Shown here: positions 1 to 64,000 of the stretch, one piece after another
Layout of the letters: every line of letters starts with the position of its first letter
Numbering within the stretch: the stretch's first letter is position 1
DNA from: Crocinitomicaceae bacterium
Lineage (GTDB): Bacteria; Bacteroidota; Bacteroidia; Flavobacteriales_D; Crocinitomicaceae
NCBI GenBank assembly: GCA_017983465.1
Contig: JAGOBK010000006.1
Coordinates: 62,001 to 126,000, forward strand
Direction: 5' to 3'
Length of the DNA: 64,000 bases
The notes under the pieces: generated by a model
What the model saw: only the letters and a program-made list of their open reading frames with translations
What the model was told of the DNA's origin: nothing
The model's database searches: none
Program-made: the position numbers and the translations under genes

Positions 1-555
1 GGCTATTTCTGAAAGGGTTTCCCCTAAGAATTGTGTGTGGTCGAGACCGATGTTTGTAATGACAGCTATTTTAGACTGAAGTACGTTTGTTGAGTCAAGT
101 CGTCCACCCATGCCTGTTTCAATTACCGCATAGGTGCATTGATTTCGTTGAAAATAATCAATAGCCATGGCGAAGGTCACCTCAAAGAAACTTGGTTCGA
201 AATCAAGGTGAAGATCAATAACGCGTTGACAAAAGTCCACCACGGAAGATTCGTCAATTTGGACACCGTTAATGCGAATCCGTTCCCGAAAGTCGAAGAT
301 ATGAGGAGAAGTAAACAAGCCAACTTTCTCCTTGTTTTCTGTTAGAATGGAACTCATGTAGGAACAAGTCGATCCCTTTCCGTTTGTTCCTGCCACGTGA
401 ATAACGGACATGTTTTCTGGATCAATCCCGAGGAATTGAAGTAATTCTGTAGTTTGTTTTAACCCTGGTTTATACGCACTTGCACCGTTGTTTTGATAGG
501 ATGGAAACTGATCAAAAAGCCATGAAACGGCTTGCGTATACGTTTCGAATTTCAT
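1..555 (-). CDS. folC: Folylpolyglutamate/dihydrofolate synthase, N-terminal part (cut by window edge)
   Basis: The first 185 codons of FolC, which joins L-glutamate to dihydropteroate or reduced folates with ATP in the cytoplasm. The minus-strand reading frame opens with ATG at 555 and runs without a stop to base 1. Visible motifs are the Mur-ligase-type P-loop (HVAGTNGKGST, about residues 54-64), the SPHIFDFRERI stretch, ETGMGGRLDSTN and, at the edge, TNIGLDHTQFLG, all in the usual family order. The C-terminal half lies outside the window. The start codon lies 2 nt beyond the nhaD stop, so the two are probably co-transcribed. The family is clear; whether the enzyme is mono- or bifunctional cannot be told from this half. 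Confidence 0.93.
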   Translation of the reverse strand, partial: MKFETYTQAVSWLFDQFPSYQNNGASAYKPGLKQTTELLQFLGIDPENMSVIHVAGTNGKGSTCSYMSSILTENKEKVGLFTSPHIFDFRERIRINGVQIDESSVVDFCQRVIDLHLDFEPSFFEVTFAMAIDYFQRNQCTYAVIETGMGGRLDSTNVLQSKIAVITNIGLDHTQFLGETLSEIA

Positions 556-557
556 TT

Positions 558-1913
558 CTAAATCAATTGGACTAAAAATACTGCGATACCCGCAAAATAA
601 CCAATAGCGGCCAATAATGTAATGCGTTTTAAGTACCAGAAAAAGGAGATTTTTTCCATTCCCATTGCTACGACTCCGGCTGCAGAACCAATGATGAGCA
701 TAGACCCACCTGTACCGGCTGCATAGGCGATGAAATGCCAGATTTCGTGATCTAATTCGAATTGGAACATCCCCATAGATGCAGCAACAATCGGAACATT
801 ATCAATAATGGCAGAAGCGACACCAAGCAATGTGACGAATACATTCACATCCATGCTTTCTTGAATTTGCACTCCAAAACCGTAAATCATTCCCATCGAT
901 TCCATGGCGGCAATGGTCATCAGAATACCTAAAAAGAATAGGATACTGGGTAATTCAATTTTAGTAAGTGCTTTGAATGTTGGACTAGTGTGTGAATGAG
1001 TCGCAGTAATATCGGTTAATGTAAACTGTCGTTTACTAATGATTTCTGCCACAATGGAAATCAATCCTAATGAAAACATCATTCCCATGTATGGTGGTAA
1101 ATGAGTTGCCATTTTGATTATCGGTACAAGGATGATCAAAAATAAACCAAGGATTAAAATAACAACACTTTGTTTTTTCGTTTTTTCACTTGAATCTGTT
1201 TGTTGAATAGTCCCTTTAAACGCTTTCATTTTTGAAGCGATTAATAAAGGAACAAGAATGGATACAAGAGCGGGGATAAAAAGATGAGTAATGAGACTTC
1301 CTGCATTCACTTTGTGATTCATCCACAACATCGTTGTAGTTACATCCCCAATTGGAGACCAGGCACCTCCCGAATTTGCGGCGATAATGATGAATCCAGC
1401 GTACCATCTGCGTAATTCAGGATCCGTAATTATTTTTCTAAGTATACTTATTAGGACAATGGTTGCTGTGAGATTATCGATTAGTGCAGACAAGAAAAAG
1501 GCAAGTAGGCAAATGATCCATAGTAGAACTATCTTGCTTTTTGTTTTGATGAGCGATTTAAAGACCTGAAATCCATCAAAGTGATCAATAATTTCCACGA
1601 TCGTCATTGCCCCGATTAAAAAGATCAGAATTTCACTGGTTTTTCCGAAATGGTGGAGCAAGGTACTTTCTATGAGTTCTTGCTTTTGAGCGATGGAACC
1701 TGTTAATTCAGGTATGCTCAATTGTCCACATTTGGGATCTATGAGTAAGCCAATACTAGGGTCAAGCCAAATTGTAGGAACTCCAATGAAAATCACTGCC
1801 CATGAGAGAACCATCATGAGTAGAGCAGGAACCAACTTATCGATTTTTAATGTATGCTCCATGGTGATTGCAGCATACCCAAAAATAAATATGAAAAGAA
1901 GTGTAAAGTACAT
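558..1913 (-). CDS. nhaD: NhaD-type Na+/H+ antiporter
   Basis: A 451-residue polytopic inner-membrane protein of the ion transporter superfamily. The pattern SALIDNLTATIVLISILRK followed by AANSGGAWSPIGDVTTTMLW is the NhaD signature, with a conserved Asp in each of two membrane hairpins. A second half-repeat near the C-terminus has SAIIDNVPIVAASMGMF and AAGTGGSMLIIGSAAGV, consistent with the inverted-repeat fold. It is expected to export Na+ or Li+ in exchange for protons and so support sodium and pH homeostasis. It sits between the upstream dehydrogenase gene (gap 3 nt) and folC (gap 2 nt) in a tight minus-strand cluster. Length is normal for the family. Confidence 0.93.
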   Translation of the reverse strand: MYFTLLFIFIFGYAAITMEHTLKIDKLVPALLMMVLSWAVIFIGVPTIWLDPSIGLLIDPKCGQLSIPELTGSIAQKQELIESTLLHHFGKTSEILIFLIGAMTIVEIIDHFDGFQVFKSLIKTKSKIVLLWIICLLAFFLSALIDNLTATIVLISILRKIITDPELRRWYAGFIIIAANSGGAWSPIGDVTTTMLWMNHKVNAGSLITHLFIPALVSILVPLLIASKMKAFKGTIQQTDSSEKTKKQSVVILILGLFLIILVPIIKMATHLPPYMGMMFSLGLISIVAEIISKRQFTLTDITATHSHTSPTFKALTKIELPSILFFLGILMTIAAMESMGMIYGFGVQIQESMDVNVFVTLLGVASAIIDNVPIVAASMGMFQFELDHEIWHFIAYAAGTGGSMLIIGSAAGVVAMGMEKISFFWYLKRITLLAAIGYFAGIAVFLVQLI

Positions 1914-1916
1914 GTA

Positions 1917-3146
1917 TTACACCAATTGCTTCAAGGCAATTTCGAAAGCAGTTTTAGCGATAGCCGTTTTTGATGAGTTCAATTTATGCGCTTCTTTTAG
2001 GGCATTGTAGATGATTGAACTCGTATCTTCAAAAATTAATTTATCCTCAATTGTTTCAAGATCGTTACTCATTAAGTAAGCAAAAACTCTTGCCATTCCA
2101 CAATTTGCGATGAAATCAGGAATTAGGGAAAGGTTTGCATCTGCTTTCTCTGCGATTGGACCGAAGAAAATTTCTTTATCAGCGAAAGGAACATTTGCTC
2201 CAGAAGAAATAACTTGTAGTCCTGCAGCAAGTAGTTGATTTAAATTTTCTTCCGAAAACATTCGACTACCAGCACATGGAATAAATACATCTGCAGGTGT
2301 GCTCCAAATACGTGCATTTACTTCCTCAAACGAAAGCATATGATCACTTTTTAGTTCATTTCCATTTTTAGAAAGGAACAATGATTTAACCTCTTCGAAA
2401 CTAAGTCCCTCTTCTTTTATGATTCCACCGACACGGTCAATGATTCCAACTATTTTTGCGCCATTTAAGGCAAGGTAGTAAGCCGCTGCGGATCCTACAT
2501 TCCCCCATCCTTGAACAATTACTTTTTTATCTTTCACATCGCCACCCCACAAAGAGAAATAGTGACGAATGGATTCCGAAACTCCGAATCCTGTAATCAT
2601 ATCTGCAACAACAAATTTTCTTGATGCATCTGGAGTTAAGGTTTCGTCCTCAATAACTTTTAGGACACCACGTTGTAATTGACCAATTCGGTTCATTTTC
2701 TGTGCTTCTTTCGGTTGAAAGTGTCCGTTGAATACACCTTCTTGCGGATGCCAAACACCACACGATTCGGTAATTGGAATCACTTCGTGAATTTCATCAA
2801 CGTTTAAATCACCACCAGTTCCGTAGTAATTTTTCAACAAAGGACTTACTGCTGCGAACCAACGTTTCAAGACACCTTCTTTTCTCGGGTCTTTTGGATC
2901 AAAGTTAATTCCAGATTTCGCTCCACCAATTGCAGGACCAGCCACGGTGAATTTTACTTCCATCGTTTTTGCTAAGGATTCAACCTCACGTTTATCGAGT
3001 CCAACACGCATGCGTGTACCGCCACCAGCTGCACCGCCACGAAGTGAGTTAATGACAACCCAACCTTCTGCTTCCGTTTCTGCATCTTTCCACTCAAAAA
3101 CGATTTCAGGTCGTTTGTTCTCAAATTTTTGGAGTAAATCTTTCAT
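1917..3146 (-). CDS. Glu/Leu/Phe/Val dehydrogenase family amino-acid dehydrogenase
   Basis: A 409-residue NAD(P)-dependent oxidative deaminase. The N-terminal substrate domain shows the glycine-rich GPAIGGAKSGINFD loop with the substrate-binding lysine, then YYGTGGDLNVDE. The C-terminal Rossmann domain has VIVQGWGNVGSAAAYYL (GxGxxG) around residues 205-221. It converts an amino acid plus water to the 2-oxo acid and ammonium. Whether the substrate is glutamate or a branched-chain amino acid cannot be fixed by eye; GDH-like length and the presence of an acyl-CoA dehydrogenase nearby are compatible with either. It is the first gene of the minus-strand cluster with nhaD and folC and has its own -7 box at 3167-3174. 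Confidence 0.9.
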   Translation of the reverse strand: MKDLLQKFENKRPEIVFEWKDAETEAEGWVVINSLRGGAAGGGTRMRVGLDKREVESLAKTMEVKFTVAGPAIGGAKSGINFDPKDPRKEGVLKRWFAAVSPLLKNYYGTGGDLNVDEIHEVIPITESCGVWHPQEGVFNGHFQPKEAQKMNRIGQLQRGVLKVIEDETLTPDASRKFVVADMITGFGVSESIRHYFSLWGGDVKDKKVIVQGWGNVGSAAAYYLALNGAKIVGIIDRVGGIIKEEGLSFEEVKSLFLSKNGNELKSDHMLSFEEVNARIWSTPADVFIPCAGSRMFSEENLNQLLAAGLQVISSGANVPFADKEIFFGPIAEKADANLSLIPDFIANCGMARVFAYLMSNDLETIEDKLIFEDTSSIIYNALKEAHKLNSSKTAIAKTAFEIALKQLV

Positions 3147-3166
3147 TTCTTTTGTTGTATAGGTTA

Positions 3167-3174
3167 CAAAATTA
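3167..3174 (-). promoter_or_regulatory. -7 box for the amino-acid dehydrogenase cluster
   Basis: On the minus strand this reads TAATTTTG, matching the Bacteroidota consensus TAnnTTTG, 20 nt before the ATG at 3146. I did not find a convincing -33 TTTG at the usual distance. Confidence 0.5.
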
Positions 3175-3232
3175 GGAAAATGGTCCTTTTATTGCAGGTT
3201 TTTAAAATTATTTTCAAACAATTCACCAAGGA

Positions 3233-4318
3233 CTATCCTCCTCGATGGTAAACTCCCGTACAAAGCGATTTTGAAGCACCGGTAACACTTGGAACATTTG
3301 TCGATTCGTTTCTTAAATAACGAGCTCCTAAAAACGCAAAGACGATGGCTTCTTTAAAGTCAATGATTTGATTATTTGGAATCACACATTTACCCTGATA
3401 ATGATTCGATAATCGTTCAATGAAGTATGTGTTTTTCGCACCTCCACCAGTGATGTAAACCGAGGATAATTTTTCTTCGTTTAAAATACGGGCTACTTGA
3501 AATGCGACATGTTCTGTATGTGTTCTAAGCAAGTTTTCTAAAGAATCAGTTTGATTCAATAGGGGCATATATTCCTGATGCAACCATTCTGTTCCAAGAG
3601 ATTTCGGACCTTTGCTACCGTAAAATGGTAACGCATTCAATGCAGAAAGCAACGTTTGATTGATATTTCCCGATTTAGCTTTTGCACCGTTGGCGTCATA
3701 TAACTTTCCGGTTTGTTGCATCAAGAGATTTGAAGGCAAATTTGCCGGCGCAATATCGAAGGCGTGAACAACATTGTTCTTTTTGAAACTAATGTTTGCA
3801 AAGCCCCCAAGATTCAAGAAAGAGTCTGCCTCCTCTGAAAATAATTCAAAGTCCCCAATAGGAACAAGCGGTGCTCCTTGTCCACCAGCGATAACATCTA
3901 ACGTACGAAAATCATTAATCACGGGAATGCCTGTGTGAAAAGCAATGGTGGATCCACAGGCGATTTGAAGTGTAAATCCATTTTGGGGTTGGTGAAAAAT
4001 CGTTTGTCCATGTGATGCAATCGCAGCAATTTGACTTTTACCCAAACGATTTTCGTCCATAAAACGTAAAATACAATCAGCATAAAACCTCCCGAGTTCT
4101 TTGTCCAAAATGAAGAGTTGTTCCGCGGACATTTTCGTCGCAAGATTTAGTTTTTTCAACAGTGAATCATCTAGATCAAAGGTATGAGCATGCTGCAATT
4201 CATAGTGAATTTTATCACCTTGGAATTCAAAGGTAACATGAGCGATATCTAATCCATCAAGTGAGGTACCAGACATAAGTCCCAAAATCTCCATTTTATT
4301 CCTATTCATTTCTTTCAT
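3233..4318 (-). CDS. anmK: Anhydro-N-acetylmuramic acid kinase
   Basis: A cell-wall recycling kinase: it hydrolyses the 1,6-anhydro bond of anhydro-MurNAc and phosphorylates it to MurNAc-6-phosphate in the cytoplasm. Family motifs are GLMSGTSLDGLD near the N-terminus, ASHGQTIFH, NLGGFANIS, GPKSLGTEW and YITGGGAKNTYFIERL. The chosen start (361 aa) is the first ATG downstream of the predicted transcription start. Starts at 4309 and 4294 are also possible, the last leaving only MEILGLMSGTS. A frame extending to 4369 would overlap the divergent acyl-CoA dehydrogenase and is rejected. No MurQ partner is seen in this window. Confidence 0.9.
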   Translation of the reverse strand: MKEMNRNKMEILGLMSGTSLDGLDIAHVTFEFQGDKIHYELQHAHTFDLDDSLLKKLNLATKMSAEQLFILDKELGRFYADCILRFMDENRLGKSQIAAIASHGQTIFHQPQNGFTLQIACGSTIAFHTGIPVINDFRTLDVIAGGQGAPLVPIGDFELFSEEADSFLNLGGFANISFKKNNVVHAFDIAPANLPSNLLMQQTGKLYDANGAKAKSGNINQTLLSALNALPFYGSKGPKSLGTEWLHQEYMPLLNQTDSLENLLRTHTEHVAFQVARILNEEKLSSVYITGGGAKNTYFIERLSNHYQGKCVIPNNQIIDFKEAIVFAFLGARYLRNESTNVPSVTGASKSLCTGVYHRGG

Positions 4319-4335
4319 GCTTGGCAGAATTCGAT

Positions 4336-4353
4336 TATTTTTGTTCAAAATTA
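4336..4353. promoter_or_regulatory. Face-to-face promoter pair between anmK and the acyl-CoA dehydrogenase
   Basis: The plus strand carries TATTTTTG at 4336-4343, 24 nt before the ATG at 4368. The minus strand carries TAATTTTG at 4346-4353, facing anmK. Both match TAnnTTTG and are only 2 bp apart. If each start point is about 4 nt past its box, the two transcripts would overlap by a few bases. Clear -33 elements are not seen for either. Confidence 0.5.
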
Positions 4354-4367
4354 AAAAATCAATCAAC

Positions 4368-5510
4368 ATGAATTTTGAATTGACAGAAGAACAATTAGCA
4401 GTTAAGGAAGCTGCTAGAGATTTTGCTCAAAACGTTTTGAAACCTGGAGTAATCGATCGTGATAATAATCAGCGTTTTCCTGCTGAAGAAATCAAGCAAT
4501 TAGCTGAGCTTGGATTTATGGGAATGATGGTTGATCCGAAATATGGCGGTAGCGGTATGGATACGATGTCCTATGTTTTAGCGATGGAAGAAATCTCTAA
4601 AGTAGATGCTTCTGCATCTGTTTGTATGTCCGTGAATAATTCATTGGTTTGTTGGGGATTGGAGAAATATGGTTCTGAAGAACAAAAGCAAAAGTTCCTA
4701 GTTCCATTAGCAACGGGAGAAAAAATCGGTGCGTTCTGTTTATCGGAGCCTGAAGCTGGTTCTGATGCAACATCTCAACGTACAACTGCGATTGATATGG
4801 GGGATTACTATTTGTTGAACGGTACGAAAAACTGGATCACGAATGGATCATCTGCATCAACATACCTAGTGATTGCACAAACAAATACAGAGCTTGGACA
4901 TAAAGGAATCAATGCATTAATCATCGAAAGAGGCATGGAAGGATTCATCGTTGGCGCGAAGGAAGATAAAATGGGAATTCGCGGAAGTGATACACATACC
5001 TTATTGTTTAACGATGTAAAAGTTCCAAAAGCAAACCGAATTGGTGAAGATGGATTTGGGTTTACTTTCGCAATGAAAGTTTTAAGCGGTGGACGTATCG
5101 GAATTGCCGCACAAGCTTTAGGAATTGCTGCTGGTGGATTCGAGTTGGCACTTGCTTATTCAAAGGAACGCAAGGCATTCGGTAAGGAGATTTACAAGCA
5201 CCAAGCAATTGCTTTTAAATTAGCTGATATGGCGACAGAGATTGAAGCTGCGCGTCTATTGGTGTACAGATCAGCGGCTGATAAAGATGCTGGAAGAAAT
5301 TACGACCAATCAAGTGCGATGGCGAAGTTGTATGCTTCGAAAGTAGCGATGGAACAAACAGTTGAGGCTGTTCAGATTCATGGTGGTTATGGTTTCGTAA
5401 AAGAATACCATGTGGAGCGTTTGATGCGCGATGCGAAAATTACACAGATTTATGAAGGAACGTCTGAAGTACAGAAAATCGTAATTTCACGCGGACTTTT
5501 AGCAGATTAA
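4368..5510 (+). CDS. Short/branched-chain acyl-CoA dehydrogenase
   Basis: A 380-residue FAD enzyme that introduces a trans-2,3 double bond into acyl-CoA and passes electrons to ETF. The N-terminus MNFELTEEQLAVKEAARDFA is typical. The FAD/substrate signatures GAFCLSEPEAGSDA and the C-terminal QIYEGTSEVQKIVISR are intact; the Glu of YEGT is the catalytic base in butyryl-CoA-type members. A start at 4368 is chosen over an in-frame start at 4317, which would run back across the divergent promoter into anmK. It is followed after 19 nt by 3-hydroxyanthranilate dioxygenase, so the two may share a transcript. Exact chain-length preference cannot be read from the sequence. Confidence 0.93.
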   Translation: MNFELTEEQLAVKEAARDFAQNVLKPGVIDRDNNQRFPAEEIKQLAELGFMGMMVDPKYGGSGMDTMSYVLAMEEISKVDASASVCMSVNNSLVCWGLEKYGSEEQKQKFLVPLATGEKIGAFCLSEPEAGSDATSQRTTAIDMGDYYLLNGTKNWITNGSSASTYLVIAQTNTELGHKGINALIIERGMEGFIVGAKEDKMGIRGSDTHTLLFNDVKVPKANRIGEDGFGFTFAMKVLSGGRIGIAAQALGIAAGGFELALAYSKERKAFGKEIYKHQAIAFKLADMATEIEAARLLVYRSAADKDAGRNYDQSSAMAKLYASKVAMEQTVEAVQIHGGYGFVKEYHVERLMRDAKITQIYEGTSEVQKIVISRGLLAD

Positions 5511-5529
5511 TTCATTTAATTCAAGTAAT

Positions 5530-6054
5530 ATGTTAGCTCCTTTTAATCTTCAAAAGTGGATCGATGAAAACAGAGATTTACTGAAACCACCTGTTTCTAA
5601 TAAAAACTTATACAGGGAGGCCGGAGATTTTATTGTGATGGTCGTTGCTGGTCCAAATGCCAGAAAGGACTATCATTTCAATGAAAGTGAGGAGCTTTTC
5701 TATCAAATAGAAGGAGATATTTTAGTGCGTGTTCAAGAAAATGGTCAAGCGAAAGATGTGATCATCAAGGAGGGAGAAATGTTCTTGCTTCCAGCGAACA
5801 CGCCACATTCTCCGTCGCGCGGTGAAAATACAGTTGGATTAGTAATCGAGCGTGTTCGTAAAGGAACGGATTTACAGGATGGCCTTATGTGGTTTTGCGA
5901 AAAATGCAATCATCACCTAAAGACATATCGTTTTCCTTTAGAAAACATTGAAAAGGATTTTATTCCTCGATTCAAGGAGTTTTATGGCTCAGAAGAAATG
6001 AGAACATGCGATAATTGTTCGCATATTATGGATGTTGATCCAAATTTCGTCTAG
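5530..6054 (+). CDS. haaO: 3-hydroxyanthranilate 3,4-dioxygenase
   Basis: A 174-residue cupin that opens the ring of 3-hydroxyanthranilate to aminocarboxymuconate semialdehyde, the step leading to quinolinate and NAD in the kynurenine pathway. Expected Fe(II) ligands are visible as His49, Glu55 and His93 (YHFNESEE and TPHSP), with the substrate-binding Arg45 and Arg97. The C-terminal rubredoxin-like iron site of the bacterial enzymes is complete: Cys123-x-x-Cys126 and Cys160-x-x-Cys163. The partner kynurenine 3-monooxygenase is encoded some 28 kb away at 34498-35859; no other gene of the pathway is in the window. Confidence 0.94.
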   Translation: MLAPFNLQKWIDENRDLLKPPVSNKNLYREAGDFIVMVVAGPNARKDYHFNESEELFYQIEGDILVRVQENGQAKDVIIKEGEMFLLPANTPHSPSRGENTVGLVIERVRKGTDLQDGLMWFCEKCNHHLKTYRFPLENIEKDFIPRFKEFYGSEEMRTCDNCSHIMDVDPNFV

Positions 6055-6073
6055 AAAAAAGTTGATTTTAACC

Positions 6074-6505
6074 TTATTGAGGTTGGTAAGTATAGCGGTG
6101 AGATTCTCCCGTTTGGAATATATCTTCAACAATCACTAATTCTTTATTGCGCAATTCTTTGATACTGTATTCATGAGTTGGTTTCGAAGTAGTGTCCTCG
6201 TAGAAATAAAGTGTTTCATCTTTTTCTGCGAATTCCCAACGACCATTTGAATAGGTTCCTTGAATTTGCCCAAGTGCATTGTAAGTTTTAGACATGGAAT
6301 ATGTTCCATCTTTATCAATGCTAAGTTTGGTCGTGTAGTCCACATCATATGCATTGTTTCCACTTACGGAGTATGCTTTCAATTCCCAATCATTACACAA
6401 ACGTGCTTTTCTTGTTAACATAGAATAATTAGGACCTTCACTGTATTTATTACAAGAAGAAAATAACAAAGTCGAGATAAAAAGGGCTGCAAGTACGATT
6501 CTCAT
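6074..6505 (-). CDS. Small lipoprotein, lipocalin-like
   Basis: A 143-residue exported protein of unknown function. The N-terminus MRIVLAALFISTLLFSSCNK is a lipoprotein signal peptide with the lipobox LFSSC. The mature part is a short beta-rich domain: a conserved-looking NDWELKAYSV strand, then KLSIDKDGTYSM, GRWEFAEKDETLYF and ELVIVEDI. That order resembles the small lipocalin-like lipoproteins common in Bacteroidota. It stands alone, convergent with haaO (19-nt gap) and divergent from the HMA-domain gene. I could not name a ligand. Confidence 0.7.
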   Translation of the reverse strand: MRIVLAALFISTLLFSSCNKYSEGPNYSMLTRKARLCNDWELKAYSVSGNNAYDVDYTTKLSIDKDGTYSMSKTYNALGQIQGTYSNGRWEFAEKDETLYFYEDTTSKPTHEYSIKELRNKELVIVEDIFQTGESHRYTYQPQ

Positions 6506-6560
6506 GATTCAGTTTTTTTCAAATGTACTAAACAAACTGCAATTTTCAGCATAAACTTTG

Positions 6561-6568
6561 TAATTTTG
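6561..6568 (+). promoter_or_regulatory. -7 box 4 nt before the HMA-protein start codon
   Basis: TAATTTTG is followed by tagt and then ATG at 6573. With the usual start point about 4 nt past the box, the mRNA would begin at or 1 nt before the AUG. Confidence 0.55.
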
Positions 6569-6572
6569 TAGT

Positions 6573-6938
6573 ATGAAAATGTTCTTCTATTCTCTTGCCG
6601 TTGTAGTCCTTTTTTCTTGTCAAGAAACGAGCGAAAAGTCAAAATCATTAACTGTCAAAAAAGCAAAGACCATTGATGTCAAAGCGAATAGTCAGGCTGA
6701 CTATGCAGTTGAAGGAATGGTTTGTCAAATGGGTTGTGGTGGATCCATACGTAAAGAACTGAAAATGACCGATGCTGTCGAACGTGTTGAAGTGAATTTT
6801 GTGGAAGAACAAAAGGAGCAAGTTGTTCATGTTCAGTACGATTCTACTAAAATAACGACGCAGAAAATCAATGCGATTTTAAACCGTATCAATGACCGAC
6901 AATTCAAAGCGAGCCTAATTTCTAATAAGGCACTTTAA
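6573..6938 (+). CDS. Secreted lipoprotein with heavy-metal-associated (HMA) domain
   Basis: A 121-residue protein with lipoprotein signal MKMFFYSLAVVVLFSCQE and a C-terminal HMA fold (about residues 45-115): the metal loop GMVCQMGCGGSIRKEL, then VERVEVNFVEEQ and the ITTQKINAILNRI helix. The usual MxCxxC loop is present as MVCQMGC, with one extra spacer residue between the cysteines. It may bind Cu+ or another soft metal at the periplasmic face of a membrane. Its stop codon overlaps the start of the hydrolase gene by one base (TAATG), so translation is probably coupled. No metal-transporting ATPase is nearby. Confidence 0.75.
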   Translation: MKMFFYSLAVVVLFSCQETSEKSKSLTVKKAKTIDVKANSQADYAVEGMVCQMGCGGSIRKELKMTDAVERVEVNFVEEQKEQVVHVQYDSTKITTQKINAILNRINDRQFKASLISNKAL

Positions 6939-7699
6939 TGGAACTGTATTATCGAGAAATGGGAGAGGGGCAACCCTTGGTCATATTACACGGACTTTTT
7001 GGTTTTTCGGATAATTGGCAAACTCAGGCAAAGAAATTTTCAGAGTACTATAGAGTGATTCTGGTGGATTTAAGAAACCATGGTCATTCTCCTTGGTCTT
7101 CAGATTTTTCATATCCAATAATGGTGGAAGATCTCATTAGGTTATTTGAAAAGTTGGAATTGCAGCAGGTAATATTACTTGGACACTCCATGGGAGGCAA
7201 AGTTGCAATGCATCTTGCACAAAGACATCCGGAATATTTACAGAAATTGATTGTAGTGGATATGGGTGTTAAATCTTACCCAATGCATCACCAGCACATA
7301 CTTGAGGCCTTCAATCGCATTGATTTAAGCAGTTTATCTGCTCGAAGTGAAGCTGAGTCTATCTTGAAACAGTTTATCGATTCTGAAGGGGTGAGACAAT
7401 TTCTCTTGAAAAACCTATATTGGAAAGAAAAGGGAAAACTTTCTTGGCGTCTTAACTTTCCAGTGCTGGAGGCAGCTATGCCGGAAATATTGAGTGCTCT
7501 TCCGGAAGATGAGGTTTTGATTACTACCTTGTTTATTCGCGGAACGTTGTCCAATTACATTTTGGACGAAGACATTTCTGTCATAGAATCTTATTTTCCA
7601 GACTCAACATTAGTGAGCATTGAAAATGCTGGACACTGGGTACATGCAGAAGCACCAGATGCCTTTGTTGATTCTGTACTTAGTTTTTGTTTGAGATAA
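6938..7699 (+). CDS. Alpha/beta-fold hydrolase (YbfF-like esterase)
   Basis: A 253-residue cytoplasmic alpha/beta hydrolase. The oxyanion segment LHGLFGFSDNW, the DLRNHGHSPW strand, the nucleophile elbow GHSMGGK (Ser at about residue 92) and the terminal catalytic His in ENAGHWVHAEAP are all in place, matching the YbfF/2-succinyl-6-hydroxy-cyclohexadiene-carboxylate-synthase-like branch. No signal peptide. The substrate is not deducible. It is the second gene of a two-gene unit with the HMA lipoprotein and is followed directly by a hairpin terminator. Confidence 0.82.
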   Translation: MELYYREMGEGQPLVILHGLFGFSDNWQTQAKKFSEYYRVILVDLRNHGHSPWSSDFSYPIMVEDLIRLFEKLELQQVILLGHSMGGKVAMHLAQRHPEYLQKLIVVDMGVKSYPMHHQHILEAFNRIDLSSLSARSEAESILKQFIDSEGVRQFLLKNLYWKEKGKLSWRLNFPVLEAAMPEILSALPEDEVLITTLFIRGTLSNYILDEDISVIESYFPDSTLVSIENAGHWVHAEAPDAFVDSVLSFCLR

Positions 7700-7726
7700 A
7701 AAAAACCGCCCATTTCTGAGCGGTTT
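7696..7726 (-). terminator. Rho-independent terminator for the T9SS protein gene
   Basis: A 7-bp stem AAACCGC (7703-7709) / GCGGTTT (7720-7726) lies between two converging genes. Read on the minus strand the hairpin is followed by a long U run, so it mainly serves the gene at 7750-9588; it may also slow plus-strand transcription. Confidence 0.75.
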
Positions 7727-7749
7727 CCCAATTTAATTATTCGAAGTTC

Positions 7750-9588
7750 TTAGTGTTGAACGATGAATTTACGTGTTTCAACAGTTGATCCATTTGTAAG
7801 GATTACTGTGTAGATTCCGTTTGTTAAAGCTGTTGTGTTGAACGCTGTAGCAACACCGTTTACTGTTTGATTAGCAACAACTTTTCCAGTCAAGTCAATG
7901 ATTTGAATTGTACCTTCAGTCATGTTGCTTTCAATTGTAACTACTTCTGTAGATGGGTTAGGGTAAACAGAAAGAGATGAACTAGTAGTGTTTTCTGACA
8001 ATCCAACTGATGCGTCATCAGTAAGACGAACCATAATTGCTCCAGGGCTAGTTAAACTGAAAGGTTCAGCAGCTCCATCGGTGTATCCCAAGACAGAACC
8101 TTCATAAGTATTTTGAGCCATTCCAAAGCGAATAGATGTTGTTCCTCCCGTATGACAAGCTAGTAACAAAATATCGTCTCCCGCTGAAAAAGCTAATTGG
8201 TTATTAGAAATTGTTTGACCATCGATCCATTTTAATGAAGACCAAGTTGAAGATGTTGAAGTAATTGTCTTTTTTTCCGTTTCAGCTAAGTATACATAGC
8301 TTGTTCCGTCAAAAAGGTATGCCTCTGCCCAATATTCTGCTCCAACTGCTGCGGTTGCCTGTGTTGGCAAATAAACTCGAGCACCTGTAGTTGTCCAATT
8401 GTTAAAAACATCCATGATGTTACCGATTTTCAAAGGTAAACCTGTATTACTTGAAACATTGGATATTGAACCAGTAGCAGTTCCATTATCGCGTGAGTAT
8501 TCATTTGCGGACAACAACATAGTTAGTGATTCAGTGTTGTTTGCTAGATTCGCATCAGTAGGTGTAATAACTGTAGTTAAGTCAATTGTTTTCGTACCTA
8601 GTCCAGTTGGCATATAAGGCGTTGTAATGGATAGGGAATCCGTAGCAGACGCATTCATAGCAATGGAAGCGCCTGTTTGGTTGTAACCACCTGTTGCTGT
8701 AGCTTGCATAGCAACTGAAGCTTGAGCCAAACCACCATTATTATTTGCAATAGCACCAAATGTTAATCCAGGGAACGAAGATTGAGAATCGTCAATAACA
8801 AAGTAGTCTAGACCTTGTGTTGTTGTAATATCTGTTGCTGCGAACCAATTGTAAACTTGAACATCATTATCCCAAGCTTGAACAATTCTTACATTATCAA
8901 CTCCCCAAAACCAATCGTAATCTCCTGTGTAATGAAAACGAATTTTCACCTGATTTGTCCAGTTTCCAGCTCCGATTGCTGAAGTGATGTTAATCGTTTC
9001 CAATTCACCTGCAATACAATTTGTATTTACTGGAACAACTGATTCAGGATTCGCTTCGAATATAGTCCAAGTGGTACCACCATCGATAGATACCTCTACG
9101 AATGTTCCGTCGTAGTAATTTCTGTAATATTCGTTAAAACACAGGTAAAGTGCGGAATTTCCTGCTGATGTTAAATCGATATTATTAGAAAATTCAAAAT
9201 AAGCATCTTGTAGAATACCTCCTCCTGCTTCATCTGAGTTGATTAAAGCAAAACTTCCATTTGCCGCAGAAAATGTTGCTGGCCATTGGTAAGAAGCTTG
9301 TTGACTAGTAATGTTATTCGCCAAGGAATTTACAACTACCCAACCTGGATTACTTCCTGTTGAATTAGATGAATGACCCGTTCCAAACGTTTGAGTCCAG
9401 TTACTTGCGTTTGTAAAACCGTCAAACCACAATGTGTCACCCTGCGCTTTTTCAATTCCAACAGGAGTTTTTGTTGCTTTTGTAGTGAAAGTTCTATCGG
9501 CCACAAAAGATTGTGTAGTGCCAATTACTTTTTGAGAAAAGGAATTAGCAGCCACCATTAAGGCAAGTGATAAGTAAATTTTTTTCAT
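7750..9588 (-). CDS. T9SS type A sorted secreted protein with choice-of-anchor-like domain
   Basis: A 612-residue exported protein. It has a Sec signal peptide (MKKIYLSLALMVAANSFSQ), then a jelly-roll/MAM-like region (WFDGFTNASNWTQTFG ... ALYLCFNEYYRNYYDGTFVEVSIDGG, about residues 50-230) of the choice-of-anchor type. A mid-region rich in beta strands follows. The C-terminal sorting domain is typical type A: SVYPNPSTEVVTIES, then IQIIDLTGKVV and NGIYTVILTNGSTVETRKFIV. It should cross the outer membrane through the T9SS and be anchored to the cell surface. No catalytic motif is seen, so a structural or adhesive role is inferred. Monocistronic, with its terminator at 7696-7726. Confidence 0.85.
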   Translation of the reverse strand: MKKIYLSLALMVAANSFSQKVIGTTQSFVADRTFTTKATKTPVGIEKAQGDTLWFDGFTNASNWTQTFGTGHSSNSTGSNPGWVVVNSLANNITSQQASYQWPATFSAANGSFALINSDEAGGGILQDAYFEFSNNIDLTSAGNSALYLCFNEYYRNYYDGTFVEVSIDGGTTWTIFEANPESVVPVNTNCIAGELETINITSAIGAGNWTNQVKIRFHYTGDYDWFWGVDNVRIVQAWDNDVQVYNWFAATDITTTQGLDYFVIDDSQSSFPGLTFGAIANNNGGLAQASVAMQATATGGYNQTGASIAMNASATDSLSITTPYMPTGLGTKTIDLTTVITPTDANLANNTESLTMLLSANEYSRDNGTATGSISNVSSNTGLPLKIGNIMDVFNNWTTTGARVYLPTQATAAVGAEYWAEAYLFDGTSYVYLAETEKKTITSTSSTWSSLKWIDGQTISNNQLAFSAGDDILLLACHTGGTTSIRFGMAQNTYEGSVLGYTDGAAEPFSLTSPGAIMVRLTDDASVGLSENTTSSSLSVYPNPSTEVVTIESNMTEGTIQIIDLTGKVVANQTVNGVATAFNTTALTNGIYTVILTNGSTVETRKFIVQH

Positions 9589-9655
9589 AGTTAATTTATT
9601 TATTTATTAGTAAAGCGAATTTAATAAAAATTCTTGTGCATACATATTGTTTCGA

Positions 9656-10621
9656 CTAATAATCACGGTGAAATAAATATTCTGCAAGTTCCTCTAATTC
9701 TAGGTAAGAAATGTTGTCAGATAATGAGCTCAACGCATTCATTGCGTGCGTGTAATGCTTAGACATTTCGTTTTTACAAAGCTCTTGAATAGACAAGGAT
9801 TCAAAGATGGAAATTGTTTGTGATAATTTCTCTGTTGGATTTACTTCGTTTTGTAGCAAATTCAACAACCTTAACTGATCTTCAGATGCGTGTGTTTTAG
9901 CCAAAATAGAGAGAAGTGTTTTTTTGTTCGCAAGAACATCACCTCCAACTTGTTTACCTACTTTCTCCGGATTTCCGTATAGATCCAATAAATCATCTTG
10001 AATTTGGAAAGCAATTCCAAGGTGTACTCCGAAATCGTACAAAGCTTTACGATTCGCTAAGGATGTTTCTCCAATAATGGCTCCCATCTCTAAAGCACAG
10101 CCTAGAAGCACAGAAGTTTTTAAACGAATCATTTCAATGTATTCTTCACTCGATACATCGTTACGTGTTTCGAAGTCCATGTCCATTTGTTGACCTTCAC
10201 ACACTTCAATCGCTGTCTTGTTAAATAACATTAAAAGAGCAGGGATTAAATGTGGAGGGTTTTTACAAATTTCTTCGTAGGCTTTTACAAATAAGACATC
10301 CCCAGATAAAATGGCAATATTGGTATTCCATTTCTCATGAACCGTTTCTTTGGCTCTTCGAAGTGGAGCGTCATCCATAATATCATCGTGAATCAGGGAG
10401 AAATTATGAAAGAGTTCAACAGCAAGCGCTGCGGAAATACTTTCTTCCACTGATTTGTCAAATAATTTCGCGGACATCAGCGTTAACATCGGTCTCATTC
10501 GTTTTCCACCTAAGGTCATAAAGTACCGAAGAGGGTCGTACAAGTTCAATGGACTAGAGGGGAATGAAAAAGAAGAAATTTCTTTTTCAATTAGCTTGCT
10601 GTATGTTTCGAGTGTGTTCAT
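9656..10621 (-). CDS. Trans-prenyltransferase (polyprenyl diphosphate synthase)
   Basis: A 321-residue isoprenyl diphosphate synthase that condenses IPP with allylic diphosphates using Mg2+. The substrate-binding GGKRMRPML, the first aspartate-rich motif [15 protein letters not shown] and the second one [10 protein letters not shown] are intact. Residues just before the first motif, which set chain length, do not let me choose between FPP, GGPP and longer products. Its ATG overlaps the rfbA stop by 4 nt, so it is the second gene of an rfbA-led transcript, probably translationally coupled. Confidence 0.92.
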
Positions 10622-11484
10622 TTTTGTTTTAACAATTGGAGCAAATAGGATCCATATCCACTTTTAACAAGTGGTTCCGCAATTTGTTTTAATTGATCTT
10701 TGCTAATAAAACCATTTCGATAGGCAACTTCCTCAATACATCCTATTTTGAGTCCTTGTCGTTCCTCGATCACTTGAACAAATTGTCCTGCTTGCATCAA
10801 TGAAGCAAATGTTCCTGTGTCCAGCCAAGCAGTGCCTCGATCGAGTACGGCAACCTTTAATTTTCCTTTTCTCAGGTATTCGGCATTGACATCGGTAATC
10901 TCATATTCCCCGCGTGGAGATGGTTTTAAATTCTCGGCAATTTCTACAACGCTATTATCGTAGAAGTAAAGACCAGGAACGGCGTAATTCGATTTCGGTT
11001 GTTTTGGTTTTTCTTCAATGGAAACAGCATGCATTTGCTCATCAAATTCTACCACACCATAACGTTCAGGATCGCTAACATGATAAGCATAAACGACACC
11101 ACCTTCTGGATTATTATTTTCTTTTAACAGTGTATCCATTCCAACCCCATAAAAAATGTTATCTCCGAGAATCAGTGCGACTTTGTCGTTGCCGATAAAG
11201 GATTTCCCAATAACAAATGCTTGTGCGAGTCCGTTTGGTACTTCTTGAACAGTATAAGAGAATTGACAACCAAGGTTTTGCCCATCACCCAATAATTTTT
11301 CAAAATGGGGGAGGTCATGAGGCGTTGAGATGATTAAGATTTCTTTAATACCGGCACTCATCAGTATAGAAAGTGGGTAATAAATCATTGGTTTGTCGTA
11401 TACCGGCATTAATTGCTTACTGACAGCCAATGTTAGTGGATGAAGTCTGGTTCCAGATCCTCCCGCTAGGATAATTCCTTTCAT
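10618..11484 (-). CDS. rfbA: Glucose-1-phosphate thymidylyltransferase
   Basis: A 288-residue nucleotidyltransferase that makes dTDP-glucose from dTTP and glucose-1-phosphate, the first step to dTDP-rhamnose and other surface sugars. The N-terminus [18 protein letters not shown] is the nucleotide-binding loop, with [37 protein letters not shown] and DTGTFASLM all characteristic of RmlA. The rfbB, rfbC and rfbD genes are not in the window, so this copy is separated from the rest of its pathway. It lies 18 nt after the GLPGLI gene and overlaps the downstream polyprenyl synthase by 4 nt. Confidence 0.95.
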
Positions 11485-11502
11485 TGATAAGGTTTTAATT
11501 TA

Positions 11503-12231
11503 TTACAGCCAACGGAATAAGTCATCAAACAAGCGCTTACCCCAAGGTGTACTTCCGTAATCTTTTTCAATTTTCATGCGAAATTCGTTTGGGGTAAAAA
11601 GTTTGTTTTTCCCTACTTCAATCAACATTTCTTCTTTTGTTGGTTTCATTTCCTCTACTTTTTTCGCAAAGTAAATGATGCCACCATCCTCCGTTGCTAA
11701 GCCTAGAATCGTCCCTGGAAGTCCACAGAATCCTTCTGGGCCAACAGAAGGAACCAATGCAGTTGTATACCATGCATAGATACGAGTACTGTCATTTTTC
11801 TGATAAACTGCTTTTCTACATTCATAGCCACAGATACTTCTTTTGCTATCCGTAATTCGCCAATTTCGTGCCGGTAAACTATCTTGCAAAAATACATTTT
11901 GTCCCATGAGTGCAAGAACGGTTAATTGTTTACCAGATGTCAGGTTTTGATAATAACTATTTTTAGTTGTCATCCATGCCATGTCATCTACCTTATCCGT
12001 TGGAACTGCTTTAAATACGGATGCCGTATCATTGAAAAATAAGGTAAAAAGTTCCGTTCGAATTTTATTTTCTTCTGTGACCATTCGACGCATGCGTTCT
12101 TCGGTAAATTTCTTCTCCAAGTTCGTTCTGCGTTCGAATGTAATTTTTCCTGAGGAAATGTATTGACTGTTTGCGTTGAATCCAAGGCAAAGAATCAATA
12201 CGAGTAGTTTAATGCCAGCCTTTAAAGTCAT
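11503..12231 (-). CDS. GLPGLI family protein
   Basis: A 242-residue exported protein with an N-terminal hydrophobic signal (LLVLILCLGFNANSQ). It shows the family landmark CGLPGTILGLATEDGGIIYFA around residues 165-190, together with the preceding ICGYECRKAV and IYAWYTT segments. GLPGLI proteins are a Bacteroidota family of unknown function, usually next to a large outer-membrane barrel of the CarboxypepD_reg type, as here: the start overlaps the end of that gene by 23 nt. A shared role in envelope assembly or substrate handling is inferred from this pairing only. Confidence 0.88.
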   Translation of the reverse strand: MTLKAGIKLLVLILCLGFNANSQYISSGKITFERRTNLEKKFTEERMRRMVTEENKIRTELFTLFFNDTASVFKAVPTDKVDDMAWMTTKNSYYQNLTSGKQLTVLALMGQNVFLQDSLPARNWRITDSKRSICGYECRKAVYQKNDSTRIYAWYTTALVPSVGPEGFCGLPGTILGLATEDGGIIYFAKKVEEMKPTKEEMLIEVGKNKLFTPNEFRMKIEKDYGSTPWGKRLFDDLFRWL

Positions 12232-14989
12232 CTTCTTTTGTTTTATTGTTGTTGAATTTGTACGTTAATTTCACTAAGAAATAGCGAGAAATAATTTGTG
12301 TGTAATTATCTGTTATAACGTTTCCATTAATTTGACGCTGTAAATTCAGGTTTTGATTTAAGATGTCATTTGCGGAAAGGGCAAGAATGATATTTTCCGT
12401 AGGTAAAAAGGCTTTGCTTACTTCGAAATTAATGATGAAGATGTTTCGATTGAAAGCTGCAGCTCTACCTTTGTTAATTGTATACGAAGCATCTGACTTA
12501 ATTTGGATGTGATGTGGTAAACGCCATTCACCATCGATAAAGTATTTTTGTGTGGAAAAAGGTTGATTCGAAATACTAGATAACGAACTAACAGGATTGT
12601 TGTATGTGTAAGTGTTACCAATGGTAATGTTCAATGAATCTAATTTCAATTCAATATCAAGACCTCCTGTGATAGCTGTTGTTTTCGTTACATTCTCTTG
12701 TCCATTAATGAAGTTCGTGTATTTGTTATATGATCCATTTACATTTGGAGCCAACTCAATTTTTCGATTGAAGATTGGGAATCCACCACCAGCATAGACA
12801 TTCGCAAAGATGTTTCCGTCTACGTTCACTGTTTTAGCAATCGTTCGTCCAAATTGATCATAACTTGTTGAATCAGCGAAGGCATTGTTTGTTAAACTAG
12901 CATTTCCACCTGACCAGAAATAACGTCCAGATAAAGCTTGCCAAACATTTGCGTTCAAACGCAAGTTGTGTACATAATTTGGTTTCAAGTCAGGATTACC
13001 GATTTGAATTCTGTTCGGATTGGTGTTGTCTTGAACTGGCTGAAGGTTATTTATTGCAGCAGGCGATGAAGAGGTTGAATAGTTCAAACCAACTCGTTTG
13101 CTCATTCCAGGTTTAAATTGGTAGGAAAATTTCGGAAGGAAGTTGTTGATGTTTTGATTGGTTACAACAGAAGTAATCAAGTTCATACTTTGAACATCAA
13201 TGTTTCTAAAGCCAATTCCACCCGTAACCGTGTGTTGACGGTGTTCGAAAATCAACATTCCCGTTCCACGATGTTGGAGACGTGTATTATCAAATTGATT
13301 GGTGTATAATCCAACTGCTTCAGAGTAATTCCCACTAGCATCTTTTTCAAATGTTTGTTTGTTTTGATTGGATTTACCTGATTCCAAATAATATTCTAAT
13401 TGGAATTTCCATTTTTTTGCGAAAGGCTCTGTGTATGTAAGGATTCCGTAATTGGTTGTGTTCGCGTTGTCGTTGATTTTACTTTGGTCGATGGTATCTG
13501 ACAAGGCACCACTTTTCAAGGTGTACAAGGTACCGTCAGATTGATTTGAATTAGCACTTAGGATATATTTCAATTCTAACTCTCGGTTGACTTTTTTGAA
13601 TTTCCTTCTCAAAATCGCTTCTGAATTACTGCTCATTCCTTTCGAACCATTTATGTTGCGTACGCCTGTTCCCAAATAAGGTATGGTGTCTGGTTGTGTT
13701 AAGAAGTTGTTTTGACTAAAATTATCGGATTCCCCGAAATCGACGTGTAAGTTTGGACGCAATTCTAAATACGTCAATGAATCCAAATTCACCGAATACG
13801 TTAAATTAAATCGATGTGACTGATTTTTAGAAACATTCGCGGAAGAATCTCTTGTGAAATAAGAACTGTCCTGTTGTAAAAAGTACTGTGATTGGCTACT
13901 AGAAACAGCATTTAATCGGTTTTCAATGTAGGAGTAGTTGAATCCGATTTTCCCTGTCTTTCCGATTTTATCTGAATAATAGATTCCCGTTTTTAAGGTT
14001 TGTGGGATTCCTGAAGAATTGTTACGGCTTGACTGATCCCACATTGTCATTCCGCTACTATTGCGTTCATTTTCTAAACCGAATTTATTCATGTCGCCAA
14101 AACCAAAGTTTGATTTCGGAGTATTTGATGTCAGCATGAATACCGAAATCTTCTGTTTTTTATTGAAGTTATTCAAGAGTACTTCGGATTCATAGAAAGG
14201 ATTGTCTCGAACGAATCCAAAGTCCGAAGCACCTGAGATTTTACCGAAATATCCTTTTTTGGCACTGTCTTTTAGTTTCAAATCAAGTACTTGAATTTTA
14301 TCATCTTCTCCAACGGCTGCATCTTCATTTTTCTTCTCGTAAACTTGAACAGATGCTACGCCATTTGCTCCTAGATTACGCGTGGCAATGGTAGGGTCAG
14401 ATCCAAAGAATTCATCTCCATCCACTAGTACTTTGCTAATTTCTTTCCCCTGTGAAGTAATGCTTCCATCATCAGCTACTTTAATTCCTGGAAGTTTTTT
14501 TAATAAATCTTCAACAACGGCATTTTGACCAACGTTGAATGAATCAGCGACATAAACAAGTGTATCACCTTTGAAGTAAATCGCGTTTCTGTTCGTTAGT
14601 ACAGTGACTTCCCGAATATTTTGTGTTTTTTGTAATAATTGAATGCGTGGAACTTTAATGTCATAATTATCCTTGCTTCCGATAATATAAAATGTTCGTG
14701 TTTCTAATTTTGGATGTTCAATGATTAATTGAAAGGTGTCAATTGGAAAACCAGTCAGCACAAAATCACCCATTTGATTGGTTCGCGTAAATCCCAAAAG
14801 GACTGAGTCTTTCAGTCGAAGCGCCATGACCGATACGTTCTTTAAGGGAACGACATTGGATGTGTCGTAAATGACTCCGCTTAATTTCATTTGTTGTGAC
14901 CAAGTGGATTGGAATCCGAAAAGAATCATAAAACCAAGAAGGAACAAGTACTTTATCGAATTTGGAGAGGAAGTATTTTTATTTGTCAA
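12209..14989 (-). CDS. Outer-membrane beta-barrel protein with CarboxypepD_reg-like N-terminal domain
   Basis: A 926-residue TonB-receptor-like barrel. After a signal peptide (YLFLLGFMILFGFQSTWSQ) comes a carboxypeptidase-regulatory-like domain (LSGVIYDTSNVVPLKNVSVM), then a plug-like segment (VEDLLKKLPGIKVADDGSITSQ; KVLVDGDEFFG) and a long barrel ending in FLVKLTYKFNNN. There is no clear TonB box, which fits the Outer membrane protein beta-barrel family that travels with GLPGLI proteins. The start codon is TTG at 14989: no in-frame ATG precedes the signal peptide. The function is unknown; a surface or transport role is inferred. Confidence 0.87.
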   Translation of the reverse strand: MTNKNTSSPNSIKYLFLLGFMILFGFQSTWSQQMKLSGVIYDTSNVVPLKNVSVMALRLKDSVLLGFTRTNQMGDFVLTGFPIDTFQLIIEHPKLETRTFYIIGSKDNYDIKVPRIQLLQKTQNIREVTVLTNRNAIYFKGDTLVYVADSFNVGQNAVVEDLLKKLPGIKVADDGSITSQGKEISKVLVDGDEFFGSDPTIATRNLGANGVASVQVYEKKNEDAAVGEDDKIQVLDLKLKDSAKKGYFGKISGASDFGFVRDNPFYESEVLLNNFNKKQKISVFMLTSNTPKSNFGFGDMNKFGLENERNSSGMTMWDQSSRNNSSGIPQTLKTGIYYSDKIGKTGKIGFNYSYIENRLNAVSSSQSQYFLQQDSSYFTRDSSANVSKNQSHRFNLTYSVNLDSLTYLELRPNLHVDFGESDNFSQNNFLTQPDTIPYLGTGVRNINGSKGMSSNSEAILRRKFKKVNRELELKYILSANSNQSDGTLYTLKSGALSDTIDQSKINDNANTTNYGILTYTEPFAKKWKFQLEYYLESGKSNQNKQTFEKDASGNYSEAVGLYTNQFDNTRLQHRGTGMLIFEHRQHTVTGGIGFRNIDVQSMNLITSVVTNQNINNFLPKFSYQFKPGMSKRVGLNYSTSSSPAAINNLQPVQDNTNPNRIQIGNPDLKPNYVHNLRLNANVWQALSGRYFWSGGNASLTNNAFADSTSYDQFGRTIAKTVNVDGNIFANVYAGGGFPIFNRKIELAPNVNGSYNKYTNFINGQENVTKTTAITGGLDIELKLDSLNITIGNTYTYNNPVSSLSSISNQPFSTQKYFIDGEWRLPHHIQIKSDASYTINKGRAAAFNRNIFIINFEVSKAFLPTENIILALSANDILNQNLNLQRQINGNVITDNYTQIISRYFLVKLTYKFNNNKTKEDDFKGWH

Positions 14990-15041
14990 AACGGATATAA
15001 TTTGTTGTGTTGTAAATACGCTTAAAATGGAAAAAAGTTCA

Positions 15042-15845
15042 TTATTTCACCTCAGAGGAAAAGCTTAAGTCCACTAGCGCTTGAAAAGTAAATCCATCCG
15101 GTTCCGTAATTGGAGAAAACTGAACTTCTAAAAGCTTGTTTTTATACTTGTTTTCTGCACGAGATAGCTGCTTCAGTATTGGACTTTCCACATTGAAGGC
15201 AAAGGTACTTGTTTGTTTTTCAGTACCTAAAACGATGAATTTTCTTCCGAAGGCTTCGTCAAATCCGCGGAAGCGTGTTTCGAAATCTCCAGTACGCTTG
15301 ATTATTGCCAAGGCATTTTGATGGTTCATTTCTTGTTTTTCTGATTTTTCAAGTTCCTTGAGATCTAACACCTCGGTGGACGAGTAACGACTAAACGTGG
15401 CAATGACTGCTCCGTTTAAACTATAATAACTTCGTTGCTCGGAGAAATAGGGCTTTTTTAATTCATAATGATAACTGATTTGACGACTCATTGTTTTGAG
15501 TCCATTCAAGAAATAAAAAATGTGTTCCGTTTTTTTTCCATTCGCTAAGTTTTCATTTTGTTGAAGTTTTAGCACCTCCATCTTGTCGTCAATCCAAGCA
15601 TAGGCCTCTGTTGTATTGCCATCAGAATCAGTGTAAAACACACTTTGAATCTTGGAGAGTGATTTGTTGCCATCGATTTTCAAAGCGTATTTTTCAAATA
15701 CAGCAAGGTTCTTATTTTCTTGAGTAAAGGCAATCCGTTTTTTTGTTGAATCGGATTCAACAGTCTTTTCGCCTTGATTTTTACATGAAATCAGAATGAG
15801 CAAGGATAAGCTTAGGAGAAATTGTTGTGAAAAGTTGACTTTCAT
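15042..15845 (-). CDS. Uncharacterised lipoprotein
   Basis: A 267-residue protein with a lipoprotein signal MKVNFSQQFLLSLSLLILISCKN (lipobox LISC). The mature region alternates strands and turns: KIQSVFYTDSDGNTTEAYAW, HIFYFLNGLKTMSRQ, KKPYFSEQRSYYSLNG, then an acidic/lysine-rich helix and a terminal segment resembling LEVQFSPITEPDGFTFQALVD. I do not recognise a family. It lies 52 nt upstream of the barrel gene on the same strand and may belong to that envelope cluster. Confidence 0.65.
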   Translation of the reverse strand: MKVNFSQQFLLSLSLLILISCKNQGEKTVESDSTKKRIAFTQENKNLAVFEKYALKIDGNKSLSKIQSVFYTDSDGNTTEAYAWIDDKMEVLKLQQNENLANGKKTEHIFYFLNGLKTMSRQISYHYELKKPYFSEQRSYYSLNGAVIATFSRYSSTEVLDLKELEKSEKQEMNHQNALAIIKRTGDFETRFRGFDEAFGRKFIVLGTEKQTSTFAFNVESPILKQLSRAENKYKNKLLEVQFSPITEPDGFTFQALVDLSFSSEVK

Positions 15846-15937
15846 GTGTCAGTTAAAAAATAGCTCCGTGAAATTAAGCAATCATCTTCAATTTGTCATG
15901 CAGTATGTAAAATCTTTATGTATCTGATTTTGTTTCG

Positions 15938-15945
15938 TAAATTTG
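15938..15945 (+). promoter_or_regulatory. -7 box 4 nt before the ruvX start codon
   Basis: TAAATTTG, then ttag, then ATG at 15950. The placement predicts a leaderless or nearly leaderless mRNA for ruvX. Confidence 0.55.
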
Positions 15946-15949
15946 TTAG

Positions 15950-16366
15950 ATGTCAAAAATACTTGCAATTGATTTTGGATTGAAGCGCACAGGCCTTGCG
16001 ATCACTGATGATCATGCGATCATTGCGAGTCCACTTACGACCGTTGATTCGAGTACTTTGATGGAGTTTTTAATTCAATTATTCAGCAAGGAATCCATTT
16101 CTACGATCGTTCTTGGATTCCCAACAAGATTGGACGGCTCTGATACGCATATTACGGAAAATGTCCGCCTATTACAGGAGGTCTTAGGAAAACAATTTCC
16201 TCAATGTAAGATCGAGTTACAAGATGAGCGTTTCAGTTCATCGCGCGCAATGGAAACCATACATCTTGTAGGTAAGAAAAAACAAATGAAGCAAAAATCA
16301 CTTGTGGACAAACTTGCCGCTACCTTGATTTTACAAGATTACCTCTCACAACAATCATTTCACTAA
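15950..16366 (+). CDS. ruvX: Putative Holliday junction resolvase / pre-16S rRNA nuclease YqgF
   Basis: A 138-residue RNase H-fold nuclease of the YqgF family, implicated in 16S rRNA 5' processing and once proposed to cut Holliday junctions. The signature strand ILAIDFGLKRTGLAITD carries the first catalytic Asp; VLGFPTRLDGS and the QDERFSSSRA segment with the second acidic residue follow, with a C-terminal VDKLAATLILQDYL helix carrying the last Asp. Length is standard. It is followed after 21 nt by def, which has its own -7 box. Confidence 0.93.
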   Translation: MSKILAIDFGLKRTGLAITDDHAIIASPLTTVDSSTLMEFLIQLFSKESISTIVLGFPTRLDGSDTHITENVRLLQEVLGKQFPQCKIELQDERFSSSRAMETIHLVGKKKQMKQKSLVDKLAATLILQDYLSQQSFH

Positions 16367-16375
16367 GGAATTCAC

Positions 16376-16383
16376 TAATTTTG
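16376..16383 (+). promoter_or_regulatory. -7 box 4 nt before the def start codon
   Basis: TAATTTTG, then cagc, then ATG at 16388. It gives def a promoter independent of ruvX and predicts a leaderless transcript. Confidence 0.55.
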
Positions 16384-16387
16384 CAGC

Positions 16388-16987
16388 ATGATTTTACCTA
16401 TTGTCGCTTACGGAGACCCAGTTCTAAAAAAAGAAGCTGAGGAAATTGATGAAAAATACCCAAACTTATCAAAGTTGATTGCTGACATGTTTGATACGAT
16501 GTATCATGCAAAGGGAGTTGGACTCGCAGCACCTCAAATTGGCAAAAGTATTCGTTTGTTTATCGTGGATGGAAGTCCATTCGCTGATGAGGAAGACGAT
16601 GAGCCAGATCCAAGAGCGGAGGGGATTTCAGATTTTAAAAAGGTTTTCATTAATCCAATAATTGAAGAAGAATCAGGTGAAAAGTGGTCTTTTCAGGAAG
16701 GTTGCTTGTCAATCCCTCAAATACGTGAAAATGTTTCTCGTCAAGAGAAAGTACTCATCACGTATTTTGATGAAAATTGGGAATTCCATGAGGAAACTTT
16801 CGATGGGTATGCTGCTAGAATCATTCAGCATGAGTATGATCACATCGAAGGAATTTTGTTCACGGATCACTTGTCGCCATTGAAAAAGAAAATGTTAACG
16901 AAACGACTACAAAATATTACTACAGGAAGAATCGACGTCGATTATAAAATGTCCTTTCCAGGTGGTAAAAAACCAAAAATGATATGA
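16388..16987 (+). CDS. def: Peptide deformylase
   Basis: A 199-residue metalloenzyme that removes the N-formyl group from nascent proteins. The three family motifs are complete: GVGLAAPQIG (motif 1), EGCLSIP with the metal-binding Cys (motif 2) and QHEYDHIEG with the two His ligands and catalytic Glu (motif 3). An acidic insert (DEEDDEPDPRAEG) between motifs 1 and 2 makes it slightly longer than the E. coli enzyme. The stop overlaps the next ATG by 4 nt, so the lipoprotein downstream is probably co-translated. Confidence 0.96.
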   Translation: MILPIVAYGDPVLKKEAEEIDEKYPNLSKLIADMFDTMYHAKGVGLAAPQIGKSIRLFIVDGSPFADEEDDEPDPRAEGISDFKKVFINPIIEEESGEKWSFQEGCLSIPQIRENVSRQEKVLITYFDENWEFHEETFDGYAARIIQHEYDHIEGILFTDHLSPLKKKMLTKRLQNITTGRIDVDYKMSFPGGKKPKMI

Positions 16988-17535
16988 GATCAATTTACAG
17001 CTTAATCGTCCTACTAAGTTTTGCGCTTATTGTTCAATCTTGTGGCGGTCCTGCAAAAGTGGATAAAAAAGCAGAATTAAAAACGAGCATAAAGGAAATG
17101 GAAGATTCCATTATGGCTATTCAAAAAGATCCGATTCAAGCGGCTAAAATGCCTAGCCTAACGAATATTGAGCTCATTAATCGTTTATTAGCATACTACC
17201 GCGCCTTTCCAGAGGATTCTTTTTCTGCGGATTGTTTGTTTAAAGTACATATCAAATACAGTGATTTACAGGCGTATGAACAATCAGTTGCTTATGGTGA
17301 TACTCTTATTCAACTGTTCCCAAATTATGCAAATAAGGACTTTTTATTAGAAAGTTTGGCGAGCACTTATGATGTATTAATCGAACCGCGCGACCCAGAA
17401 AAAGTAAAATTTTACTACGAACTTTTGTTGAAGGAGAAAATCAAACCAACAAAACGTAAGGATATTGAAAACCGACTCAAGTATATTGACATGGACTTTT
17501 TTGAGTACAGTCAAACACAGTTTTCAGGAAAGTAA
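16984..17535 (+). CDS. Lipoprotein, helical TPR-like
   Basis: A 183-residue lipoprotein (signal MRSIYSLIVLLSFALIVQSCGG). A lysine-rich helix (KAELKTSIKEMEDSIMAIQ) is followed by helical pairs such as IELINRLLAYYRAFPEDSFSADCLFKVHIKY and YEQSVAYGDTLIQLFPNYANKDFLLESLAS, which look like degenerate tetratricopeptide repeats. Function unknown. It shares a transcript with def (4-nt overlap) and converges with aroA, the two stops being only 1 nt apart. Confidence 0.7.
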   Translation: MRSIYSLIVLLSFALIVQSCGGPAKVDKKAELKTSIKEMEDSIMAIQKDPIQAAKMPSLTNIELINRLLAYYRAFPEDSFSADCLFKVHIKYSDLQAYEQSVAYGDTLIQLFPNYANKDFLLESLASTYDVLIEPRDPEKVKFYYELLLKEKIKPTKRKDIENRLKYIDMDFFEYSQTQFSGK

Positions 17536-17536
17536 A

Positions 17537-18769
17537 TTAACGTATTAAGTCTGTAAAGAAATCCGGATAGGATTTCGAGACGCAAGATGCATTCGAAAGT
17601 TGAATGGATTTGATAGCGATGCATGCTGCTATAGTTGCTGCCATAGCGATTCGGTGATCGTTGTGAGTGTCAATTTCTCCACCATTGACTTCGCCAGTTC
17701 CATAAATGCAAATTTCATTTTCACTTAGTTGATAGGATATTTCAAATTTCTTCAATACCTCACACATCACTGTTAAACGATCAGATTCTTTATTTTTAAG
17801 GCGATTCACTCCTGCAATTTTAGAAGTGCCTTTTGATGCACAAGCTAGAACAACTAGAATTGGGAATAAATCTGGGCAATCAGAAATGTTTGTTTCGAAG
17901 GGTAAGTTTGATTTCGATTTATGAACGAATAGAACATTGTCCTTCCAAGTGATTGTTGCGCCGAAATCTTGAATTACTTGAAGAATTTCTCGATCTGCTT
18001 GCAGCGAGTTCTTGTTTAATCCATGTAGTTCAAGCTTTCCCGAAATTGCTGCACCAACAATTGGATTAGCTGCGCCACTCCAATCTCCTTCAATCTGAAC
18101 TTCTTCCTTTTCCATGCGTTGATTTCCGGGTATATGATACCTGTCATCATTCAATGTATGTAGGACAATGCCAAAATCTCGCATGCGCGTAATGGTCATT
18201 TCCAAGTATGGTTTGCTTTTAAGATCTTCAATGGACACGAATGAATCATGTTCCAAAAATGGAGCGAGTAAAAATAAACCACTGATTGCTTGTGAACCTG
18301 CTTCGCCATTCACACTAACCTTATTTTTTTTAGCTGTTCCGCTAATTTGAATTGGTAATTTAGATCCATTGGACTCAACATCAAATCCAATTTGTTGAAG
18401 AATGTGGCACAATTGAGTATGGTCCCGTTGAAGAAGGCTTCCTGTACCAGTCAAGGTTAGATTTTTTGTGAAAGCCATTCCAACAAATGCTAAAGTCCGC
18501 AGGGCAAATCCACTTTCTTGAACGTTTAAGCAAATGCTATCACTGAGTTCCACTGCTGCGGGATGTACTATTGAAGTTTCAAGGTCGTACTTCGCTCCTA
18601 ATTCTTGAATACAGTTCAACATCGCACTGATATCTTCAGAATGATCTAGTCCAATTAGTTTAGTTGGTTTATTTGCGAGAGCAGCAAGAATCAAACAACG
18701 TTGCGCATCACTTTTGGAAGCGTTGGATTGAATGACGTGTTGAACCTGAAATGGATTAATCGTGGTCAT
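17537..18769 (-). CDS. aroA: 3-phosphoshikimate 1-carboxyvinyltransferase (EPSP synthase)
   Basis: A 410-residue EPSP synthase, sixth step of the shikimate pathway. The N-terminal shikimate-phosphate site reads SNASKSDAQRCLILAAL, a variant of the usual KSxSNRALLLAAL that keeps Lys, Ser and Arg. TGTGSLLQRD replaces the common GTGSLxxRP. The second half carries NRLKNKESDRL and THNDHRIAMAATIA with the expected acidic and basic residues. The start overlaps the end of the DAHP synthase gene by 14 nt, an aromatic-pathway pair. The divergent N-terminal signature deserves attention but all key residues are present. Confidence 0.92.
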   Translation of the reverse strand: MTTINPFQVQHVIQSNASKSDAQRCLILAALANKPTKLIGLDHSEDISAMLNCIQELGAKYDLETSIVHPAAVELSDSICLNVQESGFALRTLAFVGMAFTKNLTLTGTGSLLQRDHTQLCHILQQIGFDVESNGSKLPIQISGTAKKNKVSVNGEAGSQAISGLFLLAPFLEHDSFVSIEDLKSKPYLEMTITRMRDFGIVLHTLNDDRYHIPGNQRMEKEEVQIEGDWSGAANPIVGAAISGKLELHGLNKNSLQADREILQVIQDFGATITWKDNVLFVHKSKSNLPFETNISDCPDLFPILVVLACASKGTSKIAGVNRLKNKESDRLTVMCEVLKKFEISYQLSENEICIYGTGEVNGGEIDTHNDHRIAMAATIAACIAIKSIQLSNASCVSKSYPDFFTDLIR

Positions 18770-19802
18770 CTTTTGATAAAATATCAGATTGAATACGAAT
18801 AGAATCCTGATGAATTAACTTGAAAAGTTGAGTGACAAATTCTTCTGAGATTCCTTCTGAACTTGCTTTTAATACATTGCTTCGGAGTGCTTCTTCCCAT
18901 CTGTTGGATTGCAGGATAACATGATTTTTATCCTTCTTGAATTCCCCAATCTGTTCAGAAATACGCATGCGATTTTTCAATAACTGAATAATTGATTCAT
19001 CTGTGTGTGTCAATTGCTCTCGAAAGGCAAGCATGGCGTCCTCTTCAATTTCCGCACGATTACGAATTGTTAAAGAATTCAACAACTCTTTTAATTCTGC
19101 CGGAGTGATTTGTTGTTTAGCGTCTGTCCAGGCAATAGAAGGATTCACGTGGGATTCAATCATTAATCCGTCATAATTCAGGTCCATAGCTTTTTGAGCC
19201 AGTGGCATGAGTAAATGCGCCCTTCCTCCAATATGGGAGGGATCACAGATTAATGGGATTTCTGGTAATTCTTGTTTAAGGTCAATAGGGATTTGCCAAT
19301 TCGGGTCATTTCGATAAAGTGTTTTCTCGTAAACTGAGAATCCACGGTGAATTGCGCTCACATCTGTTATTCCAGCTTTCCAAATGCGTTCAATTGCTCC
19401 AATCCAAAGTTTCAGGTCTGGATTTACCGGATTTTTCACCATGACTTTGATGTTCGTCCCTTTTAGTGATTCTGCAATTTCTTGAACGGTAAATGGATTA
19501 ACGGTAGAACGAGCACCTACCCAAATCATATCGAAGTTATTCTTGAGTGCTAATTCGACGTGTTCTGCCTTTGCGACTTCTGTGGCTATTTTCAAACCGT
19601 ACGTTTCACGTACTTCGCACATCCACGAAATTCCTACGTCACCAATTCCTTCGAACTCTCCAGGACGTGTTCTTGGTTTCCATATACCAGCTCGAAAGTA
19701 ATCGATGCCTACTTTGGACAATCCTAGGGCTGTCTCAAGAACTTGTTCTCGGGTTTCCGCGCTACACGGACCAGAAATCACTAAGAAATTTACTGGAATC
19801 AT
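18756..19802 (-). CDS. Bifunctional DAHP synthase / chorismate mutase
   Basis: A 348-residue fusion. Residues 1 to about 255 form a KDSA-type (class I-beta) DAHP synthase: VISGPCSAETREQV, FRAGIWKPRTRPGEFEG, MVKNPVNPDL, AIHRGFS, LICDPSHIGGRA and GLMIESHVNPS. Residues about 260-340 form an AroQ-type chorismate mutase helix bundle (IIQLLKNRMRISEQIGEFKKDKN). The first enzyme joins PEP and erythrose-4-phosphate; the second makes prephenate. In related fusions the mutase domain also serves as the feedback sensor. It is immediately upstream of aroA in the same transcript. Confidence 0.93.
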   Translation of the reverse strand: MIPVNFLVISGPCSAETREQVLETALGLSKVGIDYFRAGIWKPRTRPGEFEGIGDVGISWMCEVRETYGLKIATEVAKAEHVELALKNNFDMIWVGARSTVNPFTVQEIAESLKGTNIKVMVKNPVNPDLKLWIGAIERIWKAGITDVSAIHRGFSVYEKTLYRNDPNWQIPIDLKQELPEIPLICDPSHIGGRAHLLMPLAQKAMDLNYDGLMIESHVNPSIAWTDAKQQITPAELKELLNSLTIRNRAEIEEDAMLAFREQLTHTDESIIQLLKNRMRISEQIGEFKKDKNHVILQSNRWEEALRSNVLKASSEGISEEFVTQLFKLIHQDSIRIQSDILSKDDHD

Positions 19803-19816
19803 CTTTTATCGTGTAC

Positions 19817-19842
19817 AAAAAAGGGGAACGAATTCCCCTTTT
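19817..19842 (-). terminator. Rho-independent terminator downstream of rny
   Basis: On the minus strand AAAAGGGGAA pairs with TTCCCCTTTT across a UUCG tetraloop, followed by a U run. It begins a few bases past the rny stop and separates rny from the DAHP synthase gene. Confidence 0.85.
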
Positions 19843-19844
19843 GA

Positions 19845-21374
19845 TTATTTAGCGTAATTAACAGATCTTTTTTCTCGAATGACGGTCACCTTGACTTGTC
19901 CTGGATAGGTCATTTCTGTTTGAATGCGCTGAGAGATAGTGAATGAAAGTTCTTCAGAACGTTGATCAGATACTTTCTCTGCTTCTACAAGAACGCGAAG
20001 TTCTCTTCCCGCTTGAATGGCATAAGCACTAGAAACTCCTTCATAAGATAAAGCAAGGTTTTCAAGTTCTTTAATACGTTTAATGTATGCTTCAACGATT
20101 TCACGTCTTGCACCTGGGCGCGCACCTGAGATGGCATCACACACTTGTACGATTGGTGAAATCAATGTTGTCATTTCGATTTCGTCGTGGTGAGCACCAA
20201 TAGCATTTAATACATCACCTTTTTCACCGAATTTCTCAGCGATTTTCATCCCTAAGATAGCGTGAGGTAATTCTGGCTCCTCGTCTGGAACTTTACCGAT
20301 ATCATGTAATAATCCTGCGCGTTTCGCCAATTTAACATTCAATCCAAGTTCAGCTGCCATGATAGCACAAAGATTCGCTACCTCTCTCGAGTGTTGTAGC
20401 AAGTTTTGTCCATAAGAAGAACGGTATTTCATTCTTCCCACCATGCGCATCAATTCTGGATGAAGTCCGTGAATTCCTAAATCGATACACGTACGACGAC
20501 CGGTCTCAGCAATTTCTTCGTCCAGTTGTTTACGTGTTTTAGCTACCACTTCCTCTATACGAGCTGGGTGAATACGTCCATCAGAAACAAGTTGGTGTAA
20601 GGATAAACGTGCGATTTCGCGTCTAACTGGATCAAAACAAGAAAGAATGATTGCTTCTGGCGTATCATCAACGATAATTTCAACACCTGTTGCCGCTTCT
20701 AATGCACGAATGTTACGTCCTTCACGACCAATAATTCTTCCTTTTACCTCATCGGATTCAATATTGAAAACAGAAACAGCATTTTCGATGGCTTGCTCCG
20801 TCGCTACACGTTGAATTGATTGAATCACGATTTTACGTGCTTCTTTATTCGCATTCAATTTCGCTTCTTCTGTGATTTCTTTGATGGTAGACATGGCCGC
20901 AGTACGAGCTTCATCAGTAAGAGCAGTCATCAAGTCTTTTTTCGCGTCCTCCGGACTCAAGTTGCTAATTTTAGATAATTCAGCTACTTGTTTTTGTTGA
21001 ATTTTATCTAATTCTTGTTGGCGTAACTCAAGAGCAGCTGCCTTCACGTCATAATCAGCTTTTGATTTCTCCGCTTCTTTCTCTTTGCGGTTCAGGTCTT
21101 CAAGTTTTTGATTGAGTGTTTTTTCTTTAGCACGGTAACGATCTTCGTTTGATTGCATGCGTTTTTCTCGCTCGCGAATAGATTCTTCGTGCTCTTCTTT
21201 TTGTTTTAAAAATTTCTCTTTGGATTGAAGTGCACGTTCTTTACGAATGTTTTCTGCCTCGATTTCGGCATTTTTAATGATTTCTTGACTTTTAGATTTG
21301 ATTAAGAAACGCTGTGCAATCACTGTTGCTCCTGCGCCACCAATCAAACCTATTAATAATCCTACTGACCACAT
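19845..21374 (-). CDS. rny: Ribonuclease Y
   Basis: A 509-residue membrane-anchored endoribonuclease that initiates mRNA decay. One N-terminal transmembrane helix ([19 protein letters not shown]) is followed by a long charged coiled coil (about residues 30-150), a KH RNA-binding domain ([20 protein letters not shown]) and an HD phosphohydrolase domain ([11 protein letters not shown] ... [17 protein letters not shown]) with the metal-binding His-Asp. Length and order are canonical. It lies 46 nt after zapA and ends at a strong terminator. Confidence 0.96.
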
Positions 21375-21420
21375 ATTCTTTTAATTATGTATGAATATTG
21401 GTCGTTGAAACGAACGTAAA

Positions 21421-21714
21421 TTATTGAATTCCGTCTAAATCTGCAGAGAGGTTTTGCAACGCCTCCTCAATTTCACTATAGTCTACAGGAGCTTGTGCAA
21501 CTGGTGCATTCTCACTCGTCGCTTTGGCTAACAATTGCAAGGCAGACATAGCGATCAAGTCTTGATTATCATTTACAGCATAATTTTTACGCAGCATTTC
21601 CACTGCTTTATTAATATCCGCAGCAGCTTTCGTTACCTTCTCTTCATCACTTGCCGGCACATTAAGTGGGTAAGTTCTTCCTGCAATGGTAATTTTAAGT
21701 GATACTTTGCTCAT
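21421..21714 (-). CDS. zapA: Cell division protein ZapA
   Basis: A 97-residue FtsZ-ring-associated protein. The N-terminal globular part reads KVSLKITIAGRTYPLNVPASDEEKVTKAAADINKAVEML, characteristic of ZapA, and is followed by the coiled-coil helix with DNQDLIAMSALQLLAKA. Its ATG overlaps the stop of the upstream coiled-coil gene by one base (TAATG). The order coiled-coil protein - zapA - rny recurs in Bacteroidota by general knowledge. Confidence 0.9.
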   Translation of the reverse strand: MSKVSLKITIAGRTYPLNVPASDEEKVTKAAADINKAVEMLRKNYAVNDNQDLIAMSALQLLAKATSENAPVAQAPVDYSEIEEALQNLSADLDGIQ

Positions 21715-22028
21715 TATGATTGCTTCAACTGTTCGATACAGAATTCAATTTCTTTCACTAGTTCATCAATTTCCTGTTCAGTTCTCCCTATTACCGGAGC
21801 AGGAACTTCAACGACTTTATTTTCAGCCAAATGTAAAGCTGACTTTAAGGACTCAATTTCGGCCTTCAAGTGAGTATTAGCCGTTAATTCTTTGGCTAAT
21901 TCCTCCTTATTACGATCGATTTCTTCTTGAAGAATCTCGTTTTTCGAACGTTCTGAACGAAGGGCTTCCCCAATTCGAACTGCTTTTCGACTAATTTCTT
22001 GTATGGTGTATTGAATCTTTTCAGTCAT
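21714..22028 (-). CDS. Small coiled-coil protein upstream of zapA
   Basis: A 104-residue, almost entirely helical protein with heptad-like spacing and alternating Glu/Lys (SKNEILQEEIDRNKEELAKE, then HLKAEIESLKSALHLAENKV). It has no signal peptide or membrane segment. Its position directly before zapA, with overlapping codons, suggests a cell-division partner in the manner of ZapB, but there is no diagnostic motif. Confidence 0.7.
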   Translation of the reverse strand: MTEKIQYTIQEISRKAVRIGEALRSERSKNEILQEEIDRNKEELAKELTANTHLKAEIESLKSALHLAENKVVEVPAPVIGRTEQEIDELVKEIEFCIEQLKQS

Positions 22029-22044
22029 TACTTTTGACTTTGTA

Positions 22045-22052
22045 CAAAGTTA
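22045..22052 (-). promoter_or_regulatory. -7 box for the coiled-coil - zapA - rny transcript
   Basis: The minus strand reads TAACTTTG, 16 nt before the ATG at 22028. It is divergent from the M23 peptidase promoter at 22091-22120. Confidence 0.5.
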
Positions 22053-22090
22053 ACAAGCATTCGATTACATTTATCATTTTTCCCAATCTA

Positions 22091-22120
22091 TTTTGCATTT
22101 TTTTTGAAAGTGTATCTTTG
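22091..22120 (+). promoter_or_regulatory. Bacteroidota promoter, -33 and -7 boxes, abutting the M23 peptidase start
   Basis: TTTTG at 22091-22095, a 17-nt spacer and TATCTTTG at 22113-22120 make a near-ideal promoter. The ATG at 22124 follows after only 3 nt (tct), so the transcript should be leaderless. This decides the start against a 30-codon upstream extension. Confidence 0.7.
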
Positions 22121-22123
22121 TCT

Positions 22124-23812
22124 ATGTTCAAATCCTTTACATTCCTCCTTTTATTCGCTGTCAATTTTACTGTTTGGTCACAAATGATTACGGCGGATTC
22201 TATTTGGTGTCTGCCAATTGGAACAGCTAAACCGGAATTAAGTGCTGGTTTCGGGGACATTCGTCCAAATCACTTTCATATGGGATTAGATTTTCGGACG
22301 GATGGAAAGGAAGGAATTCCATTGTACGCAATCGCTGATGGATATATTTCGCGAATTCGGATTTCATCAAGTGGTTACGGACGTGTAATTTATATTGATC
22401 ACCCAAATGGACTCACCTCTGTTTATGCTCACTGTTCTCAATTTTCTGAGCGGATTAACTCTTTTGTCATTCCGACTCAAATTCAATTTGAACAAAATGA
22501 ACTAGACTGGAAATTTAGTCCGAATGAATTACCGGTTAACAAAGGTGAGCAAATTGCGCTCTCTGGAAATAGTGGGAATTCGACAGGACCACATTTGCAT
22601 TTTGAGTTACGAGACACCAAAACTGAACATGCCTTGAATCCTCTTCTACACGGATTCCATGTCAGTGATGTTGCTCCACCAAGTTTACACGGCATTCGGT
22701 TACTGGCCATTGATGAAAATGGATTTGTTGTTCCGGCTAAATCATTGATTATCCCGCTGACTAAGAATGTTCATCGAGTGAAGCTTCCCCAAGACTTTAT
22801 TCAAGGAACAGATAAATTGGGTATCACCATTTCTGCAACGGATCCAATGAAGTCGGGTGGACATGGATTTGGTTTATTTTCAGCTGAAATAGTGAGTTCA
22901 AATCATGAACAATTTGGTTTTGAGATGGCTGATATTTCATTTGATGATTCGAGGTATGTAAATAATCATATGGACTACGATGAATACAAATCAAAGGGAA
23001 TTAAATACCAGAAACTTTTTCGGAATAAGTATAATCCATTGACTATTTATCAATTAGAATCGAGAGGAGGTATCTCCTTGCATGGATTTGATTCTATTTC
23101 CTGTTCTATAATTTTAGAAGATGTGAATGGAAATGTGAGTCAACATGAATTATTGATCGAATATCCGTTTGAAATGAAGCAAATGAAGCATCCGTTTTTT
23201 GACCCGCTTCTTTATTTTCTCCCTGAGGCCTTGTATACATTTCATTCAGAAAACATGAAGGTGTTGGTTGATCCAAATACTTTTTATGAACCGATCAAAA
23301 AGACGATGAATTTATCCTTCGGTCAATTTGGGAACTCAAAAACGGTCATTCAAAAGCCAATTTGTGTGGAAATGAGGGCGAAGAACACTCCTGCAATCGA
23401 AAAACAATATTTAGCCATTAATGGTGATGCGTTGGAATGTACTCGAGAAAATGGATGGCTCGCTTCTGAGTCCAAGCAATTGGGAACTTTTTCAATCAAA
23501 GTGGATACGGTAGCTCCAACAATAGTTTTTATGCCAACTTCTAGCAACGTGGTCATTCCAAATCAATTTTCTTGGAAAATGACGGATGGACAATCGGGCA
23601 TTGCGAAGTACGAGCTATTGATAAATGCTGAGTGGAATACGGTTTATTTTGATCAAAAAAACAATTTGGTTACATGGAAAAATGACCGACGCGCAACGAT
23701 TATTGGACCTCCGTCAGAAAATGTGCTTTCAATGGAATTTCGTGTAACCGATCGTTGTGGGAATGTTCAGACGTGGTCGAAAGTCGTGAATGTTATCGAC
23801 GAACCCCGTTAG
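22124..23812 (+). CDS. Secreted M23 (LytM-type) metallopeptidase
   Basis: A 562-residue exported peptidase. Signal peptide MFKSFTFLLLFAVNFTVWSQ, then a LytM domain: FGDIRPNHFHMGLDFRTDG (His and Asp zinc ligands), IADGYISRIRISSSGYG, VYAHCSQFSERI and TGPHLHFELRD with the HxH motif. The remaining 350 residues are beta-rich, with Ig-like segments (FRVTDRCGNVQTW near the end). It is likely to cut peptidoglycan cross-links or act as a scaffold for amidases in the periplasm. All metal ligands are present, so activity is plausible. Its end overlaps convergent tsaB by 20 nt. Confidence 0.88.
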   Translation: MFKSFTFLLLFAVNFTVWSQMITADSIWCLPIGTAKPELSAGFGDIRPNHFHMGLDFRTDGKEGIPLYAIADGYISRIRISSSGYGRVIYIDHPNGLTSVYAHCSQFSERINSFVIPTQIQFEQNELDWKFSPNELPVNKGEQIALSGNSGNSTGPHLHFELRDTKTEHALNPLLHGFHVSDVAPPSLHGIRLLAIDENGFVVPAKSLIIPLTKNVHRVKLPQDFIQGTDKLGITISATDPMKSGGHGFGLFSAEIVSSNHEQFGFEMADISFDDSRYVNNHMDYDEYKSKGIKYQKLFRNKYNPLTIYQLESRGGISLHGFDSISCSIILEDVNGNVSQHELLIEYPFEMKQMKHPFFDPLLYFLPEALYTFHSENMKVLVDPNTFYEPIKKTMNLSFGQFGNSKTVIQKPICVEMRAKNTPAIEKQYLAINGDALECTRENGWLASESKQLGTFSIKVDTVAPTIVFMPTSSNVVIPNQFSWKMTDGQSGIAKYELLINAEWNTVYFDQKNNLVTWKNDRRATIIGPPSENVLSMEFRVTDRCGNVQTWSKVVNVIDEPR

Positions 23813-24452
23813 CATCCTTTAGGTAAATAGGTGAGAAGTAAGCCAGGTTTTCGAATTCCTTCTTTTGAAATTTTTCGTAAGCAATGGATGCTTGTCCTTT
23901 TGCACTGCAAAGCACGTTTTCATGCCATGTAATGTTTCTATGTCCCCACATTTCTTTGCATTTTGCTGCGCCATCGCCAAGAACAACGAAGGGTTCGAAA
24001 TCCGAGAAACTGTCCTCGCTTAAAACAATGGCATCTAATTCTTGAAGGGTTTTTCCATCGGCATCAAATACCTGAGCATAGACTTCCATGCGTCGAGCGT
24101 CGAGCATGGGGATGATTGGTATGCCACTTGTTGGAATGACGTTTTTAAGTGCAATTAAGGTATCAACCGCAATGAAAGGAATGTTCAAAGCGAAGCAAAG
24201 ACCTTTTGCTGTTGATAGTCCAATTCGAAGCCCAGTGTAGGAACCTGGTCCTGCTGAAACACTCACGGCGCTTAGTTGGGACAATTCAATTTGAGCATCT
24301 TGCAACACATCTTGTATGAAAAGTGTAAGTGACTCACTGTGAATATAACCATCCGAAACGGTTTCCTTTATTGAAATAACGCTCCCATTGTTTGAGAGGG
24401 CTACGCTACATACTTTTGTGGCTGTTTCTAGGTGAAGAATGTAGTTATTCAT
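23793..24452 (-). CDS. tsaB: tRNA threonylcarbamoyladenosine biosynthesis protein TsaB
   Basis: A 219-residue ASKHA-fold protein that partners TsaD and TsaE in making t6A37 of ANN-decoding tRNAs. MNNYILHLETATKVCSVALS opens the fold, and SAGPGSYTGLRIGLSTAKGL is the family hallmark; IPMLDARRMEVYAQVF follows. The start at 24452 is preferred: ATGAATAA overlaps the end of the response-regulator gene by 8 nt, whereas a longer frame would add nine residues with no homology. TsaB is often near unrelated genes, so the coupling to the regulator is positional only. Confidence 0.93.
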   Translation of the reverse strand: MNNYILHLETATKVCSVALSNNGSVISIKETVSDGYIHSESLTLFIQDVLQDAQIELSQLSAVSVSAGPGSYTGLRIGLSTAKGLCFALNIPFIAVDTLIALKNVIPTSGIPIIPMLDARRMEVYAQVFDADGKTLQELDAIVLSEDSFSDFEPFVVLGDGAAKCKEMWGHRNITWHENVLCSAKGQASIAYEKFQKKEFENLAYFSPIYLKDANGVRR

Positions 24453-25137
24453 CGCCAAGTTCAAATTTAAATCCAACACCGTGAACGTTCGTGATTTGAA
24501 TCGTCGGATCTTCTTTGAGGTACTTTCTCAGTTTCGTTATGAAAACATCTAAGCTACGACCAACAAAATAATCATCTTGTCCCCAAACTGTGTTTAAAAT
24601 AATATCTCGTGCGAGCAATTGATTTTTAAATCGAAACAAGGTTCGCAAAATCATGGCTTCTTTTTTCGTTAACGTTTGTTTGGTTGTTGGAGAGGTTAAG
24701 GCGAAGTTTTCCGTATCGAAAAGAAAGATTCCTAATTTAACAATTTTCTCCTCCGGCTGGATGACGTTTACCTTCACTCTTTTCAACAATGCGCGCACAC
24801 GCAATTGAAGTTCCTCCACACTAAATGGTTTGGTTAAGTAGTCGTCTCCACCTGCATTGAAACCTTCGATTTTATCTTCGGTCATCGATTTTGCGGATAA
24901 GAATAGAATCGGAATGTCTGTATTTACTTTTCGTATGTCTCTAGCTAAGGTAAATCCATCTTTAACGGGCAACATCACATCAAAAATACATAGGTGATAG
25001 GGTTCGTCGTTGAATCGACGAAGTCCTTCAGATCCGTTTTCACAAAGTGTTACGGCATATCCATCGGAACGCAATTGATCGGAAATAACGATTCCAAGGT
25101 TGATATCGTCTTCTACAATGAGGATTTTTATTTTCAT
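24445..25137 (-). CDS. OmpR/PhoB-family response regulator (orphan in window)
   Basis: A 230-residue two-domain regulator. The receiver shows EDD near the N-terminus, the phospho-acceptor in LCIFDVMLPVKDGFTL (Asp about residue 52), LFLSAKS and DDYLTKPF. The C-terminal winged helix shows LTKKEAMILRTLFRFKNQLL, SLDVFITKLRKYLKEDP and NVHGVGFKFEL. It resembles the RprY-type regulators of Bacteroidota. No histidine kinase gene adjoins it. Its 5' leader is about 75 nt long from the -7 box at 25216-25223 and contains an imperfect hairpin. Confidence 0.9.
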   Translation of the reverse strand: MKIKILIVEDDINLGIVISDQLRSDGYAVTLCENGSEGLRRFNDEPYHLCIFDVMLPVKDGFTLARDIRKVNTDIPILFLSAKSMTEDKIEGFNAGGDDYLTKPFSVEELQLRVRALLKRVKVNVIQPEEKIVKLGIFLFDTENFALTSPTTKQTLTKKEAMILRTLFRFKNQLLARDIILNTVWGQDDYFVGRSLDVFITKLRKYLKEDPTIQITNVHGVGFKFELGDE

Positions 25138-25157
25138 GGAAACGTCTTAAAAAGCCA

Positions 25158-25182
25158 AGAGCCTTGGAAAAACCAAAGCTCT
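25158..25182. other. Imperfect hairpin in the leader of the minus-strand response regulator
   Basis: AGAGC (25158-25162) pairs with GCTCT (25178-25182), and TTGG with CCAA inside, with one C-A mismatch and an A5 loop. It lies in the predicted 5' leader and lacks a T run on either strand, so it is not an obvious terminator. Confidence 0.4.
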
Positions 25183-25215
25183 CAACTATTAACCTAAACC
25201 TACTACTAGTTCACA

Positions 25216-25223
25216 CAAAGATA
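25216..25223 (-). promoter_or_regulatory. -7 box for the minus-strand response regulator
   Basis: Minus strand TATCTTTG, about 78 nt upstream of the ATG at 25137; no good -33 element was found. Confidence 0.5.
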
Positions 25224-25320
25224 AGTGAATTTCAGATGTCAGGTTACATTGTTTATGTTAATTTTTTCCTAAATAATAAAATCAATACTGTTTCACAGGA
25301 AATTGCTTCTTGCTATAGTG

Positions 25321-25328
25321 TATCTTTG
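25321..25328 (+). promoter_or_regulatory. -7 box for the plus-strand response regulator
   Basis: TATCTTTG, with a weak TTG at 25303-25305 upstream. The ATG directly after the box (25329) lies before the expected start point, which favours the in-frame ATG at 25347. Confidence 0.55.
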
Positions 25329-25346
25329 ATGTATAAAAAAAACGAT

Positions 25347-26012
25347 ATGGCTTTTATTTTTGTGGTTGACGACGAGGAAGATATCAGGGAACTGTTGCGT
25401 TACAACTTAATGCAGGACGGACACCGTGTTTCTACCTTCGAAAATGGAAGTCTTTGTTTGAAAGCGGTAGAGCTTGAAAAACCGGACCTTATTTTGCTTG
25501 ATGTCATGATGCCAATGATGGATGGAATTGAGGTATGTGAAGCCATAAAAAACAATGAGGAAAATGAAGATATTATCATTTGTTTTTTAACAGCACGCAG
25601 TGAGGATTATAGTCAGATTGCTGGACTTGAAGCAGGAGGGGACGACTATATTTCAAAACCAATCAAACCGAAAGTTTTATTGAGTCGAATTCATGCCTTG
25701 CTAAGACGCAAAACAAAATCAGAAGTCAAAGATGCTATTTCACACGAACTTAAAATAAATAGAGAACGCTATCTTGTGGAAAAAGATGGTTTGGAAATTC
25801 AATTGCCGCGAAAAGAGTTTGAATTACTTGCATTGTTAACTTCAAGACCAGATTTTGTTTTTAAACGTGAAGTAATCTTAGAACAGGTTTGGGGTTCTGA
25901 AGTCGTAGTAGGTGACCGCACAATTGACGTTCATATTCGCAAGTTGCGCGAGAAAATAGGTGAACACACTATTTCTACAGTGAAAGGAATCGGTTATAAA
26001 TTCAATAGATAA
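25347..26012 (+). CDS. PhoB-family response regulator (orphan in window)
   Basis: A 221-residue regulator starting MAFIFVVDDEEDIREL. Receiver: acidic VDDEED, phospho-acceptor in LILLDVMMPMMDGIEV, FLTARS, GGDDYISKPI. DNA-binding domain: LPRKEFELLALLTSRPDFVF, LEQVWGSEVVVGDRTIDVHI, GIGYKFNR. A longer frame from 25164 is rejected because it crosses the -7 box and reads a poorly biased stretch. It is divergent from another OmpR-type regulator 209 bp away; neither has a kinase beside it. The similarity to PhoB suggests, but does not prove, a link to phosphate starvation and to pafA 3 kb downstream. Confidence 0.9.
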   Translation: MAFIFVVDDEEDIRELLRYNLMQDGHRVSTFENGSLCLKAVELEKPDLILLDVMMPMMDGIEVCEAIKNNEENEDIIICFLTARSEDYSQIAGLEAGGDDYISKPIKPKVLLSRIHALLRRKTKSEVKDAISHELKINRERYLVEKDGLEIQLPRKEFELLALLTSRPDFVFKREVILEQVWGSEVVVGDRTIDVHIRKLREKIGEHTISTVKGIGYKFNR

Positions 26013-26017
26013 CTTTG
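26010..26017 (+). promoter_or_regulatory. -7 box before the VWD-domain gene
   Basis: TAACTTTG overlaps the stop codon of the response regulator and lies 36 nt before the ATG at 26054. No clear -33 element. Confidence 0.4.
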
Positions 26018-26053
26018 GTTCAATCTTTGTAAGCATTCAAAAAAATTAGTTTT

Positions 26054-27637
26054 ATGAAAATAGTTTACTTCTTTATCGTTTTGCTCTCTGTTCAATGGGC
26101 ACACGCACAGACATTTGAAGACCAGTTTAAATCCGTTAAGGAGAGATTGGAACGTTGGGATCCAATTCGTGGAAATTGGTTGGCCCTTTCGATGATTGCA
26201 CTTTCTGAACGTAAAAACGTTCCTGATCGAACCTTTCCAGAGGACTTTACTCCTTATGAAATGTTGACCATGGTTCCTCTTGCTGAGCGCAGAGAAATTG
26301 AAACAATGATACAGCAAAATAGAACTCCAACTGGTTCTTTTACAAATAGTCAATGGGAAACAGTGGATTTAATTGTGACGCACTCGATGTGTAGTCAGAT
26401 TATTGGACGCAGTTATGGTGATCCACATTTGAAGTCTTTTGATCAAGCGACGTATTCTTTTCAAACAGTTGGGGAATTTGTTTTGTCTAAATCAGAGAAG
26501 AACACCTTCGAAGTTCAAACACGTCAACGTGCTCAATCTGATAATTTCTCTTTGAATGCTGCTGTAGCAATGAACGTTTCTGGAGATCGTGTTTGCTATT
26601 ACGCAAGTACGAAACCAGATCAAATGAATGGTAATTTACGCTTGAATGGAATGCCGATTCAACTTCAAGGAAGAACATATTTCCTTCCTAATGGTGGCGT
26701 GGTTCGATTTGAAGGACGAAATTATACGATTGCTTGGCCGACCGGAGAAATGGTCATTTTAGATGTGCGTTCCTCAGGTGGGTTTGGTGGATTCTTGAAT
26801 ACAACCGTTCATGTCTTTGAGTGTGATCGTTCTTCTTTCCAAGGATTGTTAGGGAATGCAAATGGAATTGCTGAAGATGATTTTCAAGGACGTAACATCG
26901 ATCGTCCAAGACCAAATTATATGGCGTTTTCAACGTTTGGAAATTCTTCCTTACAGCAAGCATCTGCATTTGCAGAAAAGGAATACCTTTCCTTTCTTGC
27001 CAAAGATTTCGCAGAAGATTGGAGAGTGACAAGTCAAACCACGTTGTTTGACTATGCGCCAGGAACATCAACAGAATACTACACTGATCGAAGATTTCCA
27101 ATGGTTCATTTAACTGTTGCAGATTTAAATCAGACGCAGCAAGACAATGCTCGAGCGCGATGTCAAGCTATGGGCATTCCTGCTGATGAAATGGGTGGAT
27201 GTATCTTTGATCAAGGATATTTAAACATTCCCCCAAATCAAGTTCCATTGCCTTCCAAACCAAATCCAACAGAAACGGTTTTGGGAACGATCAATCGTCC
27301 TGCTTTACATACGAATCAACTAGTTTTTCCTGAGGAAAATTTAGCTCCGGTAGGAGGGAACGCACCGCTTCCAATGCAAGAAAAAAATCCAACGATGAAT
27401 CGTGAAGAATTGAATCCGTCGGTAGAGAAACCGGAACGTGAAAACGAAACAAGACCAAGTGGATTTAATAGTCGACCTGAGACTCCGGTGAATAAACCAT
27501 CGCATACACCAGTTCCAATGAATCCTGTTCGTCCTGCAAATCCAGCGCCAACAAGTCCAGCTAAACCTCCTCATAATCCGATTCCATCGAGTCCAGCTAA
27601 ACCGGCTGTACCTGCAGTAAAATCAGGGAAAGGTTAA
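26054..27637 (+). CDS. Secreted protein with von Willebrand factor type D-like domain and proline-rich tail
   Basis: A 527-residue exported protein with signal peptide MKIVYFFIVLLSVQWAHAQ. Residues about 115-280 match the VWD pattern: GRSYGDPHLKSFDQATYSFQ, GEFVLSKS, FEVQTRQ, then LLGNANGIAEDDFQGR (the GLCGNxNG...DDF landmark with the first Cys missing). Residues about 385-527 are low-complexity, rich in Pro, Asn, Lys and Glu, with repeated SPAKP/NPxP units. No T9SS C-terminal signal is seen. In animals VWD domains mediate multimer assembly and adhesion; here a surface or matrix role is inferred. Ends at a strong terminator. Confidence 0.8.
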   Translation: MKIVYFFIVLLSVQWAHAQTFEDQFKSVKERLERWDPIRGNWLALSMIALSERKNVPDRTFPEDFTPYEMLTMVPLAERREIETMIQQNRTPTGSFTNSQWETVDLIVTHSMCSQIIGRSYGDPHLKSFDQATYSFQTVGEFVLSKSEKNTFEVQTRQRAQSDNFSLNAAVAMNVSGDRVCYYASTKPDQMNGNLRLNGMPIQLQGRTYFLPNGGVVRFEGRNYTIAWPTGEMVILDVRSSGGFGGFLNTTVHVFECDRSSFQGLLGNANGIAEDDFQGRNIDRPRPNYMAFSTFGNSSLQQASAFAEKEYLSFLAKDFAEDWRVTSQTTLFDYAPGTSTEYYTDRRFPMVHLTVADLNQTQQDNARARCQAMGIPADEMGGCIFDQGYLNIPPNQVPLPSKPNPTETVLGTINRPALHTNQLVFPEENLAPVGGNAPLPMQEKNPTMNREELNPSVEKPERENETRPSGFNSRPETPVNKPSHTPVPMNPVRPANPAPTSPAKPPHNPIPSSPAKPAVPAVKSGKG

Positions 27638-27660
27638 TCATTCAAATAACTGTAAATAGA

Positions 27661-27689
27661 AGGGGGGATTTTAGATCCCTCTTTTTTTT
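27661..27689 (+). terminator. Rho-independent terminator of the VWD gene
   Basis: A 9-bp stem (27661-27669 with 27675-27683, two G-U pairs) and 5-nt loop, followed by eight T. Confidence 0.85.
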
Positions 27690-27704
27690 GTTCAAATTTT
27701 GATA

Positions 27705-27737
27705 CAAAAAAGGGCGAGAATTTCTTCCCGCCCTTTT
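27705..27737 (-). terminator. Rho-independent terminator of the SprB-repeat protein gene
   Basis: AAAAGGGCG (27708-27716) pairs with CGCCCTTTT (27729-27737), and GAA with TTC inside. On the minus strand it is followed by a U6 run, 20 nt past the stop of the gene at 27758. Confidence 0.85.
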
Positions 27738-27757
27738 CCTGATAAGAGTTCACCCGA

Positions 27758-29134
27758 TTATTTAATTACTCGGTAGGTAAACGCGTTTTGAGTGTTTTTC
27801 AATTGAACAAGATATGTTCCTGCTGCAACGTTTGTCAGATCAATAGTAGAATTTGTAGGACTCACTTGACCACTTTGAATGATCTTTCCATCCATGTTCG
27901 TTAACGTAAAGTCGAACGCTGAAGTGATGTTTCCAATGTTCAATTCATTTTGAGCTGGATTAGGATAAACGTTCATTTGGGACAAGTTATTGCCTTCAAG
28001 ACCAGCTTCTTCTAAGTTTAGTACAGAAATGATGTTGTAGTAAACAGGTTGAGATTTGATTGGGCAATACAATTGTAAAATTAAATTATACAAACCAGTC
28101 GTTCCAAAAGGAATGGAGTAGTTGTAATTCACATACATATAGTTTCCATTTGTGTCAACCAAATACCAAGTTGTGTACAATGAATCTTGCGTAAACATCG
28201 TATTACCAAAAGTTGCAGACACCATGTATGCCGTGTCTAACGCCGCTAAATCAATTGTACAGTTGTAAATCCATCCTGAACTCATTGTTCCGATGACATT
28301 TGATCCTGTTGCAAGGTTACCAATAACGGTTACCGAATCAATGTTTGGAGAAGAATTCCCAATCGTACAAGACCAATTGAACGTACATTGATTATTGTCT
28401 TGTACCATAACGGTGTAGTTTCCTACACATAAATTTCCAATACTTAGAGAAGTAGATCCATTTGACCACTGTACAGTGTATGGATTTGTACCACCAACAA
28501 TATTAATGGTTGCTGAACCATCACAAGCTGTAGAACTTGTTGCGTCGATATTTGAGCAATTCACATAAAACCCTGCACATGGATTTGCGATTGTTGAATC
28601 TACAACCACCGTAGCACCTGAAGTCTCTGAACATCCATTTGCGTCAATTACTGTTACAGAATATGTTCCAATACAAAGATTCGTTAATGCTGGAGTGTTA
28701 ATCATTCCACCATTTGACCATTGATACGTATATGGTGCTGATCCGCCAACCGCCGTAACATTAACCGATCCATCGCATACATTGGCAGCGGAAGTTGGTG
28801 TGCTTCCACAGAAAATAGAATATCCAGTACATGGATTTGGAAGGTTCGTACCGATTGTAAATGTGGATGTTGACGTAAATCCACTACCCATAAACAATAG
28901 GTTATATTGACCAGCACACAAATTAGAGATCATGTAACCACCATTTTGGATAACGGTGTTTCCTTGCATCCATGTTAAACTTGCCGCAGTAACGAAGTTA
29001 TTCGTATCAACGAATGCTGAACCATCACATAGTCCGGGTGCACTTACATTTGTAACGTTCACAATAATTTGTGATTTTGCCTCAAATGTCAATAAACTTG
29101 AAAGGATAAAACTTAAGAATAAGATTCTTTTCAT
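27758..29134 (-). CDS. T9SS type A sorted protein with SprB-like repeats
   Basis: A 458-residue secreted protein. Signal peptide [21 protein letters not shown], then about four related modules of roughly 60-80 residues, each with a CDGSA/CDGSV box, a PYTYQWSNG or PYTVQWSNG core and an LCxGxYxVxVxDxNxC end (for example [16 protein letters not shown]). These match the repeat of SprB, the gliding adhesin of Flavobacterium. The tail has the type A sorting signal: [40 protein letters not shown]. SprB itself is far longer; this is a short cousin. A surface adhesin role is inferred. Confidence 0.85.
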
Positions 29135-29175
29135 AATAAAAATTTTGTGTTTAGACGACCCGAAGTTACGAAAGG

Positions 29176-29209
29176 TTGCTTATATATCCTTGTGTATTGC
29201 TTAATTTTG
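29176..29209 (+). promoter_or_regulatory. Promoter abutting pafA
   Basis: TTG at 29176-29178 (possible -33), 23-nt spacer and TAATTTTG at 29202-29209. The ATG at 29214 follows after 4 nt (attc), predicting a leaderless mRNA. Confidence 0.55.
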
Positions 29210-29213
29210 ATTC

Positions 29214-30851
29214 ATGAAAAACTTAGGTCTGAGGATTTTACTCCTTTTCTGTACACTTGGCGTACAAATCAACGCTCAAAAACAACCCAAAATCATCGTT
29301 GGAATTGTTGTCGATCAGATGTGCTACGATTATTTATATCGGTATCAGCAGCATTTTGGTGCGGGTGGATTCAATCGCTTTCTCAATAAAGGTTTGAATT
29401 GTCGCAATACACAATACAATTACGTTCCTACTTATACGGGACCTGGACATGCATCTATTTACACCGGGACAACACCTTCGAATCACGGCATAGTTGCAAA
29501 TGAGTGGTATCAACGTCAAAGTAAAACATTTGTCAATTGTGTTTCTGATAAAACGGTTCAAACAGTTGGGAGTTCATCTTTGGAAGGACAAACTTCGCCA
29601 AGAAATTTGAGGACCTACACAGTTACAGATCAATTAAAGCTGGCATCACCTGAATCAAAAGTGATTTCAATTTCTATTAAGGATAGAAGTTCCATTTTAC
29701 CGGGTGGACATTTAAGCGATGGTTCTTATTGGTATGATTACGCGAGCGGGAAATTTATCACAAGTACTTACTACAAAACGGAATTACCAAAATGGTTGCA
29801 ACAGTTTAATGAATCAAGAAACGCCGACAAATATTTAAGAACTTGGGATTTATTGTATCCAAAAAACAATTATAAATCAAAAGATGAGAGTCCGTATGAA
29901 GTGATTTTAAGTGGCAAAAAAACAGCCACATTTCCTTATGATTTTAAAGAAATGTCCAGTGTTGCAAATAACGCACATCAACTATTTACGATCTCTCCAA
30001 TGGCAAATGAATTGTTAACGGATTTAGCCATCGAAGCAATGTCAAGAGAGCAGTTGGGCTTGGACAATAAAACGGATATGCTTTGTATTTCTTATTCTAC
30101 ACCGGATATTGCGGGACATGCATTTGGTCCTTATTCCTTAGAAATGGAAGACATGTATGCACGTTTGGATCGTCAATTGGAGAAATTACTTTCTCACTTA
30201 GAATCTATGTATGGGAAGGATGGCTTTGTGGTGTTTTTAACGGCAGACCATGCGGTGGTTCCAGTCCCTCAAATGTTGGTAGACCGTAAAATGCCTGGAG
30301 GATATCTTTTCTTAAATGAACGATTATCCGTTTTGAAAAATCAGGTGGTTCAAAAATATGGGGCCGACTTAATTGAGGCAGAAGAGAATCAAAACATTTA
30401 TTTGAATCAAACGCGTTTGGATTCATTGAACTTATCGAAACAAGTGGTCGCGGATTTTATTGCTGAACAAATCAGACAATGGCCGGAAGTAAAATTAGCA
30501 ATCACACAATCCTCACTTTTATCCGGAACGGAAACTTTGGATGAATGGGGTCAAATGATTCAAAAAGGTTACGATATTGCGCGAAGTGGCGAAGTGATTT
30601 TCATGTTGCAACCAGGATATTTAGCGAAATCGATAGACGAACCAAAAGCACATACAGGAACGTCACACGGTTCTGCATTTAATTATGACACACATGTTCC
30701 TTTGCTTTGGTACGGTGCAAACATTCCTTCTCAAAATTGTTTTCGTTCCATTCAAATTGTGGACATTGCCCCAACCTTGATTCATTTGATGAATTTACAG
30801 CGTACAGGAGCAATGACTGGAACTCCGATTATAGAAATACTTCAAAAATAA
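29214..30851 (+). CDS. pafA: PafA-type alkaline phosphatase
   Basis: A 545-residue exported phosphomonoesterase of the alkaline phosphatase superfamily. Signal peptide MKNLGLRILLLFCTLGVQINA. The two-zinc site and nucleophile are present: VVDQMCYDYLY (Asp), TYTGPGHASI (Thr nucleophile), STPDIAGHAFGP (Asp and His), LTADHAV (Asp-His) and a late His in TGTSHGSAFN. The SIKDRSSILPGGH motif supplies the Lys and Arg that mark PafA among its relatives. It should release phosphate from organic esters in the periplasm. Four nt separate its stop from the aminotransferase start. Confidence 0.92.
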   Translation: MKNLGLRILLLFCTLGVQINAQKQPKIIVGIVVDQMCYDYLYRYQQHFGAGGFNRFLNKGLNCRNTQYNYVPTYTGPGHASIYTGTTPSNHGIVANEWYQRQSKTFVNCVSDKTVQTVGSSSLEGQTSPRNLRTYTVTDQLKLASPESKVISISIKDRSSILPGGHLSDGSYWYDYASGKFITSTYYKTELPKWLQQFNESRNADKYLRTWDLLYPKNNYKSKDESPYEVILSGKKTATFPYDFKEMSSVANNAHQLFTISPMANELLTDLAIEAMSREQLGLDNKTDMLCISYSTPDIAGHAFGPYSLEMEDMYARLDRQLEKLLSHLESMYGKDGFVVFLTADHAVVPVPQMLVDRKMPGGYLFLNERLSVLKNQVVQKYGADLIEAEENQNIYLNQTRLDSLNLSKQVVADFIAEQIRQWPEVKLAITQSSLLSGTETLDEWGQMIQKGYDIARSGEVIFMLQPGYLAKSIDEPKAHTGTSHGSAFNYDTHVPLLWYGANIPSQNCFRSIQIVDIAPTLIHLMNLQRTGAMTGTPIIEILQK

Positions 30852-30854
30852 ACC

Positions 30855-32048
30855 ATGTCAGAACGCGATTTTTTCCTTTCCCACCTTGGTCAAACAACTC
30901 CCTTTCCTTTTTTGGTGGAAGTAGAGCGCGCGGAAGGAATTTACATATACGATAAGCAAGGAAAAGCCTATATGGATATGATTTCAGGTGTAGCGGTTAA
31001 CAACATCGGTCACCGTCATCCAAAAGTGATTTCAGCATTGAAAAATCAAATCGACAAGTACTTACATGTCATGGTTTACGGAGAATTTATTCAGGATTCT
31101 CAGCAATTATTGGTGAAGGAGCTGTTGGAGGTACTACCTGATTCGTTGGATGGTGTTTATGTTGTTAACTCTGGTACTGAAGCCATTGAAGCTGCTTTGA
31201 AATTGGCCAAAAGAGTGACGGGTAGAACAGAATTAATTTCTTTTCGCGGATCTTATCACGGCAGTACACACGGTTCCATGAGTGTTTCAGGAAACGAAGT
31301 AAAAAAACAAGCATTTCGACCATTATTGCCAGATGTTCAATTTTTACAACTGAATCAACAAGTAGATTTAGAACGCATTACTGAAAAAACTGCTGGGGTC
31401 ATTTTGGAAACGATTCAAGGAGATGCTGGAGTGCGACGTCCAAGTGTAACGTTTATGAAAGCACTGCGTCAAAGATGTGATGAGGTAGGAGCACTATTGA
31501 TCTTAGATGAAATTCAATGTGGAATGGGGAGAACAGGAAAACTGTTTGCCTTTGAACATTTCGATATTGTTCCAGATATTTTGACCCTGGGGAAAGCATT
31601 GGGAGGAGGAATGCCTATTGGCGCCTTGGTTTCATCTCAAAAACGATTGATGGAATTCACACATGCACCGATGCTTGGACATATTACTACATTTGGCGGA
31701 CATCCTGTCATTTGCGCAGCAGCAGCGGCGGCAGTTCAGGTGCTAAAGTCAGAAATTGAATGGAAAGATTTGGAAGTAAAAGCCCAACGATTTGAAGAGC
31801 GTTTTAATCAGCATCCGGAGATAGTCGAAATTCGAAGAGTCGGAATGATGTTCGCTTTTGATATGGTCAGTGCCGAACGAGTGGAACGCGTTGTTTCACG
31901 TTGTATGGAGAAAGGACTTATCACCTTTTGGTTTTTATCTCATCCATATAGTTTTAGGTTATCACCACCATTAACCATCACAGAGGATGAATTAAATTTG
32001 GCTGCCGATTTAATCCTTCAAGCCATTGAAGAAACCCGCATAGATTAG
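30855..32048 (+). CDS. Class III pyridoxal-phosphate aminotransferase
   Basis: A 397-residue fold-type I aminotransferase. Visible are NSGTEAIEAALKLAKRVTG (phosphate cup), FRGSYHGSTHGSMS, LILDEIQCGMGRTGKLFAFE (Asp contacting the PLP ring nitrogen) and LTLGKALGGGMPIGALVSS with the Schiff-base Lys. It is close to acetylornithine/4-aminobutyrate-type enzymes, but arginine-pathway genes are absent nearby and the substrate remains open. Start at 30855, 4 nt after pafA; probably co-transcribed. Confidence 0.88.
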   Translation: MSERDFFLSHLGQTTPFPFLVEVERAEGIYIYDKQGKAYMDMISGVAVNNIGHRHPKVISALKNQIDKYLHVMVYGEFIQDSQQLLVKELLEVLPDSLDGVYVVNSGTEAIEAALKLAKRVTGRTELISFRGSYHGSTHGSMSVSGNEVKKQAFRPLLPDVQFLQLNQQVDLERITEKTAGVILETIQGDAGVRRPSVTFMKALRQRCDEVGALLILDEIQCGMGRTGKLFAFEHFDIVPDILTLGKALGGGMPIGALVSSQKRLMEFTHAPMLGHITTFGGHPVICAAAAAAVQVLKSEIEWKDLEVKAQRFEERFNQHPEIVEIRRVGMMFAFDMVSAERVERVVSRCMEKGLITFWFLSHPYSFRLSPPLTITEDELNLAADLILQAIEETRID

Positions 32049-32068
32049 TGCGTTTCTTTCGAAAGCCG

Positions 32069-32076
32069 TATCTTTG
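32069..32076 (+). promoter_or_regulatory. -7 box for metF
   Basis: TATCTTTG, followed by a 17-nt A-rich segment before the ATG at 32094. This transcript would have a short leader of about 14 nt. No methionine riboswitch is visible. Confidence 0.55.
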
Positions 32077-32093
32077 CAGACGCTAAAAAAATA

Positions 32094-33044
32094 ATGAAAG
32101 TAACAGACCACATAGAAAACGCTCAAGACACTCTTTTCTCATTTGAGATTTTACCTCCTTTGAAAGGAAAGAGTATCCAATCAATTTATGAAGGAATTGA
32201 TCCTTTGATGGAATTCAAGCCAAAATTTGTGAATGTTACCTATCACCGCGAAGAATTCATCTACAAGGAGCGTGAAAATGGATTATTAGAAAAAATAGCC
32301 ATTCGTAAACGTCCAGGTACCGTTGGAATCTGTGCGGCTATTATGAATAAATATGATGTGGATGCGATACCGCATTTGATCTGTGGTGGTTTTAGCAAAG
32401 AAGAAACAGAAAACGCATTAATTGATTTGCAATTTTTGGGAATAGACAATGTTTTGGCCTTACGAGGAGACTCCATCAAAACTGAAAGTTCTTTTCGTCC
32501 ACACAAAGAGGGACATGAGTTTGCGGTCGACCTCATTCATCAGATTAGTGATATGAATAAGGGGAATTACATGATGGACGATGTTCAATTAGAACCAACG
32601 AACTTCTGTATTGGCGCCGCAGGATACCCTGAAAAACACTTTGAAGCAATGAATTTGGAAACGGATTTATTGAATGTGAAACGAAAAGTAGATGCGGGAG
32701 CATCTTATATCGTAACGCAAATGTTTTTTGATAACTCGAAGTTTTTCCGTTTTGTTGACGCTTGTCGTGCTGCTGGAATTACGGTTCCGATTATACCGGG
32801 AGTGAAACCAGTGAAAACCTTAACCCATATTTCTTTCTTGCCTAAATTCTTTCACATCGATTATCCAGTTGAGTTGTCCAATGAATTGATCAAATGCAAG
32901 GATAATAAAGCCGTTGAGCAAGTTGGAATTGAATGGGGGATTCAGCAGTCGAAAGAACTAAAAGCACACGGCGTTCCATGTATACATTATTACACGATGT
33001 CTAATTCAACTTCGGTTCAAAAAATTGCACGTGAAGTATTTTAA
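32094..33044 (+). CDS. metF: 5,10-methylenetetrahydrofolate reductase
   Basis: A 316-residue FAD-containing TIM barrel that reduces methylene-THF to methyl-THF for methionine synthesis. The entry FSFEILPPLKGKSI carries the catalytic Glu, followed by FVNVTYH, VLALRGDS, FCIGAAGYPEKHFEA, ASYIVTQMFFDNSKF and VPIIPGVKPVK, all standard. Length is normal. The small exported protein gene that follows starts 10 nt after the stop. Confidence 0.95.
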   Translation: MKVTDHIENAQDTLFSFEILPPLKGKSIQSIYEGIDPLMEFKPKFVNVTYHREEFIYKERENGLLEKIAIRKRPGTVGICAAIMNKYDVDAIPHLICGGFSKEETENALIDLQFLGIDNVLALRGDSIKTESSFRPHKEGHEFAVDLIHQISDMNKGNYMMDDVQLEPTNFCIGAAGYPEKHFEAMNLETDLLNVKRKVDAGASYIVTQMFFDNSKFFRFVDACRAAGITVPIIPGVKPVKTLTHISFLPKFFHIDYPVELSNELIKCKDNKAVEQVGIEWGIQQSKELKAHGVPCIHYYTMSNSTSVQKIAREVF

Positions 33045-33054
33045 AGTAGTAACT

Positions 33055-33585
33055 ATGAAAGCAATCCTTAGCTTATTTTTATTGTTCACCCTATCTGTTT
33101 ACGGTCAACAAATCGCGTTTAAAAATGCATTGGTTATTGGTCAGTTTGATAAGTCAGAGGATCGTTATGCAATGGAATTGAATTTAGTGGAGATCCTTCA
33201 ACAAAATGGATACAAAGCCTTGCCTTCTTTCAATTTATTGAAACAAGGAGAAGCGCTAGGGAATTTATTAAATGATTCTACACTAAACCTATTAAAATCA
33301 AAAGGAATTGATGCTTACGTTGTATTAAACGTTCGTGGCTACGACCGTAAGTTCAAATCTTCTGAAGCGAAAACGACCTTCAAGGAAATGTTAGATATGA
33401 CGAGTATTTATCACATTTACAGAGATGAAGCTACTTCCGTAACATTTGAATTCACCTTTTTTGATTTGAATAATCAATTGATTGGACGAAGTTTATTGAA
33501 ATGCGGAAATGTCTCTGATCGTGATTCCGTGATGAAACGTTTTAGAAAGAAATTACCTAAAACAATCGCAAAGGACTGGAAGTAG
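33055..33585 (+). CDS. Small exported protein of unknown function
   Basis: A 176-residue protein with signal peptide MKAILSLFLLFTLSVYGQ. The mature part has an alternating alpha/beta pattern: NALVIGQFDKSEDRYAMELNLVEILQQNGYKALPSFN, then LLKSKGIDAYVVLNVRGYD and TFEFTFFDLNNQLIGRS. This looks like the periplasmic lipoprotein/nucleotide-like fold seen in several Bacteroidota exported proteins, but I cannot name a family. The start at 33055 is preferred over one at 33025 because it gives a proper signal peptide. No Cys lipobox. Confidence 0.65.
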   Translation: MKAILSLFLLFTLSVYGQQIAFKNALVIGQFDKSEDRYAMELNLVEILQQNGYKALPSFNLLKQGEALGNLLNDSTLNLLKSKGIDAYVVLNVRGYDRKFKSSEAKTTFKEMLDMTSIYHIYRDEATSVTFEFTFFDLNNQLIGRSLLKCGNVSDRDSVMKRFRKKLPKTIAKDWK

Positions 33586-33595
33586 TAAAAAGTGC

Positions 33596-34495
33596 TTATT
33601 GCATTTCGTATTGCTTCTGCATTTCTTTATCCTCTGGAGTACTATATACCCCACATTTATTCGGTTTTTCAAACAACTTAATGAACTTCACTTGTGCTTG
33701 AATTGGCCAATATCCAGATGAATGCCAATCAAAATAAGCGTTAAATCCATCCCAATTTTTCACCGTTACGATTGGAATTGTAACACTTGGAACGAACATC
33801 CACGCCTTGTTTAAACGGATACCGACACCTAAACTATATACGAATTGAGCTGCGAGTTTTTCTTCGGTTAATCCTTGGTAGTTTCGTGTTGCAAAAATCG
33901 GATAAAAATAGTTCGTGTACGTCGTATCATTTGAAGAAGCACAATATGAGAATTGAATACCGATGCTGTTATCGATGAAGTGTTTCCTCACTTTGACAAT
34001 TTTCTTTTTCCCAAAGTAAATCAATGAATGTGCGCTATATCTTCCATATAAGTAGCCGTTTTTCATTTGTCCATATTCGTTTTGTGTGCTAATCACATCG
34101 CCAAACGCATTTTTATAAGTGATTTCGGTTTCTTCTGTTCCACGAATGAGACTAAAACCAATTCCCCAATCAAAGTAATCAATGATACGGCTTTTCTTTA
34201 AGGCTTTGATAGGCGTTCCTTTCCATTTTGGAAAATGAACCATTCCGAATTCTGCGTAAAAACCCAATTTGCTTTCTGGTGTTATGCTGTAATTTCCTCT
34301 TGCGCCGTTTAGCGTGGTAAGATCACCAAGAATTGGTTTCGTATGAAAAGAGTAGGTTGGACCAATTGAAAATTGAATACCATGGTTACTTACCACCATG
34401 TAATCGTTTCCTTTTTTCTCTGACTTAACAAATCCACCTTGTGAAAATACCTGTGAAGAAAAGAGAAGTCCAACGATGCAAATGAAATTTTTCAT
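33596..34495 (-). CDS. Putative outer-membrane or periplasmic beta-rich protein
   Basis: A 299-residue protein with signal peptide MKNFICIVGLLFSSQVFSQ. Many short amphipathic strands ending in aromatic residues (GIQFSIGPTYSFH, KLGFYAEFGMVHF, YFDWGIGFSLI, AAQFVYSLGVGIRLNKAWMF) suggest a small beta barrel. No known family recognised. It is 2 nt from the end of the kmo gene region (34498) and converges with the small exported protein gene. Confidence 0.65.
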   Translation of the reverse strand: MKNFICIVGLLFSSQVFSQGGFVKSEKKGNDYMVVSNHGIQFSIGPTYSFHTKPILGDLTTLNGARGNYSITPESKLGFYAEFGMVHFPKWKGTPIKALKKSRIIDYFDWGIGFSLIRGTEETEITYKNAFGDVISTQNEYGQMKNGYLYGRYSAHSLIYFGKKKIVKVRKHFIDNSIGIQFSYCASSNDTTYTNYFYPIFATRNYQGLTEEKLAAQFVYSLGVGIRLNKAWMFVPSVTIPIVTVKNWDGFNAYFDWHSSGYWPIQAQVKFIKLFEKPNKCGVYSTPEDKEMQKQYEMQ

Positions 34496-34497
34496 AC

Positions 34498-35859
34498 TTA
34501 GAATTTAAAGTCTGCGCTCTTTTCTAATAAGATATCCATGACGATTTTTGAATCCCATTCCGTTTCAATGTTCGGTAATGCCATGACTTCATCCATGATG
34601 TCACTTTGTGCTTTTCCTTGTTTGTAGGCTTCGCTATAGCGGATATTACTAAAGGTAACTTGCGAGTAAAGCGGTAACCATCGATCTGGGTGTAGGTCAC
34701 TGAATTTCGCTTCAATTTTCTTTCTCAATAGAAATTCAGGGTCTGCAACATAGTCGCGCATCACGAAGTAATTGTCTAAGGACAAATCTTGCAAGGCATC
34801 TCCATCTGGTTTGCGTTCGATGCTGTATTCATCAAAGATAGCCGTCCAATCGTGATTATGCTTGTGCATGAGGCGATTCATAACTGTACAATCTTCAAAA
34901 CCTGCATTCATTCCTTGTCCGTAGAAAGGAACAGTCGCATGCGCAGCATCTCCCATTAAGGCAACTTTTCCATGTGACCAAGGATAACAACGGATGATGG
35001 CCAAGTTTGATAATGGATGATCGTCCCAAGCGTCAGCAATGTTTGGCATCATTTCATAGAAATCTGGGAAAGTCGTTTGAAAGAAGTTGTTCACTGCATC
35101 GCGTGAGGTAAGTTTGTCAAAGGCGTTTTCACCACCTTCATGCGGCATGAATAAAGTACAGGTAAACGATCCGTCTTCATTGGCCATTGCCATGAGCATG
35201 AAACGTCCTCTCGGCCAAATATGCAAGGCATTTTTGTCCATTTTGTATGATCCATCCGCATTCGCAGGTAATAAAATCTCTCGGTATCCGTCTGCTACAA
35301 AATTCTGACTGTAATTAAAACGGTTTATTTTTTGGAATGAATTATATCGTACTGCAGAGAAAGCCCCATCAACGCCAAAAACGAGATCCGCTTGCACGGT
35401 GAACTCTTCGTTTGTCAGGGTATTTGTAAGAGTAACAATACCAGCTTTCAGGTCTACTTTTTTGCATTCATGGTTGTAATGAATGGTTGCATCTCCGTGT
35501 TTTTCGGCCATGTCCATCATCACTGCATTCGTTCTGCCTCTAGAAATCGAATAAATCGCTTGACCTTCTTTTCCGTATGGTTGGTAGGTTAAATTTCCTT
35601 GCATGTCATGCATCATTCGACCGTACATTGGAATTCCAATTTTACGAATCTCATCACCAACACCAACAGCATCGAGAGCAGTCCAGCCGCGCACAGAAAG
35701 TGCTAAATTGATTGATTTACCTGCGCTTATCTCTGCTTTTCGAATATCAGAGCGTCTTTCATAAATGGTCACATTGTATCCTGCTTTCGATAGGTAAACT
35801 GCCCAAAGAGAACCAACTAATCCAGCTCCAATAATGATGACTTCTTTTTTCTGTTCCAT
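34498..35859 (-). CDS. kmo: Kynurenine 3-monooxygenase
   Basis: A 453-residue FAD hydroxylase that converts L-kynurenine to 3-hydroxykynurenine with NADPH and O2. The dinucleotide fold IIGAGLVGSLWAVYLSKAGY, the GKSINLALSVRGWTAL segment typical of KMO, and the FAD-ribityl motif GDAAHATVPFYGQGMNAGFED are intact. The start is the ATG at 35859 (MEQKKEVI); a TTG two codons upstream is less likely. Together with haaO at 5530 this points to de novo NAD synthesis from tryptophan, although kynureninase, tryptophan dioxygenase and quinolinate phosphoribosyltransferase are outside the window. Confidence 0.93.
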   Translation of the reverse strand: MEQKKEVIIIGAGLVGSLWAVYLSKAGYNVTIYERRSDIRKAEISAGKSINLALSVRGWTALDAVGVGDEIRKIGIPMYGRMMHDMQGNLTYQPYGKEGQAIYSISRGRTNAVMMDMAEKHGDATIHYNHECKKVDLKAGIVTLTNTLTNEEFTVQADLVFGVDGAFSAVRYNSFQKINRFNYSQNFVADGYREILLPANADGSYKMDKNALHIWPRGRFMLMAMANEDGSFTCTLFMPHEGGENAFDKLTSRDAVNNFFQTTFPDFYEMMPNIADAWDDHPLSNLAIIRCYPWSHGKVALMGDAAHATVPFYGQGMNAGFEDCTVMNRLMHKHNHDWTAIFDEYSIERKPDGDALQDLSLDNYFVMRDYVADPEFLLRKKIEAKFSDLHPDRWLPLYSQVTFSNIRYSEAYKQGKAQSDIMDEVMALPNIETEWDSKIVMDILLEKSADFKF

Positions 35860-35909
35860 GTTCAATTGTTAAGGTAATGTAGGTTCGAGCTGACTTTTCT
35901 CATGTCCAA

Positions 35910-35917
35910 CAAAGTTA
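35910..35917 (-). promoter_or_regulatory. -7 box for kmo
   Basis: Minus strand TAACTTTG, about 50 nt before the ATG at 35859. The remaining 60 bp up to the end of queG show nothing distinctive. Confidence 0.45.
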
Positions 35918-35978
35918 AAAACTTACACGGATGAAAACACCTTTGATCATAGAATTTTCAACACGGAAAGCGTGAAAA

Positions 35979-36899
35979 CTATCCAATTTTCAGGAAGCTA
36001 ATGTTTCGTTTTAATCCCTTGTACTTTGTGCGTTTAACGGGACTTCGTTGGAAAAGTACTTGAAATCCTTCTTCTTGGAGATCCAGCCAATCTTGTTTTT
36101 TCAAGTCAAGCAAATCTGGATGAGGTTCAAAACGTTGTTCGTCGTGGAGAACGGAAAACCGATTCCATGGACAAACATCTTGACAAATGTCGCAGCCGAA
36201 CATCCAGTTATCCATTTTTCCTTCAAATTCTTTCGGCAAGAGTTCGTCCTTCAATTCGATGGTTAAATAGGATATGCATTTCGATCCATTGACGACATAG
36301 GGTTCAATGATGGCATCTGTTGGACAAGCATCAATACACTTTGTACATGTTCCACAATAATCTTTTATGGGGCCATCCGCCTCTAACTTCAGGTCTAAGA
36401 TTAAATCCGCGATGAAAAAGAAACTTCCTTTTTTCGGATGAATTAAATTGCTGTTTTTTCCGAGCCATCCGAGTCCAGCTTTCTTTGCCCATGCTTTGTC
36501 CATTACTGGGGCTGAATCCACGAAACCACGTCCGTTGACTTCCCCGATTTCTTCATGTATGAAAGCAATAAGTTCTTTTAGTTTGTCTTTGATGACGTAA
36601 TGATAATCTTCTCCGTAAGCGTATTTAGAAATTTTCGGTGCTTCAGGGTCCCTTTGTTGTTGGTCGGTATAATAATTAAACAGGAGGGAAATTACCGTTT
36701 GAGCATCATCAACTAATAATCTTGGATCAAGTCTTTTGTCAAAATGATTTGCCATATATGCCATTTCACCTTGATAATGATTGTTTAACCATTTTTCTAG
36801 ACGAGGTGCCTCTTCTTCCAAAAAGTCTGCTTTGGAAAATCCAACATGAAAAAATCCAAGTTCGTGCGCTTTATTGGTAATAAGTTGCTTGTAATCCAC
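35979..36899 (-). CDS. queG: Epoxyqueuosine reductase
   Basis: A 306-residue cobalamin and [4Fe-4S] enzyme that performs the last step of queuosine formation in t[23 protein letters not shown] carries the catalytic Asp, and two ferredoxin clusters are seen: [16 protein letters not shown] and [13 protein letters not shown]. Length matches Bacteroidota members. The start codon is GTG at 36899, 11 nt past the ruvB stop; no better ATG is available near the conserved N-terminus. Co-transcribed with ruvB. Confidence 0.93.
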
Positions 36900-36910
36900 C
36901 TTCGGAATAA

Positions 36911-37933
36911 TTAGAAAAGCCCGCCTTGAGTCCAGCCAATATCTTTTCCAAGGTGACGATAGGTTTTCTCGGTTGCTTTTCTTCCTCTCGGTGTTCTCAT
37001 GAGGAATCCTTCTTGAATTAAGAATGGTTCGTATACTTCCTCCAAGGTTCCAGCATTTTCACCGATTGCCGTTGCAATTGTTGTGAGTCCAACAGGACCA
37101 CCGCTAAATTTATCGATTATGACTTTTAGGATGCGGATGTCCATTTCATCCAGTCCATTTTCATCGACATTCAATGCTTTCAAAGCAAATTCGGTGATTT
37201 CCTCATCTATTTTTCCACTTCCCTTAATTTGCGCAAAGTCGCGTACACGACGAAGAAGTGCATTTGCAATCCTTGGTGTTCCGCGGCTTCTACTGGAAAT
37301 TTTATAGGCAGCTGACTCATCGATTTCGATGTGCAGCAAATGTGCGGATCGTTCAACGATGGAAGTAAGTGTTTTCGAATCGTAGTATTCCAAGCGTGAA
37401 TTGATGCCAAATCGAGCGCGGAGTGGAGAGGTGAGTAGTCCTGAGCGAGTGGTAGCGCCGATCAGTGTAAATGGATTTAAGTTAATCTGAATACTGCGTG
37501 CATTCGCGCCAGAATCGAGCATGATGTCGATCACGTAATCTTCCATGGCTGAGTACAAGTATTCTTCGATTACAGGACTCAATCGGTGAATTTCATCGAT
37601 GAATAATACATCGCCAACACCGAGGTTTGTAAGTAATCCAGCCAGGTCACCGGCTTTATCGAGTACAGGTCCAGAGGTAACTTTGAATCCAACGCCAAGT
37701 TCATTGGCGATAATATTTGCAAGAGTAGTTTTTCCTAGTCCTGGAGGTCCGTGAAGTAGTACATGGTCTAATGGTTCGTTTCTGAGTTGAGCAGCGCGGA
37801 CGAATACTTCCAAGTTTTCGACTACGGTCGGTTGTCCGGCAAAATCACTGAGTGTTTTGGGACGCAGGACTTTATCAATTTCCTGTTCGCCATTTTGTGC
37901 CGCCTCGTCTCTGTAATCAAATGAATCTTCCAT
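36911..37933 (-). CDS. ruvB: Holliday junction branch-migration ATPase RuvB
   Basis: A 340-residue AAA+ motor. The N-terminus [20 protein letters not shown], Walker [13 protein letters not shown], Walker [14 protein letters not shown], sensor GATTRSGLL, the arginine finger in PLRARFG and the C-terminal winged helix ([16 protein letters not shown]) are all present. It drives branch migration with RuvA, whose gene is not here. A -7 box at 37940-37947 is 6 nt before the ATG. Confidence 0.97.
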
Positions 37934-37939
37934 TACTTA

Positions 37940-37947
37940 CAAAAATA
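37940..37947 (-). promoter_or_regulatory. -7 box close to the ruvB start codon
   Basis: Minus strand TATTTTTG, then 6 nt, then ATG at 37933. The predicted leader is only about 3 nt. Confidence 0.5.
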
Positions 37948-37974
37948 CAAAAGCATTCCAAATGGAGCTCAGTT

Positions 37975-38637
37975 CTATTTCTGTATTTCCAATAAGAATT
38001 CATTCATCGTATCGAAATGAAAATCTGCTACGGACAAACGCGGATTTGGGAAATGGGTTTTTTCGGGAATACAAACGACTTTCATCTTCGCAGCAAGTCC
38101 AGCAATGACCCCATTAAATGAATCTTCGATCACCAAACATTTGTGTGGGGAAACAAGTAGTTGTTGAGCCACAGTAAGGTATACGGCCGGATGAGGTTTT
38201 CCGTATGCTTCCGTTTCTGCTGAGTGTGTAAAGTCAAAAAAGTGTTTAATGTTTAATTCAGAAAGAACAACTTGAATGAGTCTACTAGATGATGAGGTTC
38301 CAAGTCCAATTTTCATTCCTACATTCTTTAAGTAGGTGAGGGTTTCAATCACTCCTGAAAGCGGAGCGGCATTCGCAGCGATGAGTTCAATCATTTTGAC
38401 AATAATGGCCTCTTCCACATCTTGTTCATTTTCGACGCCCCAATTTTCATGATGATTCCAAAAATGAACAACTTCATCGATGCGTAGACCAACGGTTTTC
38501 TGAAAATCTGCTTTGGTCAATTTGGATCCTAAGGAATGAAAAACTTCTTCCATGGCAATTTTCCACAAGGGTTCGGAATCGATGAGAACGCCATCCATAT
38601 CAAAAATAACAGCTTCGTATTGAGAGAGTTGGATCAT
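37975..38637 (-). CDS. HAD phosphatase, hexitol-phosphatase/beta-phosphoglucomutase-like
   Basis: A 220-residue HAD-superfamily enzyme. Motif I AVIFDMDGVLIDSEPLW contains the nucleophile and acid Asp; motif II is GLGTSSSS; the motif III Lys is in YGKPHPAVY; motif IV is VIEDSFNGVIAG. The order and segments such as TVGLRIDEVVHFWN strongly recall E. coli YniC (HxpB), which dephosphorylates 2-deoxyglucose-6-phosphate and hexitol phosphates; the substrate here is inferred. The ATG overlaps the stop of the upstream secreted-protein gene by 4 nt. Confidence 0.87.
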   Translation of the reverse strand: MIQLSQYEAVIFDMDGVLIDSEPLWKIAMEEVFHSLGSKLTKADFQKTVGLRIDEVVHFWNHHENWGVENEQDVEEAIIVKMIELIAANAAPLSGVIETLTYLKNVGMKIGLGTSSSSRLIQVVLSELNIKHFFDFTHSAETEAYGKPHPAVYLTVAQQLLVSPHKCLVIEDSFNGVIAGLAAKMKVVCIPEKTHFPNPRLSVADFHFDTMNEFLLEIQK

Positions 38638-39470
38638 GGTAGTTTTAATAGTTTTAGTTTAGCTGGCCCCAATAATTTATGATTCTCGTTGGAGATGAAA
38701 TAGGAACGTTCTCCTAAACATGCACAAGCTTCTACTTGTTGAATATGAGGATATTTGTAGAGGTTAGATTTGCTTAATCCCTGTTTTGGAAAATCTAGTT
38801 TCATCAATCGATTATAGGTGGAGAGTACAATGGAATGGTCATCAGTATCCGTACACGCACTCGTAATGGCATCTTTCAAATACGAGGTTTTATTCAATTT
38901 CAACTCTGTTACTTTCGATAGTATTTTCGTTTGATTGGCTTCAAATTGCACCATGTAAATAAATGATTTGCCATCGAAAGGTTTGGTACTGTTCTTTGTG
39001 AAAATCCACAGTTGTCCTTCGAAGTAGGTCATTGCTTCTGCATCGAAATACCGTTCATGATCCTTTGGTGGGAATTCCTTTTGTTCTCGGTAAGAAATGG
39101 ACATTTTTTCGGCTGTCACCTCGTTCAAAGTTGCAATTTCGTTGCGATTGACCCGGTAAAGACACATGTCTTTACGTTCATTCATATTGTTGCCAAAATC
39201 ACCGATGTACAGGTAGTTTTCATCCATTGCTAGGGCTTCCCAGTCGATGTTAGTTGCATTTGACACACTAATTTTACGTGTGATTTGTCCGCTTAAATTG
39301 AGTAAAAAAAGTATGGGGTCGTTTCCGCCATCATTAATAGCGATTAAAGTAGAATCATTCCATTTTTCTAATCCAGAAATTTCGGATAATTCAGAAGGAA
39401 GTTTGAGGTCTGTTTGGGCAAAGACGAACGAACTGATAAACAGTGTAAGAAGTCCAAGCGTGTAGTTCAT
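38634..39470 (-). CDS. Exported beta-propeller-like protein of unknown function
   Basis: A 278-residue protein with signal peptide MNYTLGLLTLFISSFVFAQ. Repeated blade-like segments are seen: SEISGLEKWNDSTLIAINDGG, NIDWEALAMDENYLYIGDFGNN, YFDAEAMTYFEGQLWIFTKNS, TDDHSIVLSTYNRLMKLDF and VEACACLGERSYFISNE. The EALAMD, EAMTYF and VEACACL boxes are reminiscent of propeller proteins of the SdiA-regulated/esterase-like phytase types, but I could not assign a family. It sits between the CNNM protein gene (1-nt TAATG overlap) and the HAD enzyme, all on one transcript. Confidence 0.65.
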   Translation of the reverse strand: MNYTLGLLTLFISSFVFAQTDLKLPSELSEISGLEKWNDSTLIAINDGGNDPILFLLNLSGQITRKISVSNATNIDWEALAMDENYLYIGDFGNNMNERKDMCLYRVNRNEIATLNEVTAEKMSISYREQKEFPPKDHERYFDAEAMTYFEGQLWIFTKNSTKPFDGKSFIYMVQFEANQTKILSKVTELKLNKTSYLKDAITSACTDTDDHSIVLSTYNRLMKLDFPKQGLSKSNLYKYPHIQQVEACACLGERSYFISNENHKLLGPAKLKLLKLP

Positions 39471-40726
39471 TACGATTCAATAAAAAGTCGAACAGTTTCA
39501 ATTTTTCGATCACTTACCTCTTCTACAACTAATCTATATTTTTCTAATTGAACACTATCACCTTGTGTAGGAATGGATTCAATGTGATGAATGATTAATC
39601 CAGCAAGAGTGTCATATTCTTCCGATTCTTCTAATGAAAGTTTAAAGGTTTCATTTAAGTAGTCGATATCGATTCGTGCGGAAAATAGAAATTCCACATC
39701 GCTCACTTTTTCTTCCAGCCAAATTTCTTTGTCATGTTCGTCCTCAATTTCACCAAAAATCTCTTCAATCACATCTTCCAAGGTGATGATGCCTGCAGTT
39801 CCACCATATTCATCGGTGACAACTGCGAAACTTCCCGCTTGTTTCGTGAATTTCTCTAATAATTCTTTTCCGGAAATTACCGTTGGAACAAAACTGATTG
39901 GCTTGAGAATTTGTTTGATCGATTTAGGTTTCGAGAATAAATCAAATGAATGGACGTATCCAATAATGTTATCGATGTCGTCCCGGTAAACGATTAATTT
40001 GGAGAGTCCTTTAGAAATGAGTAGTTGTTTTACCTCTTCGATGTCATCTTCAATTTCTACTCCAATTATTTCTGTTCTTGGAATCATACAGTCACGAGCT
40101 TTGATATTCGTGAAATCAAGGGCGTTACGAAGGATGAGCATTTCGTTGCTAAATTCCTCTTCATCCTTAATGCGTGCACTGAGTTCATCCACGTAATGCT
40201 CGAGATCCACCTTCGAAAAAACGCGAGCGGACTGTTCTTGGCTGGAACCGAATAATTTTAGAATGATGTAGCTGAAGAATAGCACAAATTGTGTTGGGAG
40301 ATACAATAGAATGTACAGAACAAGCATGGGTGCGAGTGTAACATCTAGAAATCGATTTGGATTCAGTTGAACGAGTGCTTTCGGTAAAAATTCTGCTGTA
40401 ACAAGCACAATGATAGTGGAAGCAACCGTTTGAAGAACTAGTAAAAGTACTTCATCCGAAATTCCTAGTCCCATAAAAAATTGATTCAATACCCTTGCTG
40501 CAGCGATTCCGTACATCACTAATGCAATGTTATTCCCCATTAATAGGGAAGCAATCATTGTGGATTCACGGTGAAAGAAGAGTCCAATAATTCTGCTTTT
40601 CAACGAACGGTTTTTTTTCATTACTTCAATCCGAAGTCGGTTTGAAGATAAAAAAGCTAGTTCCATTGCTGAAAAGAAAGCAGAGGCAAGAATGGAAATG
40701 AGAATGATGATAAGATCTACACTCAT
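39470..40726 (-). CDS. CNNM/CBS-domain membrane protein (HlyC/CorC family)
   Basis: A 418-residue protein with three parts: an N-terminal CNNM (DUF21) membrane domain of about four segments (ILASAFFSAMELAFLSSNRLRIE ... VLYILLYLPTQFVLFFSYI), a pair of CBS domains (about residues 200-320; MIPRTEIIGVEIEDD, TDEYGGTAGIITLEDVIEEI), and a C-terminal CorC/HlyC domain (about 335-415; DIDYLNETFKLSLEESEEYDTLAGLI). Members are thought to handle Mg2+ or other divalent ions. The gliding protein GldE is a relative; nothing here distinguishes it. First gene of a three-gene unit. Confidence 0.88.
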   Translation of the reverse strand: MSVDLIIILISILASAFFSAMELAFLSSNRLRIEVMKKNRSLKSRIIGLFFHRESTMIASLLMGNNIALVMYGIAAARVLNQFFMGLGISDEVLLLVLQTVASTIIVLVTAEFLPKALVQLNPNRFLDVTLAPMLVLYILLYLPTQFVLFFSYIILKLFGSSQEQSARVFSKVDLEHYVDELSARIKDEEEFSNEMLILRNALDFTNIKARDCMIPRTEIIGVEIEDDIEEVKQLLISKGLSKLIVYRDDIDNIIGYVHSFDLFSKPKSIKQILKPISFVPTVISGKELLEKFTKQAGSFAVVTDEYGGTAGIITLEDVIEEIFGEIEDEHDKEIWLEEKVSDVEFLFSARIDIDYLNETFKLSLEESEEYDTLAGLIIHHIESIPTQGDSVQLEKYRLVVEEVSDRKIETVRLFIES

Positions 40727-40750
40727 AGTTTTGGAATGAATTTCCGCGGG

Positions 40751-42025
40751 TTAACGTACATCTTGACCGATGTCCTTACGGTAATAAGCTCCGTCGTAGG
40801 TAATTTTAGAAATGGAATCATAAGATTTCTCTAAGGCAGCTTCTAGGTTTTTCCCATAAGATGTAACCGCAAGTACTCGTCCACCGGCTGTAAGAACGGA
40901 TGGTCCGTCAGCACTTGTTCCAGCGTGGAATACGATGCTGTCAACGATGCTGTTTAGTCCAAAAATGGATTTCCCTTTTTCGTAATCTCCTGGATATCCA
41001 CCAGAAACCATCATGACTGTTGCGGCGCTTTTGTCAATAAATTGAATATCTCTTTCGGAAAGTGTATTGCTTGCAACACCTTCAAATAAATCAAGGATGT
41101 CAGATTTCAATCGTGGAATAACAACTTCTGTCTCTGGGTCACCCATTCGGCAATTATATTCAATCACATATGGGTCTCCTTTTACGCTGATCAAACCAAA
41201 GAAAACAAATCCTTTGTAGGTGATTTTCTCTGATTTTAATCCTTTGATTGTTGGAACAATAATGCGATTATGTACTTTGTCCATGAAGCTTGCATCTGCG
41301 AATGGAACTGGTGAAATGGCGCCCATACCTCCTGTATTAAGTCCAGTATCACCTTCGCCAATGCGTTTGTAATCTTTTGCTTCCGGAAGTAATTTAAAGG
41401 ATTCGCCATCTGTTAAAACGAAAACAGAAAGTTCAATTCCATCAAGAAATTGTTCAATGACAACTTTGCTACTTGCTGCTCCAAATTTTTCATCAAGGAG
41501 CATGCTTTTGAGTTCGCTTTTCGCTTCGTCTAAATCTGAAAGAATCAAGACTCCTTTTCCCGCAGCAAGTCCATCGGCTTTCAGTACGTATGGTCCTTTC
41601 ATGGCGTCAAGGAATGAAAGTCCTTGTGTGATTGTTTCTGCGGTAAATGTTCCGTATTTCGCAGTTGGAATGGCATGTCTCGCCATGAATGCTTTAGCGA
41701 AATCCTTACTGCCTTCTAGTTGGGCACCAAATTTACTTGGGCCAATAATCCCAACTTTTTTAAGTTGTTCATCTGCTTGAAAGTAATCGTATATTCCGTT
41801 TACAAGCGGTTCTTCTGGTCCAACAATGACCATGTCAATTTGTTGAGAGATAACGAAATCTTTAATTCCATCGAAATCTATTGGAGACAAATCTACATTT
41901 TTACCATGTTTTTTTGTCCCAGCATTTCCTGGTGCGATAAAAAGTTCATCTAAAATGGAGCTTTGTGCAATTTTCCACGCGAGTGCATGTTCTCGTCCAC
42001 CGGATCCTAGTAAGAGTACTTTCAT
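40751..42025 (-). CDS. purD: Phosphoribosylamine-glycine ligase
   Basis: A 424-residue ATP-grasp enzyme that makes GAR in purine synthesis. MKVLLLGSGGREHALAWK opens the N domain; GPYVLKADGLAAGKGVLIL is the ATP-grasp loop; GLNTGGMGAISPVPF and EYNCRMGDPETEVV are family signatures. The start at 42025 (MKVLLLG) overlaps the purQ stop by 4 nt and is preferred over a start two codons upstream. It is the second gene after purQ. Confidence 0.96.
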   Translation of the reverse strand: MKVLLLGSGGREHALAWKIAQSSILDELFIAPGNAGTKKHGKNVDLSPIDFDGIKDFVISQQIDMVIVGPEEPLVNGIYDYFQADEQLKKVGIIGPSKFGAQLEGSKDFAKAFMARHAIPTAKYGTFTAETITQGLSFLDAMKGPYVLKADGLAAGKGVLILSDLDEAKSELKSMLLDEKFGAASSKVVIEQFLDGIELSVFVLTDGESFKLLPEAKDYKRIGEGDTGLNTGGMGAISPVPFADASFMDKVHNRIIVPTIKGLKSEKITYKGFVFFGLISVKGDPYVIEYNCRMGDPETEVVIPRLKSDILDLFEGVASNTLSERDIQFIDKSAATVMMVSGGYPGDYEKGKSIFGLNSIVDSIVFHAGTSADGPSVLTAGGRVLAVTSYGKNLEAALEKSYDSISKITYDGAYYRKDIGQDVR

Positions 42026-42711
42026 GAACAATGATTTAAAATCGATTCAAACAAAGCTAGTCCGTCTTTATTCCCAAGATGTTGATCCGCTGCTCTTTCT
42101 GGATGCGGCATCATTCCAAAAACATTTTTGTTTTTGTTTGTAATACCTGCAATGGAATGAATGGAACCGTTTGGATTCGATTCATCCGTTATTGAAGCAT
42201 TTTCGTCACAGTAGTGAAATAAAACTTGATCGTTATCTTGAATTGATTTTAGTGTATCATCACTTGCGAAAAATCGACCCTCACCGTGAGCAATTGGAAT
42301 TTTGTATGCTTGATTTTGGTTTAGATCCTTGCTTGGAGCAGCGCTTGAACTCGAAGGTTTCAAGAAAACATTTTTACAAATGAATTTCTGCGTATTGTTG
42401 TGAAGCAATGCTCCTTCTAACAATCCTGACTCCGTAAGAATTTGAAATCCATTACAAATCCCCATGACGTATCCACCGCGATTCGCATGTTGAATGACTT
42501 CTGACATGATCGGTGAGAATTTTGCAATAGCACCTGAACGCAAGTAATCTCCGTAGGAGAATCCTCCCGGAATAATTACCATATCGACCTTTTTCAAGTC
42601 GGTATCTTTGTGCCACAATTGCTCAACTTGTTGACCCAGTAAGTCACTCAAAACATAAACCATGTCTTGATCACAATTTGATCCTGGAAACGTTACAACT
42701 CCAAATTTCAT
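42022..42711 (-). CDS. purQ: FGAM synthase subunit I (glutamine amidotransferase)
   Basis: A 229-residue class I amidotransferase that feeds ammonia to PurL. The N-terminus MKFGVVTFPGSNCDQDMVY is typical; the catalytic Cys lies in YVMGICNGFQIL, and the His-Glu pair in MPHPERAA. GGFSYGDYLRSGA is the oxyanion segment. A -7 box at 42731-42738 drives the purQ-purD pair. A separate purL must be elsewhere, since a small PurQ is used. Confidence 0.96.
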   Translation of the reverse strand: MKFGVVTFPGSNCDQDMVYVLSDLLGQQVEQLWHKDTDLKKVDMVIIPGGFSYGDYLRSGAIAKFSPIMSEVIQHANRGGYVMGICNGFQILTESGLLEGALLHNNTQKFICKNVFLKPSSSSAAPSKDLNQNQAYKIPIAHGEGRFFASDDTLKSIQDNDQVLFHYCDENASITDESNPNGSIHSIAGITNKNKNVFGMMPHPERAADQHLGNKDGLALFESILNHCS

Positions 42712-42730
42712 TTTATCTTAAATTATCGTT

Positions 42731-42738
42731 CAAAATTA
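42731..42738 (-). promoter_or_regulatory. -7 box for purQ-purD
   Basis: Minus strand TAATTTTG, 19 nt before the purQ ATG at 42711. No purine riboswitch is visible in this short leader. Confidence 0.5.
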
Positions 42739-42752
42739 ATCATTTAAACCGC

Positions 42753-43721
42753 TCATTCCTGTGTGAAGTTGAGGAAAAATTTCACAAAAGAGTAGAGAAG
42801 TGCTATGTAGAAAAAGATATTAGCAAGAATACCTGATCGTTTACTTAAAAAGGCATAGGTTAGAAAATAGGTCAGAGGGATAATTGCCAGGGATAAATAG
42901 AGTAGGGATCCTGAAAAATAAAAGTCGACACAGCCCAATAGGAATAATGCTGTAAAAATCAATCCAAGCATTTGGATTTGTTTTTTCAATCGCAAGGACG
43001 ATTTCACCATGCGAGCGCCTAGACTTAAAAGACTAATGAATAAGAGAATGAAATACAGACCGGCAATCGGGTAGGTATTCAATGCTAAGCGAAAATCATG
43101 AAGTTGCCAAACGGGAAATTTCCAGGTGAAAACAAGTGCATCCGTTAAAAATAGATAGCTAAAATAATAGAGTAGGGGAACGCTTATTCCTGCAAGACAC
43201 AAGAACAATTCTCGCCAATTAAACGGACGTATGATCACAATCATGATTAAAATAATGGGAATGAGAATGCTTAAATAGGGAAGCAAGGTCATTGCCATAC
43301 TAAACAACATTCCCGCGTTAAAAATGGTCATTTTACCATCGGAGTTTTGCTTCAGGTAGAAAATTGCTCCAAGCGTTGCGATGACAAAAAAGTGAGCGAG
43401 TAAAACGGGGTTAAATTGATTTAAGGGCACAAACATGGGAGTGAGCACCACGTAAATTAAACTGATTATGTACGTGTTTTTATCGAGGAATTCATGACTA
43501 TTGAAAACGGCATTAAGAAAAACGGCATTGATCAGAATCAAAAATGATTGACCGAAATAGACCCAGAAATTGCTTGTAGTGGTTTGACTGAAAAAGAGTC
43601 CATCTACTCTGTTTGACGCGACTTGTTCCACCCCAAGAATGTCCCCAAGAACATAAAGGGCAATGAGCAAAGGTAATAGTAACAAAACCGCTGTTCGGTT
43701 GTCTAAAAACAGTCGAATCAT
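42753..43721 (-). CDS. Polytopic membrane protein (DUF6427-like)
   Basis: A 322-residue protein with about ten hydrophobic segments (for example AVLLLLPLLIALYVLGDILG, IISLIYVVLTPMFVPLNQF, ILIPIILIMIVIIRPFNWRELF). The IIRPFNWRE box and the position near purine genes match a Bacteroidota membrane family often annotated DUF6427; I hold that name loosely. The ATG at 43721 is preferred over a GTG ten codons upstream. Function unknown. It has no partner on the same strand upstream. Confidence 0.7.
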   Translation of the reverse strand: MIRLFLDNRTAVLLLLPLLIALYVLGDILGVEQVASNRVDGLFFSQTTTSNFWVYFGQSFLILINAVFLNAVFNSHEFLDKNTYIISLIYVVLTPMFVPLNQFNPVLLAHFFVIATLGAIFYLKQNSDGKMTIFNAGMLFSMAMTLLPYLSILIPIILIMIVIIRPFNWRELFLCLAGISVPLLYYFSYLFLTDALVFTWKFPVWQLHDFRLALNTYPIAGLYFILLFISLLSLGARMVKSSLRLKKQIQMLGLIFTALFLLGCVDFYFSGSLLYLSLAIIPLTYFLTYAFLSKRSGILANIFFYIALLYSFVKFFLNFTQE

Positions 43722-43826
43722 AAAGCGAAGGTACTTTTTTCTGACGGGCACTTTGTACTATTGTGAATAACTCGATGGAATTGTTCAAAATGACTCAATT
43801 AACGATAAATTAATTCTTTTTTGGTT

Positions 43827-43855
43827 TTTGATTTTCACTAAAAATGATATATTTG
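43827..43855 (+). promoter_or_regulatory. Bacteroidota promoter for the DksA-like gene
   Basis: TTTG at 43827-43830, 17-nt spacer and TATATTTG at 43848-43855, a textbook pair. The start codon is 41 nt downstream, so this mRNA has a real leader. Confidence 0.7.
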
Positions 43856-43896
43856 CTTTCATTCTCAAATGGGGATGATTTTGAAAGATTACCGGT

Positions 43897-44277
43897 ATGA
43901 CTAAAGAAAGAAATAAGTTTTCAGATGCTGAACTCGCAGAGTTCAAAGAATTGATTCTAAATAAATTACAGGAAGCCCAAGTGGATTATTCCCTGTTAGT
44001 AGGTTCCTTGTCTCACAATGATGATCACGGGACAGACGACACTGGTAGAACTTTTAATATGATGGAAGATGGATCTGAAACACTTTCGAGAGAAGAAGTT
44101 GCTCAGTTAGCTGCACGTCAAGAGAAATTCATTCAAAGTTTACAAGCTGCCTTGATGCGCATCGAAAACAAAACATACGGAATTTGTCGCGTGAATGGAA
44201 CATTAATTCCGAAGGAAAGACTTCGCTTAGTTCCCCATGCAACCATGAGTATTGATGCAAAAAACGCTCAAAAATAG
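43897..44277 (+). CDS. DksA/TraR-family regulator with degenerate zinc finger
   Basis: A 126-residue protein with the helical-hairpin coiled coil and C-terminal finger region of DksA. The finger has a single Cys (YGICRVNGTLIPKERLRLVPHAT) in place of four, so zinc is probably not bound; this form is common in Bacteroidota. DksA-type proteins act in the secondary channel of RNA polymerase, often with ppGpp. The acidic tip residues between the two helices are present (DDHGTDDTGRTFNMMEDGSE). The stop overlaps the GTG start of lspA by one base. Confidence 0.87.
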   Translation: MTKERNKFSDAELAEFKELILNKLQEAQVDYSLLVGSLSHNDDHGTDDTGRTFNMMEDGSETLSREEVAQLAARQEKFIQSLQAALMRIENKTYGICRVNGTLIPKERLRLVPHATMSIDAKNAQK

Positions 44278-44945
44278 TGGGTAAAAAACTCTTGTACGTT
44301 TTTCTATTGGTTTCCATTCTGTTGATCATCGATCAATTCATGAAGGTTTATATAAAAACAAGTTTCGAACCTGGTCAAACACGTGCCTTATTCGGAGACT
44401 GGTTTGTACTACATTACATTGAAAATCCTGGAATGGCTTTCGGAACCACTTTTGGATCCGGTATTTGGCACAAACTTGCGCTCAGTATATTTCGTCTTAT
44501 CGCCATTGGATTCATTGTTTATTATTTAGTGAAACAAGCAAAAAAGGGTGCGAGCCTTGAATTTTTACTGGTTTTCGGGTTAATCCTTGCTGGAGCAACA
44601 GGAAACCTCATCGATTCGATGTTCTATGATTACTTTTTCACGTTAAATCCATGTGATTCGTTTAATCAACTTTCCGGTTCGGGAATAAAAGGGGTTTGCA
44701 CAGATTATGGTTTCAATTATCCAGTTGAACTCCGTCATCAAGGATTTATGTTAGGCAGTGTTGTGGACATGTTTCAGTTCAACGTCAATTGGCCAAAATG
44801 GATGCCAGGTGTAGGAGGAGAGCAAATATTTCCAGCCATTTGGAACGTGGCAGATGCTAGTATTTCTACAGGGGTTATTTTGATACTAATCAGACAGAAA
44901 GTGTATTTCCCGAAGAAAAAAGAATCAAGCGAATCCGAAGATTAG
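44277..44945 (+). CDS. lspA: Lipoprotein signal peptidase (SPase II)
   Basis: A 222-residue four-helix aspartyl protease that removes lipoprotein signal peptides; many lipoproteins in this window are its likely substrates. Conserved blocks are ENPGMAFG, GATGNLIDSMFYD (first catalytic Asp) and FPAIWNVADASISTG (second). An insert of about 40 residues between them (FTLNPCDSFNQLSGSGIKG ...) makes it longer than the 165-residue E. coli form, as is usual in this phylum. The start is GTG at 44277, overlapping the dksA-like stop. It meets the DUF5686 gene tail-to-tail with a 4-nt overlap. Confidence 0.93.
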   Translation: MGKKLLYVFLLVSILLIIDQFMKVYIKTSFEPGQTRALFGDWFVLHYIENPGMAFGTTFGSGIWHKLALSIFRLIAIGFIVYYLVKQAKKGASLEFLLVFGLILAGATGNLIDSMFYDYFFTLNPCDSFNQLSGSGIKGVCTDYGFNYPVELRHQGFMLGSVVDMFQFNVNWPKWMPGVGGEQIFPAIWNVADASISTGVILILIRQKVYFPKKKESSESED

Positions 44946-47428
44946 AAATTCCATTTCATGTTTCGGTCATCTAGAATAGCAAAGGAAATCTTCCAGTCAA
45001 AGGTCGGTTTGATTTGATTCCCATCAGAGATCACACCATAAATCCCCACTCTTAATCTTCGTCTAGACATCTTGAAGTTCCGTTCCAGTCCGCCAAGAAT
45101 CTCGTAATGTTGCCAATCGTATTCTTTGACATACATGGCTCCTGCTCCTGCAACTAAACCAATTCTTGTTTTCTTGAAATACGGAATCTTATTTAGGATG
45201 GCTCCATTGTCATGGTGAACAACGTGTGCTTGAAATACGTAATCAATCGTAGGCAAGGTCGTATCGAGTCCTTGGAAGGAGTAAAGTGGATTAGAGAACC
45301 AAATAGGATCGCTTCTACGTTGGTATTTATAATCTGGATTGTACAATTGTCGCGCGCTGAGAAATTTCCCGACTGAAATTCGGTAATTCATTGTTCCCAG
45401 GGTGGAGATTTTGAACGATTGCATGGCATCTACCTGCAAGTATTCATGATCTACATCGCTTCCAAATAGCTTCGGAATACCTCGTTCATAATTCACACTA
45501 AAAGTAGGCCACGCTGACCCCAATACTACTTTTCGGTAGGGCTCACGCATGTACTTTTGTTTAGGTGTGTAACTGAATCCTAAATAACCTATCAATGTTT
45601 GATACGGTTTGAAATCCGTCGGATCGTTATTTGGAATAATGTTGTCAATTGTATTTAGAAATTCAAAGTCCGATAAACTTCTTCGTTCTGAAAATCCAAG
45701 GGAAGAGTATGCGTAAAAGCCATTGAAAAGTTCATAGTCTGCGGACAAGGTCATTTTCGTTGCTTCAATGAAATTGTCTCGTTTGTAAATTTGAGTAATG
45801 GCGTCGTAGCCACGGATGACATCGAAATCATGGTTAATTGCGAAGCGGACAAATCCAAAATGAAAGGGATCAAATCGGTAACGCCACCAAGTATCGCCTT
45901 TCACATCTTTATTTAAAAATCCGTACGAGATCCGAGAATAAGTCTCCAAAGAGCGTTCATCTTTCCATTTTTTGAAATAGTCAAAACTCGGATTCAGTCT
46001 TGGCCCACCTAACCCAAAAGGCTGTATTAGTGTCGCAACAGAACCAAGAGACCACTGAATTTTTTGCTCCCGATTTCGGTGATCTACTCCAAGCCAAAGA
46101 ATCTTGAGTGCTGTAATTTTATTGAATATCTTATCGACGGAGTCGAGGTATTCCTTTCGATTGTAAAAATCACGAATGCTGTCCTTGATAATAATAAATC
46201 GTTGTTCTTCTGGACTAAGGCTGGTTTGACGTGCAGATGACCAGTAATTTGTATCACGCTCGTATGCTTCTTTTGTTGTTACCGCTAATTCAGTATTAAA
46301 GAATTTTTTGCTGAATTCTGGGTCGAAATTGTAATTGGTAAAGAGTGCGGTTGTTTGACAAGCAGACGTTTCGTTTTTGTATTTTACACCATAGCTTAAG
46401 ACTTGTTTGTCAAGAACGCACATGGTATCACCAACAATCGAAAATGTTTGGTCAATTTCAAAATGATCATAAATCAGCAAGTTTCCTTTGTTCATCGTTA
46501 GCTGAAGTTTCTGAACGAGAAATAAGGAGTCTATCACATAGATGTATCCCTCTAATGTGGTGGTGGCGGTGTTTCTTGGAATGATTTTAATTTTACAAAT
46601 GGTTTGACCGTTCTCCACATAGGTTTCTTCCAGTCTATATTTGTAGGAAAGGATTCCAGGAACCGAAATGGGTGAGCTAACTGGTGTTTGATGTAAGTCA
46701 TCCAAGTGTAATAAATTCTCGAAAAAGTTAAAATTGGATTTAACCGTTGTTGTGTAATACAAAGATCGATCGGACCCATGTAGTGTGTAGGCATTTCGAA
46801 TTTCTTTGACTTTGTTTCCGGGCGCATAATTACGTTTTAGCTGCACCTCCAAAAGATTCATGTTGTCAACCCAAGCTGGCGCTTTTGGTAAACTTGCTTC
46901 CAATGGATCTGCCGTGACTGTTGCGTCTTCAGGTTCGTCTTTGTTCTCTTTTTTATTTTTTTGTTCCTTTATTTTGATGTCCTTCTGTTCGCTTGCTTTA
47001 ATATAGACATCAACGGCATGTGCATAATTCCACGGATTCATTTGCTCTCTGCGCTTGACTACCTCGAGCATGATTTCTCGTCCAATATTTCCTTTTTTGG
47101 TATTCACGACGATTTCTTTGTAGTCCTGTTCTTTTTCAGGGAATAACTGAATGTCTCGTTGAAGATCTACGTTACTGATGGAGATATACGTTTCTCTATC
47201 TTGATAACCCAACGCAGAAATCACCAAGAAATACTCTCCAGGCATTAGAGAAAGTTCGTATGACCCATCGACAGCGGCAACTGTGCGTTGATCCGCGGTG
47301 TTTTTCACGTAAATTTTAGCGAATGGGATTGGTGATTTTCGCTCATCAACGACCTTTCCACGGACAAAATTCTGAGCGAAAAGTCCATTTACAAGTAAGA
47401 GGAAGAAGATGAGAGAGAATACTTTCAT
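44942..47428 (-). CDS. Outer-membrane protein of the DUF5686/carboxypeptidase-regulatory family
   Basis: An 828-residue exported protein with signal peptide MKVFSLIFFLLLVNGLFAQ. A CarboxypepD_reg-like domain follows (VRGKVVDERKSPIPFAKIYV ... YELSLMPGEYFLVISALGY, residues about 20-95). Next is a long middle region with a charged segment (KEQKNKKENKDEPEDA), and a C-terminal half rich in barrel strands ending in WKISFAILDDRNMKWNF. These features match the DUF5686 family. The function is not established; an outer-membrane role is inferred. Confidence 0.82.
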   Translation of the reverse strand: MKVFSLIFFLLLVNGLFAQNFVRGKVVDERKSPIPFAKIYVKNTADQRTVAAVDGSYELSLMPGEYFLVISALGYQDRETYISISNVDLQRDIQLFPEKEQDYKEIVVNTKKGNIGREIMLEVVKRREQMNPWNYAHAVDVYIKASEQKDIKIKEQKNKKENKDEPEDATVTADPLEASLPKAPAWVDNMNLLEVQLKRNYAPGNKVKEIRNAYTLHGSDRSLYYTTTVKSNFNFFENLLHLDDLHQTPVSSPISVPGILSYKYRLEETYVENGQTICKIKIIPRNTATTTLEGYIYVIDSLFLVQKLQLTMNKGNLLIYDHFEIDQTFSIVGDTMCVLDKQVLSYGVKYKNETSACQTTALFTNYNFDPEFSKKFFNTELAVTTKEAYERDTNYWSSARQTSLSPEEQRFIIIKDSIRDFYNRKEYLDSVDKIFNKITALKILWLGVDHRNREQKIQWSLGSVATLIQPFGLGGPRLNPSFDYFKKWKDERSLETYSRISYGFLNKDVKGDTWWRYRFDPFHFGFVRFAINHDFDVIRGYDAITQIYKRDNFIEATKMTLSADYELFNGFYAYSSLGFSERRSLSDFEFLNTIDNIIPNNDPTDFKPYQTLIGYLGFSYTPKQKYMREPYRKVVLGSAWPTFSVNYERGIPKLFGSDVDHEYLQVDAMQSFKISTLGTMNYRISVGKFLSARQLYNPDYKYQRRSDPIWFSNPLYSFQGLDTTLPTIDYVFQAHVVHHDNGAILNKIPYFKKTRIGLVAGAGAMYVKEYDWQHYEILGGLERNFKMSRRRLRVGIYGVISDGNQIKPTFDWKISFAILDDRNMKWNF

Positions 47429-47477
47429 AAAGAGTTAAGACTCGTTTTGTTTGTTTTTGTTACACTAACAAAGGAAA

Positions 47478-47705
47478 TTACCCTTCTTGTCCCTTGGATT
47501 TATCCTTTAGGAATTGTTGGTGATTTCCCACGCGTTTCATCATCCAGCGTTTCACGAAAAACGTTGCGAGTGCGATGAATGAGAAAACATAATTGGATGC
47601 ATATTTTTCAAATCCTTCCGTGAAACATAAGTATGTTACCGTAACGAAAGAAACGCTTGCTACTGCTAACCAGAAGTAGCTCATGATGGTGTTGTATAGG
47701 TTCAT
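47478..47705 (-). CDS. Small inner-membrane protein downstream of lptC
   Basis: A 75-residue protein (MNLYNTIMSYFWLAVASVSF ...) with two hydrophobic helices separated by a short FTEGFEKYASN turn and a basic C-terminal tail (KRWMMKRVGNHQQFLKDKSK). The start at 47705 lies 1 nt after the lptC stop; a longer frame into lptC is rejected. Co-occurrence with lptC suggests an envelope role, but no family could be named. Confidence 0.7.
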   Translation of the reverse strand: MNLYNTIMSYFWLAVASVSFVTVTYLCFTEGFEKYASNYVFSFIALATFFVKRWMMKRVGNHQQFLKDKSKGQEG

Positions 47706-47706
47706 G

Positions 47707-48276
47707 TTATTTGAATTCAAGTTCGTTTTCCAATTGGAATTTCCCAACGGGTTTAATTAATTCATATTTACTAAAGTCCTGCTTGGTTCTGATGCCTTCA
47801 CCAAATAGGGTGCCTTTGGGAGAGCGGACCTTTACCGAGGATTTAGAATAGATTGTACTATCTTTTTGGTTCCAAAATAGTGCTTCTGTTTCTAGTGTTT
47901 GCTTCTTTTCGTAGTTGTAGAGTCTGACCGAGTCTCTGACCATCAGTGTTCCTTTTGTGTTGTTTATTTCACCATAAAGGGCGGTAAGTTTTGAAACGAT
48001 TTCACCTTTCTCATTGAAAAAATGAACTTTCAAACTGTCCTTTATCTTAGTGATTTCTTCTTTTCCACGATACGTTTCGGCCAATGCAGCAAAAATCTCT
48101 ACACGGGCATATCCTTCGTCCGCGTATATCATCTTGAGGTTTTTTGTTGTTTCATCGGGAGAATGTGCATCAAAGCTAATACGCTCGATGGCATCTAAAT
48201 CATTTTCACAGGAGATAAGTCCCACTAGAAAAAGACTCAGTAAACTGATTAATCCAATTTTCGTTGTCTGAACCAC
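47707..48276 (-). CDS. lptC: LPS export periplasmic protein LptC
   Basis: A 189-residue lipoprotein-like LptC. N-terminal signal ISLLSLFLVGLISCEND carries a lipobox; the mature part has the LptC strands MIYADEGYARVEIFAALAE, HFFNEKGEIVSKLTALYGEI, TLMVRDSVRLYN and ALFWNQKDSTIYSKSSVKV. LptC passes lipopolysaccharide from LptB2FG to LptA. The only start compatible with the signal is GTG at 48276. It overlaps the end of the upstream outer-membrane protein gene by 28 nt, so translation is coupled. Confidence 0.87.
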   Translation of the reverse strand: MVQTTKIGLISLLSLFLVGLISCENDLDAIERISFDAHSPDETTKNLKMIYADEGYARVEIFAALAETYRGKEEITKIKDSLKVHFFNEKGEIVSKLTALYGEINNTKGTLMVRDSVRLYNYEKKQTLETEALFWNQKDSTIYSKSSVKVRSPKGTLFGEGIRTKQDFSKYELIKPVGKFQLENELEFK

Positions 48277-49589
48277 TTGTCAAAATTGGAAGGTGCAAGT
48301 ATTAAACTTAGATTTACGGAAGCAAATTTCTCTTGTATTCCGAAACTTTGATTGCTCGAACGAGAACCCAAATTAACACTGAAGTTAACAGAGGAAGCTG
48401 ACATTTGAGCCATAATAGGAAGTCCTAATCCAAAACTCACAGCAGATTCTTGGTATTGAATTGCATTAGTAGTGTATGGCAGAGATTGTGTGTAGTAACC
48501 AATGCGATAAGTCATTTTCTCTAATCCCTTCAAGGTAGAAATGTTTTCCATCAAGCGGGACTCTGGACTAAATTGAGCACCGAAAGAAAGACGTTGAAAC
48601 GAGGTCATTCCGAAGTCAGGAATTAAATCATGAGCATTGTGATCAAGTGCACCAAATTGATAAATGGACGCCATTAGACTCAATTTTGGATGAAGTTCTC
48701 TTGTTTCACGTTTCCATCTTGGAAGCAGAATGCTGTAGTTAAGACCGAGTTCTAACGTGGATGAATTCAACAAGTGAATGCGACTACGACTAAACGCGAT
48801 GGTGTCATAAGTTGAACTAGAGTTAATGTTTGATGCGGTGTAAAATTCATCTTGATAATCACCGGTAATGGTTTGATTCGGGAGATAAACTGAACTTATA
48901 CTGATTAAATGGTTTTTCCCAATTTGTTGTTGAAAATAGGCTCCAAGTTCGTAGTGAAACGAACGTATAATCATGGAGTTGATGTTTATTCCACCTTGAT
49001 TGGAACCGGAAGCGATTAATTTTGCTTGACGTTCATTGGTTACTGTCCCAAATAAATACGAAGCATTACCACCGATCGATAGTTTGGTTTTGGGACGATA
49101 AACAAGTCCGTATGAATAGCCTAAGAACAAGTCCTGAATAGCTCCGCTACCTTTGTACGTGTATTCCAATGAGTCAAATCCTGTAAAAGATTTGTCGGTA
49201 ATTTGGTATCCTCTGGCAGAATAAGGTTTTAATCCGAAAGCGAGTCCCATATTTTTTTTGATGCGTACACCGATAGCAATGTGATCAATCATTCCGGTAA
49301 ATCCAACTTGCGTTTTGGTTTGCTCAGAATAATTAGAAATTCTTGTTTGAATTCCATACGAGTAAAGAGTATTTCCGGTACTGAGCGTGTTGTATGTTGC
49401 TGGATTGTAAAAATTCAAAATGGTGGAGTCAAACACGTTGATGGTGTTTTTACCCAATGCATCGAAAACGCCATGGTTTTGTGCTGAACTTTCACCAAGT
49501 CCATAGTAGGAAGCAGGTTGATTGGTAGTAGATTGCGACCAAGTTTGTGAGAAAACAAAAAGGATAAGGAAATTAAAGAGAATCTTCAT
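48249..49589 (-). CDS. Outer-membrane beta-barrel protein between coaX and lptC
   Basis: A 446-residue barrel with signal peptide MKILFNFLILFVFSQTWSQ. The N-terminal region SYYGLGESSAQNHGVFDALG and NFYNPATYNTL resembles FadL/PorV-like proteins (the NPA box). Strands such as HIAIGVRIKKNMGLAFGLKPYSARGYQI follow, ending in SFGIQEKFASVNLSLILAP. It belongs to a recurring coaX - barrel - lptC group in Bacteroidota; a link to LPS or outer-membrane biogenesis is inferred from that order. Start overlaps the coaX end by 17 nt. Confidence 0.78.
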   Translation of the reverse strand: MKILFNFLILFVFSQTWSQSTTNQPASYYGLGESSAQNHGVFDALGKNTINVFDSTILNFYNPATYNTLSTGNTLYSYGIQTRISNYSEQTKTQVGFTGMIDHIAIGVRIKKNMGLAFGLKPYSARGYQITDKSFTGFDSLEYTYKGSGAIQDLFLGYSYGLVYRPKTKLSIGGNASYLFGTVTNERQAKLIASGSNQGGININSMIIRSFHYELGAYFQQQIGKNHLISISSVYLPNQTITGDYQDEFYTASNINSSSTYDTIAFSRSRIHLLNSSTLELGLNYSILLPRWKRETRELHPKLSLMASIYQFGALDHNAHDLIPDFGMTSFQRLSFGAQFSPESRLMENISTLKGLEKMTYRIGYYTQSLPYTTNAIQYQESAVSFGLGLPIMAQMSASSVNFSVNLGSRSSNQSFGIQEKFASVNLSLILAPSNFDKWFRQRKLD

Positions 49590-50301
49590 TCAGACGGTAA
49601 ATTTCTAGAATTCCTTCTAGGGTTAAATGTTCGAGTACAAAGATGTTACTTTTTTGCTCGAAATCAAAATATCGCGCGTCTCCTCCCGTGAGGTAAACGT
49701 CTAATTCAGGGAATTTTGTTTGGTACAGTTGGATTAATTGGCTGATTTCGGCTTTCCATCCATTAAATACACCACTTTCAATCGATTCCTTCGTGTTTTT
49801 TCCAATGAGTGGCGCGGATGAAAGAACTGGAATCATCGGTAGTTTTGCAGTAAATGTTTGCAGGGATTTAGCTCTCATTTCTAATCCGGGAGATATGGAT
49901 CCACCTTCATACGTTCGCATTGAACTCATGAAGTCAAATTTGATGCAGGTTCCCATATCAACAACTAATTTTGCTTTCGTTGGATTACGGCTGGACACTG
50001 CTGCCATATTGCACAGTCGGTCTATTCCCAATGTTTCGGGAGTTAGGTAGTCCATTTTGAAAGGCAAATTCATTTGAGCATTGATGTAAATCTTGTTATG
50101 AAAAAATTCTTCCAAAGGTTTTTTCCATTCCTCTGAAAGCACAGACGATATCACGATGGGAATGTTACCATTGAGTTCATTCCAAGGAAAAGAGCTCAAA
50201 TCGAAGCGTTTAACACGTGAAATCATGCTATTTTCCACCGATCCGAGTTTCACGTGTGTGTTCCCGGCATCCAATAAATAGGCAGTTGTTTCGTCGCGCA
50301 T
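49573..50301 (-). CDS. coaX: Type III pantothenate kinase
   Basis: A 242-residue ASKHA kinase that starts CoA synthesis from pantothenate and is insensitive to CoA feedback. The motifs are YLLDAGNTHVKLG (phosphate 1, Asp), LGIDRLCNMAAVSS, LVVDMGTCIKFDF (second Asp), GGSISPGLEMRAKSL and VYLTGGDARYF. Slightly shorter than the usual 255 residues but complete. A -7 box sits 4 nt before the ATG, implying a leaderless message for the coaX-barrel-lptC unit. Confidence 0.94.
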   Translation of the reverse strand: MRDETTAYLLDAGNTHVKLGSVENSMISRVKRFDLSSFPWNELNGNIPIVISSVLSEEWKKPLEEFFHNKIYINAQMNLPFKMDYLTPETLGIDRLCNMAAVSSRNPTKAKLVVDMGTCIKFDFMSSMRTYEGGSISPGLEMRAKSLQTFTAKLPMIPVLSSAPLIGKNTKESIESGVFNGWKAEISQLIQLYQTKFPELDVYLTGGDARYFDFEQKSNIFVLEHLTLEGILEIYRLNEDSL

Positions 50302-50305
50302 GACA

Positions 50306-50313
50306 CAAAGTTA
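50306..50313 (-). promoter_or_regulatory. -7 box 4 nt before the coaX start codon
   Basis: Minus strand TAACTTTG, then tgtc, then ATG at 50301. Confidence 0.55.
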
Positions 50314-50340
50314 AGTAGCTTTCAAAGAAATTTACTCGAC

Positions 50341-50375
50341 TTTTTGATTAGAAATAAAAAAAAGTGTTAAATTTG
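50341..50375 (+). promoter_or_regulatory. Promoter of the tRNA-Phe gene
   Basis: TTTTTG at 50341-50346, 21-nt spacer, TAAATTTG at 50368-50375. The mature tRNA begins 14 nt after the box, leaving about 10 nt of 5' leader for RNase P. Confidence 0.65.
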
Positions 50376-50389
50376 CCCCACCAATAGCT

Positions 50390-50462
50390 GGTGCCTTAGC
50401 TCAGTTGGTAGAGCAAAGGACTGAAAATCCTTGTGTCCCTGGTTCGATTCCTGGAGGCACCA
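50390..50462 (+). tRNA. tRNA-Phe (anticodon GAA)
   Basis: A complete 73-nt cloverleaf: acceptor GGTGCCT/AGGCACC, D arm GCTC/GAGC, anticodon stem AAGGA/TCCTT with loop CTGAAAA (anticodon GAA at positions 34-36), five-base variable loop, T loop TTCGATT, discriminator A at 50462. The 3' CCA is not encoded. The T stem CCTGG/CCTGG has a U-U mismatch at positions 51-63. The last 17 nt, from T-loop position 57 to the discriminator, are repeated downstream twice more at the head of each GIY-YIG unit. Confidence 0.97.
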
Positions 50463-50470
50463 CTAGCCAA

Positions 50471-50500
50471 AGTCCTGACGGAAACGTCAGGACTTTTTTT
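50471..50500 (+). terminator. Hairpin terminator of tRNA-Phe (unit 1)
   Basis: AGTCCTGACG (50471-50480), GAAA tetraloop, CGTCAGGACT, then a run of seven T. A perfect 10-bp stem with a GNRA loop. It stands between the tRNA and the first GIY-YIG ORF, so the nuclease would need read-through or another promoter. Confidence 0.9.
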
Positions 50501-50505
50501 ATGAG

Positions 50506-50751
50506 ATGTATTTTGTGTATGTATTATATTCGGAAAAGGCAAAATGTAAGTATACCGGCTATACTGAAGACCTCACACGTCGATTGAATGAACACAATCA
50601 GGGATTATTAGGCAAGTTCACAAAAGGAAAAGGTCCTTGGGTTTTGATACATGTGGAGGAATTCTCCACTATAAAAGAAGCAATCATCCGAGAAAAAGAA
50701 ATAAAAACAGGAAAAGGGCGAGATTACATTAAGCAAAAGACTGGATATTAA
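50506..50751 (+). CDS. GIY-YIG domain nuclease, copy 1
   Basis: An 81-residue single-domain GIY-YIG protein. FVYVLYSEKAKCKYTGYT carries the two short strands of the motif (YVLY and YTG in place of GIY and YIG). DLTRRLNEHN supplies the conserved Arg, and EAIIREKEIKTGKGRD the conserved Glu helix. GPWVLIHVEEF is the central strand. It belongs to the small YhbQ/UPF0213-like class. The domain normally cuts one DNA strand; there is no added DNA-binding domain. The ATG lies 6 nt after the tRNA terminator, and no promoter of its own is seen. Whether it moves the repeat unit is a hypothesis. Confidence 0.85.
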   Translation: MYFVYVLYSEKAKCKYTGYTEDLTRRLNEHNQGLLGKFTKGKGPWVLIHVEEFSTIKEAIIREKEIKTGKGRDYIKQKTGY

Positions 50752-50752
50752 A

Positions 50753-50791
50753 GTCCCTGGTCCGCCGCGGCGGAGATTCCTGGAGGCACCA
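50753..50791 (+). other. tRNA T-arm remnant split by a 14-nt palindrome, junction 1
   Basis: gtccctggt copies tRNA bases 50435-50443, and gattcctggaggcacca copies 50446-50462. Between them the two T-loop bases tc are replaced by ccgccgcggcgga, so that TCCGCCGCGGCGGA (50761-50774) forms a perfect palindrome. It starts 1 nt after the GIY-YIG stop codon. It is GC-rich against an AT-rich background. Confidence 0.9.
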
Positions 50792-50799
50792 CTAGCCAA

Positions 50800-50829
50800 A
50801 GTCCTGACGGAAACGTCAGGACTTTTTTT
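50800..50829 (+). terminator. Hairpin terminator, unit 2
   Basis: Identical to the unit 1 hairpin: 10-bp stem, GAAA loop, T7. Confidence 0.85.
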
Positions 50830-50834
50830 ATGAG

Positions 50835-51080
50835 ATGTATTTTGTGTATGTATTATATTCGGAAAAGGCAAAATGTAAGTATACCGGCTATACTGAAGAC
50901 CTCACACGTCGATTGAATGAACACAATCAGGGATTATTAGGCAAGTTCACAAAAGGAAAAGGTCCTTGGGTTTTGATACATGTGGAGGAATTCTCCACTA
51001 TAAAAGAAGCAATCATCCGAGAAAAAGAAATAAAAACAGGAAAAGGGCGAGATTACATTAAGCAAAAGACTGGATATTAA
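50835..51080 (+). CDS. GIY-YIG domain nuclease, copy 2
   Basis: Exact duplicate of copy 1, 329 bp downstream: the same 81 residues and, on inspection, the same nucleotides including third codon positions and flanks. Identity at silent sites points to recent duplication or gene conversion. Like copy 1 it lies directly behind a terminator hairpin. Confidence 0.85.
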   Translation: MYFVYVLYSEKAKCKYTGYTEDLTRRLNEHNQGLLGKFTKGKGPWVLIHVEEFSTIKEAIIREKEIKTGKGRDYIKQKTGY

Positions 51081-51081
51081 A

Positions 51082-51120
51082 GTCCCTGGTCCGCCGCGGC
51101 GGAGATTCCTGGAGGCACCA
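51082..51120 (+). other. tRNA T-arm remnant split by a 14-nt palindrome, junction 2
   Basis: Same arrangement as junction 1, with the palindrome TCCGCCGCGGCGGA at 51090-51103 and the tRNA 3' segment at 51104-51120. Confidence 0.9.
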
Positions 51121-51128
51121 CTAGCAGA

Positions 51129-51158
51129 AACCCTGACGGAAACGTTGGGGTTTTTTTT
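51129..51158 (+). terminator. Hairpin terminator, unit 3, with compensatory changes
   Basis: AACCCTGACG (51129-51138), GAAA, CGTTGGGGTT, then T. Compared with units 1-2, G-C has become A-T and T-A has become C-G in paired positions, and two other pairs became G-T wobbles. All ten pairs persist. Confidence 0.85.
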
Positions 51159-51163
51159 ATGAG

Positions 51164-51257
51164 ATGTATTTTGTGTATGTATTATATTCGGAAAAGGCAA
51201 AATGTAAGTATACAGGCTATACTGAAGACCTCACACGTCGATTGAATGAACACAATC
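51164..51257 (+). pseudogene. GIY-YIG nuclease, truncated copy 3
   Basis: The first 31 codons match copies 1 and 2 except for one base (tacaggc for taccggc). After 51257 the sequence diverges; the frame adds 15 unrelated residues to a stop at 51302-51304. The GIY and YIG strands and the Arg remain, but the Glu helix is lost, so a working nuclease is not expected. Confidence 0.85.
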
Positions 51258-51325
51258 CTGCTCTGCTGCGGTATAACTACTTCTTGGTTGGATGCAATGA
51301 ATAATCTTTACTCGTAACTTTAAGA

Positions 51326-54300
51326 TTAGCGAATCAAGGTGATAAATCCTTGTTTTTTGACTTCGGTTCCGCCTAGCATGACGCCGTTTAACAAGTAAAA
51401 ATAAACACCATCCGTGTGTGGTTTTCCATCGGTCGAAAGTCCATCCCAAGCCGCTACACCGGTTTGATCCTCTAAAATGCTGACCAAATTACCCCAGCGA
51501 TTGAAAATCATGATATCATACGATTTAAAAGCTGGATAGGGCAGTACGACGAAGTCATTGACACCATCCCCATTTGGAGTAAACACGTTTGGTACCCAAA
51601 TGTCAGGATCGCTGACGAAAACTGTCGTTTCGTAGGTGGAAACACATCCTAATTGATCCACAACCGTGAGTGTGATAACATGTGGTCCTCCTTGTGAAAA
51701 GGACGTAGTTGGCGCTGTGTTCGAATTCCACGTAAAGGTGGAGTCTGTATCTAAATTCCAAGTCCAACTGACAATCGGTGCATTCGTAAAGGTCGATTGG
51801 TCATTGAAATTGATAATGCCGTTTATGTCTGCATAAACTGGATTTGGAACAAAAAAGGCGTCCAAATCGTCGTCATTTACCGTGATTGGATCCAAAGGTA
51901 AAAGAATCTGACACCCAACGGAGTCGAAAATGGTAATGCTTGGTTGATACGTTCCCGGTGTTGCGTAGAAGTAATTAAAATTCAAAGAATCTGAGTAGAT
52001 GGTGCCATCACCAAGATTCCAAACTAAACTATCGATGTTAGAAACATTCGTCAAGTAAAATAGCGCTCCTTGTGCACAAATCGTTGCATCTTGCAGCCAA
52101 TTTGGTGTACCCATCGGACCGCCAATTGAAATGTAGTCAAGAATCGTTGTGTCATCTGTACAACCATATTGATCAGTCACAATGAAGTTTAAATCAAAGG
52201 ATCCATTAGTCACAAGTGTATTCGATGGATTCTGAAGTATGGAGTTGTTACCATTCCCAAAGGACCAATTCCAACCGGTAATATCACCATAGGAGAAGGA
52301 GGAATCTTGAAAATTGCAAAAAATGGGTGGACAATCGTATTCTCCGTTTGCATTTGGAATAGCGCCGGTGAAAAAGAAATTCGGAATGGCGAGCGGTGTG
52401 GACATGATCAAGTTGCGATTCAAGGTGTCTTTACAGCCGTTTCCATCGGTCGTGATGAGTGTTAAAATGTGCGAATTTGACAATTGTCCGTTATTTGGAT
52501 TGGTTAAGGTAACAAGTGTATCTATACTCGTTCCAATCATTGAGCCATTTAGAAACCATTCATAACTTAAATTACCTATTCCTGTAGATTGGTTGATCGT
52601 TAGATTCGAATCCAAATCACATAAAACCGTATCGATGTCAAAGTCTGATGTCGGTTTCGTAATAGTAATTGTAACTCCAGTTGGCAGGGAAGTACAGCCG
52701 AAAATATCCGTTGCTATAATCGTCGCAGCGTAGGCACCTTCCCCAAAAAACGTATGAACGATGGGTTGGTTGACGTTATTCGTAACTATCGTGGAATTAT
52801 CGTCCGAAAAACTGGTGCTAAATGAACTCAGAGGGAGTCCATTAGCTAGACTAAAGGACGTATTGGTGAATGGAACGGTAAATGGTGAGCATCCGCTGTA
52901 AGCATCTGCGAGAATTCCTGCAATAGGCTTGTTCACGACTTTCACAGTTTGTGTGGCTGTTGATGAACACCCCACACTATTCGTTACCAGGTGAGAAATG
53001 GTGTAATTTCCCGGGGCGGGATAGGTATAGGAAATATTCGGCGCATTATTGATAAACTGACCATTCCCCATGTTGTAAAACCAATTACTTACCGGATGTG
53101 ATCCTGTAGCTCCACTCCATGATGTGCTGATATCCGTCAAGTTAATTGCGGTTCCGTTACAGACAGTGTCGTTGGACATGGTGAACTGACTGGCAAGCTG
53201 AGAAATGGTGATGGTCGATGTAATGCTGTCCGAGCAGCCAGTGGTGTAGTTGTGTATGACCTGTTCAATGTTGTATGTCCCATAGGTCGAATACGTATGA
53301 CTGGTATTTCCGCCATTGGGGACATCGAGTTGGGCGTTGGTGAAATTCACATTTGGAGTATTGTCAAAGAACTCATAATGCATGTCCACGTTGTCAGAAA
53401 GTACACCGTGAATGGAATTGTCATCGATTGCTACGTTTACAGGAAAGGAGCTTGGATTACAAAACAAAGAGGCACTCGGTGAAAACTGGGCGATTGGCGC
53501 TAGAATATAAACGGCATCTTCGACGATAAACGTATCCTTACATCCCCTAAAGTCTGCTATGAATGTAACGTCGAAATAGCCAGTATCTGATTCAAATTGG
53601 TGTGTTGGATTCTGATCAATGGATGTTCCGTCTCCAAAATCCCAGAAATACGTGACTTCATTGGCATTGTGCGGTACTGAGATATACGTTGAACTGGTGA
53701 ATATTACATCGTCATTGGAGCAAGCAATCAACGGGGTGTAGGTGAAACTTACTGAGTCGATGTGTCCCACCGTCACATAATCGTTTTTAATAATCGTATC
53801 TGTACAGCCTGATTGGGTCGTGATGATTAATTGAACATCGTATACACCAACTTGATACGCTTGTGCTGGAGGGAAATGACCATTGAACGTTTGACCGTTT
53901 CCGAAGTTCCATTGCCAAGAAACAATCGGATTCGAAGGTGTGAACGAAGTATCAATGAAATTGACAACGAGTGGATCACAGCCGGCTGTATCAATAGCAT
54001 AGAATCCAGCTTGGACATTCGTTATATTTATATAATCATTTAAAGTCGTTGAACCTGTGCATCCAGCTGCTGTAGTTAAACTTAGTGTGACATCATACAA
54101 GCCACTTTGAGTATAAATATGAGGCGGTGGTGTTAAGCCAGTGTATGTTTGACCATCTCCAAAGGTCCAAACATACGTACCTGGTATCGTTGTACTGCTG
54201 GTAAATTGGATGGATCCTGGTGCACAGTTGGTAATCGGATTCGCACTGAAAATAGGATTGGTATTGGCTTGAATGGTAATGGGTTGTGTAATCGTTGAGG

Positions 54301-55075
54301 TACAACCTGAGCTCGTGTTTTGCGAGGTCAATTGCACGGTATAGGTTCCGGGTGCGTTGAATGCGAATGAAGGATTTTCTAAGGAACTGTTTCCCTGGGT
54401 TCCAAAATTCCAATTCCATGCATTGGCTCCCGCCGTTGAATTATCTTGAAATGAAATAGCTTGTCCAACGCAACCAAAAGTAGGTGCGGTAATTCCAGCT
54501 TGAAAATTCGCTACTTGAATACTTTGTGTGCTTGTTGCGACACAAGAGGTACTTGTATTCGTCACGTTTAAAGTGATGGTATAACTTCCAGCGGAATTAT
54601 AGGTAATATTCGGTGGATTCGCGGCACTTGAGTTCTGACTATTCCCAAAATTCCAAGCATTGCTAAAATTCGCTCCACTGGAAGAATTATTGACATAAGA
54701 CAAGGTAAGAGGAACGGTACATCCCAAACCGTTAACAGAAAAAGCAACAATAGGTAAGGGATTTACAGTGACAAATGCTGTTTTTATTTCAGCATCCACA
54801 TTACCAACTGAATTTGTTACGACTAAAGTAATGGTAAACGTACCAGCTGTGGTAAATGCATGAGATGGACTAACCTGTGTTGAAAGTGCACCATCTCCAA
54901 AATCCCAAGCATTTGAAACAATGGCGCTTGTACCATTGGGAATCGATGTATTTGTAAAGTTGACCGGGACACCAACGCACACCACCAAAGGATTTGCTGT
55001 AAAATTAGCTGTAGGTGTTTGCGCACGCGAAAAAAACGTGAATGCAAGTAGAAATACAGCGAATAGTATGCGCAT
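51326..55075 (-). CDS. Large PKD-repeat protein with T9SS type B sorting domain
   Basis: A 1249-residue exported protein. Signal peptide MRILFAVFLLAFTFFSRAQ is followed by about a dozen PKD/Ig-like modules of 80-90 residues, recognisable by strands such as AWDFGDGALSTQVSPSHAF, NWNFGTQGNSSLENPSFAF, VWTFGDGQTYTG and FWDFGDGTSIDQNPTHQF. The C-terminus is the gliding-associated type B signal: WVPNVFTPNGDGVNDFVVLP, YDIMIFNRWGNLV, AAWDGLSTDGKPHTDGVYFY, KKQGFITLIR. It should be exported by the T9SS, and the PKD array suggests a long surface adhesin or structural protein. Its 3' end is 68 nt from the truncated GIY-YIG copy. Confidence 0.9.
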   Translation of the reverse strand: MRILFAVFLLAFTFFSRAQTPTANFTANPLVVCVGVPVNFTNTSIPNGTSAIVSNAWDFGDGALSTQVSPSHAFTTAGTFTITLVVTNSVGNVDAEIKTAFVTVNPLPIVAFSVNGLGCTVPLTLSYVNNSSSGANFSNAWNFGNSQNSSAANPPNITYNSAGSYTITLNVTNTSTSCVATSTQSIQVANFQAGITAPTFGCVGQAISFQDNSTAGANAWNWNFGTQGNSSLENPSFAFNAPGTYTVQLTSQNTSSGCTSTITQPITIQANTNPIFSANPITNCAPGSIQFTSSTTIPGTYVWTFGDGQTYTGLTPPPHIYTQSGLYDVTLSLTTAAGCTGSTTLNDYINITNVQAGFYAIDTAGCDPLVVNFIDTSFTPSNPIVSWQWNFGNGQTFNGHFPPAQAYQVGVYDVQLIITTQSGCTDTIIKNDYVTVGHIDSVSFTYTPLIACSNDDVIFTSSTYISVPHNANEVTYFWDFGDGTSIDQNPTHQFESDTGYFDVTFIADFRGCKDTFIVEDAVYILAPIAQFSPSASLFCNPSSFPVNVAIDDNSIHGVLSDNVDMHYEFFDNTPNVNFTNAQLDVPNGGNTSHTYSTYGTYNIEQVIHNYTTGCSDSITSTITISQLASQFTMSNDTVCNGTAINLTDISTSWSGATGSHPVSNWFYNMGNGQFINNAPNISYTYPAPGNYTISHLVTNSVGCSSTATQTVKVVNKPIAGILADAYSGCSPFTVPFTNTSFSLANGLPLSSFSTSFSDDNSTIVTNNVNQPIVHTFFGEGAYAATIIATDIFGCTSLPTGVTITITKPTSDFDIDTVLCDLDSNLTINQSTGIGNLSYEWFLNGSMIGTSIDTLVTLTNPNNGQLSNSHILTLITTDGNGCKDTLNRNLIMSTPLAIPNFFFTGAIPNANGEYDCPPIFCNFQDSSFSYGDITGWNWSFGNGNNSILQNPSNTLVTNGSFDLNFIVTDQYGCTDDTTILDYISIGGPMGTPNWLQDATICAQGALFYLTNVSNIDSLVWNLGDGTIYSDSLNFNYFYATPGTYQPSITIFDSVGCQILLPLDPITVNDDDLDAFFVPNPVYADINGIINFNDQSTFTNAPIVSWTWNLDTDSTFTWNSNTAPTTSFSQGGPHVITLTVVDQLGCVSTYETTVFVSDPDIWVPNVFTPNGDGVNDFVVLPYPAFKSYDIMIFNRWGNLVSILEDQTGVAAWDGLSTDGKPHTDGVYFYLLNGVMLGGTEVKKQGFITLIR

Positions 55076-55295
55076 TTAGGTAGCTAGTAGTTTAGGTATT
55101 AGCCTTAACGCAAAATTGTAGTGTAAAGTTGCTTAAAAGGCCATTTTTATCAAGAAAACTTACCTTCCAATTCTAGAGGACAGAAAACATTATTTTCATT
55201 TTAAGAAACCGAAGATTGATTTATCTAGATTTCCCGCAGTAAAAAATTACTACTGCGCAAGGGTTGTGCAATTTGTTTAGAACCGTATAGCGGAT
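55076..55295. other. Intergenic region (220 bp) with a 7-bp inverted repeat
   Basis: Contains CGCAGTA at 55235-55241 and TACTGCG at 55251-55257 around a 9-nt AT loop, downstream of the minus-strand DUF4340-like gene, without a T run. A weak -7-like CAATTTTG on the minus strand at 55111-55118 (one mismatch) may serve the PKD gene. Nothing else recognised. Confidence 0.4.
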
Positions 55296-56324
55296 CTATT
55301 TCGGAAAATTCAATTCCATTCCTGGGAAGAACACATGTCCCATAATCAGTGGATTGAAAACAAAATATTGACATTTCACCAATTCTCCATTCGGTAGTTG
55401 ACACCAGAACTTATTCATGTCCATGTTCTCCATCTCTCCAAATTCGTTGCGTTGTGCTTCCTTCGTTGCGATTTTAAACATACGCAATTTTGTTGCGGGA
55501 CCTTGTTTTTCCTTTACTGTAAGCACACAAAATGGTGAAGAACGTTTTAGGCTGTCACATTGTTTTTTGCTTAATTCGTAATTCGCTAATTCAAAGTGAA
55601 TTTTCTTGTATCCTTGCAAATAACGGTAAATGTTTAAGGTATCCACTGCAGGTATTTTTTTACCATTTTGAGTCAATTTGAAACGATTTCCAGTCGCTGT
55701 TATATGGAAATTGCGGTGTTTTTCTTGAGGATATTTGACATCTATACTGGCAATTTGCTCCATTTCTAGCTCGAATATGTTTGTGCACGCCCATTTTCTT
55801 GGGTCAGCAAAGAAACGAGGTTCAATGATACCAGCCATTCCTTTAATTTGCATCATCACTGGATTAGAACTCTTACCGCCGTCAGCTGTTTCCAACAACA
55901 TGATTTGTCCATTATGATCTTGTGCAGATGGTCCGATGTACCACGTTTTTGTCCATTCGCCATCCTGGAAAATTTCCACTTTGGTATGACTTGCAGACAT
56001 CAGTTTTATAAATTGTTTATGGCTTTTTTCGGATAAATATCCCTTCAAAGAAATGTTACCGAGTGCTTCGAGGATGTAATGAGCGCTTGACTGCATAATA
56101 CAAGCGCCATTTTGATCGGTCCATTCATCTCCTTTTCTCACCAACGTGAAAGTATTTGAAAAAGCATCAGAGATGATGATTTTAGTAACTGAATTCGTGT
56201 CTTTTACCGCAAATTCAATGAATTCTGAGTCACTTGCGCCGTCTTTGCGCGTTAAGTCTATCGCAAACCATCCGAGAACGACTAACACTACGACTAAAGA
56301 GAGGAGGATACTGATTTTTTTCAT
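55296..56324 (-). CDS. DUF4340-like membrane-anchored protein after gldG
   Basis: A 342-residue protein with one N-terminal membrane segment (ISILLSLVVVLVVLGWFAIDL) and a large extracytoplasmic part. Segments FTLVRKGDEWTDQNG, TKTWYIGPSAQDHNG, FFADPRKWACTNIFELEMEQIASIDVKYP and FKLTQNGKKIPAVD fit the DUF4340 pattern, which usually follows ABC transporters of the GldF/GldG type. It starts 6 nt after gldG. A role as an accessory of that transporter is inferred. Confidence 0.75.
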   Translation of the reverse strand: MKKISILLSLVVVLVVLGWFAIDLTRKDGASDSEFIEFAVKDTNSVTKIIISDAFSNTFTLVRKGDEWTDQNGACIMQSSAHYILEALGNISLKGYLSEKSHKQFIKLMSASHTKVEIFQDGEWTKTWYIGPSAQDHNGQIMLLETADGGKSSNPVMMQIKGMAGIIEPRFFADPRKWACTNIFELEMEQIASIDVKYPQEKHRNFHITATGNRFKLTQNGKKIPAVDTLNIYRYLQGYKKIHFELANYELSKKQCDSLKRSSPFCVLTVKEKQGPATKLRMFKIATKEAQRNEFGEMENMDMNKFWCQLPNGELVKCQYFVFNPLIMGHVFFPGMELNFPK

Positions 56325-56330
56325 GGAGGA

Positions 56331-58124
56331 TTATTTTCTTGCGTAACGACGAGTTCGAATGTAGTTCATGAGCATGCTGAGTAGAATAATAATTCCAAGT
56401 GGTAAAAGCATGTTGATTGTTTTGTAGAATCCAGCGAATTTCGTCACCTTTTCCTTGTCAATTTCCTTGATGTCGATCTGACGACTACGGATGTCAAGAA
56501 CGGAATTATCTCCCATCATGTAATCGACAATGTTTTGAAAAAACTCTTGATTTCCGTAGTAAAGTGAGATGCGACGTTGGTATAAGTCGTAATCCATTTT
56601 TAATTCATTGAAACCATTCGGGCGGTACAAGTAGTTCAATCCTTTTGGATTAGGCATAGAATCATAAGTGTTGGCGAAGAAGGTTCCATTCCCTATTAGT
56701 AATACCTTTCCTTCTTTTTGACTTTTTGCTTGAAACGCATATTTCTTCGGAAGGTTTTTTACAAATTCAGGCGGGAGTCGGTTGTTGTAGTGGGAACTAA
56801 AATAACCTTCGACCATTCCACCAAGACAGACTTTATTGATCTCGTCTTCTGGATTGTCCACTAATTTTGGAGATTTGCCATAATTCAAAGGCAAGCCCAG
56901 ATTAACAAATGGTTGAAGTCCAGATGGAATGGAGTTTGTTGAGGACGTAAGTAGGCTTGTTTGCTTGACATTCGGTAAATCCACGAAACTGACTTCGTTT
57001 GCATATTTCAGCAATATTGGATCTACATTTCGAGTGATTGGGTGCTTTGACGGAGTTGCCATTACGTGAAAAAACCATGGAATAAACGTCGATTCAGCAA
57101 AAGGGACAATTTTGGGTGCACATTGAACGTCCATCATGTAATTTTCGTGAACCTTGATGCCATAATCGAAAAGAAGCCTGTCCAATTTTATGTTCTTCCT
57201 CATAGAATGAGTCATTCCCCGCGCCATGAGCGTATCCTCATCGTGTTGCAGCGTATTCATGAACACCATTAACTTTCCTCCGCGCATCACAAATTGATCT
57301 AAAATGTACATGCTACTGTCCGAGTATGGAATACGTGGATTAGCGATAATTACACCATCGATCTCGTTTAACGCGGCAATAGAATCAGATAAATTCACAT
57401 CGGATAGTGTGAAATAAGGCGCTAAAAGAGCTCTCGCACGCATGGTTTGTTGGTAAGTCAATTCACCGTGCCCTTGAAGGAAAGCAATTCTTGGCTTATT
57501 CACTTGTGTCAAACGACGCATACTCGCAATCAAGTTGTATTCTAAGTTGTTCAACGACGTTTCAATGATTTCCGCCATGTCCTCCAAACTGTTTGGATGT
57601 CCGGGTTGCGTACCTGGTAGGAATTGTACCATGTTCTCCTTCGTAATACCATTAACGGTATAACTCATAATTGCACCTGGAAACAGCATCACTTTGCTTT
57701 GTGTACCGTCCTTCATGTACAAGATCTCCAAAGGCATGATTCCTTTTCCTTTATCGTACAACTGTGCACGCATGGCATTCACTTCCTCTTCGGATCCAAC
57801 ATTGATATCCGTGAATAAATACTCGATGCGATTTCCTGCCACGCGTTTGAAATCCTGTAGTTTATCCTTTAAGGCTGTTTGAAAGTGTTTTATTTCGGAA
57901 GGCATATTTCCTTCCAAATAGATTTGAATGCTGATTCTGTTTTCGAAATTATCTTTGTTAGACAAGAAGTTTTCGGTACTATTCGCTAATGAATAACGTT
58001 GATCCTTGGTCATATCGATCTTGTAATAGATCAATGAACCAATAATATTTACGAGCACAATCGCTACACCAACAAGTGCGAGAACTGTCCAGTTGAAAAG
58101 TCCTTTTGTGAGATTCTTTTTCAT
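56331..58124 (-). CDS. gldG: Gliding-motility-associated ABC transporter component GldG
   Basis: A 597-residue protein with an N-terminal membrane helix (WTVLALVGVAIVLVNIIGSLIYY), a large periplasmic domain and a C-terminal helix (TINMLLPLGIIILLSMLMNYIRTRRYARK). The periplasmic part has a GATase-like fold with RIAFLQGHGELTYQQTMRAR, IDGVIIANPRIPYSDSSMYILDQFVMRGGKLMVFM and VLLIGNGTFFANTYDS. With GldF and an ATPase (GldA, not here) it forms an ABC transporter required for Flavobacterium gliding. It is 1 nt from gldF. Confidence 0.9.
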   Translation of the reverse strand: MKKNLTKGLFNWTVLALVGVAIVLVNIIGSLIYYKIDMTKDQRYSLANSTENFLSNKDNFENRISIQIYLEGNMPSEIKHFQTALKDKLQDFKRVAGNRIEYLFTDINVGSEEEVNAMRAQLYDKGKGIMPLEILYMKDGTQSKVMLFPGAIMSYTVNGITKENMVQFLPGTQPGHPNSLEDMAEIIETSLNNLEYNLIASMRRLTQVNKPRIAFLQGHGELTYQQTMRARALLAPYFTLSDVNLSDSIAALNEIDGVIIANPRIPYSDSSMYILDQFVMRGGKLMVFMNTLQHDEDTLMARGMTHSMRKNIKLDRLLFDYGIKVHENYMMDVQCAPKIVPFAESTFIPWFFHVMATPSKHPITRNVDPILLKYANEVSFVDLPNVKQTSLLTSSTNSIPSGLQPFVNLGLPLNYGKSPKLVDNPEDEINKVCLGGMVEGYFSSHYNNRLPPEFVKNLPKKYAFQAKSQKEGKVLLIGNGTFFANTYDSMPNPKGLNYLYRPNGFNELKMDYDLYQRRISLYYGNQEFFQNIVDYMMGDNSVLDIRSRQIDIKEIDKEKVTKFAGFYKTINMLLPLGIIILLSMLMNYIRTRRYARK

Positions 58125-58125
58125 G

Positions 58126-58857
58126 TTATTTTTTCAATGTTTTTATCACTGTTAAAGAAGCGAATAAGAACAGCGTATTGAGGGAAATGAAATAGATGAT
58201 GTCACCAGAATCTATGACACCTTTTTTAATGGAATCGTAATGAAACGCAATTCCAACATACTTAATGAAGTAATCAAGTCCACCAAATTGACTAAAATTA
58301 CCTAACAAGTTAAAACCATCGTAAAACACCCAACACAAGAACATCGCTAGAATGAACGCAACAATTTGACTATTGGTGAGTGATGAGGCGAAAATACCTA
58401 TGGAAACAAATACTGCGCCAAGTAAAATGAGTCCAACATAGGATGTCATGGTTGCACCTGCATCAATATTTCCTGCTGGTTTCCCAAGGTAATACATGGA
58501 AATGAAATAAATAATGGTTGGAATGATGGCCACAACGAGTAATGCTACACCAGCGAGGTATTTAGCGAAAACGAGTTTGAAATCCGAAATTGGTCGTGTT
58601 AGTAGTAATTCAATCGTCCCGGTTCTTCTTTCCTCAGCGATTGAACGCATGGTGATGGCCGGAATCAAAATAAAGAAAATGACTGGAGATAAATTGAAGA
58701 AGGGAATCATGTCTGCTTCCGTTCCTTCAAGTAGATTCGTGTTGTACGAAAGAACCCAATGAAAAAGTCCAGAGGCAATTAAATAGATAAGGATAAACAC
58801 ATATCCAATAATAGAACTTAGAAAACTATTGATTTCCTTAAAAAATAATGCGCGCAT
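58126..58857 (-). CDS. gldF: ABC transporter permease GldF
   Basis: A 243-residue permease of the ABC-2 type with six predicted membrane helices. ALFFKEINSFLSSIIGYVFILIYLIASGLFHWVL starts the protein, MRSIAEERRTGTIELLLTRPISD is the cytoplasmic ABC-2 signature loop, and FILAMFLCWVFYDGFNLL is near the end. First gene of gldF-gldG-DUF4340-like; a -7 box at 58875-58882 lies 17 nt upstream. Presence of gldFG does not prove gliding, because related transporters exist in non-gliding members of the phylum. Confidence 0.9.
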   Translation of the reverse strand: MRALFFKEINSFLSSIIGYVFILIYLIASGLFHWVLSYNTNLLEGTEADMIPFFNLSPVIFFILIPAITMRSIAEERRTGTIELLLTRPISDFKLVFAKYLAGVALLVVAIIPTIIYFISMYYLGKPAGNIDAGATMTSYVGLILLGAVFVSIGIFASSLTNSQIVAFILAMFLCWVFYDGFNLLGNFSQFGGLDYFIKYVGIAFHYDSIKKGVIDSGDIIYFISLNTLFLFASLTVIKTLKK

Positions 58858-58874
58858 ATGATGATTTCAATCCT

Positions 58875-58882
58875 CAAAAATA
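58875..58882 (-). promoter_or_regulatory. -7 box for gldF-gldG
   Basis: Minus strand TATTTTTG, 17 nt before the ATG at 58857. Confidence 0.5.
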
Positions 58883-58940
58883 AGGATTTTACCCGTACGA
58901 TGAACAGAGTTTGAAATTGCTTGATAGGAAAATATAGATC

Positions 58941-58970
58941 AAAAAAAAATCCCGCGAGAGGCGGGATTTT
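58941..58970 (-). terminator. Rho-independent terminator of the cold-shock gene
   Basis: AAAATCCCGC (58946-58955) pairs with GCGGGATTTT (58961-58970) across GAGAG; the minus-strand transcript continues into a long U run. It insulates gldF from the gene upstream. Confidence 0.9.
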
Positions 58971-58988
58971 CATGATGAGAATGTACTA

Positions 58989-59180
58989 CTATGCTTTTTT
59001 TACATTGATTGCATTCAAACCTTTACGACCTTCTTGTAAATCGTACTCAACTTCGTCATTTTCTTTGACTTTGTCGATTAATCCTGTAACATGAACAAAA
59101 TATTCTTTGTTCGTGTCGTCTTCGATAATAAATCCAAATCCTTTAGATTCATTAAAGAACTTTACTGTTCCTCTACTCAT
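58989..59180 (-). CDS. Cold-shock domain protein
   Basis: A 63-residue single-domain RNA chaperone. GTVKFFNESKGFGFIIEDD contains RNP1 (KGFGFI), and EYFVHVTGLIDKVKENDEVEYDL contains RNP2 (YFVHV). The ending GLNAINVKKA is typical of Bacteroidota CspA-like proteins. No obvious long structured leader is seen, and the -7 match upstream is poor (TACCTTTA). Monocistronic with its own terminator. Confidence 0.93.
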   Translation of the reverse strand: MSRGTVKFFNESKGFGFIIEDDTNKEYFVHVTGLIDKVKENDEVEYDLQEGRKGLNAINVKKA

Positions 59181-59268
59181 TTTGTAATAAATTAATTTCG
59201 GTAAAGGTATACTTAATTACCGGTTATCCAATAAATATTCAAATTTTTTGACTTTTGCGGAATTTAAG

Positions 59269-59568
59269 TCATTGAAATCCATCGAAGTATTCCACTAAAC
59301 TCCATGCTTCTGGTTTCGCAGAGAACCATGGTTTAATGGTAGGCCAAATGGATTGGAAAAGAGGGGAAATACGGTAATTTTCAAGTGCTTCTTCATTTTC
59401 CCAAATGCTGTATGTCATAACGACACATGGATTTTTTATATCCTGAATCAATTTCATGCCACGACAACCTGGGAAGGTGGCAACTGACCATTTTACTTGT
59501 TCGAAGTGAGATAAAAAGGTTTCTATTTGCTCTTGTTGGAATTCCAACTTAACGACACGGGTAATCAT
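59269..59568 (-). CDS. Antibiotic-biosynthesis-monooxygenase-fold protein
   Basis: A 99-residue dimeric alpha/beta-barrel protein of the ABM type: MITRVVKLEFQQEQIETFLSHFEQ, FPGCRGMKLIQDIKNPCVVMTYSIW, then NEEALENYRISPLFQSIWPTIKPWFSAKPEAW. Members include quinol monooxygenases and haem-degrading enzymes; the substrate is unknown. The start at 59568 lies 4 nt after the SAM hydrolase stop and is preferred to a longer frame inside that gene. Co-transcribed with it. Confidence 0.82.
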   Translation of the reverse strand: MITRVVKLEFQQEQIETFLSHFEQVKWSVATFPGCRGMKLIQDIKNPCVVMTYSIWENEEALENYRISPLFQSIWPTIKPWFSAKPEAWSLVEYFDGFQ

Positions 59569-59572
59569 GGAA

Positions 59573-60427
59573 TTAATCAAAAAGTGATACAATGTCCTCT
59601 TTAGATCCTTTTGGTGTGAATTCAACATGCACCGGATCTCCTTGTCTCATACCAAAGAGCTTATTTGCTCCACCGGTACTGCCGTTTGCACCGCGATTAA
59701 TCGCGATTTCAAGTAATTGACTGCTATTAAAAAGTGCAACACGTTCACCCATAGTCACATTGTTATATGTTTCGTTGATCTCGTCGATGTAGTATTCTTT
59801 GTTTAAATACTTGATGGTAAAAGGTGTTTTTTCACCGAAGTGATTAAAATCTGCTTTACGGATATTCGTGATTAAATTCCCATAGCTATCCACATGAATG
59901 ACATTTCCACGAATAATGAGGTTTTCAATAACCGGTTTTTGCATAAATGCTCGTTTGTAAGCATTCGTTGGTTTGGCAAAACTACCGATTGACTCTCCTT
60001 CCGCGATTCTTTTCGCAAGTGGAATAAAGCAATTTTTCGTTGGAAATTTCACCATTTCAGGATGATTAACAATATCTGAAAACTGGTATAGTTCATCTGG
60101 ATGTTCTTCATCTAGAAAGCAACCGAAGAATCCGTTGTCATTGGAAATGAAATATTGACCTTTAAAAAACATGATCGTTGGGAAGCTCAATTTGTCACCA
60201 GTTAAAACCGGTTCACCATCTACTCCGATAATGTGAATAGTCCCTTTTGGAAAATCTTGAAAGCAACAACGCAGTTGAAAAGCAGCGTTAGCCACATCAA
60301 ACGGACGAATGTTGTGAGAAATGTCGACAACATATGCTTGGGGCATTTGATTTAAAATGGCACCCTTAATTGCGGCTACGTAGTAGTCTTGAAGTCCATT
60401 ATCTGAAGTAAGTGTTACGATTTGCAT
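59573..60427 (-). CDS. S-adenosyl-L-methionine hydrolase (DUF62 family)
   Basis: A 284-residue SAM hydroxide adenosyltransferase, which splits SAM into adenosine and methionine with water. The N-terminal TLTSDNGLQDYYVAAIKGA, VVDISHNIRPFDVANAAF, IHIIGVDGEPVL, and the C-terminal IHVDSYGNLITNI and NSSQLLEIAINRGANGS are family landmarks. It is distinct from the fluorinase and chlorinase by context; halogenase loops are not evident. It shares a transcript with the small ABM-fold gene. Confidence 0.9.
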   Translation of the reverse strand: MQIVTLTSDNGLQDYYVAAIKGAILNQMPQAYVVDISHNIRPFDVANAAFQLRCCFQDFPKGTIHIIGVDGEPVLTGDKLSFPTIMFFKGQYFISNDNGFFGCFLDEEHPDELYQFSDIVNHPEMVKFPTKNCFIPLAKRIAEGESIGSFAKPTNAYKRAFMQKPVIENLIIRGNVIHVDSYGNLITNIRKADFNHFGEKTPFTIKYLNKEYYIDEINETYNNVTMGERVALFNSSQLLEIAINRGANGSTGGANKLFGMRQGDPVHVEFTPKGSKEDIVSLFD

Positions 60428-60518
60428 GTCAAACAGAAATCAGTGTCCGCAGAAATTTATAATTTTACCAAAAGTAATCTAAATTAGAGTATCACCCCTG
60501 AACATACACTAAAATAAA

Positions 60519-61508
60519 TTGAATATAGGAAATCGACATATCGAAATTAACGGATTGAATCCCGCGGAAATCTTTGGTGTTAACGATGCAAATTTGCGCC
60601 ACATCAAAACCTTCTTTCCGAAGTTGAAAATCACAGCGCGTGGAAATATGATTTCCCTGAATGGTGATGAAGAAGTAATGGACGAATTCGAACGAAAGTT
60701 CAATTTACTTGTCCAACATTACCATAAGTTCAATCATTTAACGGAAAACAATATCGATAATTTGATGTTGGAAGACGGTTCAAAATTGCTGTCAAGTGAT
60801 GATGGTTCGGAGATTTTGGTTCATGGTAACGGCGGAGCAAAAATAAAGGCACGCACGGTGAATCAAAAGAAAATGGTTCAGGCGGTTGATAAGGACGATA
60901 TGGTATTCGCGGTAGGTCCAGCCGGAACAGGCAAGACATACACAGCTGTTGCTTTAGCAGTTCGTGCATTGAAAGCGAAAGAAGTCAAACGCATCATTTT
61001 AACTAGGCCAGCAGTCGAGGCAGGTGAGAACCTTGGTTTCCTTCCTGGAGATTTAAAAGAAAAACTGGATCCGTATTTGATGCCTTTGTATGATGCATTA
61101 CGTGACATGATTCCAGCAGAGAAGTTAGCTGATATGATTGAATTTGGTGTCATTGAAATTGCACCACTTGCGTTTATGCGTGGACGTACATTAGATAAGG
61201 CGTTTGTCATTTTGGATGAGGCGCAGAACACGACCCAAATGCAGATGAAAATGTTTTTGACACGCATGGGGATGACGGCAAAGTTTATCATTACAGGAGA
61301 TATGTCCCAAGTTGATTTACCAAGTAAACAGCGTTCAGGATTAGCTTATGCTTTAGATGTATTGAAGGATGTGGATGAAATCAGCGTGATTAGACTTGGA
61401 CAAAGTGACGTCATAAGACACCGATTAGTAAAGAAAATTATCGAAGCATTCGATAAAGCAGAAATAGAGGCAAAAACACAAAAAGAACTAAAAGAAAAAA
61501 AAGAATGA
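60519..61508 (+). CDS. PhoH-like ATPase
   Basis: A 329-residue PhoH-family P-loop NTPase. An N-terminal KH-like segment ([35 protein letters not shown]) precedes Walker [17 protein letters not shown] and Walker [24 protein letters not shown], with [12 protein letters not shown]. It is thought to act in RNA metabolism. No ATG precedes the conserved region, and the frame is closed by a stop 6 nt upstream, so TTG at 60519 is the start. The stop overlaps the purC ATG by 4 nt. Confidence 0.92.
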
Positions 61509-62449
61509 ACGCAATAACAGAGTCAAATTTTACTTTCAAAGGACAAACGAACGTTTATCATGGTAAAGTACGTGATGTGTATACCTTAGATAATGGTTTG
61601 TTAGTCATGGTGGCTTCTGATCGGATTTCTGCATTTGACCATATTTTACCAAAAGGAATTCCTTTTAAGGGACAGGTATTGAATCAAGTAGCAACTATGT
61701 TTTTGGATGCAACCAGAGACATTGTTCCAAATTGGCTAGTTGCCACACCGGATCCAAGTGTAGCCATTGGTTTAGCATGTGAACCCGTTCGTGTTGAAAT
61801 GGTCATTCGTGGTTACCTTGCTGGACATTCAGCCAGAGAATACAAATTGGGAAAACGCCTTTTGTGCGGAGTGGTGCTTCCAGAAGGAATGAAGGAAAAC
61901 GACCGTTTTCCTGAACCTATTATTACGCCGGCAACGAAAGCGGAAGAAGGTCACGACGAAGATATTTCGAGAGAGGATATTTTAGCGAAAGGAATTGTTC
62001 CACAAGCGATTTATGAAAAAATGGAAGCGTATACGCGTGCATTGTTTCAACGCGGAACAGAAATGGCTGCTGCTCGCGGATTGATTTTAGTAGATACGAA
62101 ATACGAATTTGGGATTCGAAATGGCGAAGTAATCTTGATTGATGAAATCCATACGCCTGATTCATCTCGTTACTTTTATAAGGATGGATACGAGGAAAGA
62201 CAAGCGAATGGTGAAGCACAAAAACAATTATCCAAAGAATTCGTTCGTCAATGGTTGATTGAAAACGATTTCCAAGGTTTAGATGGACAACAAATGCCCT
62301 TTATGCCAGATGAATTCGTTTCAACAATCACGGATCGATACATTGAGCTCTATGAGAAAATCACCGGTAATTCATTTGTGAAGTCAGAAACTTCAGACAT
62401 TACACGCCGCATTCAAACAAACGTAGATTCTTATTTGAATTCCTTGTAA
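61505..62449 (+). CDS. purC: SAICAR synthase
   Basis: A 314-residue enzyme that joins aspartate to CAIR with ATP in purine synthesis. [90 protein letters not shown] and [13 protein letters not shown] are all classic. This longer form (like yeast Ade1) differs from the 240-residue E. coli type. Translation is probably coupled to phoH; purQ-purD lie 19 kb away, so the pathway is scattered. Confidence 0.95.
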
Positions 62450-62494
62450 ATACAGCGCCGTATTTGCGAATTAGTAGATTCAAAGATTAAGCCT

Positions 62495-62502
62495 TAATTT
62501 TG
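62495..62502 (+). promoter_or_regulatory. -7 box upstream of panB, with a short leader ORF
   Basis: TAATTTTG, then 5 nt, then a 14-codon ORF (ATG 62508 to TAA 62552) ahead of the panB ATG at 62561. The intervening leader of about 55 nt shows no recognised riboswitch. Confidence 0.45.
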
Positions 62503-62560
62503 CTCAAATGACGCTGATTGTTTGGTTCCATTGGAATCCGTCAGCTGGATAAACGAAACT

Positions 62561-63376
62561 ATGTCAGTTCATTCAAACGTAAAAAAAGTAACCACGCACA
62601 CGCTTCATGAAATGAAGAATGCGGGTCAAAAAATATCCATGTTAACGGCCTATGACTTTTCAATGGCACGCATTGTAGATGAAGCTGGAATCGATGTGAT
62701 TTTAGTCGGAGATTCTGCATCAAATGTCATGGCTGGACATGAAACAACATTGCCGATTACCTTAGATCAAATGATCTATCACGCATCCTCCGTTGTTCGT
62801 GCAGTGAAACGTTCTTTAGTGGTTGTTGATATGCCTTTCGGTTCCTACCAAGGAAATTCGAAGGAAGCGCTATCGAGTGCGATTAAAATCATGAAAGAAA
62901 CCGGTGGACATGCCGTTAAAATGGAAGGTGGACAAGAAATCAGTGAATCTATTGGACGAATTTTAACAGCTGGTATTCCAGTAATGGGACATTTAGGACT
63001 GACACCACAATCCATCTATAAATTCGGAACGTACGTTGTTCGTGCGAAAGAAGAAGAGGAGGCTCAGCGACTAATTGACGATGCAAAAGCATTAGAAGCA
63101 GTTGGTTGTTTTGCCATTGTGTTGGAGAAAATTCCTGCGCAATTAGCTGCACAAGTGGCAAAAATGGTATCGATTCCTATTATTGGTATTGGAGCTGGAA
63201 ATGGGGTAGATGGACAGGTGCTCGTTGTGCACGATATGTTAGGGATTAATAACGAATTCAACCCCCGATTTTTACGCAAGTACAATAATTTGCACGAGCA
63301 AATGATGAATTCGTTCCAAGCATATATCAAAGACGTACAGTCTGGTGATTTTCCAAATGAATCAGAACAATATTAA
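62561..63376 (+). CDS. panB: 3-methyl-2-oxobutanoate hydroxymethyltransferase
   Basis: A 271-residue TIM-barrel enzyme that adds a hydroxymethyl group from methylene-THF to ketoisovalerate, the first committed step to pantothenate. Motifs: [72 protein letters not shown] and [21 protein letters not shown]. The ATG at 62561 is chosen; an upstream TTG frame adds 13 non-conserved residues. Together with coaX at 49573 it belongs to CoA synthesis. 3 nt separate its stop from the next lipoprotein gene. Confidence 0.94.
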
Positions 63377-63379
63377 TAG

Positions 63380-64000
63380 ATGAGGTTTTTATTGGTTGTT
63401 CTATTGTTGAGCATTGTTTCTTGTTCGAATGAATCAAGGAAACAGCAACCAAAGGAATTAACTCAATCGAATCTCTGCCGGCATAGTAAATACTTAAGTA
63501 TTTATAAAATAGGTAAAGGATATCAAATTCGAATTCAACATCCTGATAAAGCGGACAAGCATTTTCAGTTAATTATTTCTCTTCCAGCAAAGCATTTAGC
63601 GGTGTTGTCTGCTACGCATATTGGCATGTTGTCTGCGTTAAATCAAGAGAGAAAAATAGCTGCGATTACAGACATTCGTTATGTTTATAGTTTAAATGTG
63701 AAAAAACGATTCAAGCAAAATCGCATCGTGGAACTTCAAAATGAACAGACAATGTCCGTTGATCAGTTACTAAATTCGAGGTCCGAATATGTCATTTATA
63801 GTGCTTTCTCTGGTACTTTTTCTCAAGAACAGCGTTTAGAAAAATTAGGTATTCATTGCATTCCAAACTTTGATTGGCGAGAACAAACAGCGTTGGGAAG
63901 AGCAGAATGGATCTTGTTATTTGGTGCTTTGACAGGAAAGTTAACGGAGTCTATTCAACTATTTAAATCCATCGAACAAGCGTATAATCATGCGAAGATG
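63380..64000 (+). CDS. Substrate-binding lipoprotein of an iron/B12-type ABC system, N-terminal part (cut by window end)
   Basis: The first 207 codons of a periplasmic binding protein. The signal MRFLLVVLLLSIVSCSNE has a lipobox (IVSC). The mature part matches the helical-backbone (TroA/BtuF-like) class: LAVLSATHIGMLSALNQERKIAAITDIRYVYS, VDQLLNSRSEYVIYSAF, then IPNFDWREQTALGRAEWILLFGALTG, a typical hinge segment. Substrate candidates are ferric siderophores, haem or cobalamin. No permease or ATPase gene is in view. Confidence 0.85.
   Translation, partial: MRFLLVVLLLSIVSCSNESRKQQPKELTQSNLCRHSKYLSIYKIGKGYQIRIQHPDKADKHFQLIISLPAKHLAVLSATHIGMLSALNQERKIAAITDIRYVYSLNVKKRFKQNRIVELQNEQTMSVDQLLNSRSEYVIYSAFSGTFSQEQRLEKLGIHCIPNFDWREQTALGRAEWILLFGALTGKLTESIQLFKSIEQAYNHAKM

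Follow-up and report, generated by a model that had tools for sequence, protein, structure and literature searches.

In the stretch of DNA analysed here (the window, 64,000 nucleotides from a Crocinitomicaceae genome), an intact tRNA-Phe gene is followed by tandem units which start with a copy of the tRNA 3' end and carry a gene for a small GIY-YIG nuclease. We interpret these units as a minimal mobile element of the homing type, which encodes a nuclease, inserts into tRNA genes and restores them, and we put the probability of this reading at roughly 0.6. Sequence comparison shows the anatomy of the units, their insertion relative to empty sites, their recurrence at many tRNAs and the association of nuclease lineage with tRNA isotype, together with signs of lateral movement, purifying selection and the decay of distal units. 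We infer cleavage, the cleavage site, the repair pathway, the role of the hairpin and expression.

Tandem units behind tRNA-Phe and empty sites in relatives

A repeat search located the starts of the direct repeat at 50446, 50775 and 51104, which corresponds to a spacing of exactly 329 bp (Table 1). Copies 1 and 2 are identical, and copy 3 shows 94% identity over 154 nt and stops at 51257, which confirms the two identical units and the truncated third that the initial annotation had seen behind the tRNA. An exact repeat of 329 bp is not due to chance; the copy number in the window is that of one assembled contig. Every copy starts with GATTCCTGGAGGCACCAC, which corresponds to nucleotides 57-74 of the tRNA, beginning at G57. 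The start at T-loop position 57 had been recognized correctly, but the length of the tRNA end had been given as 17 nt and was measured as 18 nt. In each copy the tRNA end is followed by TAGC and then by a terminator-like hairpin with a T-run (12 pairs; found in copies 1 and 2). ORFs 1 and 2 encode identical proteins of 81 amino acids, and the frame of copy 3 comprises 46 codons. At its end, each full unit has GTCCCTGG, which copies the T-arm on its 5' side, followed by the palindrome TCCGCCGCGGCGGA; in the displaced copy this palindrome occupies the place of the T-loop TTC. The description of units with a terminator hairpin, an 81-residue GIY-YIG ORF and an end made of the 5' T-arm and a palindrome was therefore right. 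The motif upstream of the tRNA gene (TTTG ... TAAATTTG) may be a tRNA promoter of the Bacteroidota type.

Table 1. Features of the tRNA-Phe locus, given as positions in the window.
Feature	Position	Strand	Basis
Left flank: coaX (type III pantothenate kinase), kept at empty sites	49573..50301	-	Pfam, synteny
Possible tRNA promoter, TTTG ... TAAATTTG	50343..50375	+	read from sequence
tRNA-Phe (GAA), intact target gene	50390..50463	+	ARAGORN; Rfam RF00005, 70.3 bits
Unit 1 (329 bp): tRNA 3' end, terminator, GIY-YIG ORF, 5' T-arm copy, palindrome	50446..50774	+	repeat search, sequence
Unit 1 terminator hairpin	50469..50496	+	repeat and hairpin searches
GIY-YIG nuclease ORF 1, 81 aa	50506..50751	+	ORF call, Pfam, AlphaFold pLDDT 95.8
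GTCCCTGG, 5' T-arm copy of unit 1	50753..50760	+	repeat search, sequence
Palindrome TCCGCCGCGGCGGA at the unit 1 junction, replacing T-loop TTC	50761..50774	+	repeat search, sequence
Unit 2 (329 bp), identical to unit 1	50775..51103	+	repeat search
Unit 2 terminator hairpin	50798..50825	+	hairpin search
GIY-YIG nuclease ORF 2, 81 aa	50835..51080	+	ORF call
GTCCCTGG, 5' T-arm copy of unit 2	51082..51089	+	repeat search
Palindrome of unit 2	51090..51103	+	repeat search
Unit 3, truncated, 94% identical, starting with displaced tRNA 3' end and terminator	51104..51257	+	repeat search
Remnant GIY-YIG ORF, 46 codons, homology to about 51257	51164..51304	+	ORF call, Pfam
Right flank: PKD/CHU_C type IX secretion protein gene, kept at several empty sites	51326..55075	-	Pfam, synteny

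The exact palindrome occurs 23 times in the same genome. Many copies lie in unrelated minisatellites of the "aatgtgctag" type (contigs C12, C10 and C2 of G000; L069, L071, L072, L075), so the palindrome need not belong to the element.

Of 30 congeneric tRNA-Phe loci, at least 22 are empty, five have an intact element and one has a remnant. With one species per genome, occupied and empty sites are compared between species. Empty tRNA-Phe sites with the flanks of the window were found in at least nine congeners, which keep the order coaX, tRNA-Phe, CHU_C gene. The distance from the tRNA start to the CHU_C match is 119-139 bp at empty sites versus 940 bp in the window and 556 bp in L038. Since the flanks are kept and the CHU_C distance is larger at occupied sites, DNA was gained exactly behind the tRNA. 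Locus L094 has a terminator of the window type without an ORF and without a displaced end. These results support the proposal that a minimal, nuclease-only element inserts at tRNA genes and leaves the tRNA intact.

The order of the units within arrays is also polar. According to a tally by eye from the coordinates, which covered arrays containing both sound and damaged or truncated units, the damaged one is farthest from the tRNA in 14 of 16 arrays, and the order is mixed in the other two. In both orientations, this polarity fits insertion beside the tRNA with older units being pushed away, and the displacement of older units downstream, as the initial annotation had suggested, is borne out by the distal position of the damaged units.

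Recurrence and anatomy at other tRNA genes

For identification of further loci we searched 100 related genomes with the protein and analysed all 109 matches with E values up to 1e-4, which gives an unbiased set. A tRNA on the same strand lies within 400 bp of 52 of these 109 GIY-YIG matches (upstream in 44 and downstream in 8), and an antisense tRNA was found in a single case. A generous null model predicts 0.65 upstream tRNAs versus the 44 observed (P ~1e-67), and the strand bias of the tRNA linkage alone gives P ~1e-14. Against our reading stand the 56 matches with no tRNA inside 400 bp, though about 20 of these hold tRNA fragments and most others fall into a separate clade. Similar units are present at other tRNAs, with about 15 isotypes carrying the arrangement. 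Like the empty sites, these units turned out in favour of the proposal in the initial annotation. In a sample across the phylum, 51 of 118 genomes have a match with E values up to 1e-8. The best loci of 29 of the 51 positive genomes were inspected for neighbouring tRNAs, and 19 have one on the same strand within 400 bp, none an antisense one. Genome G131, a single contig of 2.59 Mb, contains two GIY-YIG loci linked to same-strand tRNAs, and errors of draft assembly are therefore not the explanation of the pattern. Outside the Bacteroidota, similar loci occur in records labelled as Ignavibacteria, Chlorobiota, Omnitrophota and Shapirobacteria. A scan of viral contigs revealed no relative of the tRNA-linked clade. 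Phage and plasmid records gave only distant YazA-like matches and no close relative of the clade, and carriage by phages or plasmids was rejected on this basis. The genome of the window also contains a second, different GIY-YIG gene (L004, G000:C2:411437-411661). It is found 256 bp behind the gene for tmRNA, whose terminator is repeated on the far side of the GIY-YIG ORF.

In loci of the 3'-type, the tRNA 3' end is duplicated as in the units of the window. In 48 of 71 such loci, tRNA sequence of 14 nt or more recurs exactly, as a displaced copy, beyond the ORF, usually directly behind a GC-rich hairpin whose sequence varies between elements, even inside one genome. A terminator-like hairpin separates tRNA and ORF in 63 of the 71, the median distance being 52 bp, which suggests that the nuclease is probably expressed by read-through. 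A mirrored form is located on the upstream side of the tRNA. It duplicates the 5' part, with the intact tRNA at the far end and the hairpin mostly in the D-loop (e.g., L009, L022, L061, L109, L133, L198 and L212). Here, an exact tRNA copy of at least 14 nt was found on the other side in 14 of 19 loci. At L195, units are located on both sides of one tRNA-Pro. The junction is in the T-loop for Phe, many Met, His, Val and Pro, in the variable region for Arg and Ala and at the border of variable region and T-stem for Met; it was also found in the anticodon arm. The T-loop was dropped as the common site, since junctions in the D-loop, anticodon arm and variable region and the mirrored 5' form identify it as the site of one subfamily.

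The 3' ends of tRNA genes are common targets of integrases, whose insertion leaves such ends displaced, and the displaced ends seen here could in principle be old attachment sites of integrative elements. This origin is extremely improbable, as the ORF content of the units revealed no tyrosine or serine integrase gene in any short unit read, the units are repeated, 300-400 bp long and share the nuclease ORF as their content, and the mirrored form duplicates the 5' side of the tRNA. A group I intron was rejected because Rfam gave no intron match at E values up to 1.

The largest array consists of eight tandem GIY-YIG units of about 366 bp each, located behind the 3' half of a tRNA-Met (L222, G153:C34:6988-9763). 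ARAGORN detects no 5' half of this tRNA-Met, and the older displaced copies contain extra hairpins. Units without an ORF exist as well. L078 retains the C-terminus of the nuclease and the hairpin, and at L008 ORF-less units stand on either side of a nuclease unit. In the genome of the window, two ORF-less units of 52 bp are located on the 5' side of a tRNA-Met (L073, G000:C10 near 158.2 kb); they contain the palindrome of the window in the D-loop and represent a mirrored ORF-less form. In Aquimarina, the displaced pseudo-tRNA of a tRNA-Arg locus (L184) has retained TTCTAA as its anticodon loop, but the stem is rewritten (CCGAT/TCGGG), so that the "hairpin" can be an altered anticodon arm.

Such hairpin units raise the question of what is mobile. 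In analogy to REP/RAYT systems, the hairpin might be what moves and the GIY-YIG protein what mobilises it, with the pieces of tRNA left as by-products of insertion beside tRNA stem-loops. The many palindrome copies away from GIY-YIG ORFs in the genome of the window, the ORF-less hairpin units at tRNAs (L008, L073, L078), the extra hairpins of L222 and the similarity of the protein fold to the branched-DNA nuclease Slx1 (see below) would agree with this. However, the hairpin is the variable part of the elements and the tRNA-regenerating layout the constant one, and we consider a hairpin-centred system unlikely. A RAYT (Y1 transposase) gene is absent from the unit, in which GIY-YIG is the sole conserved ORF, and the palindromes are dispersed. 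Four tRNA-less GIY-YIG genes (L152, L156, L187 and L192) are located among other dispersed palindromic repeats (CCCTTCGACAGGCTCAGGG; GTCATTCCAGCGTAGGCTGGAATCC), which suggests that small GIY-YIG proteins and hairpin repeats are associated more widely; L152 and L156 are placed in a separate, unlinked clade of the tree.

The nuclease, its phylogeny and signs of movement

The protein of the window matches the Pfam GIY-YIG family (PF01541, E 3e-18) and consists of this single domain, modelled by AlphaFold with a pLDDT of 95.8. The model shows no obvious DNA-recognition domain beyond the catalytic fold of 81 amino acids, and searches of PHROGs and NCBIfam gave no family for the protein. By sequence, its nearest solved relatives are the UPF0213 proteins 1zg2 and 1ywl (E 4e-9 and 2e-7), which are structural-genomics proteins with no function given in their PDB entries. 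By fold, the model matches 1zg2, 1ywl and Slx1, with I-TevI and UvrC being more distant; among functionally characterised folds, Slx1 is the best match. Small GIY-YIG proteins of the UPF0213/YazA type are thus nearest to the window protein by both sequence and fold, but form a sister clade without tRNA linkage. The hallmarks of the superfamily (conserved Tyr, Tyr, Arg and Glu, and the fold) are present, and Y5, Y16, G18, R26, H30, E63 and K67 are invariant in 36 relatives.

Between species within the same tRNA-Phe subfamily, dN/dS is 0.06-0.09, which indicates strong purifying selection on the nuclease. Such selection would also be expected for a domesticated host function, for example control of tRNA dosage, or for a defence or toxin-antitoxin system with mutated pseudo-tRNAs as decoys, and the kept anticodon loop and rewritten stem of L184 could be seen as such a decoy. 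The patchy presence at congeneric tRNA-Phe loci (five intact elements and one remnant at 30), the decay of distal units and the lateral movement described below speak against a host role, which we regard as very improbable.

In the protein tree, which has few columns and many open forks, 77 of the 88 rows of the tRNA-linked clade are linked to a tRNA, compared to none of the 32 rows of an inner unlinked clade. On the same rows, 17 changes are needed for tRNA isotype versus 27 for host family. The nuclease is therefore inherited together with its target more than with its host; the groups for Leu, Asn and Ala, for example, are each distributed over three or four host families.

Movement between tRNAs is suggested by two mirrored elements of one genome, L061 at tRNA-Thr and L063 at tRNA-Phe. 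Their proteins are 89% identical and they share the same D-loop junction, but each is flanked by the duplicated first 20 nt of its own target. Judged from the sequence, this argues for movement between tRNAs with a target-derived duplication, or for later gene conversion. We had first assumed that an element brings its own tRNA end in every case, and revised this because the duplicated end of L061 and L063 matches the target. The duplicated tRNA part matches the local target in the window lineage as well, and at L007 and L008 the terminator of the element is unlike the displaced host terminator.

Synonymous divergence of the nuclease was compared with that of the adjacent coaX, with approximate totals of synonymous sites. 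It is 0.24 versus 1.19 for L040-L041 (P ~1e-6) and 0.12 versus 0.52 for L007-L008 (P ~2e-4). Low nuclease dS in these two pairs is what would be expected for lateral spread to a cognate site. The pairs window-L038 and window-L040 showed no difference in divergence between nuclease and coaX, which is compatible with vertical descent.

These data also bear on passive local duplication, in which slippage or unequal crossover between short tRNA-derived repeats builds the arrays and the nuclease plays no role. Short direct repeats ease unequal crossover, units 1 and 2 of the window are identical and in tandem and could indeed stem from a recent duplication of this kind, and both spacer-terminator copies are identical within a genome but different between genomes. 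Passive duplication alone does not readily account for the same orientation at about 15 isotypes, a nuclease tree that follows the isotype, the mirrored form, the Thr/Phe pair of L061 and L063, or element dS well below that of the neighbouring gene, and as the general explanation it appears quite unlikely.

Proposed mechanism and relation to known systems

In our preferred reading, insertion with regeneration of the tRNA gene, the GIY-YIG protein would cut the tRNA gene in one arm, which would be the T-loop for the window subfamily. Repair would be templated on an allele bearing the element, starting on one side of the tRNA and ending by annealing at the duplicated tRNA part. The predicted product consists of the 5' part of the tRNA, the tRNA 3' end with terminator, the nuclease ORF, a short copy of the 5' arm, the hairpin and the displaced 3' end, and the tRNA would remain whole. 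In the simplest proposal, the hairpin breaks the target site in the displaced copy and thereby prevents recutting. The site is kept in the intact tRNA, so that the process could repeat and lead to tandem arrays with the newest unit nearest to the tRNA. A sister chromosome as template would cause growth of the array, and DNA entering from outside would let the element spread from cell to cell. The mirrored form may arise by the same process from the 5' side, with promoter and 5' half being duplicated. The nuclease is probably expressed from transcripts that pass the tRNA terminator or that start at the duplicated promoter of the tRNA. As many junctions are located in loops of the tRNA fold and the protein has an Slx1-like fold, recognition of a cruciform or a folded single strand is an alternative to recognition of sequence.

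If this reading is true, a mobile element is widespread but has gone unnoticed in the tRNA genes of Bacteroidota and of some other phyla; its single gene of about 80 codons would place it among the smallest autonomous elements. It would show that a nuclease without integrase or transposase can invade essential genes cheaply by carrying or regenerating the broken part, and it would account for many short GIY-YIG genes, for displaced pieces of tRNA and for breaks in assemblies beside tRNAs. Furthermore, bacterial homing with target regeneration would become directly testable, and the tRNA-specific subfamilies could supply small site-specific nucleases.

The elements are real, widespread and, to our knowledge, undescribed, and there is a fair chance that they deserve a class of their own. 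More tentatively, a new class of prokaryotic transposable elements could be defined by a single GIY-YIG nuclease gene, a gene-restoring and self-renewing insertion which duplicates the 5' or 3' part of the target and brings in a hairpin, ORF-less derivatives mobilised in trans, and moves between isotypes; we lean slightly against this full definition. We place the elements among the homing-nuclease elements because the key logic has precedents.

The initial annotation knew of no described system of this form. A literature search, with most subscription journals outside its scope, revealed no description of the bacterial elements; fungal mobile ORFs and phage SegB are precedents for their logic. 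The tyrT repeats of E. coli also follow a tRNA gene in tandem, and every repeat opens with the 3' end of the tRNA; they are not known to contain a nuclease ORF or a hairpin-marked junction.

SegB is a free-standing GIY-YIG homing endonuclease linked to tRNA genes in phages (PMC13096335, PMC2988022). Its activity was found to be needed for tandem amplification of a segment containing tRNA and nuclease genes, with microhomology at the junction, and the survey given there covers proteins of phages and archaeal viruses only (PMC13096335). It resembles the window elements in the linkage of a GIY-YIG nuclease to tRNA genes, but acts in phage genomes, where whole tRNA genes are amplified (PMC13096335, PMC2988022), and is not known to involve a hairpin or partial regeneration of a tRNA.

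Mobile ORFs of fungal mitochondria were described in Allomyces atp6, Rhizopus atp9 and Glomus atp6, atp9, cox2 and nad3 (PMC3630166). A free-standing endonuclease ORF of the LAGLIDADG or, in Glomus atp9, the GIY-YIG type carries the 3' end of the host gene, which is rebuilt as a hybrid while the native 3' end is displaced downstream (PMC3630166). In both systems, a nuclease ORF inserts with a copy of the host-gene end that restores the gene, and the native end is displaced. The elements described here differ in that they reside in bacterial chromosomes and at tRNA rather than protein genes, as units of 300-400 bp that form tandem arrays, have a hairpin in the displaced copy and also occur in a mirrored 5' form. 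In contrast to classic homing, the intact tRNA retains the putative cleavage site.
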